From the NCBI GenBank assembly GCA_022829145.1, contig CM040745.1:22598906-22662905 (forward strand): a DNA stretch of 64,000 nt, written 5' to 3'. Below, one piece after another: positions 1 through 64,000 of the stretch (position 1 is its first letter; each line of letters starts with the position of its first letter). Below the pieces are notes generated by a model. That model was not told the origin of the DNA. It saw only the letters and a list, made by a program, of their open reading frames with translations, and ran no database searches. The position numbers were made by a program, and so were the translations under genes. The stretch is from Albula goreensis (Eukaryota; Chordata; Actinopteri; Albuliformes; Albulidae).

Positions 1-330
1 TCCCACAAAAAAACTTAACTTGTATCCCCACCAAACAAAAAAGTGAAAACAATCCTCTTACAAGAAAGCATAGCTTGGAATTCTGTGATTTGCATGTCAC
101 TAAACTCTGTATGGCTCAGGAAAACACAGACGACAGAGATCAAAGCTGAATGAACACTGAGCAGCATGGACAAATTAATGGTTTGATATATGAGATATTG
201 TTCCATCAAGGCCTCTGGGGAGAGATCAAAAACATAAATAATTAAATGAATGAACATCACATAGTCCCTACATTTGAATTTATTGGTTTGTTAACAGCTG
301 TTATTTCTCCTCCAGTAACAAGACTATATA

Positions 331-385
<55 letters not shown>

Positions 386-1090
386 CAAGACAAGTTAGTT
401 TTGCAAAAATAATGTACAGTTAAATCTTAAAATTTTGCATAACATAGTCGAAAATGAAATGTGACTAAATATTTTTTTCACTTTGAGTAAAACTATGTCA
501 TGACTTTATTTCTATTAGTGATGGACTAATAAGGGTTAAAAATGGCTTATAAATTTAATTGTTTAAAAATAGCCAAGAAGGATGGATTCAGCAGGACATA
601 ATACAAAAGATATTCATTCTAAGACTTTATTATTAGTTTCATCATGTACACAAAAAAAGGGAAATTGTTGATTTCTGACAGAATAAATGCATAATCACAC
701 AATGTAAAGTGTGGCCCCTGTGCTAAGTGTTACATGTATAACTAAAGTTCCAGGTTATAACCAAGCATGCCCCCTAGAGTATAACAACCAAACACAAATC
801 ATACCACTGCCAATGACAAAAACCTATTGAAAAATTTCATATCATTTACCACTAGAAAATAATAAACAAAGAATGGAAAGTACTCCAAAACCTAACTTAT
901 CTATACTACCATTAACTGTCTGACCAAAAATGAAAATAAAATATAAAACACAAACAATTCAGCCTTTTAAGAAAGGGGTATCCTTCAGGCAGGCTCTCAT
1001 TGAAGGAAGAGAAAAATAAAAAAAGCATTAGAAAACACTGAAAAACAAGTGGCTTGGATGGATTTAATGCACAAACAAAAATATCAAAAT
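1..1090. other. AT-rich intergenic DNA, no gene seen
   Basis: Both strands carry only short, AT-rich open frames with low-complexity translations and no recognisable domain. Apart from the TG/TA microsatellite at 325-383 I see no repeat family, promoter-like composition or splice pattern. Confidence 0.5.
325..383. repeat. Compound (TG)n/(TA)n microsatellite
   Basis: A short TATATA lead passes into about six TG units and then about twenty TA units. The pure TA part can fold on itself and is likely to vary in length between individuals. Confidence 0.95.
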
Positions 1091-1099
1091 ACCACACTC

Positions 1100-1260
1100 T
1101 TTCAGTCTGGGAGGCTGTGCTGTTACCAGAGGCCTAATAAAGTCAATTGCTGACACCTGGGCCAATTAAAAGCCATTTCAGGTCAGCTTTTCTATAATTG
1201 AGGCTGCTGCTGTATCAAGTTCCTGCAGTCTCCCCAGGCTGAGAGAGGACCTGAAACTGA
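1100..1260. other. Candidate conserved non-coding element (enhancer-like)
   Basis: The block stands out from the AT-rich surroundings by balanced composition and dense transcription-factor-like words: TCAATTG, CACCTGG (E-box-like), CCAATTAAAA (homeodomain-like) and a second ATAATTGAGG core. There is no open frame of note and no repeat signature. This texture is common in vertebrate developmental enhancers, but conservation itself cannot be seen from one sequence. Confidence 0.25.
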
Positions 1261-1269
1261 CAGATGGAA

Positions 1270-2044
1270 TATATACATATGACTGAGAGAAAGCTTTTGT
1301 AGGTATTATAAAATTAGCTATCCTGCTTATTTAACCTTTCTCAGTTTCAGTATTAACTTCACCAAAGTCAAGCATTGTCTACCAAATGTTTGAAGCAAAT
1401 GGCACAATTCATGCTGTGACAAACCGACTGACTGATTTCTGGACGTGAGCTGAACATGGAATGTTGTCTCACTTTAGAACATGATGGTAGCTTTTTAACT
1501 GCCAGCCCCATTCATGAAAAAAAGTTTTTTATTTGCCTCACACTTGTATTGCTGGGATATTTATGACATCACTCAGATGATGCAACGGCGAACATGTTGC
1601 ATGTCTGCATTTCATTAAAAGTGAATGTGTTACAGCACCAGAATGAAAGGGCTGCCTGGAGCTGTGCAGTGAAATACTGAAAAATATTGCTGTCAATAAA
1701 TGCATTATAATGAACACTTCCAATTTCCATTTTAAGGCAAACACAGAAACACATAAAAGGAAAAGAAAAAAATATGATAATTATGGATGATTATGATTAA
1801 TAATTTAACTTTTCACTCAAGTCAAGGATCCCAAGACAATAAAATTGATTGGTAGGCATACATAATTTAGAATTAATTAGGAAATGGATTTGTAGGACAC
1901 TGTGGAAACTCAGCATATTAAGCAAGTCTGTTTCTCCCAACAAATGAAACAGTTTGAATTGTCTGCAAAGTTAAGGTCAAAACCAAGTGGCTGGATTGAA
2001 TGTAAGTATTTTTCATGATGAATGAGAGCACTAAAATAGACGGA
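1270..2044. other. Unannotated AT-rich stretch
   Basis: No coding, RNA or recognised mobile-element signal is visible here. Two overlapping short minus-strand open frames near 1540-1750 have no domain and lie in AT-rich sequence, so I treat them as chance. Confidence 0.45.
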
Positions 2045-2057
2045 TAGACAGACAGAC

Positions 2058-2098
<41 letters not shown>
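2045..2098. repeat. (GACA)n microsatellite
   Basis: About thirteen GACA units with one GA interruption near the start. It abuts the low-coordinate edge of the LINE fragment that follows. It may have grown at the truncation point, because the linker there is rich in simple purine/pyrimidine tracts. Confidence 0.95.
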
Positions 2099-2099
2099 T

Positions 2100-3125
2100 T
2101 GAATATGTGGCAGCAGAGGGGGGTAGTGAGTCAGATTGGGGACATCAGATGGTGTGCTAGAGTGAGGGTCCTTGGAGAGAGTGTTGATTTGAGGGTATGG
2201 GGTGGAGGAAGGGGGAAGATTTGGCAGCCAGGGCTGTGCTAAGGTGTGGACTGGTGAGATGGGGGGAGGGTGTGCAAGGGGTCCATTGTCAAACCTGTCG
2301 GAAAAACTGGTTTAGCTCATTGGCTTTGTCCTGGTTGCCCTCCAGTAGTCGGCTGCTTGAAGCTGGTCATGGCCCTCAGTCCTTTCCACACGTCCCACAC
2401 ATTATTCTGTGCCAGCTTGCTCTCCACCCTCTTCCTATAGATGTCTTTTGCCTCCCTGGTCCTCTCCTTCAGCTCTTTCTGCACTCATGTCATTTCCTCC
2501 CTGTCACCAGCCTTGAAGGCTCTCTTCTTCAGATTAAGAAGAGCCTAAAGGTCATTGATGACCTAGGGTTTGTTGTTGGGGAAGCAACGTACAGTCCTGG
2601 TGGGTACGATGGTGTCCACACAGAAGTTTATCCTGTAATGCAGTCTAATCCATCAATATCCTCCCCATGTGGTTCACAGAGCACCTCCCAGTCTGTAGCC
2701 TCAAAGCATCCCCTCAGAGCCTCGTCAGGCTTTGGTGACCATCTCCGCAATGTCTTGGTGATCACTGGCTGTTGTTGAACAATGGGCTTGTATAAGGGTT
2801 TGAGGTAGACCAGGTTGTGATCTGATTTGCCAAGTGTGGGAAGTGCTATAGAACTATATGCGTCCTTGACATGAGCATACAGTAGGTCCAGTGTCTTGTT
2901 CTCTCTGGTACTACACCTCACAAACTGGAAGAAAGTGGGCAAAGTTGAGGAGAGAGAGACATGGTTGAAGTCTCCTCAAACTACCAAAGAATGCATTAAG
3001 ATGGTGTATCTGAAATCTCACAATCACAGAATGAATGACATCATACACAGCTTTTGTATTGGCAGAGGGTGGAATGTAAACAGCAAACCAGATGGCATGT
3101 GAAAACTCCCGAGGCATATAATATG
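2100..3125 (-). mobile_element. Degenerate LINE fragment: endonuclease domain and linker, Jockey-group type
   Basis: Read on the minus strand, this is the middle of a LINE ORF2. The order is YYMPREFSHA then VYIPPSAN, the endonuclease signature GDFNH (plus coordinates 2961-2975), QFVRCSTRENKTLDLLYA, LGKSDHNLVYL with the catalytic SDH, RRWSPKPDEALRGCFEATDW, then TIVPTRTVRCFPNNKP, KKRAF and a basic/coiled linker (QNNVWDVWKGLRAMTSFK). This pattern is familiar from fish L2/CR1/Rex-type LINEs. Residues flanking GDFNH lie in another frame, so there is a frameshift just 5' of it. Several in-frame stops follow, including one after DCITG, one replacing W in NNKPW and others in the linker. No reverse transcriptase follows: the copy stops at the GACA microsatellite. 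It is a dead fragment. The exact clade is uncertain. Confidence 0.8.
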
Positions 3126-3130
3126 GGTGC

Positions 3131-3192
3131 ATACAGTTTCTGTGCATTAAACTGTGCACAGTTTCTGTGCATTAAAATGTACAGAAACTGTG
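3131..3192. repeat. Short direct plus inverted repeat cluster
   Basis: The 18-base unit CAGTTTCTGTGCATTAAA occurs twice in direct orientation. It is followed by its partial inverse ACAGAAACTGT and another GTGCATTAAAA. The cluster lies next to the 5' edge of the LINE fragment. It probably arose by slippage or templated local copying. Confidence 0.7.
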
Positions 3193-3199
3193 AGTGCAT

Positions 3200-5054
3200 T
3201 AAAATATCACACAATATCCATTACTTCACATGTATTGTGTACATTTAGTGAATTAACCAGGTAATGCAGCATGGTAGGCTTCAAACACATGTTTAAAATG
3301 TACATGTAGATGTACTACATAATAGATAGATTGAATTGTCTTTGATGTTGAAATTAGCATTACAAATGATTTATCTTATTTTTATATAGTAAGACATTCA
3401 TATTCTTGTATAACAATTTTTCAAAATTTGCAAAGACTTGAAGGAATTAACTTTATAATATTATGAGGAATGATCTTGTACACTTGAGATTAACCTTCAG
3501 AAATGCTGAGTGAAATCTGCACAGACATGGTAGATTAAGTGCATCATCACTTGAGGTTTGTGCCTGCATATCAAGAAGGAGTGCTTCATTGTATTCTCCA
3601 CATAAATTAAGTCAATGGGCCCTGTTTTCAGGGTGCAAAATGATGTGAGATGTGCAGGAGTGGGTTGTTGTAATATTAGAATGTTGGAGTACTTTCAGAT
3701 GATAAAAAGCTGACAGCTGGACATTTTTAATCCTCATTTTAGTTTTAACTCTGACAAATTTCATTTAACACCTATGCTATGCAAAATAAAGACTAAACTG
3801 AAAATGAATCCTCTGGTGGGGCCTCCAAAAAGAATCCCCAAAATTCTCAGTTCTTTTTGCTTGTTTAGCCTATATGTTGTTATTATGTAATAAATATAAT
3901 ATATAATATGTTGGTCTATTCAATCTGAAAAAAAAAAACAACTCACACTTGTTGTATTAGTACATTTTTGGTGGTGAAGCAGTTCAAATTCTATTTTACC
4001 CACAAAGCATTGCATGGCATGTTCCCACTCTGCCTATCCTTTGCATGACTCTTCATACAGGATTTGACTCTGAACCATCAGAACCGGTGCTCTTGTCCCA
4101 TTTTGCCCCAGGCTTTGCCAATGGCAAACCAGCTGCCACCTGATGCCCGGAATTGCTGGTGAACTTGGCTGAACTAGTTGATGCAAAAACTGAATTAATT
4201 AATTAAAATGTTTTGCACATGGACAGAAATGAGTAAATTATCTTAAAACAATTACAATTTTCCATCATTGTAAATACGTGCTTACTTGCATAAATTATGA
4301 GTCTCCTCATCCCTCTCCTGGATACATTTTGATAGTATGTTAATATTTCCTAATTTTACCTTTCCTGTATCTATACATGACAGATACAGAAATTCACATT
4401 TTTGAGCGGGTGACAATAGTAGTTTGCATAGTTTCACTGTACACTCCCATGTGGTATTAGCTGATACTGATAACAATATTATGGTTATAGTGTAGTCCAT
4501 AAATTGGAACTTATCTGTGAGGCAAATAAGGTGTATCATTGAGGTGGTAGCCTATTATTTTGAATTTATATCTTCACATACAGGTGAAGGTAAAGATCCC
4601 CTGAGAAACATAGGTAGGTTGGGCTCAGTGTAGTTATCATCTGCTACTGCGGATAGAAGAAATAAAAATTTGTGAAAATGAAAAACAATCACTTAGCCTG
4701 CACTGAAATGTGTCAACATTTGAAAATAAACTGAAAAAATAGATGTTGACACTCAAAACATATTCTATAGAAATTATGTGCTCATCTCTAGATAACAAGT
4801 AGTTACTTGGCTAATTGATTTGAGCTCAAATCACTATTATTGCACAATCTGATCAATAAGATCTGAAATTCAGTAAATAACTCTTTTTGACATGGCAAAT
4901 CAACACTCATACTGCCAAACCATTTGATCTTTTTAGTAGGCCAATCACAATACTATAAAATTTCTGTGACACGCAGACAAAAGCATGCTAATTCAATATT
5001 CCATCTGTAAGAAAGGGCACTTGGGTGGGAGGCCCAGAAAACCACCCACAAAAC
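3200..5054. other. AT-rich intergenic DNA, nothing recognised
   Basis: No open frame with a domain, no repeat family I can name and no CpG-rich segment. The minus-strand frame at 4282-4539 has no recognisable motif and is treated as chance. Confidence 0.45.
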
Positions 5055-5055
5055 A

Positions 5056-5098
<43 letters not shown>

Positions 5099-5174
5099 AT
5101 GAACAAACAAACAAACAAACAAATAAATAAATAAATAAATAAACAAACAAATAAATAAATAAATAAATAAATAG
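5055..5174. repeat. (AAAT)n/(AAAC)n microsatellite
   Basis: About 120 bases of AAAT units with two inserted blocks of AAAC units. The three frames open on the minus strand here (runs of Ile-Tyr-Leu-Phe) are artefacts of the tetranucleotide repeat, not membrane proteins. Confidence 0.95.
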
Positions 5175-8100
5175 TATGGACACACCCTTTTTCAGAGTCT
5201 GGCACTTGTAAACTGTGTACATGTATAAGCAGATCTGCAGTACCTCAGAAAATGAGCACAGAATGTAAAATGAATGCAAGAGAATAAGCAGGGAAAGAAG
5301 GAGCAAACATGTCTATATCAAATATTTTAGCATTAATGGAAGAAATGTTTTAGTTTTGTATTTTGTCTATTCTTGATTGCCAGTGGCAAGTGTTAAACAA
5401 ATCTGCTCCATTGCATTATGCAAATATCTGTGGTCACAAAGTGTTGCTGTAAGCTTTTTAAATAGAGGCCAAGCTCAGGCTGGCAGTGGATCAGAGGTTA
5501 TTTCAACCTATGTGCATTAAAACTTCTCTTCATGGGCTAATAGGATACATACTTCTGCTCTTATGCATAAACATTTAAGTAATTGCATGGCTTCACATCA
5601 AAAGTCACTGACTCATTTTCAACAATTATGTGAAACATTATTTATTTATACTTTTTCTTCTCTGAAGCTGGATTAAATAGTATATGCCAATGTCCAGATT
5701 GGCAGAACCAAATGATTGCATACTGTTAAAGACACACCACCATATCTGCCAAAGATCTTAGAAGATTGAAATCTCTCAAATGCTATTTATACAGTAACAA
5801 TACCATGGGTACTGTGCTTTTATTTCTTATTTTTGCACATTTTCTTGCTCTAAATTCCACTGAAATGTTAAGTCAGGCTTCTTGCAGTTGTAATTTGTAC
5901 AAAGAAACTATTTTAAAAAGACTGTACATTTCTTTTTTAAAATGTTCAGTTATGGAAGAATGTAATTAAAATGTCTTGGTCAAAAAATGGATTCCTAGAG
6001 TTAATTCAATGAGACAAAGCATTACACATGCAAATGTGAAGGATCTTTGGTACATCAGTGTCAGTGCTATTTTACTGAGCAAAAATTTCTCACACTCTTT
6101 TATATTCATGAAGCCTCAAGTAAATTTCTGTAGTGCAAGGACAGATCTGAAAAGCACAATTAAACCCATGGATGTATATGTCATCATTGGACTATAGATC
6201 ATAGCTTACGTTCTTCTCCAAGAATGAAACTTCCCTCTGTAAAGCAGCTCCGGAAAATTGCCTTTGGAGGTGAGATGAATACACAAGATTCAAGAAGATG
6301 GAACCAATACAACCCAAGTGGTATAGCCAAATCGTTGATTCCTATTGTTAACGCACTGTTAACACATTATATCATTGGTCTATTAGTACAGGTCAGTATA
6401 CTGTCTGAAATGGTTGGCATACTCCAAATGTCATATGCATTTATGGTAATAAAGCAAATAGGTGGGTATACTCCAAACACATGCATATACCCTTGACTGC
6501 ACCACTGCACTTCATTGGTTTTTATTTGACCAAGAGTAAAATGCTTATTTTGTGAGCTGATGCATAATCCTGAGACATTCTTCTTCCATCATTAAAGATA
6601 CTGTTGTGAAGTGTATCAGAACCCTGTTTAAACTCTCTCAAGCTATGCTGGGATTAGAGTACAGCACAGACATCAGCATATGACAGCATTTTCCCTTCTC
6701 TCATTCACCTTGGAGGTTTATGTCCCTGAACCAATTACATGGAATTTAAACACAGGGAAAATCAAAACCCAAGGTTATAAGCATGACATCTCATCAAATG
6801 CTCAAGATCTGCCATGCTTCAAACCATTGGTTTACAGAAGTATTTATAAAGGAGAACATTTATTTTTCTTGTTCATTGTACTTTTTTTGATGTACATAAC
6901 CTATTTACTGTCATTAACCATAATTATTGCATACTATAGACTGGTTGGTTGTCCAGTCAATAGTAGTAAGGGGAGCTATATATTTAAAATAAAAAAAAAA
7001 TATTATTTTAACCATTTCATATGCTTTGATTTCTCATTGAAAGGTATTCATTGAACACATTTCATTTGCAGATAACCTGCTGTGCATTGATCAGTTAATG
7101 AAAGCAGATATAAAGCAATGAAGAAAATAAGAATGTTCCCTGTTGTTTAATTTCTTAAACAAGGGGTTTAAAACTTTTTCTAAATTCTCTGCATACTTCT
7201 TCTATATCGAGTATAAATAGCTTTATGTCGTAAAAGCTTCCAATTTTTTGTCAGTTCTATTACAAAACCTTACACATTAACAGTGCAAAAATAGGATAGG
7301 TGTGTGTGTGCATGCATATGTGTGAGTGAGCTGGCGGTGAGTGTACCATGATCACACATCTGCCTCTAAAGAGCTTCACCCTGTTGTGTTCCTGACCTCA
7401 TAATTGAAAGTCAGAGCAAGTGTTAATTCCCCCAGTGGAAATCTGCCAGTGGAAGTGGTTGACATAGGTTGTACAATGAGGGACATTCTGACAGAAATGG
7501 AATTGTAATTGATTCAGAAAGCAGACTAGAGTTCACTGTTATAATTAAATAATAAATAATAATAATACATTTTTCCTGTCTTAACCTTAATATTATTGCT
7601 TTCTGTTCTTTTTTATTACTTACATCAAAAAGCCTGCATTAAGATCTGTGACTGTGATGAACGGTGCAGTGCAATTATTCTAGAGAGCAAACAGGACATC
7701 CTGTCTCAAAAACAAGGTCCATGCAGCAAAACCATTCATCACAAGCAAGTGCTTGATAAAGATAGTCTTTTGTACTGAAGTGAACAGTAAGTGGATCTTC
7801 TTTACAAAAAAAACCCATTGACAGTCCCTTAGAGTCTTTTATAAAATGCGACAGAATCTGTTTTGCCCTTACTGAATTTTGTTCCTGTAGAACAATGGTA
7901 TTCAAACTTTTAAATACCACCTTAGGATTGCAAGTATCTGACCCCCACTCCTTATGCATGTGTTAATGTTACAGGGACATAGAGTTACATCTGTATTTCA
8001 AGTAGTATTTCATGAGTATATCTTTTATAAAATTTTAGAATGCATAAATCAAATTTAATTATAATGTTTATTGACACAATCATGTAAAATTGTGCTTAAA

Positions 8101-8703
8101 GTAAATTCTTGAAAAATTTTTTCTAATATTTCAATTGCTTGTGCTACCACTGCGATTCATTTGCACCCTAATGTTGGCATGCTCCAAAGTTTGAATAATA
8201 TAGCCACAGAGGGAGAACATTTTGTCACTGTGTATGGACCATCACAGGTTTCTTCACATCCATTAATGTGCCTGCTAAAGCAATGGGTAATATTTTGTTC
8301 CTTTGGACTTTGGACACACTGGTACACCTGTTGAGGGACAGACACAGTGATACAGTCAACACATATATGGTGGACAGAGAAAAGCCTGTCTCATTAGTAT
8401 GTGTAGGGAATTAGGACAGGTGCATTTTAAATGAGAAACGTGGATCTCATTGCCCAACTGTTGTTGCAGTCCTTTTCTTGAAGGTTAACCTCATAAGAGT
8501 TTCTCAAAATGGCATTTCAAAACTGTTAAATTGTACGTTATTTGTCTTTTAGTCATTCCAGACATTTCCTGCTGATGAGAGTTATCACACTCCAGTTCTA
8601 AGCTCAGTCACTGTATATCATTACTTGTATTTTTTAACACAGTAAATCACCTAATCCTGATCAATCTCCTGTGCTCATATCTGTATTTTCTCTGGTATGT
8701 AAT
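5175..8703. other. Intergenic DNA without supported genes
   Basis: Several 60-124 codon frames occur at 5766-7959, but they have poor composition, overlap one another on both strands and show no domain or homologous motif. A stretch near 7880-7960 (a 'tattcaaactttta' phrase followed by a C-rich run) faintly resembles ends of fish inverted-repeat elements but is too degraded to call. Confidence 0.4.
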
Positions 8704-8900
8704 GCAGCGGTGGTTAACCCTGGTCCTGGGTTAGTCTGGGTCCACTAGGTTTTGTTTTCATCCTAATATCACCAATCAGTTTGGACCTAGGGAAGCAAAT
8801 GAAGTGAGCAGACTTTGTAATTAAGTGCTTTAATTGAATGAGTGAGTGCTGAGCAGCAGCCCCTGCATCCTCCAGGCCCAGCTCTGCCCCCCTCCTGTGG
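8704..8900. mobile_element. Degraded non-autonomous inverted-repeat element (MITE)
   Basis: The left edge reads GGTTAACCCTGGTCCTGGG, followed by a GGTTTTGTTTTCATCC phrase and a TAATTAAGTGCTTTAATTGA core. The right edge, reverse-complemented, reads GCTGGGCCTGGAGGATGC. This layout, CCTGGTCCTGG ends around a GTTTTTGTT and AATTAAG core, is a familiar dispersed short element of fish genomes. The ends are now quite divergent and the interior is shortened. There is no coding capacity. Confidence 0.45.
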
Positions 8901-8904
8901 TAAC

Positions 8905-9475
8905 ACAGCTACTTCACACATTTACATATATTACAGTGAGTCTTCCGTTGCTTGAGCAAATAGCAAAAAGAAAAGAAAAAAAAAACTTGGTATTCAAACT
9001 CAAATGGTGTAGGGCAATTGGTTTCTTCAAACCATTTGAGCACACACTTAACTAATCAGGTATTACGGTGCACCAAGAAATCTCCTGAAAGAGTACATAA
9101 AAAGCCGTGACTAAAGCAATTGCAATCATCACTTTTCAGAAAGGGGTGTGAACAAAGGTTGCTTTATTGGTCTATTGAGTTTTCAGCTCTAGTACTGCAT
9201 TTAATTAAGAAAGCGCTGAAATGACCAAATTATCATATGAAGTCAATATTGAGAAATCACATCTTTGATATTATCCTTATTAACCATGTTTCATTCTAAT
9301 TAACCACTGAAATTCCACCACTCTCACCTATAGAAGTACATTACGTGTTTAGTGCTTATGAATTCTAAACATTCCTCTCCACTTACTTCTATTCAGATGG
9401 TTAGTGCATAACGTCAACAACAGTGAGTGTTATTACTGCACCATGAGGAATTGTATCATTTAACTTTGTGAAAGC
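8905..9475. other. Unannotated intergenic stretch
   Basis: AT-rich with no gene, repeat family or structured RNA that I recognise. Confidence 0.4.
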
Positions 9476-9905
9476 CCTGGTATTTATCCAGGTCTGACAG
9501 CCACAGCACTGGGCTGCTCTGCACTTTGGAAACGTGTGAAAACAGGGCAGGCGAGCCTCTATTTGTTTTCAGCCAGCCTAAATCTCATGGGACACGGCTG
9601 GCAGGCTGCTGCCCTGACTGAGTAACATTAAAAATCAGTTTTCACAGAGCTGCTGCTCGAGGTGCTGTGTTTTGTCCTTTTCTCCCAAGGATATTAACCA
9701 CTCACATTTTCCATGGCACACAGGGATGTAAGGCTTATCTGGAGAGTCTGGGAAAGCAGCAAATTGGCCCTGCTGCTCCTATAAGTAAGATCAGGAAATT
9801 TAGCTACAGAAGTGCAGCCTGCAAAGCCACCACAGTGACTCCCGCTTATCAGTTCAGCAAAGTTAGCAGGTATCAACGCCCCCCACGCCCCAGTCCTGCT
9901 TGACA
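9476..9905. other. Candidate conserved non-coding element
   Basis: About 430 bases of balanced composition inside AT-rich DNA, with repeated CTGGC, GCTGCTG and CAGCC words, AATCTCATGGGACACGG and a GATATTAACC phrase. Two overlapping open frames (plus 9667-9903, minus 9694-9906) reflect the higher GC, not a domain. The texture fits an enhancer. Coding potential is not excluded but nothing specific supports it. Confidence 0.25.
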
Positions 9906-11383
9906 AACCTTAAAATATATTAATCACAAAAAATATGTGTATTCAAATAGTACAGTGAGGAGGGGGGATTTAAGTCAACCGATATATTGGCTTGAGGGAT
10001 GATGCCAGCAATGATTTCAGTGCTAGCAATTTCATAGATGTTGAACAGGGATGGTCTGTGCCAAGTCTGTGAGGCTATTCTTTGCCCATGTGCAAAGAAA
10101 CGTAAGTTAATCTAGGCTGGAAATATTCAAACAGGACATGCATGGCCATATTCGTATCTACTCAAGAATGAATCTGGCACCCAGCATTAGAATATCGCTC
10201 AAGGCAGGCTTTTCAACAAAAACACTGGCCTGCTTTTCCGTATCTTGCCAAGCTGTCATAACATTGTCACACTGCTCTTGGAAATTTTTTTGACCTATTT
10301 TTTTTTTCTTTTTTTACCATCTCCATCAATAGCACTGAATGTGGGTACTGCAGTGGTAGATTGCATTTCCTTTTATAAATCTTTGCTCACAGTCATAATC
10401 TAAAGGGCTTACTCATATCCCTCCCACTTCTCCGGTCACATCAGCTTGGTGGGGAAGACCCATTGTGGGGCAGTAAACGAAACGTACTAATCCCTAGTTT
10501 TCCTCGAATGTATTTAAATTGTGTCATTAGTATTGTAATATGCTAAAATACGCACCTCTCCTACAAGGCGATTTGCCTGCTTAAAACAATAATATCAATG
10601 AATAAATACAACAACAAAGCCAATGCATATTTTGAGTGCTGTAAAAGCATTAGGGCTCTCTATAAACCCAGCTAGAGATGTAAGTCCCAGCAGACCATTT
10701 TTTTTTTCATTTTGAAGGAATGTACATTTCCCATCTTTTAGAGGTAATCTGAGGCATTGAATTGTTTTTGTTTCCTCAAGAGAGCTGGGACTCACTGAGT
10801 GGAGCTCCACACAATTTGTTGGCTGTCTGATCTGTAAAATCAACCTTCTTATCTGGAAGTGCATCTACATCATGAACCTGCATTATCAGCCAAGACTCAT
10901 AACACACTCCCAAGGTTGTGAGTCCAACTAAAAACACTAATGTATCACATGTCATTATGAAATATAAATACAATCAAGCTATGTATACATACATACATAC
11001 AGAGAGAGACAGAGAAACACACAAGTAGATGTTCACATGCTGAGAATAAAGAATGCCAACTGATTGCAGTCACTACACACTTAAGTGAATACATCTCAGA
11101 GAGGTTTAGCTCCTGGCCACCAATAGGACAGTCATGCATCGCTGCCCCTGTACAAGGTCAGTACATCCAATTCAGGTATCTCCAGAACTGACAGGTTCTC
11201 ATGCTGATCCATTCTGGTATGTTACAGTATGAGAGCAGCCCCAGGGATTAAGGTATTTACCAGACCTATCCATACACATGTGTGCTTTATGGAAAATAAC
11301 CATCAAGTAGCTGAACAGCATTGGTCTGAGCCACCCAGCATTCCAGGAGATAAATATGAGACGTTAAACATTCATTTAATCCA
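9906..11383. other. Intergenic DNA, nothing firm
   Basis: Contains a (CATA)n run near 10983-11001 and moderately mixed composition around 10195-10290 and 10430-10490. No gene, tRNA or recognised mobile element could be supported. Confidence 0.4.
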
Positions 11384-11560
11384 GCTCAACTCAATTTTAT
11401 TTGTGTTGTACTTTTACAGGACCGTTGTCATAAAGCAGCTTTCCATATATCCCCGGCCCGATCAGCGCTGATGCATTGTGATGAGTGTGATGGGTGGCAG
11501 TGGAGTTGCAACTCCCACACCTGAGTAGAGTCATAATAATAACTTTTTACAGCACCTTTG
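11384..11560. mobile_element. Fragment resembling a fish LINE-derived 3' tail
   Basis: The phrase CAGCTCAACTCAATTTTATT, then TGTTGTACTTTTACAGGACC, then GTTGTCATAAAGCAGCTTT matches a very widespread dispersed fish motif (normally ATTTTATTTGTATAGCGC...TGTCACAAAGCAGCTTTA) that I remember as the untranslated end of LINE-type elements. The homologous core is about 70 bases. The right edge is a guess. No coding part is attached. Confidence 0.45.
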
Positions 11561-12290
11561 CTTGCAGGTTCAAGGTAATAGCAAGGCTGACTGTCATTAT
11601 GTCCCAGCTGCTATGTGACCCTTCTTATCATACCCTCACTGCATTCACATATACAGTAGAGCAGCTGATCTGTAATGTCGTATGTGCTATCACTAACATC
11701 TCTCTGCTCCCCCAAAAATATTCCAACTGTTGTGAAAGTCAGATTTAGATAGATAGATTTGTCAGGGCAGTCAGCCCTCAACTAGATTAATCTGATTTAG
11801 GCCACTGTAAATATAGTGAATGATATTTAAGACAGTGTAATTATTCTTTTCTGTCTTCTAAAAGATTGTACTACTCTATAAATAGATTTGCCCCACACTT
11901 TAATTTCAGATGTTGCTGTTTTATTTTCAACCAGTAGAGGATGCTTTTGTTTTCATCAACCACAATTATCTTTCAGTACATTAAAAGAGGTCAGTTTAAT
12001 TTGCCACTATTAATGTATAAATTCATCTGTAATTCAAAATACTGTATCTTTAACCGATATGTGGTGCTCAGATTGGAAATCCTTTTGTATAATTTCAGGA
12101 AACATTATGAAAGGCGAATTAATGTCCCCACCCCATGTACACTGTGGTCTTTTTGAGGTGATACTTTCAGTGAATAACAGTTGGAAGAATGTAGAAAATA
12201 GTTTAAATGAAAGAGAAGTGGTTTGCTAAAACCTGCCATATGGTTGTGCAATTTGTTTTCTCATTTGAATTTTGAGGAATTCAAATAAGA
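11561..12290. other. Unannotated intergenic stretch
   Basis: AT-rich, with short frames on the plus strand (11494-11748, 11941-12156) that carry no motif. Nothing else is recognised. Confidence 0.4.
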
Positions 12291-12294
12291 TATG

Positions 12295-12480
12295 AGCACT
12301 CTGCCACTCAGTTATCATGTTTTGAAAATGATCTCAGCATGCTTGGGAGAATGTTTAAATGAGACAAATTATTGGGCAGTTTTTCCATGCTAATGAAGGT
12401 AGCAGCATCACTGTTTGAGCCTTAATTATATTCTTCTATTACAAATTGATCATCAGATCTATATTCACTGACTGAATGTC
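12295..12480. other. Candidate conserved non-coding element
   Basis: Contains TGATCTCAGCATGCTTGG, a GACAAATTATTGGGCAG phrase, CATGCTAATGAAGG (POU/homeodomain-like), CCTTAATTATATTC and TTGATCATCAGATC in under 200 bases. No open frame. Selected on motif density only. Confidence 0.22.
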
Positions 12481-15400
12481 ACCCAACTACTACTGCAGTA
12501 CTGCAGTGCCACCATAAAACTATAGCTTTGAAGATAATAATGCATGTGATGAAATAGACAGCAAGGAGTACCTGCGAACGTCATGTCTTTGTCTGAACAA
12601 AACAATTAGAAAAGAAATATTCAACAGAGGAAGTCAAAATGTTGGAGGAAAAGACCAGCACATGAAAGCCCTGCATTCATGTCATTCTCCATGGAAAAAA
12701 AATAAGTGAAATTTTTAAACAAATACTCAACAAAGTTAACTCAGTAGTGTACACATTAGACAAGATGGGTGAGCCAAAGAACAGGTTCCAAGACATCAGA
12801 CAACACATAAAGGAAAAACAAGCAGTAAAACAATACAATTGATAAACAAAATTCAATTTTAAAAGGTTTCAGTTCAGCAGTTTTACAGCCTATAATGAAG
12901 CCACAGCAGGGATAGTTTTACTGACAACTGGTCAAATCTTGCCATGTGCATATAATGAAAAACAATAGAAATTAGCAGAAGAGGAATGGAGTTGGGTTTA
13001 AAAAAAGATCTGTCTTATGTATATTCATTGACTTTACGCAGAAATGTAATGTGAGATCAATTCTAAAGTGAATACATTTTGACAAAATACCTCTTCAAAA
13101 TTTTATTTTTGTTCTTATTGAGAAACTGGCTCCAATATCTCCAAATTGTTGTCCCCCAGTTCAAAAAAGATGCAGCTATTCTTGAAAATGAACTATTATA
13201 AAATAAAACTGATACTTTGCTGACACATGGGTAATGAGCAAGCAGCACTGCGGATTCCCGAGCATTCAGCATGCATGCATTTACAGGCTTCAGTAAACTC
13301 AATCTACTCCCAGCAGTTGATTTCAGTTTGGACTATGTATTGTTCTGCTGATTTTTTTCATTACCTTTGTGATAATGTGGATTTTGTTTGTTTGTATCTG
13401 AGGGACTGAGCTGGTTATATCATGCACCAGTGGACTCCAACGGGCAACTATGCACCCACAATCTGCCTTCATGATCCGGATTGTCTTCCTCCAATTGACA
13501 TCTGAGCAAGCTCCACATGTACACTGTAGCATGAAATTAGGTGGTTAACATCATGTGTTTTGGAGGAGAGCATGTGTTTGCCTTTGATAGATAGAGGAAT
13601 GTGCAGTAATGAGCACAGGAGAAAGGGAGAAAAAATGTTAAAATGGTCTCTAATGAGATCCATGCAGCAACTGGCCATATGGATACATTTGGAACTTTTG
13701 AACATTTGAACATTCCTCATTTTTGCAGCTATACCATATCACCACCTAGTATGCATATGAACAAGAATCATAACTCATAACTGGTAATAACTGGTAATTG
13801 TCACCAATCAGGTCAAACACACAACCATTACAATGTGCAACTCTTCCTTTACAGGGCCCTTGTGTACAGATGATAAATTAAGTAAGACATTCTTTGGAAG
13901 TTTTTTCAGGATTTTCACACCCTCAAAGCTAAGGGGCTATACATCTGTTAGTTAGATTAATAATAGAAAATAGTGTTCCTTCTATTCTTAACTGCATGCA
14001 CAAAGGCCTATGACATAAGTAATGATGTAAAGGGAAAGATTATATTGAATCTTAGCAAAAGCATTCCATTGTTTGATTGATTGTTGTAATTTGTAAATCT
14101 GAATTCAATCAGACAATATAGGGCCCGACAAGCTGTAATTAGTTGAAGCAGCTGTGACACAGTTCTAATCTTTCATTCATCGTTCATTATACTTATCAAA
14201 ACCCTCAATATGTTTACAAATATAACTTGTTCAGTTAATATATCATGTCTCAGGAGGAATATGACAGTTGTTTCTGTTGTTTGTTCATTAAGTAATTCAA
14301 ATTCTTACTTAAATTCCTAAAATTTCACATGATTAACAAAAATAAGTGTCCACCTGTAATTCAGGGCATTTTTAATGTCTTAAACTTCCATAATCAGTTG
14401 TTAATGTAGTTTGGGGTTGTTAACTGCAGACCTTAAATATGATGTGCTGCCCTCATTTCTTTATTTACTTAGTGCACTGCTCAGAAAAAAAAAACAAATG
14501 CATCGTACACAGACCCATTCAATGCGTAGTCCGTGAATGCCATAAGAAGTAGGAGGACAATTGTATTTACTTTGACTAATTTGCTTCTAGTAGTGAAGTA
14601 ATGGTCCTTTCCTTGTAAGATGATAACATTGCCTTGGTAAAATGAGTTTTGGTTTCAGTTATTTCCGATGAGGATTTTTTTTTTTTTGGCCCTGGCCCTT
14701 TGATAAGGATGTGATTGGCTCCTGTGACAGGGAATGAATTAAAATAAAAAGATTTTGCACAAAAAAGTATCTGAAATGAAAACAGCTTCTGTGACTCATA
14801 GCTTCCCAAGTCATCAACTTGCCTTACTGACAAAGATAACAGTTTAGATATTGTAGGGTTTCACAAAAGCAGAGCACCTTTATATTTTACACTCTATACA
14901 CTCAAGACATTTTTGAGGAAAATCCAACAATGCTTGTTTACAGGATTTTTTTCAAGTCAATATCTACTGTGGAAACATAAAGTTACAGTCAGACATATGG
15001 CACCAAGCCATGTCCAGAAAATATGAATAAATTGATTTTATCTTTTCAAGATATTTAAAAAAATGCTTGGCAATGAACTGTTTCATGAAATGCTCATATT
15101 TATAAATGAGATTTTGGATGACATTTTCCTCTGGCTATTGGTGAAAAATGGCAAAAATATGATAATTAATGAGCAGTTAAGGCAAGACCACGATCAGGTA
15201 CTGTATGTAGACAAATAAAGGATAATGATGAGACCATTCATTTCAATTTCAATAGGATTCATGTTTTTTTTTGTTTCCAAGGACAATTGCTCTCATTATA
15301 TATTATTCAGAAGAATGAGCCTTCAGACAACATGAATGTGTTTGGAAGGAGTTTATTATGATGTTATGAGTTGTATATTGGTACAGACATTGATTTTGGG

Positions 15401-17390
15401 CTTGGAGTCCAGGGGTGCAGTGTCATGCCTCACCATTTTTTAGGATGAAGTCAACTCCCTCCTTTGACTGTCAAAAGAGGGTGAAAAAACAGAAGAAAGG
15501 GAAGTAGACTTGAAGGTGGAGATGGGGAGGGGGAGGGATGCTGTAAACAGAGAGCATGATGGGAGAGATGGAACGTGGCAAATTAATACTTGCGTATACA
15601 ACCGGATTGGACAGATACTGGTGTTTGAGTGAAGGGTTGTCTGAAGGTTGCCTCTCCCAAATTTTGTTATTGACAAACTCCAATAATTGTAATTATAGTA
15701 TATAATTGTATCCCATATGTAATTATAATAAGAATATTTTATTATATCCCACACATTATAATTGTATCCCATATATAAATAATCAATTGCAACACTTTTT
15801 TTAATATTGACAAATGTTTCTTGTTCGAATTTAATTATGGCAAAATAAAGCTCCAATGAATAAACAGTTAAACTTATTTTCCCTTCATATCTAAACATAT
15901 TAAAACATATACTGTAATACATAACCCTTTTAACAATTGTTGTCATCTTTTCTGTCTCTCCCAGGAATAATGAAATCCCATCTTCATGCACAAATGAACA
16001 GCAAGTTCCTTACTACCTTGTTATGTATGGTACAGTACACTTGTCACATGCTTTCTGAGGAGATCAGAATTGATTCTAATTACTTTTTTAATACAAATCC
16101 AAACTTGGTTCTCATTCAAGTCTCTCGTGACCATTTCAGTCAGTAAAGTAATAGTCTGGGAGCATGAAGCACGAATATGAGCCTGGAACTCATGGCAGAC
16201 ACATGATGTTGTTTATATAAATAAGCCAGTTCAAAACTAGACCACACTGGCAAAGTATTAAATTATTTTTTTGTTTATTAATTTTGGCATTATTTTATGT
16301 AAGTGAAGCACACAAGCTACTTAAACTGCCAGCAGATGTGTATTATTGTTTTTATTGAGTTCATTATCTTACAGTAGTCACTTTATATCTGGTAACAATA
16401 GGATGATGTTTGGAAGACCTCATGTGAGAATGAAAGACAAACATATTATGACTACCTTGTGAACATTGGTAATGTGAAGTACTGACACTCAGAGTGACAG
16501 TTCAGAGGTGCAGCCTTGGTTCTATAATAATATACAGCCACAATGGTGTGCCCTTGGGATCAAGACTGACACAGGATCCTTGGACTTCTCAAATGTATTC
16601 ATTCTTGTATTAAATATACATTTGTGAAGAACTGTGCAATATTTTGTTGGTAGTTATGTCTAAAAGAATTATATAAATTTACAACAAGATTTAACATTTT
16701 AAATTTTATGACCCTCCCTAAATGAAACTTTAAAATTTTTACTTTATTACATTTTGAATATTTCCTTCACGTTCATTGTTTATGCCAAAGACAAAAAGGT
16801 GAAAAAACTAATGTTTAACTATTTTTATCTCGTCTTGTTTAGCAATGCACTACAAACACTGTGCTTTTATGACTACATTTATTCTATTTTGATCTATCTG
16901 GTATTTTATTTGCGCATTGGTATATTATATATTCACTGGGTTCAGGGGAACAAGGCTTGTGTGTTTATCATTATATAAACATAATGCAAGCTTAAAAATG
17001 CTTCTCAGGTATGCTCAGACACTCACAATAATGCCTTAATGCCTTTCCAAATGTCTTGAAGAAAATATATGTAAACAAGGGCTAAAACTGTCTCGAATAT
17101 TTAACCTGAGATAGGTATTATTACTTCCTATGGGATGTGCTGATATATACTTATATCAAGCTTATATACTTATACTAAATCCTTATATTATTATTTTATA
17201 AATAAGGCCCGTGATACCTGGATTTGGTATTTTTAAGAAAATTATAATATAATAAGGATTTAAACTTAAGGTGTTTCAACAAGTTAGTATTTTGATTGTT
17301 GTTGAAAGTCTATGCACTGATATACCCAAGTAGCTAACAATATTTAGCCATGGATATTAGCCCACACTAATTATTTCTGGGATTTAATTT
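12481..17390. other. Long AT-rich intergenic stretch without supported genes
   Basis: Open frames here (for example minus 15440-15991, 183 codons) are made of low-complexity Tyr/Ile/Asn-rich sequence over an AT-rich TATAATTGTATCCC repeat near 15690-15780, with no domain. I see no promoter-like or CpG-rich segment, no tRNA and no repeat family I can name. Confidence 0.4.
15688..15783. repeat. Local degenerate repeat of ATAATTGTATCCCATAT
   Basis: Three related copies of a TAATTGTATCCCATATGTAAT-like unit (one as TTATATCCCACACATTATAAT) lie within about 95 bases. They give the minus-strand frame its repeating Tyr-Asn-Tyr-Asn/Trp-Asp composition. This is a small local minisatellite. Confidence 0.6.
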
Positions 17391-17394
17391 CCCA

Positions 17395-17640
17395 CCTCAG
17401 TTAATTCTTCATGCTGACACTAACGGAAAGCTACCTGAGCATCTGGCAGTGTGTCAATGTTTCAGTGCATGATGGCCGTCCTCCTTTGACTGCTCATGGG
17501 ATGGATTGAGCGATAATGATCATGAATATTGGATCATTATCCTTCATTAGACTGAAATTGCACTTGTCTGGGTTTGTGAAACCTCACAGACTAGTAGCAG
17601 TTATTATTTAGGCAAAAAATGATGTAAAGCAAATTTGAGC
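17395..17640. other. Candidate conserved non-coding element
   Basis: Contains GTGTGTCAATGTTTCAGTG, TGATGGCCGTCC, a GAGCGATAATGATCATGAAT phrase, TTGGATCATTATCC and CTTCATTAGACTG. It has mixed composition and several homeodomain/POU-like cores within 250 bases. No frame or repeat accounts for it. Confidence 0.25.
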
Positions 17641-18230
17641 TCCTAGCCCATCAGGCTATGGCAAATGATCAGGCCTGCTCAGACCTGTAAATGATAATTC
17701 TGATTGTAATATAAAAATATTTCAAGACCCTTTTCACCTGTTCCTGGAATAGTGTCAATCTAAAATTTTACCAAGAACTATTTAATGAATGAGCAAACAG
17801 GCAGAAAATAGTTCAGCGCTACTGTCTTAACATACTCAAAACAGCCTCCCTCCAGGGAATGGGTGCAATTTTCTGAGCCAAATTTCTCTCAATTGCATTG
17901 CAATAAGTGAACTACAGTGAACACACAGACAGTGGAGGAAGAATGGAACTCCTCCACAATGAAACACAGCTCTGCCCCACTTTTGGTCCAGATAATACTG
18001 CTTTGGATACTCTCTCCTCTGTCAGATCTTGTTGGCTTCTGTCTCCCACAGCTTGTGGTGTGTGTTTGAGAGAAATGTATTTTCAGAAATACATTTAAAG
18101 GCTCTAAGCTGAAAACAAAATCTCATGAATATTACAAAGCATGGGACAAAACAAGCACTATGCCTCTATCATGGATGTGGTGCTTCAAAAATGGAAAGGA
18201 AATGGTCTTTTACAATAAACTATGACGACA

Positions 18231-18462
18231 TTTTTTCATTTTTACAGATACATATTCTGTAAATGAAAAAAAGAGTGAAGCTAAAGTCAAAAGCAATAAA
18301 AATTGAGACTTTTTATGAAGTTATATATATATATATATTTTACTTTTGATGAACTTATATACATATATATATATTTTAATTCATCAAAAGTCTTCATGTT
18401 TATTGCTTTTGACTTTAGCTTCACTCTGTACAGAATATGTATCTGTAAAAATGAAAAAAAAA
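18231..18462. mobile_element. 232-bp imperfect palindrome, MITE-like hairpin
   Basis: The left arm runs from 18231, including TTTACAGATACATATTCTGT, GAGTGAAGCTAAAGTCAAAA and GCAATAAA. The same sequence returns in reverse complement up to 18462 (TTTATTGCTTTTGACTTTAG, then CTTCACTCTGTACAG, then AATATGTATCTG). A second nested pair (ACTTTTGATGAA / TTCATCAAAAGT) sits inside around a TA-rich centre. Arms are about 95-110 bases, with few mismatches and small indels. There is no coding capacity. Open frames on both strands are mirror artefacts. It fits a palindromic MITE or foldback element. I could not identify a clean target duplication. Confidence 0.75.
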
Positions 18463-19729
18463 ATTTTTTCATATATATGTATATATACAAGCATCACTAA
18501 CTTACATATACTTATATATTTATAAATATCACTAACAATAAACAATATATAAGCTATTTCTGTTAGCTGCTGTATAATACCTCAATGCAAATGTGTGTTT
18601 ATCTGTCTAATACAAACACAGACATGTAAAAATGTGGCCTATTTTTCAATATGATTTTTTGTCATAACTCAACTTGAGCACTTGTTGAACTGACAATTAG
18701 TTTATACGTTTAAACAATACACAAAACAGTTCATGTCTTTCATACTATTTTCATTCCCTTTTTTATTTCCCTTTTGCAGACACAATTGCAAATGTTCTTG
18801 TAAATGTATACAATTTAAAAGTATTCTTTCAAATTACAAACGCCCCTTCATTTAAGCATGGGGCATGGAATATAGATGTAAACTACATATATCTTCTAAT
18901 CAATTTCACCAATAAAAGCCAAGGAAGGTAAAGCCCATGACCACTCTTTCAATTACATTTCATATTTTTATGGAATTGAAACATTAATGATCACCTCCCA
19001 CTCAAAATAGCTGTGTGGCTGCATTATTTACCAAGAACAAAGATACAAGAATGTTCTTCTATCTCAATAATGGATTCCCGTACCACAGTTTGTCGCACAA
19101 CTGTTGACACGCAGAAGTGGTATGCATGAGAACCTATATGTAAAACCTGCAGCATATGAAAATAAGAGCTCATACAACTCTTCCAATTCATTCATCTAAA
19201 GCTATTGAAATCATTTTTTATCTTATTCATCCACACCAACTAAGAAAGTACTATTGAGCTTTCAATTACAAAGTGCATTCTCCCAATTCATATCATTACA
19301 ATTAGAATTATTTTTGTGGATAATGTCTGAATAACAGTCATGTATGTGGATATCTTCTGGAGAATGGTTACACTGTTGCTGGATATTATGTAAATGTTAA
19401 AAAGAAAATTGCCATTTTTGTCATTGCAATGCGTTTTTGCCATTATTTACAATGTGTCCAACATGAACCAAAGAAGCTTGATAGAAGATGCACAAAAAAG
19501 CTGGGAAAAGTCAGAGCTTGGGAATTTTTGATAATAAAAAAACAATAATAAACACATCATCAACTGAAGTATTGCTTATTTCATGCTGCTAAAAACGCAG
19601 ATTCAAAATAACAACTTACATAACATTATTTTGGCATATAAATTTTACCTAAAAGTGATCAAGACAATCTGCACTGATCTATGTGAGATTTAACCAGAAG
19701 AATGTGCTTGCACAATGAGGTAGGGGAAA
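18463..19729. other. Unannotated AT-rich stretch
   Basis: No coding, RNA or named repeat signal. Confidence 0.4.
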
Positions 19730-20285
19730 TACTGAATTTGTTCTTACCTTACTGGGCTGCCACAGCCAGCACTATTGCAATCAGGACTCTCATTGAACAT
19801 GCGGCTAAACCCTGGACTGAAGGCTACTGCTTTATCTTGGTCCCCCACCAAGCAACCTAGGAGTTCTACAGCTCTGACAGGGTAGTCAAGGCCTTTTAAA
19901 CAACTTATGGGGGCAATGAGGAAAATCAGTAGAGCTGGAATGTGCTGTCACAGAACAGAAAAACAGCGAACCACAGGTAGGTGAACAGAGAGTTTGGTGA
20001 ATGTGGAATAAGAGCTGAAAATGCACTGAAAATATAGAGGTATGTGCATCTCATTAGCACCAGGATCCAAGCAGAAATAGGATTCCAGTGCAAGGAGACT
20101 AGGAGGAGTGAGACATGGAAATCTTATGGGAGATTAGAGACAAGCCTAGCAGTAGCATTCTGAATAATATTATTTGGTCTGGTGGCACAGACAAGGAGAT
20201 CAGCTAGTTACAGAGAGTACAAGCAGAATAAAGCAGAGCACAGGACCAGAAGCTGACTAGACTAGACATTTTTCCTACCTTTATG
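19730..20285 (-). repeat. Degraded dispersed repeat, class uncertain
   Basis: The segment at 20100-20260 (GCATTCTGAATAATATTATT, then TCTGGTGGCACAGACAAGGA, GATCAGCTAGTTACAGAGAG, GACCAGAAGCTGACTAGAC) resembles a common fish repeat phrase of the type GCATTCTGGAT...GGAGATCAGCCAGCAGAGAGTTGCAGTAGTCC...GGACCAGAAGCTG. In better copies that phrase encodes, on the opposite strand, part of a LINE reverse-transcriptase polyprotein. Divergence here is heavy and no frame is open. The assignment rests on remembered phrase similarity, and the left boundary is a guess. Confidence 0.35.
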
Positions 20286-23215
20286 ATCTATAAATAATAT
20301 AACCCGAGAAGGAAATATCAGTGCAGACAGAGAGGGAAACTGTGTAGAACCATACATACAAATAGTGAGTTTTAAATAATCAACAAATTATTTTACATCT
20401 GTGACAAAAAAGATACTAATACCAATCAAAATTTATAGTGGACCGTTCTTCAAGCACAACCTCCAACCATAGGTGTTGGACAACTGCTTCACACTCTGTG
20501 TACCAGAGCTTCCTATAAGCCGTCATTGATAATTGAATCTTGTCATTTTTGTGGACATGGACGTTTTCATATAACCACTCTGGAATCTGTTCAGCTGGTT
20601 GTATTTTTTAAGGAAACATTTTTGCACAATATCATAGATGCATATTACATACTCACATCAGTTAAATACTCATATCATTGCCTGTGGCTCTGCTTTTATA
20701 GATGACATAATAACTTAACTGAGTGGGCAGTGTGTGAATGTCAGGCTTGTTGATCACTGAGTGGACAATTTCAATGTGTTACACAATGTCCTAGCTGTCT
20801 CCTACATTGCCTGTGTTTTCTTAAATTTAAGTAATGAATGTTGAGTCACTGACATTTTGTGTATTTTTGGTAGAAAGGTCAACTGAGCACATTTCTCTTC
20901 AACAGTGAAAATATAAGGAAGCAAGGCATGTAGAGAACGCCATGAGCTACATAACCAACTGACTGTTGGGGCAAATATTAGGAAATTAGAGTGGGGGAAT
21001 CAGTTTGGGAAACTAAAGTTTCATCAGAGACCACATCTCATTATAAAGCATGTGTGTCCTCGCTAAGCTTATGTGCAAAGCACTATGATGTGCACTTGTC
21101 AGTTTTTACTCATGCAAGGATGTGAGTGCTCCACAGTTCTATGTAAATTATTTGAACACATTGAGGAAGTAATTTGCACAGGAATCTCTAATCTCAAAAT
21201 CATTCAATCTATCAGTACTTTGTCTATCATGATCATATAAAAACATTATCATACACTGTTCTGGATTTCAAAGGAATAATTCAGGAAGGCAGGAAGCATG
21301 AACATAACATAAAACATATCCTATGAAAAGGTCATTCAGGATCATAACTGGGTAAAAAGTTAATTAAATAAAAGACGCTTACCAAATTCTACTGTATAAT
21401 TCAAAGGCCACAAATGATTGGTTGTACAATGGTTTACATAGGGTGGACCTGGTTACTTTGACATTTTATTACGTATGGATTTAAAAAAAAAAAAAAAAAC
21501 AACAATTTAATTCAATGAAGTTAGAAGTGAAAATAATGTTTTGAGTAAAGTTGAATGTATGGCATTATGTTTCTGATACTTATTGAAGTTTCCGAAAGCT
21601 TCTTTAAAACTATATTGTGTGGATTTCCTGTTTAATGATGTTTTTTTACTGGTATGCCTGGGGAATCTTTTTGTGTCTGGATTATGAGATCCCTGTGATG
21701 TCCCATGACAATTATCCTTCAGAACAATTGTCAAAATATTACTTTTATTTTCTTACAATATGGCAATGATGGATAATGGAAAGAGGCTAAAAATATAACT
21801 TTTGTGTGTTGACAAAAAATGTACCAAAATCTGGGACTTGGGAGTTGCAAAGCTACAACACGGTTTATCAAAATATATTTTCAGAAATGGCAACAGAAAT
21901 CACTCCAATTTCCTGAAATATTGGTACCCTACTGACATAGAAAAGATTTCATTCATACCAGTTTGGCTACCGGGCCAAGTAATACTGCACCTTACTAGCA
22001 TGAATCAGCCAGCCACCTGCAAATTGCCCTCTTAATAGCACCGACCTGTCAGTTCAGGCCCAGTACACCTAAATAGTGAACATCAGGTCATACATTTTTA
22101 AATCGGTACTACTTATCGTTGAAGTTGTTTTTCAAAATAGTTGTTAGTTGATAGTTGCTATCAAAATCTCATCAAATGGCATTTCCTCTGAAATATTCAG
22201 ATGAAATTATGTAGTTCCTTAAGGCTGCATTCATAGTGTATTTTATTTCTCACTATTCACCAGCGACAAACCTTTACTGTGTGCCACTCAAATGCCCAAA
22301 ATTTCAAGAAACATTTAGCAGAACCACAATACTCATTACATGGTCAAATTTTTTATTCACAGCTGAACAGGTGACATAGGTGAGTGAAAGGGAAATGACA
22401 GTGCACCCACATGTTCTTTTCACTGGTTGATTATGGTTTCTTCTGTTTTATTATTCAACAATAAATGCAATAAGTAAATAATACATTTAATTAAGAAATG
22501 TGGACTCACTGACATTCCTGACAATTAAATCACAGTTGCCAACCTTGATAAATCACATTTAAAAATTTTAATTTTTTGTTCCCATGTTTGACCTTTAGAA
22601 TTCTTTGAAGTACATTAATTAAGACATGCAGAAATAGTGTGGCTGCACTACACTCATTTAGCCACATAAAAAGGTACATTAAGTAATGCAATTCCATTGT
22701 TCTGGTGCACTACAAGGCTTTGAGTAAGCTGCCCTTAAATAAATCTGCCTGTCTCAAGCTTTTCTACAAGATAAGTCAGGAATAATGTAAAGCAAGTGAG
22801 TCAGTTGTTTTAAAATAACCACGCAAGGTGAGGCCGAAAGCCAAGGATGCCTATTACCCCAGGACCTTATTTATAACAATTTATTTTGATTTAATCCTGA
22901 ACTTTATTGTAAGATTTCTCAAACAGGGCATGAGCTGAAAATGAATGAATTTGAAATATTTCATGATCTGTGAAACAGTGTTCTCTGCTGAGGTATGCAA
23001 TTCATTTTCTGTGAAACTGGTTAACAAAATATGTAACATTGATATTGTTACATTTACTAGCTATATTAGCTTGCAAAAAATTTCCAAAAAAATTAAACAT
23101 TTTAATCTGTTACATAACCATGAATATAGCTAAGCATGTAAGCATAGCCATTGACAATAAGGACTGAATTCTTTTGCATTCCTATTGGCATTTTCCTGAG
23201 AAGTGTTAGTTGGAA
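20286..23215. other. Intergenic DNA upstream of the candidate promoter
   Basis: AT-rich with short chance frames and an A17-18 run near 21482. A patch at 22755-22870 (AATAACCACGCAAGGTGAGG, CAAGGATGCCTATTACCCC) is denser in mixed-sequence words and could be regulatory. Nothing else is recognised. Confidence 0.4.
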
Positions 23216-23219
23216 TATC

Positions 23220-23587
23220 TTTAGGATAAGGGTTTGTGGCGCTCGTTTTGGTTTCTTGATGGTTTTGGATTCCTGAAAAGAGGGGAGATGTGAACACGAA
23301 TATCTGAGAAAATATAACAGAGTGAGTCTTTAAGGTATTTTATTAATCCAGCATGTGTCTCTCTTTTGTTTATGTTTGTTTTCACTCAGCCAAGTTAAGG
23401 ATTTAAGAAGAGTCTTCAGCAGGAAGAAATACGAGTTTAAATGTTGTTGGACTTTCCCTTTAAATTGTGAATTTATGGTCTGTCCCTTTAACTGAACGCC
23501 TGGCTGGCGATTTCTGGAGAATAGCGGCGTTTAACAGTGTGATGACGTCACAAAACTCTTCTAGCAGCTGTGTGGGGAAGAGGGAGA
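23220..23587 (+). promoter_or_regulatory. Candidate promoter region of an unidentified gene
   Basis: CpG dinucleotides, rare elsewhere in the window, rise here (GGCGCTCG, ACGCCTGGCTGGCGA, ATAGCGGCGT). A perfect CRE lies at 23543-23550, and two CCCTTTAAATTG/CCCTTTAACTG words sit about 50 bases apart upstream of it. No clear TATA box stands at a convincing distance, as is usual for CpG-rich vertebrate promoters. A splice donor follows within 120 bases of the CRE. The alternative is that the block belongs to an unrecognised repeat with promoter-like parts. Confidence 0.45.
23543..23550. promoter_or_regulatory. Full palindromic CRE (TGACGTCA)
   Basis: A perfect eight-base CREB/ATF site in the context GTGATGACGTCACAAAAC. 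It sits 38 bases before the candidate start codon and in CpG-richer DNA than the rest of the window. CREB-bound CREs are typically found within about 200 bases of transcription starts, which fits the promoter reading. Confidence 0.6.
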
Positions 23588-23662
23588 ATGAGTGAGGGTT
23601 GGGGAGGAGACAGCACGGTGGAGCTGCTTGCAGGACAACTAAGCAACTGCAAGTCTTCTCTG
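23588..23662 (+). CDS. Candidate 25-codon first coding exon, gene unidentified
   Basis: An ATG at 23588 (A at -3) opens a frame that begins MSEGWGGDSTVELLAG and ends SNCKSSL exactly at a strong donor, CTG|GTAAGT, leaving phase 0. If the intron is not removed the frame ends 11 codons later. The nearest in-frame upstream stop is at 23543-23545, inside the CRE, and no earlier in-frame ATG lies between them. I do not recognise the protein. The peptide shows no signal sequence or membrane segment. It is too short to name a domain. The remaining exons would lie beyond the window, giving a first intron over 40 kb. Alternatively the exon is entirely untranslated and the short frame is chance. Confidence 0.35.
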
Positions 23663-23670
23663 GTAAGTGT
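23663..23670 (+). other. Candidate 5' splice site (GTAAGTGT)
   Basis: CTG|GTAAGT matches the U1 consensus at six of six intron positions. Its placement just after the CpG-richer, CRE-containing segment and at the end of an open frame is what makes it noteworthy, because GTAAGT alone is common by chance. Confidence 0.45.
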
Positions 23671-24640
23671 GTTTGTGGTCTTTTTCCGGTGTTTATGAAA
23701 TAAAAAAACGAGTATTAACAAGTAGATACCGTGCACGTGTTTTCGCAGAGGAATATGGAAATAGTTTTTGATTCAGATGCATGACATTTCTAATGATACA
23801 TACATGGCTGTTGCCGAAGACTAAATAATTTGTACATCAATTATAGGAGAACAGAAGAAACTGATCATGTCCAAAGTTTTGGTTGGGAAGCATTGTACTT
23901 GTGTCGAAGTATAAAATATAAAGAAAGTGGTTTGGATTGGCTGATTTTGCTGACATTGCACTCGAGCCGGGGGCTAACGATAAAGAAACTTTTCTGTCGG
24001 TAGATGGCTGACGGAGAAAGCCGTGTTGGGAGACCGCAGGGATGATTTGTTAAGTTTTACATGGATGTAAGATGCAAGTGTAAGGCTGGGAACGGATGTG
24101 GCACTGCAATTGAACTTAAATCGAGAAGCAAGACTAGTCTTATTTTAGTAATAGTGTACTAGCATACAGTTAAAGAAACGGAGAAAAGAAAAATGTTAAC
24201 TGTGTCGCTAGCATTGAAGGTTTCAATGATTAACCACGCATACTCATGCAATGTACAATATTGTCAACTGCCCATATTCGCAATACAATACATTTCCATA
24301 TTAACAATACAATTAAAATGTTTATTTTAACCGATAATTAATATCATATTTTGTTTTAAAAATAATTTTTTAAGGCAAATTATTTGTACTTCTTGTTGAA
24401 CTTCAGCTTAACAGTGTTGTATGAGTCATTGGTGAACGATAAAAAGAAGTGGATTGTGTCTAATCCGTTGTCTCCGTCTAGAGGACTGTCGTTTTATTAG
24501 ACAGTAGAAATGCAACACAATCGCACACTTTTTATCCTGGTACTTCAGACAGGGTGTTCGTTGTCAAGATGATTGGTTATTATACTTGATTGTATTTTTA
24601 ATCATTAAGTTACTTCATTAACAATTAACTGCTAATTTCT
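23671..24640. other. Proximal part of candidate first intron
   Basis: Retains scattered CpGs to about 24,190 (CACTCGAGCCGGGGGCTAA, GGAGAAAGCCGTGTTGGG) before returning to AT-rich DNA. That fits the downstream half of a weak CpG island. No further open frame of interest. Confidence 0.35.
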
Positions 24641-24649
24641 TAATTCTGT

Positions 24650-25040
24650 CATCACCTGATATTACCCCTTTATGGTCATCATCAGGAGATGCTTGAAAAG
24701 CAGCCATGCTCCTTTCCCACAGTTTATGGAACCAGTGCCCTTCATCTTGGTTATTTTGCAGTCTGGAGTTACATTATGCAGTCCTACCATGGACATTAAT
24801 TATGCGTCACCACTCTCAGAGCTGTACCATGTACTGTGCATCGTGCAATTTTCAAGATGAAGGCAGTGATTTGCTCCAGGGTGGCTCTCTTGACCCTTGG
24901 TATGGCCAGTGTGGAGTTAGTTCAAAGCTGACAGCTTCACCCTGAGTGCACAGATAGCGAGACATATCCTTCTTATTTGTGGTTGCCAGAAGTGCAGCTA
25001 AAGAACTCCGGAGTTGACACATTATCCTCTATGACTGCTA
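24650..25040. other. Candidate conserved element in proposed intron
   Basis: Mixed composition with ATTAATTATGCGTCACCAC, GCTCCAGGGTGGCTC, GACCCTTGGTATGGCCAG and CTAAAGAACTCCGGAGTTG. Two overlapping plus-strand frames (24672-24860, 24706-24945) are probably a by-product of the higher GC. An alternative or additional exon cannot be excluded. Confidence 0.22.
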
Positions 25041-25086
25041 CAGCCATTTGGTAATCCCTGTTGCATAAGAATGTGCTTTCTGGTGT

Positions 25087-25190
25087 TTTATTATTATTAC
25101 TAATACTGTTATTATTATTATTATTGTTATTATTAGTATTAGTATCACCTGTGGTAGTGATAACAACAACAACAAATAATAATAACAACC
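25087..25190. repeat. (ATT)n microsatellite mirrored by (AAC/AAT)n
   Basis: A TTA/ATT tract of about 55 bases is followed by TATCAC-CTGTGGTA-GTGATA, a six-base stem around an eight-base loop, and then an AAC/AAT tract. The two tracts are partly complementary, so the whole can fold as one long imperfect hairpin. Confidence 0.85.
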
Positions 25191-28100
25191 AAGATTTCAT
25201 CATTCGTATCTGAAAGAGAGAGGTGGGGCTGTCTAGCTGTATTTCAGATTAAGTGTCATATTCGTGTACAGTTGTATTATTTTTATATCCCTGTGTTTTG
25301 CAGTGGCTTAGTGTTGTCTTGTTGTTTATAGAGGTTATTGCAAAATCCTGTAATGTTAAAAACTTTGGTCACATAACTGCAACATAGAGCCCACATGCTG
25401 TACCCCTGAAAAGACTTGTTTCTTTAATAACATTCGGGTTTCACTGAAATTTTATACAGTGTCTGATTTTGTGATATTGGCATTATGCTGGATAAATCAT
25501 ACAGTTCCCTCATACGGTATGATGTATGTCTACTGTTATATTACTGAAATCAGTAAACTGGCTGCACACAGCTGTGCTCATGCAGTACTCTACCATACTC
25601 TATGCTACCCTGGATGATAGAATCTGAGTGAGAATGAGACTAGAAGATATTGAATCATATGAACAACTCCTCTATTTCTTTCTTATTTGTATATAATAAA
25701 TAAATATCATTGATATGAAACAGGAAGGCCTTTTTTAATGTGTTGGTTCAATTATCACACATTAATGTGCAATTCATGCAATGTAACAGACTTCACCAAT
25801 ACAGACTACATGGAAGAGGCACCTGTGCCAGCGTTTGGAAGATGTGATGTGCCAGCATTTTGAAACATCCTGAGTATATCCCCAACATGTGTGCACGATC
25901 ATACCTGGCTAGCTGGGATGGAAAAGGAGAAAGATGGACTTCTAGGTGGAAAATTTTAATTTAATAAAATTGTCTGATGGCTTTTCAGACAGCAATGCTA
26001 ATCTGTGCAGTTTGCTCTTATTATCATTTGCAATAGTGTGTTCCCAATTAAAAATATACAGTAACATTCAATCTGATTTACTTGATTCCAAATGTAAATA
26101 TTCTTGATTTAAAAAGAAATATTCATTGTCTATGTAAGTTATTCCTTACAAATAATGACAGAAATTCAGGAGATGAGTTAATATCTAATGATTCAATATA
26201 ATTTCTTTAATTATTTAATCATTTGACAACCATTATATATGAGACTCAATTTTATACAACAACTTCCATAGCTCCAGTTTTACAGAAAGTGGATGGCAGT
26301 AGCAATATAATCAGATTTACAAATAGTTTGGCAAATCCTTTTGATAAGCTACCTCTGTAAAAATAAAATCTTTAAAAAATTGAAACAAAAGAAAGATAAA
26401 ATGAGGACAGACCAGAATAACAGATGTATATGTATGGGGGTTTGCTTTTTTTTTAACCTTCTGAAGCTGGTACAAATTTGCATGTTTTCATCTTCACAAT
26501 CTATAAACATAATCTTTCAAATAATATGCAGTTTGGCTAAATTAGTGTACATAACAAAAATTAGTTTGCTACCTAGCATCAGTATTTTCTTATATGGTAT
26601 TCGCTGTCGGACACATTTGTTTACATTTTGAAATCTGACACTGCTTGGCACAGTGTTCTTGTTGTTCAGTTAATTTATTCTTTATAAGTTGGAGAAGATC
26701 CACAATATTATTCATATACAGGAAATGTTCTTTGTTTATAATTGGATAGTTTAGAAAAGGCCTCTGGTTGAGTCTGTAAAGGAGCTTACCATGGGTGCAG
26801 ACAGGGCATTCTGCTCCAGGTTCAGTTATTCTTACCTCAGCAGCTTGCTCTGGTCACAAGTGTGTACTGGACTGAAACAGTAAGTGTTGTCCTATCAGCG
26901 GTAGGCAGTGTTTATTTGGTCTCGGTTTCTGCTGTTCTTTGGGTTACTGATGCATTAGTCCCATTTAGGTGAGAGACTTATCATTCGTGGGCCACAGTCT
27001 GCTGACAAAGTCTGCTTGTGGCTTGTAGGGTCAGTGACACATTGCCCAGTTCAGTGGTGATTTGTATGCTCTTCAAGCTTAAGTTTACCTAATGTTAATT
27101 TTCAGGTTTTTCATTTTGAAAAAAATCAGAAAATACATTTCAGTACTTACTGTAGATATCATATCATGTTGCAAACTTAAGCAATAAAGCTCACAGTGCA
27201 GTGCTTATCTAAAGATTGAGTTTTTTTCACTTTAAGCTTATGCAGTTCTTCATATCGTCAGGGCTATGTTTTGGTGTAACACCAATCCAAAAATCTGAAC
27301 CACCTCATCTGTATTGTACTCACAACCTGTTGAAACTTTAGTCTTGAGGTTATGGGGTACATGCAGGTTTCACCTGCAGGTGTAAAACAAACTGTTTTCT
27401 TCCTTTTACTTCTGTTCATTGTTTCTCATGATGGGCTGTAGGGAGGTTTGACCAGTGTGAAGTGTGATTAGTAGACCATTGATGCTTGGCCCCATTCAGT
27501 GACATCATTTGTTTTGTTTAGCCTACATTGTGCATCGCCAATGAGATTTTTTTAAAATAGAGTTACAGTGTCGAGATCGTTTCAAATGGGCCATGTTCTA
27601 AACTGAGCACAGTGAGAGTTTACTCGAGCTGTTGTGTTTGCATCCTATTATTTACACCCCTTCATTGTCTTAATTTGCATCTCAAGACATGCATTTTCAA
27701 CCTGATGCAACCTGTGCAATCTGCTGTATCATACTGAGAGCTGAAGTGATGAAATGAACAAATATACTTCTTATGCTAAGGAGAAAATATAACTGTGGGC
27801 CATGACACTCATTTGTTTTACCCTATTTTTTTGTATTTTTTAGTTGGTTGTTGTTCTCTCAATATTTACTCACCAAGTTATTCAAAACTGTGAAATTATT
27901 TGGCAAGAAATTTATAGCTGCATATCACTACAGCATTTCACAGAAAAAATTGACCAAATATATATCTTGTGGTACTTCCACTCAAATCTGTATAAATAAA
28001 TTGAGTATGAAATTATATTTGAATGGAAATGAGGCGGTTGGTTGTGCAACAATGACCTAATTTCACCAAAACAAATAAGGGATTGTTTGACAGCAGTGAG

Positions 28101-28855
28101 TGTAAAATGAATTGTATGCTTTGGTCAGTCAACTATTACTTCTGTATCTGTGGAAGCTTCTAGTTCCTGTGATCAGAGACGTATTCACAGAAAAGGTATG
28201 TGCCTTTTAAGACCACAAGTCTACCCGTACCCTCCATAAAAACAGAAATTTCCCAGCCCTAAGTGCTTTGACGGTGTGCTATGTTGCATCCTTATTGACT
28301 ATTTATCCGAATAAGCTTCTTTAATGTTTATGTTCTACAGCAGTGTGCCAAGTGGGAAATGTTGCAAATATGCTAAAGGTACACAGTTTTTATGATCTCA
28401 ATTTAATCCAGACAAATGAGTTTCAAGGTAATGATACGACAGGTTCTGTGACTGCTCACTCAGTGATATATACATTCCATTCCAGACGTTAATGATATAG
28501 CTGTATATAGTTGTCCTGCTACATAAACTGGGGCTATTAAACGGCGTGGCTGCTAAATATAAAAGCCAACTGAACTCTAAATTGCAGACAAATACTGTGA
28601 GGCGATAAGCAATGTTATAGGCAACACTATGATTCTTCATCTATTACTCATTTAAATTATATTTTTACTTCAATGTAAGCAGCAAATATGTACACTACAT
28701 CAAAGTGGTGATTCAGTGATGTTTTCTTTCAGTATGTAAGAACTAGCATGCTGAGGAGCTTGTGGATTTATTGCATGCATGTCTGTAATAAGATGTACAT
28801 TTTAACAGAAAATTCATAAAATGTCTTATAAATGAAGCTTTAAGTGAGGTTTATG
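25191..28855. other. Proposed intron, nothing recognised
   Basis: AT-rich, with chance frames at 26341-26631 and 27848-28060. A somewhat richer patch at 26760-27050 has no matching splice-site pair or frame. No mobile element is named here. Confidence 0.35.
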
Positions 28856-28859
28856 CTGT

Positions 28860-29070
28860 ACTCAGTGGCAGGAAGGTTGAGTGGGGCATTTTCCTTATTT
28901 TGTAAGCAACAGAGGAGCAAATGAATGTGGTGAAAAGCAATTATTGCAGGAAGGGCCATTATTGCTACATGCTGAAAGGGAATATGCATTTTTAATTCAT
29001 TTCACTTAAAGCACCAGTCTCCTTGTAAGGTTAATAATGCACGGTGTCCTAGCTGCTGTACGTTGCTAGC
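28860..29070. other. Candidate conserved non-coding element
   Basis: Contains AAAGCAATTATTGCAGG, GGGCCATTATTGCTACATG, GGAATATGCATTTTTAATTC and AAGGTTAATAATGCACGG: at least four homeodomain/POU-like cores within 210 bases, and no frame. Confidence 0.27.
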
Positions 29071-30858
29071 TGACTTTACATTTTTGTACAAAATCACATT
29101 ATCCCAATCAAGTTCCTGTATTTGCTCATGACTCCTGCAAAACAAAATGAATCTTAGCAGACCATGTATTCATGCCACTGACCAATTTTTTATATCCTAG
29201 CATGTAATCTAACATAGTAAAACTGCATTTTTGTGTAATTTTCCTGTTTTAAAATTCTTTGTTTTCATTCTTGTTTTGGTAGTTCACTGCAATCATATGA
29301 GAGAGCAGTTAAGTGAATGAAAAGCTCATTGAACTGAGAAAAATATGTGATGTGTTATGCGTAGCTTATCCAGCCATTTGTTGTAATACAAAAACTGCTT
29401 GCCTGCTGTGTATGGCAAACATTGCTCAGGATCCTGCTGTCACATTAACACTGTTATTTACCTAGGCCTCTGCTTTCTTCTGTTTGGGGTGTGTAGAAAA
29501 TGTGTATTACCTTTTGATTACTGTATGATGTACTGCTACACCATGTAGCTCAAGCAGAAAGGGAATCATTGTCATGTTACCAAAGTAAATTATGAAGATG
29601 TAGAAGCATTTTCGTCAATGTACTAGTTAGGAGATTTATTCTGTTGTCCACTGCTTGGCTCCTCACTAAAGCAGCCGGAAAATAATGTTGATGTTATAGC
29701 CTAAATCACTTTGGCACAGTGTGACTGACTTTAAGCTACAGGCTGAAGGTCCTCACATGCACCTCATGAGAGATAAATCTCATTATATTAGTGGCCTTTA
29801 GGTGCAGCCATTAGTTAGTGTGTCAGAATTTATAACTTTTAGGAATCTAAAGGTTCCTGAGGCCTTTCTGTAAGTCAGTTTTAATGACCTTTTGAAACCA
29901 CATGAGTCAACAGTTCTCTGAACATCCTAAGTTTGAGGAGGGGGAGAAACCAAACTTATGATGCCTGCTGAAGTATTAAAGCCATTAAAACTAAAGAGTT
30001 TACAAACCAGACTCAATTCGTAACAGGGCATGACATTTAATGATTTCTCCGGACACACCACATGGTGAAATATAGACTGAACTTAAATTAAATGCTCGTT
30101 ATGGTAATATAATGTACCAATCAGCATTAAATTGACTTGCCTCCAGCTATACCAGCTTCAATGAATATGATTAGAGTCAAGTTTCCTTGGTAGTAGGTCA
30201 TGGCCATCAATCATAATTTTTTCACGGGCATTTCCTACCAGCTATATTGTGTTCAAGACATTTATGGTGTATTTTCTACTCTTGGACATGACTATCTATC
30301 TTGTGAAGACTGGTAGTGTACATGCAGTTAACTTGAACTGGAGAAAAAAGAATTTGGTCAATAGCAATGATATATGGAAGCATTGGTAGAGTGTACTGTT
30401 ATGCCCAATTAAATCTCCCCTCTGGAGATTTCCTTGTCTAATGGTATCAGTTGACTTCAAAATTGTAGTGCCTACTGGAGACATTGATTGTAATAGATGA
30501 TGATGCACAATCAAATCTTCCCATTGGCATTTCTATGTGCACAAAGGTTGACAGCAGTAGTTGTGGACAGCACTAGCCATTATATGTCTTTACATTTAAT
30601 AGTCAGGGTTTGAGTACTGAACACAATGTTGGATACTCTGCCGACGAATTATCGTACAACTAATATTAATTAAAAGTTCATCTATGCGTGTTCCACAAAC
30701 AATAATTACCATGCACAGAAACTGATAGTGACCTTTTGGTCAGTCTGAATGGATGACTTGCATCTACTGTAATGACTCATAACTGATAAACCCATCAGCC
30801 AGGCCACAGGGCTTGTGAGCCTTTGGATGTCTTTGCTGAATGCAAAAAAAATCAAATA
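29071..30858. other. Proposed intron, nothing recognised
   Basis: No frame with a motif, no named repeat and no structured RNA visible. A minus-strand frame at 30296-30514 has no domain. Confidence 0.35.
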
Positions 30859-30873
30859 TACACACACACACGC

Positions 30874-30911
<38 letters not shown>

Positions 30912-30924
30912 CTGTGTGTGTGTG
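30859..30924. repeat. (CA)n-GCATATAT-(TG)n palindromic microsatellite
   Basis: A CA run passes through CGCATATATG into a longer TG run. Because CA and TG runs on one strand are complementary, the first part can form a cruciform, and the alternating purine/pyrimidine track can adopt Z-DNA. Confidence 0.95.
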
Positions 30925-32595
30925 AAGGCTGATTCCTATAAAATCAGAGAGTCTTTTTAAACAGTCCCATCTTTTTTTTACTTTCTTTTTCGAATGCCTA
31001 GCTACATTTATTGGCCTGTTTTTTCACTGTGACTCCATCTGGTGGAGCTGTGCTGTTTGTGCATCTTAGCAGTACACTGGTAAAGAAAAACTGCACCTGT
31101 GGTTGCCTGATAATGAATGCCAGTGAAGATAGTTAAGGACAATGAGTCAGTTAGATTTGTTGCTGTGAAGCTCTTTAATGGGAATTATTGATGACGAATA
31201 TGGAATGCTTTAGAAATTTGTGTTCATGGGGAGACTTAGTCATTAATGTGTGACCACACCAAAAAAACAGGCTCAGTTTTGTTCTGCCATTGGCTTTAGT
31301 AATGATGAAGCAGTAGCAAAGCTATGCCTACCTCTGTTTTATATTTTATTGTCATGTTTATAGTGGACTTTATGGGTTATTGTTATGAGGTAATATCTTG
31401 ATAAGCTGTCAGTCCAGATCGTGGCATTAAAATGTAAATGAAGTACTGTATCTGGTAATGAGGCTCTGGTTACTAGATGCCTCTTCTGAAGGCAGACTTG
31501 AGGTTAAAATGAGCTGGCCTAATTGTTCTACCTGTGCCATCTCAGCTATTTTCAGAACCACTTTCTAAGAGTTTCAGAACTGCTTTCTGAAATGGTGCAA
31601 CTAGCTTCTAAGCACATACTTCAGATACTCGGAGTTCTAAGCATTTGCATTGTGAAGCTTATTATTTTGCTACATCGTGGGAGTGGCTAGTGTCAAATAT
31701 CTGCGTTTCCTTGCAGCCTGGCAGACATTTCCTCTGGGTTTGGCTCCACAGGAATCCAGTGGCGTTTTCAGCTGACAGTCTGGAAAGCATAATTAAGCAA
31801 GAGTTATGATTGGCAATGAGACTGCAGGGTAATTGTAGACTGTCTTTCTGGGGGGGACACTTAAGCAGGAAAATGAGTGGTATGTATTCATGCAAGTATG
31901 TCTTGTCTTGAATAAAGATATATTTACTAAAAACAAAAACTGTATAATAAATTCTGAAAGTTGTAAGGATGAGACAGTACACCAAACTCTCAATATTATG
32001 TGATTTGTGAAACAGCCACGATACAATATACATTATGGTTCAGTCTCCTAATAAATGAAAAACATGTAACAATATGATTTAAAAACTGTTCAGTTAGTTC
32101 AAAGGGAAATGCATATCATTTTCCTTAAAAATGTAATTATCCTCATAGAAATCATTGTAGGAGGTGTCACAATGTTAATGTTATTTTACAGTCAATTATT
32201 TCTATTGTTTAACCAAACCAAATCAAATAAAATGTATTTAATGAGAATATAGCATAGGGAACTCATCCGCTAGTTTCACAGCCAGTTTCACAGTCAATGC
32301 AATCTAAATTTGTCAACATCAATGTGAATCTGAAAGCTGTGCCACAAACATCATAGGAAAACATAATGTCCTATGGTGTGTGTAGTATAAACACAAACAT
32401 AGTAGTATTTTTTTTATTTTACACATGCTCCATATTTGAGGTTTTTTGGCACTCTGCAATATACATAATTTTCATGTTGCCATACCAGTACACAACTGGA
32501 ATGTCTCATGCCTCAAAATTTGTAAATATGATTTTGTCAAGTACTGACTTCTGTCTCATTCATTAAGGAGGTGTAAAGCTGTTGATGCTTGTTTC
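30925..32595. other. Proposed intron, nothing firm
   Basis: Overlapping minus-strand frames at 31662-32033 have no domain. A patch at 31435-31560 (GCTCTGGTTACTAGATGCC, GGCCTAATTGTTCTACC) has enhancer-like texture but is weaker than the blocks listed separately. Confidence 0.35.
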
Positions 32596-32599
32596 AGCT

Positions 32600-32960
32600 A
32601 TGCTTCACAGCCTCAAGCTTCCTTTCTGGCGCTGCAGATCATGCATGCATGTCCCACATTTTGGTCGCTGTGGTGACAACATGGTTACAACTGCCACCTC
32701 TTCCTGGATTAATCAGTGAATTTTTATAGGCATTTAGTGTTTGAGAGAGGTTGAGCAGAGTCCCGTCCTGCTCTCTGAGTGATGTGACCACATATCTCAC
32801 CTCAGCAGTGGCGAGACGTGTGGGGGTAATACTGTTTGGCAAGATGGCAGACTGTGATGCATACTGAGCTCAGAATGAATTTATTTATGTTGCTCTCTAA
32901 TCAGCCCCTGCCAAGTCACCTCCCCGCAAATCTCATAAAACTCATTCCCATTAAAGCAAA
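32600..32960. other. Candidate conserved non-coding element
   Basis: About 360 bases of balanced composition. It includes GGCGCTGCAGATCATGCATG, TGTCCCACATTTTGGTCGC, CCTGGATTAATCAGTGAAT (paired-type homeodomain core), GTGATGTGACCACATATC and a run of TCTAATCAGCCCC. A 67-codon minus-strand frame overlaps it with no recognisable domain. It is among the strongest enhancer-like blocks in the window by eye. Confidence 0.3.
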
Positions 32961-32999
32961 TTAAATTTACTTTGTCCCATTACTATGCTGCCTTCTGTT

Positions 33000-33480
33000 G
33001 TCAATACTATCAGGATATACGATGAGTTTGTGCTGTGGTTTATAAATGTCTTTGCCTGGGCTGTCACAACTCATGAATTGAATACAGTTGGGACTGAGAT
33101 GCCAAATAATTTCCTGCTCCAATACTCTGGTCCCTCTATTTGTCCCTTTGGAAAACTTAGACCAAACTGTTGACAGTATGTTTCCTCTATGTTATGGCAA
33201 GGGCAGGTTTTCAGCTTTGCTGAGAGTTCATTTTGCAGCTATGCAATGCATCCTTTCTCCTTTTCAAGTCTCTGTGCACTGAAAAACAAAACAGCTCAAT
33301 ATCATATTCACTCAAATGTGCAATTCAGTTCATCCAGTCACTTGGAAAAAATGGCTGTGCCTTTCACATTTCCATAAATGAAAGCACAAATAAGGCTCTT
33401 TGCATTTATGCATATTAGGCCCTGTTTATGTTATGCTGCCAACCTCCCAGTCATCCATGGTCTCCACACAGGTCAGTGCA
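33000..33480. other. Mixed-composition block with overlapping short frames
   Basis: Four plus-strand frames of 61-64 codons overlap between 32985 and 33418 in different phases, which points to few stops by composition and not to a gene. TTTGCATTTATGCATATTAG contains an octamer/POU-like core. It may continue the preceding candidate element. Confidence 0.22.
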
Positions 33481-34922
33481 TCATCCCTGTTATGTTTAAA
33501 GTATAGATGTGAGTAATGTGCAGCTTTGAAAATGATTCATTGTTTTAGACCAGTAATGGTAATCAGCCAGTGCTGTTGTTTCATTCAGTGCATTTTGAGT
33601 GACACACAACTGAGCCAAGTTAGCGCTTTATTGAAATTGAAAATTGTTTTCAGCTGGCAGCTGATTCTTTTAAAATGCAGCCACAAAAATGTGACCTAAT
33701 TGCCAGTTAAAATCAGTAGAGCTAAAAGAGTCTCCTAAAAGTGATTCCCTAAACAAAAAGCTGAACAGTTCGATGCACACCTTCACTCCATTTACCAATT
33801 CACTTTTCCTGAGTAAAAACACATTTTTTTTTTCATTTTCTCTTTTCTTTCTTTTCTAGAATGTGCAGATACTGAGATTTACCACTAATAGTATATAAAC
33901 TTGATGCACATGTGATGCTACATCCAATGTGCACCCCTTTTCATTAAAGTAACAATCATATGAGTATGGAACCTATAAAGCTGCTAGCCAATGCTGATTG
34001 AAACATGGTAGTAATGTCATGTGGATGCAGTTCCATGTTATTGATGAACAGTATTGTGCTGTCAGTTGCCAGAGATGAAAGTGCTGCAGCATTGTACCAC
34101 TGTACCCTTTTCATAAGTTAATTATTGTAAGTTTCTTTAGTGTAATCTTTGGTCTAAAAATCTCTTCATCTTTTTCACAATTATTTTAAAAGGGTGTTAA
34201 TCATTTGCCATTTAATCATTTAAATGACAAGAGTTTAATAATCATTTTAAGCAATCAGGGTTTTCAGTGCATGGGCTAATGTCAATTTAATACATTATTT
34301 ATTTATTTATTCCTGATGGTAGTTTCAATCAATAACAAAACAACAGTCCAGTCAGCAGTCTTGTACTTCACAAAGTCTTTTGATTACAACAATTGTTGCC
34401 ACTGTAATGTACTGGTTTCTTCAGGAGACTGTTGAATACAGATAGTAAAACACTGTAAGGGTGGGGGATTTGGCCTAAAATAATAACCTCCCAGCTTATT
34501 CTAAGTGTGTGTATCAGCCATGATGTAGCCAAACTATGGTGTGATAAGGAGAGAAAAAGAGAAAAAGGTATTGGTCTTCTGACAGACAAAAACTGCAGAG
34601 ATGGATTTGGTGTATACTTATTTGTATATAGACCAAATAAGAACAATAGAAAAAAAATGTAAAAAACCAAAAGACAAAACTATATCATACAAAAGAGGTG
34701 AAACCTACATTCACAGGAAGAGTGGCTTCAATTAGGGGGAGAGTAAACTAAACAATGTGTGAGGAAGATACATGTGACTTATTGATTGTTATGTTTATGT
34801 TTTCAAGTGTAACTGGCTAACCCAGCTGTTTGAGCAAAATATCACTCTGAAACACATCTAAATTTTGTATGAAAGACTTGAACCATTTTATATTAAGCAT
34901 CTTTATCAACCAGAAATCATTT

Positions 34923-34936
34923 GGGGGGGGGGGGGG
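34923..34936 (+). repeat. G14 homopolymer
   Basis: Fourteen consecutive G followed by TAGGGTG. G-runs of this length are rare in such AT-rich DNA and may fold as a quadruplex. The length may be imprecise if the read technology compresses homopolymers. Confidence 0.9.
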
Positions 34937-35091
34937 TAGGGTGTTGATTTGATTGGCATGATAAAGACCCATTTCCAAGGACCTTAGAAACTGACTTTTT
35001 TAATGAATGTAACATTGAATGCTGACACTGGTCCAATTTTAGATCAGTATGAAAAGGCAGAGAATTTACAAGATTTAAGCCTCTTCTCACA

Positions 35092-35148
35092 TAAAATAAA
35101 TAAATAAATAAATAAAAATAAATAAATAAATAAATAAATAAGTAAATG
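35092..35148. repeat. (AAAT)n microsatellite
   Basis: About fourteen AAAT units with one AAAAAT slip. The minus-strand Leu-Phe-Ile-Tyr frame over it is an artefact. Confidence 0.95.
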
Positions 35149-37978
35149 ACCAACATAAAATAATGCCATACTTCATGATGTCATGCAGGGTTTCATGGAC
35201 AGAAAAGTATAGTTGTCATACTGCCCACCCCTAATACAAACCTGTCTTGGTTTCATTCCAGTACCTTCAGTTGTACAAAACTAAGTGCTCTACTTATGGA
35301 AGACATATGCATTTGCCTGAATGTCTGAAACTGTGAATAGCAAGTTCAATATTGAAAACTAGTACTAGCCTCGCAAGCTGCATGTAATGTCTATAATAAT
35401 CACTCCACGATTACAATAAATGAGATAAATGGCTGCAGAAACTGCTGACTGGTTTCTAATCTAATCCTGTATACTTTATTCTTGGCTCATGAAACCTCAC
35501 TGCAAAATAGTATTTATACTTGAAGATGTTTCAGTAGATTTTATGTAAAAGTTTTCATTTTAATATTTGTCAATCATATTTTCTCCAGTATATACTCCAT
35601 CTTATAGCAGTGTTCATTGTGGTAAGTTAATAAAAACTAGAGAAAATTAAATGAGTGCTGGCCTAAGGACTTTTATTTATTTATTTATTTATTTGTGAAC
35701 AGCATGTATGGCACAAAGAGTAATATGTTATACAACAGTGCTGATAAGATGTGAAATTACATGCCTGCAGCAAATATTGTGAAATGAAATGCTGTTTGTT
35801 GTTAATTTTCTGTTAAGACCACTGGTGCTTACATACTGGTGCTTGCTGGTAAAACAGCCCATGACTCTTCAGCATGTGAACATATTTTTCCTCAGAATGG
35901 GACAGTATTGATCTTGTACAGATCAAAAGATTAACATGTCAGTCTTTTTCTCTGGTTGTCTAGCTTTGTTATTGCTGTACCCTCAGTACCATGATTTTAA
36001 AAGTTTCCAAGCACATGATCAGGTTATTGAGAGAATGTTCTTTATTCTACCCTTACATATGCAGCCTGACATGACGCCTCTGCTCAATAATGAAATTATG
36101 CGGATTTTGGCAAGGACACTATTCTTTTGAAAAAGGATAAAATAATGTATAGTAACATTTTCAAGTTGTCAAACATGTTTTTTTTTCATTGCAATTGTAT
36201 CCAACTTTGTGAGAGAAAGCAATGAGTCAACATTAGTTATTAGAGTGAAGAAGTATGCATACAAGCACTGCCTATGAAAGTGCATAATCTTCTCATTTTT
36301 CACATTTGCATTTATCTTCTCATATAATGTGTCTGGAACAGTACAGAGTCATCATGATCAGGTGCAATCTTCTGATAAATCATCATCATTCAGTGGTGCA
36401 TATCTATGGATTTGTATACTGAGAGGATTATTGAGCCAGCTGCATCCACCCATTTCAAGTTTCCAGACACAAGATGTGGTTATTGGGGAAATTTTCAGTA
36501 TCCCTTGATATGCTGCCCGAAATGATGCCTATGTTAATTAATGAAATTACAGTGCTTTTGCAGTCTCCTTTATACACATGGTCCCTGTTAATGTATTGGG
36601 ACATTGTTGTTGGGTCTTTCATTGGACTGGATTGCTAATCAAACTTACTTGCTGAGCTTCAGCTATTTGTTAGGAGCAAGTTACAGGGTATTATGTCAAG
36701 TGTATTTTCCACATTGTATGTATTTACAAAAAAAGAAATGATAATTCAGAACAAATAAGGCAGAACACATGAAAGCAAAAAAAAAAATGTGAAATGAGAT
36801 TTAGCAATGCTAATCATGGAGAACTATGACAAAGACACATAGCTGGCACATTTCTGCACAATGTATCAAGTAATATGAGAGTCTGTTCCATTTGATGGTA
36901 TATCTAAAGTGGACAAAAAGGTTGCAAAACTATGATAATATGGTATGATGGCCTCCACATAAAAATAAAATTATGAGACCTCAGAGTGCAGTGCATTCTC
37001 CAGCTTGAATAAAGCATGACTAAGCCAGTATCGTAGCTGCAACAACATTGGCCACTAGTGGTTACAATGTACATTGCGCCCATGCTTTGACATTTCTTCC
37101 CTCCTCATTGTCTTTGGCAGCTTTGGCTGCTTTTTCTCTGTCAGAATCTCAGCTTCTTAACATTCTGTCAGAGTTGCAAAGACTGTAATGGGTGTGCAGT
37201 GACAAGTTAGTATACACAGCATTTCTCTCAGTCCAGATGGATTTATCCATTCAAATGGCAATAAAAGGAGCTACTTTCTATTTTATGAATTAAAATCCAC
37301 TGCCCCATATGTACAGGGTGATGTCATTTGCCCTGTGGCTCTTGCTCTTTTATTTTAGTAGCACAACATTTATGGTTAGTATTACAGCCATTAAGAATTC
37401 ACTTAGATTTTGAACTTCTTACAGAATGATTTCTAGGATTTTGTACATGAAAAGCACTGTATCTACTTTGTGAATTAAGGGAGGTCTGAGTAATATCCCT
37501 AAGGTGAAAAGACACTGAACAGAGAAAAACCTATGTCTTTGTAAGATCTGACACAGTACAGACAAACCCTTGTTTCAAATTTCAAAACATGATAGTCTCA
37601 AGCAATACACCCTGTAGTATATGCTTGATTTGATACTAATGAGTTTGTGTGGATGTCTTATTAAAATGTTCAGTCTAATCCTATTTATGATGCTGGGTGG
37701 CTCATCCTGTTAAGGCATTCTTGCAGTGTGGATGGGCCCTACAGTATTGAATCCGGTCCATGACTTTAATTCCTTTCAATTATTGCATGGTAGGCACTTT
37801 ATTGTAAAATGAGATTAAATCACTCAGTCTCTCATAAATGTGTGACACCCACCTGGGTGATACATGGATGTATATAAAGCAATTTGTAGAAGAACAGTCA
37901 CAGTGCTCACCATTATTTCAGATTAAAAGGAAAGTTATAAATTATTTCTAGTTGTCCTTGTAATGAGAAGATTTTCAT

Positions 37979-38480
37979 TAGGGCTGCACGATATGAGGAA
38001 CATATGATGTGTGACGACGCTGTTGGGTATTGCGATAGCGATATTCTTTGGGATAGCTGCATGCTAAAATGTACACAGTGCAGTCTTTCAGTATACTGCC
38101 AAAATAGCCATAGACAATGAATGGTATATTGAATTAAAAAATGAAAAGAAATTATGTCCTCCATCCTTTTATTGAACAAATAGAACGTGAAGAATCAATT
38201 TAATGAAATAACAATGGGAAGCACATTTTAAAGTGCCATTTTTCTATTTTCTCCCATTTCGCTCCCTACTGTTTCTCTCCTCTGCTCCTCCCATCTCCTT
38301 TCCACTGCTCCTTTTAAAATGTCTCTACTCTTAATTCAGTAATAGCATAAAAATGCCTAAACACCTGGATTGTAAATACTCTAGGCCTATTCAAAGTCAG
38401 ATATTGCAGTATTTTGTTACATGTTTATTGTGCAAGTTGATATGAGATGATGATAACAAATGATGTGTGTTGCAGCCCTA
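37979..38480. mobile_element. Non-autonomous DNA transposon (MITE), probably hAT-type
   Basis: Perfect ten-base inverted ends TAGGGCTGCA / TGCAGCCCTA enclose 502 bases. The left end continues CACGATATGAGG, and GCGATAGCGATATTC lies about 50 bases in. This is the familiar GGGCTGCACGATAT fish element. Flanks ATTTTCAT and ATTTCAAT agree at six of eight positions, consistent with an old eight-base target duplication as made by hAT transposases. There is no transposase frame. A minus-strand frame at 37913-38179 is chance. Confidence 0.65.
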
Positions 38481-40807
38481 ATTTCAATAACTGGGATGTG
38501 CTCATTGCTGCAGGAATGGCTCTGTCATTACCACCGTTTTGTAACCAGGTCTCTCATTTAAAATGGCCCCATTACAATTCTGGATACGGTATTGCGATAA
38601 CACAATTCATATATCTACAAATTTACCAACAATTATTGAACTGCATGTATACTATCTATGTTATAGCTGAATATTTAACACAAGGTTGTTTTCACCATTT
38701 CCCTTTTTGTGTGTGGTATGTGAAAATGTTCTGACACTTCTCAGCTACTTCTATTGCTTTATGTTCCCATTTCATAGGGTCTTTCATATTTCTCCCAATG
38801 CACTTTTATATATCTGGGGGGTATGTAATTATTCCAGGCTCTCTGCATAGCTCATATATCACTCATCACTTGGATCTTGGTGACATTTCAGTCTTTTCAT
38901 GATTGCTGATGTTCTTCAAGGTGAGCGACGCATGTTGCTGATGACCTGAAAGCTGAGGCCCTCAAAGAGAGCAGAGTTCAATGCAGCAAGGAATATTTTA
39001 CTATCTATTAAAACAGTATTCAAACCCACAGATATATTCAAGTGCCACTGACATATCTTTAAAATAGCATCATAGGCTGAGTGCAGTTTGATAACATGAC
39101 ATGCTGGAGCTGCTTCCTTCCTCCACTCTGTCCAAGCAGATAATTCCTGTTGGGCTGAGCTGATTGAAACCTTCTCTTCGCTAGACTTTTTCCTCATTTG
39201 TTATGTCATGACGCTGGCTTTGGAAGCTAAAGTGTATGGTGCAATGGAAACTAAGCCTGAAGTCTTAAAAAGTTCTTGAAAATTGTTTTTTCTCTCTATG
39301 GTTCTCAATTCACCATATATAAAATAAGCCCATAGCTCATTGTAGTGTTTGCTTGAATGATTAATCACAAAGCATTCATGTAGAATTGCATCTGTATGCA
39401 ACTTCACCTCCTCAGGACAAGGTCAGCAATTGGATGCCATGTTTTTTCTTTGATATCTCAACATATGCTTTCTGTATACCAGGTGAAAACAGAAGCACAA
39501 TCAGTTACAATGGATTTTTGTGAACACCATTACTTAATAGCTTCCATCCTGTAATTACCCTAGTGGCTTCAGCTTGGCACATTCAAATAAATTAATAAAT
39601 CAAGTGACACATGCTCACTTGCATCACAATTAACAGACAGGCCATCCACTAAAGGAACTGGAACCTCATCTAGGCATTTAGAGTTTAGGCAAATGGATTA
39701 AAAGCAGTCTCCTATAACAAATGCATACCCAACACATTAACCTGACAAATGCACCAAAAGTAAAATACATTTTAAGAGTGAGCACTAGATCTTGCTGGCT
39801 TCAAAACTACCCGTGTTTATGCTTCTGTGATACACTATTTCAATAATTCCTTCATGGTATTTTCAGCAGACCAAAAGTGGCACTCCAGATTAAATGTAGC
39901 ATATGCAGTATTCCATGCAGTATACCTCTCAGAACATAAATGATTAACGAATCACTCATTATTTTAGCATTATTTTATGACAGGGAATTTTTCAATACTC
40001 TGAAAATATTTTTAATCAGCATTTCTTTCCCTTTAAAGCAAATAAACATGCATGTTGATGCAAAAATTAAGTGTTGGATTCTTTTAATATCCTAGAAATG
40101 GACTTCTGTTTGCATGACATAAAGATACATAAACAGTGAGCAAGAGTAAATCATTAGGGACTAGGGCTTTGTGTGCATTTGACTGACTTTGACACTTTTT
40201 GAATAAGTAGCACCTGTTTAAAATCCTTTCAGCCCCTGACAGCAGCACAAGTAGGACCACATTTAATATTTAATTTCTGAATTTGAAATGGATTATAATG
40301 TGTATAATCGAATTATAATGTGTTTAGAAGAGACAAGGTTATAAAGAAGGCCAGCTGATTCTGTCCTTGAGCTGTAAATAGTTGAGATTTTAGCCTGACC
40401 GAATAAGCTCAGGTTTCAGGTGTTTCAAGATGAATCCAAAATGAATTGCTTAAAGTATATTCATACCTCGCAGAAAGCAGTGTTTGGATTACTCAGATGG
40501 ATGAGCTCTGTAAAGTTAGTAATGCAAAAATATATCATCCTTTTTGATCCATGAACCTCAGTGATTTTTCACTCATTGGTGTGATGTTAATAGTGCTGAA
40601 GAAGTGAGTATTCAATAAAATAATACTGTTTCTACTTTAGAATGGACTGTAAAATATGTTCTGACTCCTAGTTGACCACACTGAATTTGATTTTACCATG
40701 AGAGTTGGTTTAGGTAGTTAACTTTCATTAGCTGTGCTCGCATGGGAGAATTTCTTTCTCCTCTAGCTATTATAAGGTTAGGTGAGACTTGATGTCTACC
40801 AGAGGGA
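38481..40807. other. Proposed intron, possible second repeat scrap
   Basis: At 38578-38610 the phrase GGATACGGTATTGCGATAAC echoes the GCGATA words of the neighbouring MITE and may be a fragment of a related copy. Two minus-strand frames (38916-39197, 39201-39407) show no domain. Nothing else is recognised. Confidence 0.3.
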
Positions 40808-41139
40808 CCAGTGGTCTTAATCTCAGTTCCCAGAAGGGGGTTGTGTATATGCAAATTTTCACACCAAACAATTGCTGCTGCCTTTATGTACTCAATTTCT
40901 CATTGAACCATAGGCATGCAACTCTGTGTTACAGGACTGTATAAAAGCAAGGATTGTTATTTAGATAGCACTAATATCATTTAACTTTCTATACATTAAG
41001 TCCAAACCAGAAGTATGCAGTACTGGACTTAATTATGTACCTCAATTATCTATAATATATCTAATCAACAGCAGGGGCTGCAATAAAAACCACCATACAT
41101 TTAGTCCTCCATGGTACTGAGTTTGAGACCACTGCTCAG
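40808..41139. mobile_element. Inverted-repeat MITE (CAGTGGTCTCAAACTCAGT type)
   Basis: The left end CCAGTGGTCTTAATCTCAGT is mirrored at the right end, which reverse-complemented reads GCAGTGGTCTCAAACTCAGT, giving about 17 of 20 matches. Both continue into a G-rich stretch and the right one into a GGTGGTTTTT phrase. This is the well-known fish CAGTGGTTCTCAAACT element layout. Length is about 330 bases with no coding capacity. Confidence 0.6.
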
Positions 41140-41159
41140 GATTGTCTAGCATACAATTT

Positions 41160-41600
41160 CCATTACACAGTTCTGGGAGAGATAGAGGGAAGAGAACGCT
41201 CCTCTGCTCCTCCCATTGGACTGCTGTCAGTTCCTATTCCCTCCCTCAGCCCTGAGAGACTGCAGCAACTTAAACAGCAATGGCCTCAGTAACAGGCAAG
41301 CTCACCTGAGCTGGATTCGTGATCAACACAGTGCAAGTCATAGCCTTCATTTAGGCTTTGTATCAGGCTGAAAGGGAGTTTTTCTCTGTAGTATTTGGCT
41401 GTGCTGGTTTTTCTGTTTTGCGTATGAACTGTGTATTGTTTGGTTTTGGATTTACACATCCCTGAAAAGGGGTTAATAAAAAAGGCCGTTGCTCATTTTT
41501 GTTAAATCTTTCTTGGCGTTTTCCTTCCACCCACAACCTGGCTCAGTTGACATGCCTGCCACTGTGCCACAACACCCAGTTTCTAATAGAGCCTGACATG
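41160..41600 (+). repeat. Unclassified dispersed repeat with polyadenylation-like end
   Basis: The block has a CTCCTCTGCTCCTCCCATTG start and a T-rich body with GGTTTTTCTGTTTTGCGT. It then has an AATAAA at 41475-41480 followed by TTGTTAAATCTTTCTTGGCG, and a C-rich end with GTGCCACAACACCC. That order (T-rich body, AATAAA, GT-rich tract) resembles the transcribed end of a retroelement or LTR-like repeat. I cannot name the family or set its edges, and see no open frame. Treat as a broken old element if confirmed. Confidence 0.3.
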
Positions 41601-42547
41601 AAAGAAATGAGCCTGAACTGAATTGCAAGTTTCCTTATCATAAGAGCTATCTTTCCTGCTGTGATTCTTTCTCACTGTCAGTACATTGGAGTTCAGTGAG
41701 TTTCAGTAATAAGTGCTTTAACCGCATATATTGCCGTTAGCATGCTGCTTGTTGTTTCTTAATGTTCAATTTTGTTGTAAAAATTAATGATGTTAATATC
41801 AGTACTGATCTTAACATAACAGGATTGGTGAACTGAGTGAAGCTGACTATGAGATTTGTGACATTCATTCAAATACTGTCTTGGAACAGAAGTACTGTGC
41901 CTATGTAAGATGTGATTTCAGAGGCAAGTAAATGGAGTCTTAAAGTGAATGAGTTAAACAGTTGAAGAATTTCAGCAATAAGGGAAGCAATCAACACCAA
42001 AAAAAATCCTGGTTGTTGGGTTTCTGACAATATTAACTGTAATGAAATTTACATTAATTATTAATGAAAGTATTTGTACTCAGTTGCCTTGTGGCTATAG
42101 AATCAAGAGATCTGGCCAGAGTGTCGGGTTTGAAGAATGACTGGAGGTGTAGTGGAACTGCTCCATTACTGCCCCATATTCAATAATTTTACATCAAATG
42201 TATGCATAGTGCCTCAATTCATGTTCAATGACCATATTTCCATCTTCTGTGCAATATAATTTAAAGCGAACATTAATTCTGATGTTCAGAACAGCATTTG
42301 TCGTATTGAAATTCTTCATTATGGTTTAGTATTTCAACATTTTTCACAGTGGCTACAAATTTCCAAATGGTTATTTTGTTGAATGAGTTACCTTGTAGTT
42401 TTTCAGCTCAAGCAACAGGTAATGTGTCCTAGAGAAAGAGACAGCGGCAGTATTTCAGTCTGATTTTTTAACAAGCTAGTATGATTTCCCCTGTCCCAGA
42501 CACGATACCTGTTCTGCCTTTCTGCTTTCATGACAGACAGTTGTATT
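41601..42547. other. Unannotated stretch
   Basis: AT-rich, no gene, structured RNA or named repeat. Confidence 0.4.
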
Positions 42548-42770
42548 GGGGGCAGCCTATAGCCTAGTGGCTAAGGTACATGACTGGGACCCCTGAGGTT
42601 GGCAGTTCAAGTCCCAGTCCAGCCACAGTAAGAACACCATTGCTGTTGGGTCCTTGAGCAAGACCCTTAACCCCACATTGCTCCCAGGGGAGATTGGGCC
42701 TTGGTTAGTCTACTCAACTGTAAGTCGCTTTGGATAAAAGCGTCAGCTAAATGACAGTAATGTAATGTAT
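42548..42770 (+). mobile_element. tRNA-derived SINE (V-SINE/DANA/HE1-like)
   Basis: A tRNA-like head carries a polymerase III A box (TAGCCTAGTGG, 42560-42570) and B box (AGTTCAAGTCC, 42604-42614) at the normal spacing. A body with GGTCCTTGAGCAAGACCCTTA follows, then the LINE-matched tail with CGCTTTGGATAAAAGCGTC at 42726-42744 and an (AATGT)n end. All parts are in order and well preserved, so this is one of the younger insertions in the window. It is mobilised in trans by a partner LINE sharing the tail. The minus-strand frame over it is an artefact. Confidence 0.88.
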
Positions 42771-44440
42771 TGTTTGAACCTACCGCTAGGCAGGGCAGGA
42801 AGGAAGAATGGTCATTTTGAAATAGGTGCAATAAAAGTTTTATAAAAATGCTTAACAAAGGACTAACATTCATTTAAGTATTGCCTTTTTGTCTTTTGGC
42901 ATCACACACAATAATCTGACAGGAACCCCCAAAAATACCTTATTTACATTCATTATTTTATTCAGATTTTGTATGTGTTACCACCATTGGGGAAAGGATA
43001 TGACTGGTACATGGACCATTCTCTGGGCAAGTGGCTTAGGGCATCTGTTTCATGAAAAAAAAAAAACTTATTTTGGAGCATGGTTGCTTGAGAACGAATG
43101 TATGGTTGTGTTATAATTTAATAATTGGGTACAGTGAGTAGCTCTGCACTACTGTCTCTAATTGAGGGAATCTGTTTCCGAGCATTTATCAAATGCTTTT
43201 CTTGATCAGAGTAGTAGCGTCAGGACAATTGTTGGTTAGGACTCAAAACAAACAACCCAGAGACCAATGAATGATTATTATATACTGTGTTATATCTACC
43301 TGTTTTGTATTTCGTATTTATTTTCTTTTAAAGACAAGCACCAGTGGTGTCAAAATACTTTCCTGAGGTATATGAGGAATAATCACATTTGTGCTCAAAC
43401 CTGTAATTCTTGTAATTACCCACAAAATCTGTTTCTTGGGGGGGGGCATTAATGAAGAGGGGCAATATGTTAAAAATGAAGGTTAATGACCCTGAAATTT
43501 GAGAAGAGATTTGTATTTTCCTTATTGTCTTTGAGTCATCTGCAGGTGATGAATAAATTATACTTTAATGATTACCCCTCTTCGAGGTTCTCACTGGCAT
43601 AGCATACCAGCATTCACTTCTGCCAACAAACATGAAGATAGCTCTGTGTGGGCTATTTAAGAGGCTGTAATGGCTTGCTTGCTTTCATTCTCTTGGGAAA
43701 CAACCCTTAGATCACTCTTTTGTATGTGTGTGTTTGGGGTGACAGTGTGGTGTTAGTGAATGGCATCAGAGAGCTGTTATTCCCTTTAGCAAGGTACTTA
43801 ATCTGATTTGCTCCAATAGATCTCCAGCTATTGGACTGGGTAATACATAAAATAACATTCATCCCTGTGTGCCACACAAATAAATATCAATAACTATAAT
43901 AATATCACTACTAATAAAGCAATAGGCCTAACACTGCTAACAACAGGAACAATAGCAATAAATTAAATGACATTAGGCCCAGATGTTATTTTTCCTCCAG
44001 TGTTTTCATTGCCTAATGACATTGGATTTGCTCGTTAATTTTTCTGGCATGCTACAAGAAACAGCAGTGAAAACAATATTTTTCTCAGAGACTGTTGACA
44101 AGTCAGATTAAACTCTACCTTCTTCTTATAAAGTGTACATTTACAATTATTCTGTTTGTATCATACATGCATAGCTCGGGATGTAGAGGAAATGTAGTCA
44201 GTACTTGTGTCTTATAAATCTTCTAAATGACATTACTTTGCATTGCTAGTGCCATTGTTACCAGTTAAGATTGATAGAGGCAGTTTAAAGTCTGGCTCAA
44301 TCCCTGACCTTGTAGTGTCCGTTTGATTGGTGGCATGCTAATCTTAGTAAGCAATTTTATATATTGTTCTGTTTTCTTGCTTTATTGTCCCATTTAATTA
44401 CCCAAAATACAAACTTGCCAGTGTAGTCACTGGCATTCTT
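42771..44440. other. Proposed intron, nothing firm
   Basis: Short frames (42889-43116, 43267-43452) end in A- or G-runs and have no motif. There is a G9-10 run near 43438. No named repeat. Confidence 0.4.
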
Positions 44441-44444
44441 TACC

Positions 44445-44725
44445 ACAAGCTAACAGGGCGACCCATAAATATTGCAGCAGTTTTTTCCCCCAGCACATGC
44501 TTATCATCGTGTTTGGCACAGCACTGTCCTCTGCCTCCAGCCTGCAAGGCAGTGTGGAGGATCGGCCAGTTTGATTACGCGGGCCAATTGAGGGTCTGTG
44601 TGGAATCCACTGTGTAATTGTGGTGTTAATGGGCTTAGAGACAGGCCTTTCTGCAGGAGCTAGATATAGAACAGAACACTCCCACTGTAGTTCTGCCTCT
44701 GTGGGTCAAGGCTCTCACTGCTGAC
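44445..44725. other. Candidate conserved non-coding element
   Basis: Balanced composition with several CpGs (AGGGCGACCC, GGATCGGCCAG, TTACGCGGGCC) and homeodomain-like cores (GGCCAATTGAGGG, TGTGTAATTG, GTGTTAATGGGC), followed by TTTCTGCAGGAGCTAG. No open frame. It stands out sharply from both flanks and I rank it with 32600-32960 as the best enhancer candidates. Confidence 0.32.
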
Positions 44726-45480
44726 AGGTTTTGTAGTTGTTTCCCCACCCTGGTTGAGCTATGTTTGGCTCCCAGCCGTAAAGCTGTGTGATTCTAAATT
44801 TTGAGGCTTCATTTAATTTTGCAGTGAAAAAGGTTAGTGGGGACACTACTGTGATTTTACCTTGATTTATTCAGTTTAACTATAATCCTTAACCATATTG
44901 ATGAAATAGACTGTAATGCATCATGGAAACATTAATAAAGCTGTCATGCTGTACGAACTGTGTTGCAAAAATGCAAGACCATAATGAAAGCAGTGCTGGG
45001 TGTTGTCACATTATTAAAATTGATGAACAAAACTAATAGATCGATTGGGCTAGGTTATGCAGTTGCACATTTTCCAAGCAATCGTTTTAGAAAACAAATG
45101 AGACCTGGTATGAATTGCTGAATTTGTTGAATGAAATAGATTTAAGGCTTCTGTTTTCTGGACCTTTTTTTTTTTTTTTTTTTTTTTATTTTTTCATTGC
45201 AGCTATGTTATATAAAGTATAAGGCACACTGGGTGTCTGGTCTGACAAGCAATCTCTACTGTAATTTCAATCATTTTAAAGATATTATCTGATGTTTTTG
45301 CACAGTTTTGACAGAATTTATACACAACATATCAAAGGGAAATCATTTCAGCATGTCAGTTAACTTAAAATTTTACTTAACTACTGGTTATGGCACAACC
45401 TAAGGAACCTTCCCAAAACTGATGATCATCTAGACCTCTGTGACTCTTGAATACATACAGTTCCTGCTCTGGAAATGCCA
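44726..45480. other. Proposed intron with poly(T) tract
   Basis: T23 at 45165-45187 followed by ATT(T)n could be the inverted poly(A) end of a minus-strand retroposed copy, but no coding body is recognised beyond it. Nothing else is seen. Confidence 0.35.
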
Positions 45481-45481
45481 T

Positions 45482-45487
45482 CACGTG
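45482..45487. promoter_or_regulatory. CACGTG E-box
   Basis: A palindromic E-box of the type bound by USF/MYC/CLOCK-class bHLH factors, 16 bases from an X-box. Single E-boxes are common by chance. The pairing makes it worth recording. Confidence 0.35.
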
Positions 45488-45502
45488 AGCAGATGTAATG
45501 GG

Positions 45503-45516
45503 GTTGCTATGGAGAC
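45503..45516. promoter_or_regulatory. Near-perfect X-box (RFX site)
   Basis: GTTGCTATGGAGAC differs by one base from the strong RFX-dimer site GTTGCCATGGAGAC: both half-sites and the two-base spacing are right. RFX factors control ciliary genes and MHC II. X-boxes also occur in distal enhancers, and none of those genes is visible here. Confidence 0.5.
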
Positions 45517-45519
45517 TGT

Positions 45520-45990
45520 CACCTTAACTGAATTGAAGGCATTGACATGGGTAGGAGGTCCCTCGGGAGACATGTCTATATGCAGTCCCAAAGAAGCAAT
45601 GGAAATGGGTTGAGAAGAAATGAGAAAGAGTTTCTCATTATGTTATGGATGTGACTAGAGGGATTCATGTCACTCAGGGCAGTGGTATGCATGTGGCATG
45701 AAAACATTTAGTGTGAAGTAAAGAGTAAAGGAGGAAGGATCCTTGATTGTTAGAGGAGGGTGTATGGGATGGAAGACTGATGAGAATTGGCACTACCACT
45801 ACCACAATTTTTTTGTGTCCTAGCATAGAAAAACCTACTCTTTCAAAGTACATCAGGTTAAATAGTTTGCTCAAGAGAGCAATAGCCCTGTTTCTCCTGA
45901 GAATTGAGCCATCATTTTCACTCGAGGCTCTGCTTAACTGAAAGAATACTCTCCCACCCATCATTGTTTCAACAGCAGAAGTTCAAACAA
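45520..45990. other. Proposed intron, nothing firm
   Basis: Opposed frames at 45674-45964 and 45747-45941 overlap on both strands and have no domain. Confidence 0.35.
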
Positions 45991-45999
45991 GGGCAAAAG

Positions 46000-46400
46000 C
46001 AATTGAACATCATGCTTATTAAGAAAAATTACCATGGACCAGCATACGCTCTATGCTGGGTTCTTAATAAATGCAGACGTTTCTTAAGGACCATTGGCTC
46101 ATTGCTCTGCCTGAATTATCTATTATTTATTTTCAATGGCAGCGTCAGCTTGCATAGATTTTTCTGTATTACAATAGATCATTCTTTTTGACTGGTTTCC
46201 ATAGACTTAATGAGGCATGGATGACAAGTTATGGAGAAATGAGAATAATTAATCCCTTAATTACAAAGCACAGGATTGAGTTTGGCAGCATCATGTTAAC
46301 CTCATATCTTGACCTCAGACAGCTTTTCTCAAAGCCTGTGAAACTGAATACCTGCCACTTAACTGATCTTCACAAGTTAGGTTTTTTTTTTTCCATTTTT
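46000..46400. other. Candidate conserved element with internal hairpin
   Basis: Contains a CCAGCATA-CGCTC-TATGCTGG stem (46039-46059) bracketed by ATTAAGAA/TTCTTAAT. Beyond it are CAGCGTCAGCTTGCATAG, GAATAATTAATCCCTTAATT and TTGACCTCAGACAGC. Dense AT-core motifs in otherwise mixed sequence suggest a developmental enhancer. Frames of 88-95 codons over it carry no domain. Confidence 0.27.
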
Positions 46401-49400
46401 TGTTTTGTAGAAATTTTCTGCTCCCTTTTTCCAGGACTGCTCAGCTATCTATGAGTCCCATTATTGTCCCACTCATCTGTCACAGCCTTCTGCCTGTCAT
46501 GGGCATCAGGCCGTGATGGATGTTAATCACTGTGCCCATGTGACCTCAGAGACAGAGCTCAGCCCCAGAGCACTCACAGCTGTATCAGTAGATAGGTAGC
46601 CATTATTGATGTGGCAGGATGGTACCAAAGTCAGCCCATTTGAACCCATTCATTTGATATGTGCAAACCGCTGTCTACTGGCCCTAGATGTGTTGTTTGT
46701 GTTGTGTTTAGTTTACTGTACTGTAAGTGTAATGTTTATGGATTGCCAAAGCTTAATATGTTGTGTACTTTCATTTTTCATAATTAAATTTTTATTGAAA
46801 ACAAAGAATGTACAGTAAATACGTTTGGCTACCTTTACAAAATAAACATGAATTTGAAAAAAAAGAAATGATGCGCAAGCAAAAACAAAAACCCCCACCC
46901 TTCCTTCAGCCCTCCTCCCCTCTGAGGTGCTGATCCCATGTGGTGCCTTGTACATGGAGGCATGTAAACTCCATGGCAGGCTTTGAAATGAATAAACTGG
47001 TGGCTGGAGTTGTTTGATACACCACGGATACTTTTCCATACAATGTTCGAACATAGTATCCCACCCCATTGCACTAGGTCTTTTTTCCAATAATCTTGAG
47101 ATAGAGAATAGCACGTTATTATATCATTGGTTGTTTAAATGTATGATGCTTTGCCAATCCAATCTACTACTGAGTGGCAGTTTAGATCTGTGCCCCTGGG
47201 GACTAAATATGCCTTCAGTGCAGATATTAGTCAAATAGAATAAGAAGAGTCTTTTAGGATCCTGTAGTGAAACACTAAGTCCTGCAATTTGTGAAACAGC
47301 AACAGAGTGATGATCAGCAATATCATCAAGTAAAAAAGTTAAGTTAAAAGTGTGTTGGGTGGGGTGGTTCTGGGAGAAGGTGGTGATTAATTTACCCTTG
47401 AAAAATATGAAATCATAATTAACTTCCTGCATTTCTACTATGGCCCATGCACGTACAGTAAATGGTTTGCCACCCATTGAAAGATTACATTATTCCAGAT
47501 AAGTAAATATGTATACCAAATTTTTGAGAACCACACATCTTCAAAATCTTAAAATATACGTTTTTAAAACGCCATAAGGAAACACTTTTTGTACTTAAGA
47601 TGTGGAAAAAAGACATTTTTGAACCTGACCGTATTAATCTGAGATATCATTACAAAAGAGGATCAGCACCAAGTTGAGCCTTTTTTTATGTGGTACTTCA
47701 GATAGCTTGATAACCAGTTCAATGTAATAACAAGACCAGTAGATAAGTTAACTTTTCCTTAACTTGGGCCACCACAAACATATGCTTTTGATGTAGACTT
47801 TTGACTACAATCATCTTTGTATTATATGGGTAGCTTGATTCTCTGTTCCCCTTTTACTCAGGAGCCATAGCAAGATACACACTAAAGTGATGCACTGAAC
47901 TGAGTGGGCGCACTGAAGTCAGTGTGTATGTATTGGCTGCGTTTCTGTTTAATCATGATGGAATTGCAAATCGCCCACTGGATAAAACTGGTCCAATATC
48001 TCTGAAATTCTATTGACTTTCCAACAATTTCATATGAGATTCATGATTGGATAATTGTTCAAAGTTGTAGACATGATACTCATAAATAATATTTTTGAAA
48101 AAACAGCCAGAAATTAATTTCTAATCTACCTTCACATTGAGTTTGACTTATTAATTTTACTTCCAGCTATTTCTACTTGGTACTAATACCATAATGACAT
48201 TAAAAATGTAGAATACATCATGTTGTAAAGTTGGTCAGTAATTGATTCTAGTTTAAAAGTTATTTATTTCACAGTGGTGTCCAATGAATGTTACCACAAA
48301 CAAAGTCACTGGATACTGGCAATCTTATGTCAGCGAGTACAACCTTTTATCTCAGTGCATCTCTTGTTTAGTTTTAAAATGGTAGTGGCCACATAGTCAT
48401 GGTTTTTATTGTATAGACTTAAATTGTAGTGTGCTAATGAAAGGTCCAGTGTAAAGGGAACACCAGCCCAAGTGGCTGGTGAAGGAGACCTGTATGTGCA
48501 TATACATAATCAAGTGCTTAACATTATATGTCTTGAGTTAATATCTTCTAAAAAGAAGGTGAGCACACAGACCGATTGTGTATTCACTTAGTAGTTTGCA
48601 CATCTCAGTATTCCAAATTAGCTGCTCTTCCTGCCAAGCATGAACTCATCAACATATCCATCAAAAATATGCATCTTTTTTAAGAAATTACATGTTGTGA
48701 GCTATTAAGATGAACAATTAAGATTGTTTTTCAGACTGAGATAACTAATGTTGAGAGTTTAAAAGTCATCTCAGTAATTGATGTGGTATTGTATATCTGT
48801 GAAATTGTGCCAGTAATCAATTAACGTTTTTTGCAGGGTTGGCATTGAAGGGAAGCTATTCCCTCTACCCAAAAATGTGAATTAGTTCTTCACTGAGAAC
48901 ATTCTGTTGAAACTAAATACTAGTTCTGAGGTATCAGATGAATTGAAGTAATGAACTGAAAAATTAAGTTATATGCAAATTAGTATGTAGACCCAAAAAT
49001 ATCACAGGTGATTAAATATTGTACTGAATGAGTCATACATGAGTTCAGAGAGAAGAAGTTAATCATTGTAATTGATAACTGTCAACTTGAACTACTACAC
49101 CTAGGGTGAAGGTCTGGTCATTTCTAAATTTAAATGGTGACAAAATCAGATTGTCAAGGTTTTATAACTGAGTTTCTGCATGAATAAAGGAAAATTAGAT
49201 CATTTTAAATGATATAACATTTTAAGATAGTCTTGAATAACTTGTTTTCTTTTATAAACCATTTTCAGTGTCTTAATGTGGTTCATTTCACTCCCCCAAT
49301 TACTTTTAATCCAGTTATTCGTCTGAATCTATACCAGAAGTGAGATCAGTGCCGTTTATGCTGCTTAGGAAGCTCTTCCAGTTTAATTAAAAATGTGATG

Positions 49401-49440
49401 TATGTATTTTTTATATAACAAGATTTTTTCACTCCTCTTG
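46401..49440. other. Proposed intron, nothing firm
   Basis: A block at 46480-46615 (TCATGGGCATCAGGCCGTG, GTGCCCATGTGACCTCAG) is enhancer-like but short. Minus-strand frames at 46713-47114 and 47124-47477 (117-133 codons) have no recognisable domain, and the shorter frames that overlap them share their composition. Nothing else is recognised. Confidence 0.35.
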
Positions 49441-50580
49441 GTTAATTTAGGGGGTGCTATATCTAGGGGGTACGGTTGGTTCTAGACAAAGACCCAGCAT
49501 TTTCCACAAAACCTTACATTAACAAGTAAAAGGTTTAAACACACAATAATCAATAATGATATAACATCAGCATAAACAAGAAATCATACCCTCCAGCTTA
49601 TGCCCCCATTACTGGGGGACAGGAGCAACCACCCCATGCCGTCTCTGTTCTGGAGGTGAAAGTGGCCTTCTCAGTTGAAGAGAAAATTATGGAAAGGCCT
49701 ATCCAAAGGGAAAGGCAGTTGCCGAGGGCTGATGGGAAGCAACATGTGGGTCATTTTCTGTCAAATTTCCCTCTCATTTAAGAGAAAATGTAAGAAGGGA
49801 CAAATGGCCATCACATCAGTTAGGTGACATGCATGAAAATCGGCAAGATCTGTGTCACATTCGGCAAAGGGTCCTTTTCCAGTTTTTTAACCTATGCCCC
49901 TAAGAGTCACTACTGCAACACTAATGCATGGACGACACTGTCATCATTGACTTGGAAGGACAAATCATGTAGGTCCAGATTCAGATCCTACATTCAACAT
50001 AGCCAACTGTATTTGCAATTAGGAAATTGAAATCTCATGTAATTGTTTACTATGTAACAATGTAACAGAAACTTGACATCAGTTTGACATTTATAGGCTA
50101 TTTCTTCTCAACAATCAATTCCTGCTGTTTGAGAGACAAAGTTCTCAACAACACTATCTCTTGCCAAGTGAAATTTATTAATAGTTGGAGGACCTTTTAT
50201 AAATGTAAGATTCCTAGGCTCCATTCCGATACACAACTTGAGGTGAGTTAGATAATTTCACCCATGTCCAATCAGTATCTGATCTTTTGCTTTGTCTAAA
50301 CAGCAAATAGACGCATGGAGACAGATTTATTCAAATCTTATTCATATCTGGTACCTGCATGTGCAACTTTGGTTGTCCAATCAAATCTGGTTATTTTCCT
50401 ATATTCGCCCTAGTGGTTTTTTGATAATTCTCCATGCAGCACTGTGTTTTCTTACATCATCACTCCATGGCAAAAATATGAACAAGCATGGCTTGCCTGA
50501 GCACCCTCGATCTGGTCACCAGTACAGTTTGTTTTGTTTGTTTGCTTGTGAGAAGAGCATGGGCATCAGTTTGTTTTGAA
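49441..50580. other. Unannotated stretch, possibly repeat-derived
   Basis: The 49440-49760 part (GGGGGTGCTATATCTAGGGG, CAGGAGCAACCACCCCATGC) differs in composition from its flanks and looks like a decayed insertion of unknown family. No frame is informative. Confidence 0.25.
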
Positions 50581-50700
50581 AAGCGCTGGGGACGAGGACG
50601 GGTTCAACCAACTAAAGGCTTTCAAAAAGTGGTGGGGACGAAACAGGCCACCGCAAAAAGTTGAGGGGACATGTTCCCAGCGTTCCCAGCGTAAATGACA
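50581..50700. repeat. GGGGAC-rich repeat fragment
   Basis: GGGGACG/GGGGACA occurs three times within about 90 bases (AGCGCTGGGGACGAGGACG, AGTGGTGGGGACGAAACAG, GTTGAGGGGACATGTTCCC) and the block ends in a tandem TTCCCAGCG pair. It is CpG-richer than all neighbouring DNA. It resembles ends of fish elements with GGGGACATGTCCCC motifs, but the partner end was not found. Confidence 0.4.
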
Positions 50701-53700
50701 TGTATGAAGAAGCATATTTTTAAATTGAATTGGACTTCATTTGAGCATGAAGGGCTCTCCAAATCTGATTATCAATTTTATTACTGTTCGCCAGCTTTCT
50801 AGCACTTTGAATGTTTTTACTTTTAATAAGAGTGCTTTCCCGAGCAGTCTTGTGTGGCTCATTTATGCATTCTGTTGATAAAGTAAATGCTCTGAAACAC
50901 CAGATTTTTTTTTTTTTTTTTTTTTTTCGAAATTTCACAAGGCAGGTAATTTTATAACCGGAAAAAATTGAAATCAGCTGTCTTCTTATCAGCTGTGTGC
51001 CACCGCTTTCCCCACTGGTTTAATTTAACTGACTGTCAAGCCCATGTAAATGCAGTAGGCTTAGTTAATATCAGTTCTTGTTTATGTTTTCTGTTAATGA
51101 ATTCAATGTTGGTTAAGTCACATACCAGACTCTGTAAGTATAATAACAGGCCATTTGGGACTACAGTGTGATGTAGATGCTCCATGGTTTATTTTGGTAA
51201 TGAGTCATTAAAAGCATAGCTATAGAGCAACAATGCATACTGAATAATACTATTTCATTCATTACAACTTTTATTAGCTGCAGTCATCGGTCTGCCTTCC
51301 AGTGCATTGTGTTAGTTAATAACGTTACGGGTACTGTGTTGCCCAATTTAATTGTCCTCATCCCTGTTTGTTATACATGCTGCTTATTTATGGACTCCTG
51401 CAATCTTAATTCTGAAAATAGACACATAATATTAATTGATAGAGTGAAATTTAATTGCTAGTGTTTCATGATAATGATAAATTCATTAGATGACTGAGAA
51501 AGAGATATGAAATAAAACTGTATACACATAATTTTCATAGTCAATATAAAAGACTACATATGTTGCCCTACCTATGACCATATATATATGACCCAGTCAA
51601 TATAGTTATTTTTTTACTTGTATACTGTTTACATAAACTAGACAACTATGTTGTCTTTGGTGCTAATTTGAAAAATATATTCACATAATTACATGTGTCA
51701 TAACATTTGTTGTAGAACATACTATTCTAGTTGAAATATATAGTACAAAACTTGAGTGACCAGGGACAAATCAACACAAGCTAGCTTTAGCATTAGTCAA
51801 AATGCTGCTGAATGTGCAGTACAAGTGGCTCTGAGGCATTTTTCTCCAAACAAAGCTTTGCCATTTTATTTTTATTAAAGTTAGTGTTCCTAGGTCAGAC
51901 ATGCAGGACATTAGCAACATAGGCTGCTAAATATATCCCCTCGCCTTAACGTTTAACCTGACAATATATGAATTATATCTTTTTTAAATGAGCTGACGTT
52001 TTCACCTGAAGTCTTGCTTTGATAAGAGTGGAAATAACCACAAATAAGTAATTTGATATCACAAGGCAAACTACACCTGCAGATTGAAGTCATTACCACA
52101 GATGCTAACTAGCCAGCCTGACACACTGACATTAGCAAGCTGGGTCTGTGAGCCCACAAAATCTCCTATCTTCAGTACTGTATTTTTTCTGACCTACATG
52201 TGTTTGTGTGTATGTGTGTGCACCAGATGCCTAAGGTGCAATATCTCAGTAGCACCACTAAAATCAGTATAAACCATCTGCAGCATGACTTGGTTTTTGG
52301 ACATGAATTTGGTTGACAGTAACCTGTCAGCTTCACATTGCTTTAAAATACCAAACTCTTCTTCAGTAAAAACCTGCCCAAATGGATGCAAGTTCATTTG
52401 CAGTTTTAGAATTTTGGCACATAAGGGAAAAATGAAAATGGTGTCATTATGCAACAACAATAGCATGTAATAGATTGCAGGCCTGCACTGCTCAGCTTCT
52501 TCTTGTGACTTATTATGACACTGTCCTGCATCAGGGGACCCTGGAGTTTAACTATTGTCTTCACTGTATTGAGTAGTACTTCATGTTTAATTCCCTGAGG
52601 TTGTCTACATTGAAACTTTCAAGGTTTCCAGACCTCTATGTCATTTCTATAATGTCACAGTCTGTGTGGAGGATATGCTCATACAATAATAGGAGGAAAG
52701 GTTTCTGTTTGTCATAAATGTTCTTCTGTTCCACAAAAGGAAAAAAAAGGAAAAGAAAAAAAGGAGTGCTGAAAATAGTATTATCAAGTACTTAGTATTT
52801 GGTCATATTTAAAAAAAAAAAAGAAAAACCAATATCGTAACAAGGGTTATGTAGGCATTCATTTGACATTCAATGACTGTTTAACCATTAATGCTTAACA
52901 TTGAAATAATACACTTGAACATAAGGAAAACAATATGTTGTAAAATGTTTAAAACATTGCTGTGCTATTTAGTTTTTTATTGGATTTTCACAGAGTGTTT
53001 TCCAAAACAATTCATATCATACAGCTGGCATTTTTGCATTTTACTGAAAATCACTTTGGACATTTGTTGAAAACATTTCAAAGATGTGTTGCAAATGTGG
53101 TCTTACTGTCGCTGTAGTCACTTGTGCTGTAATCACAATGTGATTCAGTTCAGTTGTATTTAAAAGTGACAGCAACCTCATGTCGATGAGTAGTGCACTA
53201 TATATGGAAATGAGGGATGCAAATGAATTGTTTACATGCAAGGCTTTCCTGGCTCAAAAGTGTTTTGGGAAAGCCTCCAAACTATAGACAGTAGAAATGT
53301 AGGTCAGTCACAATGAATCTGAACCTGCTTTCAGAAGTCCACTGGGGGATGTTCAGGGACTGTAATGGGTCATTCATAATTATTTAATGTTTACTCTGTG
53401 CTTTTGATAGAGGCTAAAATGTCAGCTTTCTTTAATCTCTGTTATGCTTGGATATACATTCAGTGGGTGGTGTCTATGCAGAATAGAGTGAAAGCCTCAA
53501 ATGTACAGGTTATTTTCAAGAATATTGTGTCACCAGTACTCAAAAATTTTGAATTATTTGTTAATTTTTTAAAGCATATTTAGTTGTTTAGTAAAAAATC
53601 TACATTTTCCTTTGGTTTTCACCAACACTCAAATGGGTCTTCAGTAAACAACTGTATGTAGATAATTCTAAATGTGTAACATATTCAATACAGTAAATGT

Positions 53701-54669
53701 CAAAGACAAAAACTCAAAGCCCTTGATCAAAACAAAAAATATTGTTTCAGCTTGGTGCAGTGGAGCCCAATAGTATATGTACAAAGTTCTGTGATGTTTT
53801 ACTGTATTGACTGACTCAGTATAATTATTCTGAATTCAAGTAAGGCAGCAGTGTGCTTTAATCGATAAGACAAATATGCCCCTTGTTTCCCAATGACTTC
53901 TCAGTTGTTGTCAGGTAACAGTCCTGCTGCCTGCAGGTTTGGAGTAGAGTCTGATTAATTCTACTTTGCTCCCTTGGTGTTGCTGTTCAACTTAACCTGA
54001 CTGTGGCTGACATATGAAATCAATTATCCCTTAACTGGGTCAGAGAGTACTGTTGCCTATGCTCCTGTATTCATTCTCATTGTTCCACATTACATAAGGG
54101 ATGCTCAGTTGATTATATGGCATATAATATATGGTTAGGTATTCATTTTTGAAATGACATTTCAAATATGTAATTTAACTGAAGGAAATTTATTTTCTGT
54201 AAAAATTATTAAATGTACATATAGTTTTTTATTCTTTGGGTTTAGTTTAACTTGGAAACAGAAGGCAGTGTGCATTCATATATCCAGGGAATGCAGAAGT
54301 AAGACTCTGTTTTCATTGCCTTTGAAATTCTGTAAATGTATGAATAAGTCAGATCCATAAATGCAGAGAATGTGTAACCTAAGTAATAGCGTATAAACTT
54401 GTGTGATTGAACCTCAGTCAATATTATTATTACACTTTGTATTGATTAGGCTGTATAACTTTTTGGGTATATGATTAGTTTTAAGACAAGCATGCACAAA
54501 GTGATTTAAAGTGTTTAAAAATGTGTGTTTGGATTAGGTCTCATAAAATTAAACCACCTGTTGATTTATCACTTCAGTAATATTTACTTTTTGTGGTGTC
54601 AAAACAAATAAGGGAGGGTTCAGGTACACCCTTGCTAAGTTGCGAGTATTGTCACATAGAAGGCACAAT
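50701..54669. other. Proposed intron, nothing recognised
   Basis: Contains a T23 run at 50905-50927 and purine-rich tracts near 52739-52765 and 52810-52826. Short frames lack motifs. No named repeat. Confidence 0.4.
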
Positions 54670-56485
54670 CAGGGCTGGACTGGGACAAAAAATTGGCCTT
54701 GGCATTTTTGGCCTAGACGGCCCATCACAATCGGTTGGATACCCCCACCAGTACACCGTCCTTGTGGTCCCCTAAATATGCGTAACTACTGTACTATTCC
54801 ATCAAACCACTACAAAGCTGAATAGTAAGTGCCATGGACAAGTGTACCAGTGCAAGTGGACCAGTGCACTCACTTGCACTCACAGTGACTCTCTGGTAAT
54901 CAGAGGTGGCCGTGGAGTACACAGTCTCCATACTCAAGTAGATCTACAAGTAATTGTCAAAGAAAGCTTCAAAGTATCATTTCAAATTATTTAATAAAAT
55001 GTAATTATACAAGAATGTATAAAGTATACAAGTCAAAATGTTGCCTGTGAACTCTACACCAATGAACAGCAAAGATCTCCTCCTCCTTTTCAAGGCAACC
55101 TTGAAAAGAGTGATACTGGTATTGAGCAAATAGATGTTTATTCAATTAATGCATGGAGCTGTTCCATCTTATTTCATTTGATACTAACTATTCAGCTCAT
55201 ACAGATCCAAATATTGATCATGGATATTGCATAAGGTTTTCACAGTTAATAGGTCATCGTTTTGTTTTATATTAATGTTCAAAGAGGAGTAATAGTTAGA
55301 TCTTTGAGTGTGATAGGGTAATTACAGCAAAGGTGTGCTTGTTTGTTTGTTTGGGGAGTTTGATCTACAGTTCATGCTCCTACCACATGAAGGTGCATGC
55401 TCAATGGACAGCAGCACCCAACAATGTGAACTTACTGTTGGTTGAAAGCTACCCCACAGATAGTATTAACAGTAACCCATACCATATATATCCAGTTACT
55501 ACCATACCTGGCTGAAAACACACATAGGACAACTTTTTTGTCTGTTGTCAGAAATGAAAACGTTTTTTTTTTTTTCCTGTACACTAATACATAAGCAGAC
55601 ACATTTTAGCACAGTAGAGCTACAGGTGGTGTATATTACATAGCCTTTTCACCCATCTTCATCAAGGGAACCCTTAGCCTAATAATTTTAATAATATTAT
55701 GATGATATGATATGGACCTTAGGTCACTCACAGAAACATGGGCTTAGCCAACGCAATGCTGACAAAGTAATGTTAGCTAGTTAACATTAGAATAGTCAGC
55801 CAAAGTTGCGACTGAATTAGGGAACTATGCTAGCTACAAAAACAATGCCAAATAGCTTATGCTGCACCATTTGACACTGACTGACTGAGTGACCACCAGC
55901 AGTCGGTGATAGTTTCACTTTATGATAGCATTACGATGATGTTATCTTATTGTCATGGACATTAATTGAATTAATCATCATCATTGTCATCATGGCATGG
56001 CACACACTCTACCTCGCTACTCCCTCCCTGCGAGTCCCTCTTAATCGTGAAGCTACTCCATGCTTACCGCTTCAACTACTCTCTCCTCCTGCTCCTGCTC
56101 ACTCTTTCCCTCGGTCCTGCCATGCTCACTCTGTCCCTCCTAGGCTTCCCTGTCACATGCCTGCTCCTCTGCCTGACAGTGGCCATGGCCAGCCACCTCT
56201 CCTCCTTCAGGTTCCACCTGTTGCTGCACAATATTTGATGCTATAGATATTGAAGCTACTGCAGCCCCTGCAGCAAACTTTTGTTATTTTTGCAGATTTG
56301 GCTGCATCCTCCTCTCGATTTTTAATTTTTTCTGACCCACAACTTCTCTGCACCCCCCTTGCGCTTGTGTTTATCCATTTTGACGCCCTCATCCATCCAC
56401 AGATTTGTGGCTCTGGAAACTTTTTAAAAGCTACGCTGCATCAAAAATCCCATGGTATCACAAAGAGCTTTCCAACCGACAAAGG
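54670..56485 (-). mobile_element. hAT-superfamily transposon remnant with ZMYM1-like N-terminus
   Basis: The low-coordinate end begins CAGGGCTGGACTGGGAC, a terminus seen on many fish hAT elements. On the minus strand an open frame at 56392-56207 includes REEDAAKSAKIT, preceded by a basic stretch (GSEKIKNR). This matches the start of ZMYM1-like hAT transposases, whose N-terminus carries a basic patch and a DAAKCAKIT-like motif. A Glu/Gly/Gln-rich linker (VEPEGGEVAGHGHCQAEEQA) follows in a shifted frame at about 56220-56140. The zinc-finger and catalytic parts are not found, so most of the gene is lost. The high-coordinate terminus was not found and the right edge is approximate. The region also contains a scrap (54903-54960, CAGAGGTGG then ACTCAAGTAGA) resembling the end of another fish MITE. 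Confidence 0.45.
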
Positions 56486-56489
56486 TTAG

Positions 56490-57412
56490 ACAGGTATATT
56501 CAATAGATGTTCATTGAATCCTTAGAATCCAGTTATTTAAATGATATACAGATTCACATACTCTGTGACATCTTTAACTGCTACTAACAGACAGAACTAA
56601 ATCTGGGGTGGGATTGATAGAAAGGGTAATTCCGTGGGATTACAACCTTGCCTTAAATTTGAGTTGATTATGTGACATTTAGCAATGGCCTTCAAGAATT
56701 ATTATACTAACATAAGTTGAAGCCCAGCCATTCAGAGAACATATATTTTGAAACTACACAACTGTATAGTCACAATTAATTTAAGATACTTCTCCAGTTC
56801 AAATGTAGGTTTTGCAAGATTTACAGAACAGTCTGTCCTTATTCTGGAGTGAAATCAATGCACTGTCAAACATTCCTTACTGTGTTAAGCCTTCTGCTAA
56901 TTATCTGTTGATTGGCAGAAGGAATGTTTAATTACAACTTCAGCACTTCATGTCCTGATGTTTTTGATTTCTTCATGCCCCCCACCCTGGTTCCCTACCT
57001 CTTTTAATATGACTGACTCCCATCTAATGGAGGGTTTCATATCAGTTCCCTCATGCTCTAAGTTGCCACTCAGACGAATGTTCTGACTGGTATGGTTCCC
57101 TGAAGAGCAATTGTAGGCCTATTCCAATATAGGCCTGAAAAGAAAATATTACAGGCCTGAAAAGAACATTTTTTCCAGCTTGCAAACAAAGGAATGTTAT
57201 TTGGCAGAACTGGGAAGTACTACAAAGCAAAATTACCATCGAAATCAAGTGTTGGCTTTATTTACAATTTTAATTTAAATTTTCTTTGTGAGAAGATCCA
57301 TAATATATTGTTTTGCCAATCTAGTAGTGACGAAATATAGCACCTGCCATAATGTATTTTTTTCTCTATTTGGCTCTGTACTTCATAATTTTTTAATTGT
57401 AATTAAACAATT
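56490..57412. other. Proposed intron, no gene
   Basis: Contains the nested inverted repeat at 56868-56929. Short frames without motif. No named repeat. Confidence 0.4.
56868..56929. repeat. Nested, competing inverted repeats
   Basis: AAACATTCCT (56868-56877) pairs with AGGAATGTTT (56920-56929), and CCTTCTGC (56890-56897) pairs with GCAGAAGG (56915-56922). The two right arms overlap by three bases, so the two stems nearly stack into one extended hairpin around a TAATTATCTGTTGATT loop. Confidence 0.7.
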
Positions 57413-58470
57413 GACATAAGAACATAAGAACATAAGAAGAACATAAGAACATATTATGACGAGGACAGGCCATTCGGCCCAACAAAGCTCGCCATTACAT
57501 TATTTAAAGAGTATCCAAAACTGCATCAAGTCTGGACTTGAACACAGCAAGGGTCTCTGCCTCAACTACATGACCTGGCAACCCATTCCATGTATTGATA
57601 ACTCTTTGCGTGAAATAATACTTCCTTACATCAGTGCGGAACTTACTCTTAACTAGTTTCCATTTATGTCCCCTTGTCTTACAGACTGAACTTAATTTAA
57701 AAAATGTATCGTAGCTAACCTTGTTGAGTCCCTTTATAAATTTAAAAACCTCTATTAAATCACCCCTTAGTCTCCTCTTGCTGAGTCTAAATAGGTTAAG
57801 TAACTTTAGTCTTGCCTCGTAGCTTTTATGTTTCATGCCAGGAACTAATTTAGTTGCCCTCCTTTGTACTTTTTCAAGAGCCTCGATATCTTTCTTATAG
57901 TGCGGTGCCCAGAACTGCACACAGTATTCCAAGCGTGGTCTAACTAAAGCATTGTATAATTTTAATATAACCTCCTTAGATTTATAATCAATACTTTTGG
58001 CTATATATCCTAGCATCCTGTTGGCCTTTTTTTTGCTACAGCACACTGCCTAGATCCTGTTAGGCTTTGGTCAACTATTACTCCCAAGTCTTTTTCAAAT
58101 TGAGCACAATCTAGTTTACTTCCTCCCATGAAGTAGTCTTGTCTGATGTTCTTGTTGCCCACATGCAAGACTTTACATTTAGTTAAGTTGAATGTCATCT
58201 GCCAGGTACCTGCCCACATATGGATGCTGTTTAGGTCTTCTTGTATTACCTTAGTTGATTCTATACTGTTTGCTAGTCCCCCCAGTTTTGTGTCATCTGC
58301 AAATTTTACTATTTTACTACTAACCTCTGCATCAAGATCATTTATGTAAATAAGGAAAAGCAAAGGCCCCAACACCGATCCCTGTGGGACTCCACTTCTC
58401 ACAGGACCCTGTTCTGAAACAATTCCTCCAACAGTTACACTCTGCTTACTACCAGCCAGCCAACTTCAAA
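57413..58470 (-). mobile_element. 5'-truncated CR1-clade LINE, reverse transcriptase C-terminal half plus 3' end
   Basis: On the minus strand the order is: thumb-proximal WLAGSKQSVTVGG; GVPQGSVLGPLLFLIYIND; the catalytic FADDTKLGG (FADD at 58292-58303); WQMTFNLTKCKVLHVG; then, in another frame, NRMLGYIAKSIDYKSKEVI, LVRPRLEYCVQFWAPHYKKD, LEKVQRRATKLVPG, and the C-terminal RVINTWNGLPGHVVEAETL, stopping at 57504. A short untranslated part with GGCCATTCGGCCCAACAAAG and an (AACATAAG)n tail at 57413-57452 completes the 3' end. One frameshift lies in the run of eight A (plus T8) near 58027-58034, between AVAKK and KANRML. A stop (TGA at 58466-58468, apparently for Trp) lies near the 5' edge. Endonuclease and fingers are missing. 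It is a typical dead, 5'-truncated LINE insertion. Confidence 0.9.
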
Positions 58471-58619
58471 CCCACTCGGTGGGTTCATGTAGCTAAAGTG
58501 CACATTCTCAGCCTATTACTAAAGGTTGTATTTATGAATTTTGGTTTTTCCATTTAGAAATTACTGCACCTTTTATACAAAACCCTGCAACCTGAAATTT
58601 ATGCTATGTGAATTAAAGT
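58471..58619. other. Junction between LINE and Tc1 copies
   Basis: A short unclassified spacer. Its T-rich centre may include the decayed terminal repeat of the neighbouring Tc1 element, but no clear inverted pair was found. Confidence 0.3.
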
Positions 58620-59830
58620 AGTCATGTGTAGTACTTTGTCACATATCCTTTGCTTGTAATGGCTGTGTTATGTTTGTGACCCATAAACACTAGGTGTGGA
58701 GTATCTTCTCTGATGATGCTCTGCCTGGCCTGTACTGGATCCACCTTCAGCTCCTGCTTCTTTTGGGACTATTTGCCTTAAATTGCTTTCAGCCTATTAA
58801 AAACATTTTTAGTTGTTTTTTCAGATTGGGTGATAATTGCCATGATGTAGGATGAATCACCATCCAATGAGTTTGGAGGTATTTGGTTGATCTTGAGCAG
58901 AACAAATGTTTCTGTACACTTTGGAATTTAGTCTGCTGCTGCTTTCAGCAGTGAGCCAGTATCTTTGGTAGCCACACATATTCAAACCATAACACCCCCA
59001 CCAGTATGTTTCATAAATGTGGTAGTATCTCCTTATGGCCTCCATATTTTGTGGTTGCCATTACTCTGATACAAGTAAATGTTCAGCTCATCTGTCCGCA
59101 AAACCTTTTTCCGGAACACTTAAGGTTCTTTTGGATACATCTTAGCAAAGTGTAACCTGGGCATCCTGTGTTTTGCAGCTGTGTTTGGCAGTTCCACATT
59201 TTGCTGTTGCTATTTCTCTGATACAAATGAATGTTCAGCTCATCTGTCTGCAAGACCTTTTTCTGGAACACTGCAGGTTCTTTTGGATGCTTTGGATACT
59301 TCTTAGCAAACTGTGAAGGCCATCCTGTGTTTTGCAGCTAATTAGTGGTTTGTATCTTGTAGTGTAGCTGCTGTAGTTCTGTTTTTTAAAATCTTTTATG
59401 GACAATAGTCACTGACATCCCCATGACATCTTCCTAAAGAATGTTTCTGATCTGCCGAGCAGGTGTCTGAGGGTTTTTCTTCATTATGGTAAGAATGCTT
59501 TGGTCATCAGCTGTTGATTGCCCTTAGCCTACCAGGCCCTGTGTGATTGCTGAGCTCATCAGTACCCTTTTCTTCTTCATGGCTGCAGTTAATGATGGCT
59601 TTGTTGACTTTCATTGGCACGTCTTTGGTTTTCTTGTTTAAAAATGCCCCAAAAGCAATCAAAAGCCAAGAATCAAGGCTACATACTGAAAGCTGTCTTA
59701 CACTTGCACAAAGGAAGCAACCGAACACACTAACTAATCTGAAACACCCGTGAAGCCATTTGTGCCAAAATGGTGCCCTGAAATCTGAGGTTATGCATAA
59801 AAAACTGCTGTATTTCTACATGGTACAAAA
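58620..59830 (-). mobile_element. Degenerate Tc1/mariner transposon with internal duplication
   Basis: On the minus strand the transposase order can be followed in pieces. First a helix-turn-helix/linker region includes GTDELSNHTGPGRLRAINS and HNEEKPSDT-like text. The catalytic region follows, with TDELNIHLYQRNSNSKMW and TDELNIYLYQ at 59095-59084 (the first Asp of DDE), then TGGGVMVW, then SRLNSKVYRNICSAQDQPN near 58930. These match fish Tc1-type transposases (WTDETKINLYQ, GGGVMVWG, NSEVYRNFC). Many stops and shifts separate the pieces. A 152-base tandem duplication doubles the TDEL segment (see separate entry). No clean terminal inverted repeats or TA duplications were seen, so the edges are approximate. 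Confidence 0.75.
59041..59341 (-). repeat. 152-bp tandem duplication inside the Tc1 transposase
   Basis: Unit one (59041-59192) and unit two (59193-59341) begin TCCATATTTTGTGGTTGCCA and TCCACATTTTGCTGTTGCTA. They share CTGATACAAATGAATGTTC, CAGCTCATCTGTCTGCA and end CATCCTGTGTTTTGCAGCT. Every anchor is offset by exactly 152 bases until unit two gains a nine-base TTTGGATGC stretch. The copies differ at many sites, so the duplication is itself old. Confidence 0.85.
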
Positions 59831-60416
59831 CAAAATGTATAAAAATACTTTAAAGTAAAAGTGGGTTGTTAAAAGTTTTATATTGGAAATTCAAAATCTG
59901 TTTGATTTTGAGTTCAAATTTGATGGAGGTCAGATTCAGTTTATATTTAGAATGAAATCCCTGCACTGTATTGTTTCCTCTCTGCATCATGTATAAATGT
60001 CTTTTCTGATAACATGGATACATTACAGGTTATACACCTTTAGTTTGTATGCAATTTGTAATGAATATAATTGGAAGTATTACTGGCACATAGAGTAATA
60101 TTTGCTGTTGTATCCAGCATTGCAGTTGTGATTGGTAATGCAGTCTGTCTTGGATATGCTGGAACCCAAGGGTCATTCCCTGGGAGCTGATCTGACTACA
60201 GGCAGGCATGTCTGGTTCTGTCTTGGCTGGACTGATGCACTTATCTGCTCAGGGCAGTATCCTGATTCATTGGAACAGGTATAGACTGGATACTTGCAAG
60301 AGACAGGTAATGTCACCACCCCCAATATTCTCCTCAGGGTCATGCCACTGCAACAAAAAGGCATTGGGAAAAGCTTGAATTCAGCTGGGATTTTCTGAGT
60401 CACAGTCGGGCCTGGA

Positions 60417-60420
<4 letters not shown>
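59831..60420. other. Unannotated stretch
   Basis: Mixed composition near 60160-60420 without a recognised family. The minus-strand frame at 60173-60517 is opened by the TG microsatellite and shows no domain. Confidence 0.4.

Positions 60421-60504
<84 letters not shown>
60421..60504. repeat. (TG)42 microsatellite
   Basis: Eighty-four uninterrupted bases of TG. Pure tracts this long are highly mutable and can form Z-DNA. The true length may differ from the assembly. Confidence 0.98.
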
Positions 60505-60506
<2 letters not shown>

Positions 60507-61335
60507 CCGTTATTCATCTATTTAAAACTTGTTTTATTTTAATATAATTTATGTTTTCATGTTATGTATCTTTAACTAGATTACAATTGCTTAATTAGAC
60601 TGTGTGATTATGGTGAGTTTAATTTATGTTTTATATTGGTGTGTACATTTTGTTTTTCCATCTCTCATTGTATTTGGGGAAAGGGGTAGGGGCCTGGATG
60701 GGAAGGCAGGGCCTGCAGATCATTGATGTCTTTATGCAAGCCAGGCTGCGATGTGTTCTGACCACTTCTGAGAATTTGTGTTAATGGTGCATTCCAGGGA
60801 TATATTTGATTCAGTATCCCCTCCCTCTGGTTTGTTCATAGAAGCATGCTGTCTGCATGCTTGAACACTTTCCTCCACATTCTCTTGACCTTTTACAAGG
60901 ACTTTGAAATCCATTTAAACAAGATTTACACATTTATTTTCACAAGTAGCATTTTAAATGTATCCTTTTGGAATTTGTAAATGGAAGACATTTGACCCAG
61001 CTTTTGGAACATTTTAGATGGATTGTACATGTTTGTATATGCAACCATGTCTGTCTGTGAGTACAAGCTCTGTACATCAGTAGAGGTACCATTGTCTTAA
61101 AATTGGCATTGTGTACTGTGCTGGATAGTACTTTGCAAGGAGAAAAACAGTATTCAGAATGTGCCAAATCCACTCTGCAGTTGGTTATGTGTGTAAGCCA
61201 TCTGTGAATATGAGTGCAGCGGAAGATCAGGAAAGAGATAACCCAAGGGCATGGCATTCACCTGTCTCTGTGTAGAGAGCTGTAGAGATTGTCTGTCCTT
61301 GTAAGTTCCTTTGCCTGATCAGGTACAAAGCACAG

Positions 61336-61365
61336 TTTATTGTACAGCCAATGCTGTACAATAAA
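61336..61365. repeat. Perfect 13-bp hairpin, loop CAAT
   Basis: TTTATTGTACAGC is followed after four bases by its exact reverse complement GCTGTACAATAAA. Both strands contain AATAAA within it. No U-tract or protein-gene end is adjacent, so a terminator role is not implied. Confidence 0.85.
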
Positions 61366-62917
61366 TCCAACCTTGTTTAGTATCTTTTAAGTGTTTGTTA
61401 TTTAGGGGAAAAGCACTGAAGATGTGGAGGCACTATCATCTTTTTCTTCTCCCTCTGCCAGAATATTTTGTTGTATGTATCATAGTAGATTTTGCATGTA
61501 TCATAGAATCATAGTGGTGTTCATGTTTTATCATTTAGCTATGTAAATGACAATATTTTTGACCTTTCCCCAATCAATTAAAGATTAAAGTTGTGTACAT
61601 TCACATGAAATATTTAACACACTTTTAAACATAAAAATATTGCAAACATTGCAAGTTTTAAAAAAAAAATTGCATTCTATAGATTGCTTCATTCAATGAA
61701 AACTAACTATATTTTTAATTTCATGAGTGTAAAAACATGGTTTGCTTGCAAATGATGCACTGTAGTTAGCTGGGTACCCACTTAGATGTCTGGTGAAGGA
61801 AAAAAAAAAAAACCCTTCAAGATAACATGCCAAATATGCTAGTTAGCTTAGCTATCTGGGTGGTTATACAAGTCATTACTGACCATGAGGCTGACTGCAT
61901 CCACAGAAAGAATATGATAATACACTATTAAGGTATTGTTCAAGCTTACTTACCCTGTGTTACATCTCCACATAAATGTTTATATAACTCAGTTATATAG
62001 TAAGGTCTTAATGCATTTTTAGAAGTCAGCTTTCCACAGAATTCTGCTGAATTTGGTTAAAAATTCCCACAGAAACAAGGGAAATTCCCCACAAAACTAT
62101 TTGGCCTTAGTCATGAGGTAGAAAATTTTCACAGCAGAAATTTCAATGAATATGTAATATCTCAAAATATTTTTTCTGTTACTTGTTCTACAGAAATGAT
62201 GCCAGTTGAGGGTTGGTCTTGAACCATCTCACCAGAGTGTGAATACCAAATTAGGGTTGACCACATTGTCATTTATCGAACTGGAATCACATAAAACTCA
62301 GTTCTGATTATCAAACATATATGTGTAAATGCTGATAAAATACTGAATCTCTGTTGAAAATTGCAGATTACTTATATTTCAGAAGTATCAAAACTATTAC
62401 AGAGTTTACTCTTACATGGAAAAATTTTGCCTGAAGGGCCAAAACACCTCTCTTGCTGACTATTTTGTGCTTAGCCTCTGGTCATTATTCCCTGAAGCTG
62501 TACTTGCTGTTTTTTCTGCGAAATATCCAGCCATAAATACAAACGACAAACAGCTCTGGGGAAAAAAGGAAGATCTGAGTTCTGCAGTGTCCCAGGACAG
62601 ACCAAATGTTATGCATTTTCTCATTGTAAACACTGTTTAAAATACTGTTCATTGTTTATTGCATAAGTAATTCAAGTGTACAGTCAGTCTCTTGTGTGCT
62701 CTTCAGTGGCATGTTCTGTTCTTTTACTTAAAACTCAAACAAATTGTTACACTTCAGTATAAAAGATTAGTTTCAATTTTATCAGTTTTTTTATTATTCA
62801 TATTCAGAATTGTTTTTGATCATAATGATCTTTATATACTTAGTGGTGAAAACAACAGGGAATGGCAATGCACTTCTGGCATGAAATTCTGTTTTAATGC
62901 ATAATCATTTTTGTATG

Positions 62918-62950
62918 AACATTACTTATCCCTTAAGGATAAGTAATGTT
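62918..62950. repeat. Perfect 14-bp hairpin, loop CTTAA
   Basis: AACATTACTTATCC and GGATAAGTAATGTT are exact reverse complements separated by five bases. It lies in AT-rich DNA with no surrounding element recognised. Confidence 0.85.
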
Positions 62951-64000
62951 GTCATATATTACATGCAGTAATGACTTGATTCAATTAAAATCATGTCTTC
63001 AAGATTCACTTTGTGTGAAAGTAAAAGCCACAGGACATAGATGAGTCATCTCCATTTTATCTGTGTTTCTTTGATTTGAGTTTCTGTGCAAGGCGGGAAT
63101 ACATACATGAAAGTAATTCACTAATGAAATCATTGTTGGATAAAGATGATTCATTCACAGGTACATGTCTTTAACATCAGAGCTAGCTGAATCAAGACAT
63201 GAACACTTTTCATGAACTCTTTTCATGAATCAAAACCTTTTAAAATGAATTCTCAACCAGACAGACCTTGCTTTTCATAGCTGTATCTCATCAAACATGA
63301 AATCATAGTAATTGAAAAGTACAATCTGTTTAGCTTCTCAGCATTTTTCACATTTCATTTTTCATGGTTTTCCTATTATACTCACCTATTATAAATTGTC
63401 TGTTTCAAGGACTTTATGTTCTGAATGGTCAAAGAAAATAATGAAGATGCATCAATAATATACCTTATAATTCAAAAGCTATCTTTAAAATACACTTCTG
63501 AATTTGACATGTGTTTTTGGCGCAAAGCTGAAATGAGGCATCTGCATAGTAAGAAGGACTGTTAACTCCTGTGACATGAAATTGTGATGATTTATGAAGA
63601 GCCACTTCTGCCCTTATGGCTATGGTCCTGAATTTCTGTTCATGGATGTTTTTGTTCTCACAGATGGTGGAGCATGTAAAACTATAGTTTGGCTTTAGTC
63701 CATATGGGTAATGAAAATAATTCTCAGGCCATCCACTTTTAATTTCCCTTTACCTTGAGGGTGAAAATTTTCACATCTAATTGTAGCAGCCTTTCAGAAT
63801 TTAAGGTGATAAATTGAGTTGGATGGGGGTACTGAAGTAAAGCATTCTGCAGTGCTGAACAAAAGAATGCTAGATTTAATTCAAGTGACATTTTGTGCTT
63901 GAAAAGGGAGAGAAAGAGATTAAGTTTGTGTTACAAGTGACTGTGTTTTTCTGCATTTTTTATTTTCATTAAATTCAATGGCCGCTGATATCTGTGTTGC

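Follow-up and report, generated by a model that had tools for sequence, protein, structure and literature searches.

A CpG-retaining island with a consensus CRE as the probable promoter of gulp1 in Albula goreensis

In the 64,000-nucleotide stretch of Albula goreensis DNA analyzed here (hereafter, the window), a CpG-retaining island at 23.2–24.5 kb is, judging from the sequence, probably the promoter of gulp1, from which a 5′ untranslated exon 1 would be spliced over a 65.8-kb intron. The assignment builds on the CpG island and the motifs within it, the finding of a single copy, the coding exons of gulp1 with their splice sites, an in-frame stop codon, and the order of the neighboring genes. 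The protein GULP1, of the CED-6 family, assists cells in engulfing other cells or their debris. An anonymous exon guess has thereby become a probable promoter with a name: it would belong to gulp1, carry a CRE and precede a first intron of 66 kb. We regard the island as promoter-like and the exon as probably the true first exon of an already known gene, both of an ordinary kind.

Results

A CpG-retaining island in a CpG-depleted window

The first-pass annotation had reported locally raised CpG at positions 23220–23670, and this segment turned out to be only the left part of a CpG island. Positions 23200–24500 hold 35 CpGs at an observed/expected ratio (o/e) of 0.81 and a GC content of 0.38, as against an o/e of 0.17 in the remainder of the window; CpG is thus kept within the island and depleted around it. 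When windows of 300 bp were ranked by CpG o/e, the top 17 had their starts from 23451 to 24351, with the windows over the candidate exon described below (starts 23551 and 23601) ranking lower, at 0.60 and 0.64. The excess of TG and CA was smaller inside the island (1.15 and 1.16) than outside (1.41 and 1.39), which is the expectation where decay of methyl-CpG is absent. By a stricter interval rule, the island spans 23402–24701. The CpG island itself is more than chance, and it is putatively unmethylated. This is a worked case of a probable fish-type promoter that is found by local CpG retention, not by GC content. Over the whole window the CpG o/e is 0.186 (a value of ~0.19 lies below the usual teleost value), and it is 0.21 across 262 kb.

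The island does not behave as a multi-copy repeat. The 451-bp segment had one match, at its own position C5:22622125-22622575, in the 932-Mb, 208-contig assembly, in a copy search that skips very common words, and we found no second copy of the island in 312 kb. The description of the window as otherwise empty of genes also held, within a scan that short exons could escape: Pfam was run at E 0.01 on 150 segments out of a selection of 151, made up of 120 stop-to-stop frames with at least 70 codons and 31 coding-scan segments, and the only match below E 0.001 was a reverse transcriptase (RVT_1; E 1.5e-12). RVT_1 was also matched, at E 3.2e-12, by the frame 58010–58402 on the minus strand. The open frame 57504–58046 (minus strand), itself without a Pfam match, adjoins this frame and was read as its continuation, with 57504–58402 (minus strand) as the likely remains of a LINE-type reverse transcriptase. 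Two weaker matches, to DUF6442 (E 0.0042) and GST_C (E 0.0054), were taken as chance among the 150 segments scanned at that threshold. At Rfam gathering thresholds, the window yielded only a UnaL2-type LINE 3′ end (42707–42760, plus strand), and we found no tRNAs in it.

A CRE and a strong donor flank a short candidate exon

Within the island and its downstream flank, we assigned the following features:

23200–24500, no strand: CpG-retaining island of ordinary GC content (putative non-methylated island), presumed gulp1 promoter; CpG o/e 0.81 vs 0.17
23543–23550, no strand: consensus full CRE, palindromic, TGACGTCA; only copy in 64 kb, 0.015 expected in the island
23551–23662, plus strand: putative 5′ untranslated exon 1 of gulp1; strongest donor of the island, and first plus-strand coding exons recognised downstream are those of gulp1
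23588–23662, plus strand: 25-codon open frame; if transcribed and joined to exon 2, the opening part of a 47-codon upstream frame by translation of the joined exons, the frame by itself being within chance
23910–24066, plus strand: possible, unproven second start in the island, from the motif list (TATAAAA at 23910, ATTGG, an inverted CCAAT, at 23936, and donor GAT|GTAAGA after 24066, weak at 6.3 bits)
23663–64000, plus strand: 5′ portion of the presumed gulp1 intron 1; predicted intron end, extended position 89508 (L004:5813)

The perfect CRE described at this spot is indeed there. TGACGTCA occurs once in the 64-kb window, where a first-order Markov model predicts 0.20 copies, and three times in 312 kb; its presence inside the island, judged against the island's own dinucleotides, is more than chance. 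It lies ~40 bp 5′ of the exon ATG at 23588, possibly near a transcription start. That ATG carries an A at −3, and the frame it opens stays open for 25 codons and ends in phase 0 at CTG|GTAAGT, with 23662 as the last base of the exon, all as originally described.

With a splice-site matrix, the donor at 23662 scores 10.6 bits, a value reached by nine plus-strand sites in the 64 kb, itself counted; the next-best donor at 23200–24700 on both strands scores 8.2 bits and lies on the other strand. The strength of this donor is above chance. It sets the 3′ end of the candidate exon, while the left edge at 23551 was placed 3′ of the CRE by assumption. The TATA box and inverted CCAAT at 23910–23940 suggest another start within the same island.

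The 25-codon frame, taken by itself, is not beyond chance. In simulations with local composition, 24 codons remained open in 28% of cases, and in 9% once phase 0 was added. Across the window, 22 ATGs (23588 included) begin a frame that reaches, in phase 0 and without a stop, a donor of at least 8 bits located 30–300 nt away; a purine stands at −3 in 12 of these. The coding score of the frame from 23588 was 7.0 bits, compared with at most 5.7 for the other five frames. The 25-residue peptide had no match in Pfam, and its best PDB hit, the chain named SBP-Tag (E 0.94), was not meaningful.

The gulp1 coding exons begin 66 kb downstream

To extend the analysis, we added 50 kb of upstream and 198 kb of downstream sequence, numbered in continuation of the window coordinates (below 1 on the upstream side, above 64000 on the downstream side). 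Plus-strand exons recognised as GULP1 emerged at 107 kb in a coding-potential scan, and tblastn with human GULP1 retrieved the exons in order on the plus strand. With boundaries set by hand at GT-AG sites, gulp1 comprises ten coding exons at 89561–109712 (extended coordinates) and nine GT-AG introns:

89561–89588, 97416–97477, 99164–99235, 103870–103968, 105640–105777, plus strand: gulp1 coding exons, joined at GT-AG sites
105906–106022, 106579–106665, 107241–107376, 107889–107983, 109641–109712, plus strand: gulp1 coding exons, continued, joined at GT-AG sites

The joined exons give an open protein of 301 aa. Among solved structures it comes closest to 6itu (PTB domain-containing engulfment adapter protein 1; E 1.7e-103), with residues 1–168 aligned to 1–168, and it matches Pfam PID (PTB/PID domain) at E 8.1e-33. 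Exon by exon, identity to human GULP1 ranged from 46 to 96% over ten matches (46% for the proline-rich exon and at least 64% for the others). The downstream gene thus encodes GULP1, with its PTB domain and an open reading frame. Gulp1 is reported to work in Eph/ephrin trogocytosis and to bind EphB2 via its PTB domain (PMC6781437), and GULP1 is named in a network table of another article (PMC5335607). Among the matches listed for GULP1 with promoter and CpG, with zebrafish, and with CREB and cAMP, none described a gulp1 first exon.

The exon at 23.5 kb would join gulp1 as an untranslated leader

The coding start of gulp1 is located ~66,000 bases 3′ of the 23.5-kb spot. Its exon 2 begins at 89509, behind the acceptor TTTTCAG|GTAGAACC, and since 52 nt separate this acceptor from the ATG, one or more non-coding exons should precede it. 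Given that gulp1 supplies the first plus-strand coding exons recognised downstream, the exon at 23.5 kb is most likely the 5′ untranslated exon of this gene. From 23662 to the exon 2 acceptor, the presumed first intron measures 65,846 nt, and its donor and acceptor sequences are compatible. Of the earlier proposal—a coding first exon followed by an intron of more than 40 kb—sequence and gene order thus support the promoter, the first exon and the long intron; the coding part did not survive.

The latter point turns largely on exon 2. It is here that the normal start codon of GULP1 lies; the protein begins with MNRAF, in alignment with residue 1 of chain 6itu_A, and the first exon would therefore be untranslated. 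An in-frame TAG stands 48 nt 5′ of the GULP1 ATG, so that coding sequence farther 5′ cannot lengthen GULP1 by way of exon 2. Moreover, when the 25-codon exon is joined to exon 2 in phase 0, its frame runs on for 22 further codons, 47 in all, and terminates past the GULP1 start in a different frame; A is found at −3 of both ATGs. The frame of the 25-codon exon accordingly does not continue into GULP1 via exon 2. Exons 4–9 and 11 do start in phase 0, but an in-frame join to any of them would skip at least exons 2 and 3 and the protein start would be lost. The idea that the peptide forms the N-terminus of the protein is hence contradicted by the TAG, the out-of-frame join and the MNRAF start, alongside the missing Pfam and meaningful PDB matches, and most likely the peptide at 23588 is not part of the protein. 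This corrects the inference that a frame open up to a donor marks a coding exon.

Gene order and other CpG-retaining intervals

Upstream, on the minus strand, we found two Kunitz exons (L026:6851-7054 and L026:3067-3231) of a tfpi-like gene. For the one of them that was compared with PDB, tissue factor pathway inhibitor ranked at the top (E 4.3e-38), in a near tie with another multi-Kunitz inhibitor (4.6e-38). A signal-peptide-like exon (−24986 to −25076, minus strand) joins this Kunitz exon in frame, with an 18-kb intron between, and is located within a CpG-retaining island 2.8 kb long (−25.8 to −23.0 kb). Downstream of gulp1, at 115–139 kb on the minus strand, follow exons of a fibrillar collagen (VWC and COLFI in Pfam), of which the C-terminal COLFI exon matched collagens I and III in PDB. 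We take this first collagen after gulp1 to be COL5A2-like and presume that such a collagen directly after gulp1 fits fish; in human, COL3A1 presumably lies between GULP1 and COL5A2, whereas here the COL5A2-like collagen comes first. The order of tfpi, gulp1 and collagen is, as we assume, that of human 2q32.

By the island rule, ten intervals in 311,994 bases retain CpG:

−28, −25, −20, −10, 23.4–24.7, 134, 174, 185, 186 and 217 kb, no strand: CpG-retaining intervals by the island rule
133852–134701, 174552–175401, 185152–185951, 186052–187251 and 216652–218201, no strand: the downstream CpG-retaining intervals, the first within the collagen exon span

Four of them fall between the first coding exon of the tfpi-like gene (−24986) and the gulp1 start (89561), namely the tfpi-like island and the intervals at −20 kb, −10 kb and 23.4–24.7 kb. 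The −20 kb interval was discarded as a promoter, its repetitive translation pointing to a simple repeat, and those at −10 and −28 kb are inverted copies of one CpG-rich repeat. This repeat pair (−28.5 to −26.9 and −10.7 to −9.4 kb) shares 79–83% identity over 0.8–1.2 kb and is one source of false CpG-island signals here. Within the window, two weaker CpG-rich stretches remain below the rule, at 37.75–38.3 kb (o/e 0.45) and 50.2–50.9 kb (o/e 0.46). The latter, of which no second copy was found in 312 kb, lies within the presumed intron and bears a plus-strand donor, GAG|GTGAGT, at 50242 (12.4 bits); it could be another gulp1 leader exon or start.

Discussion

Alternative readings of the island and the exon

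The main competitor to a gulp1 promoter is that the island serves a long non-coding RNA or acts as a distal enhancer, with the main gulp1 start elsewhere, for example head to head with the tfpi-like gene in the island at −24 kb or near 50.2–50.9 kb; we consider this unlikely. In a study of zebrafish, 9% of intergenic islands lie on non-coding RNA starts and a further 40% on putative enhancers (PMC3583005). As for the other locations, the tfpi-like island is long enough, at 2.8 kb, to leave room for a divergent plus-strand start, but it already has an owner in the 5′ coding exon of the tfpi-like gene; the 50-kb stretch offers a strong plus-strand donor, but keeps much less CpG (0.46 vs 0.81). 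Under the island rule, no other CpG-retaining interval 5′ of gulp1 is closer to the gene than the 23.5-kb island, whose strong donor also faces the right way. Since islands also mark non-coding RNA starts and enhancers, and since the 50-kb stretch has the better donor, we rate the gulp1 assignment as likely, yet unproven.

That the exon is, after all, the coding phase-0 first exon of a large gene, with the peptide as the N-terminus of its protein, we hold to be highly improbable. The open frame, the A at −3, the phase-0 end and a coding score slightly above that of the other five frames all speak for it. Such frames are common by chance, however, and the peptide has no relative in Pfam or PDB; the stop and frame mismatch in gulp1 exon 2 block the direct join, the joins to the later phase-0 exons forfeit the protein start, and no other plus-strand gene was recognised between 23.5 kb and gulp1 that could take the exon up. 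A third possibility modifies the gulp1 reading itself. If transcription started upstream of 23588, the exon would carry a working upstream open reading frame whose 47 codons terminate within the coding sequence of GULP1, and GULP1 would be made by leaky scanning only. The joined exons do translate as such an overlapping frame, with A at −3 of both ATGs; the frame, on the other hand, is not beyond chance, and we deem this variant rather unlikely. Given that an ATG at 23588 within the mRNA would hamper GULP1 translation, the main start may instead lie downstream of it.

A proposed route from island to GULP1, and its relation to cAMP

Under our preferred reading, in which the island is the gulp1 promoter, unmethylated CpGs would hold the site open, a CREB/ATF-type factor could bind the CRE, and transcription would proceed rightward from the island. 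A short first exon would then be spliced from 23662 to exon 2 at extended position 89509. The 25-codon frame would be a matter of chance or, with a start upstream of 23588, would become part of the 47-codon upstream frame that lowers GULP1 translation.

The combination of CRE and overlapping upstream frame is the only novel reading left; it is a regulatory one, at which the sequence does no more than hint. In its full form, gulp1 would be under a two-step stress/cAMP switch, with a CRE-driven promoter and the overlapping 47-codon frame holding down translation of GULP1 until the conditions for scanning change—a proposal that we think very unlikely to hold. If true, the switch would set engulfment capacity by CREB/ATF signalling at the levels of both transcription and translation; use of the overlapping frame would, speculatively, link cAMP/stress signalling to the control of an engulfment adaptor. 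In cultured astrocytes, Gulp1 is listed among the genes whose expression falls under prolonged cAMP (PMC4842285), a result that shows no direct effect and neither proves nor excludes a role of the CRE.

Comparison with known systems

In its CpG pattern, the island resembles the non-methylated island promoters of cold-blooded vertebrates described by Long et al. 2013 (PMC3583005), with which it shares a high CpG o/e, a GC content near that of the surroundings and a presumed start. In that study, zebrafish non-methylated islands overlap 55% of starts, and their GC content almost equals that of their surroundings (PMC3583005). The island here is recognised by its retained CpG and is putatively non-methylated. 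The gene as a whole is like human GULP1 in its PTB/PID domain, in a start codon placed in exon 2 after a non-coding stretch, and in its tfpi-like and fibrillar collagen neighbors. Finally, CRE-bearing promoters are a kind known from CREB/ATF target genes, and the presumed gulp1 promoter is like them in carrying, as a putative site, a perfect palindromic CRE within a promoter island.
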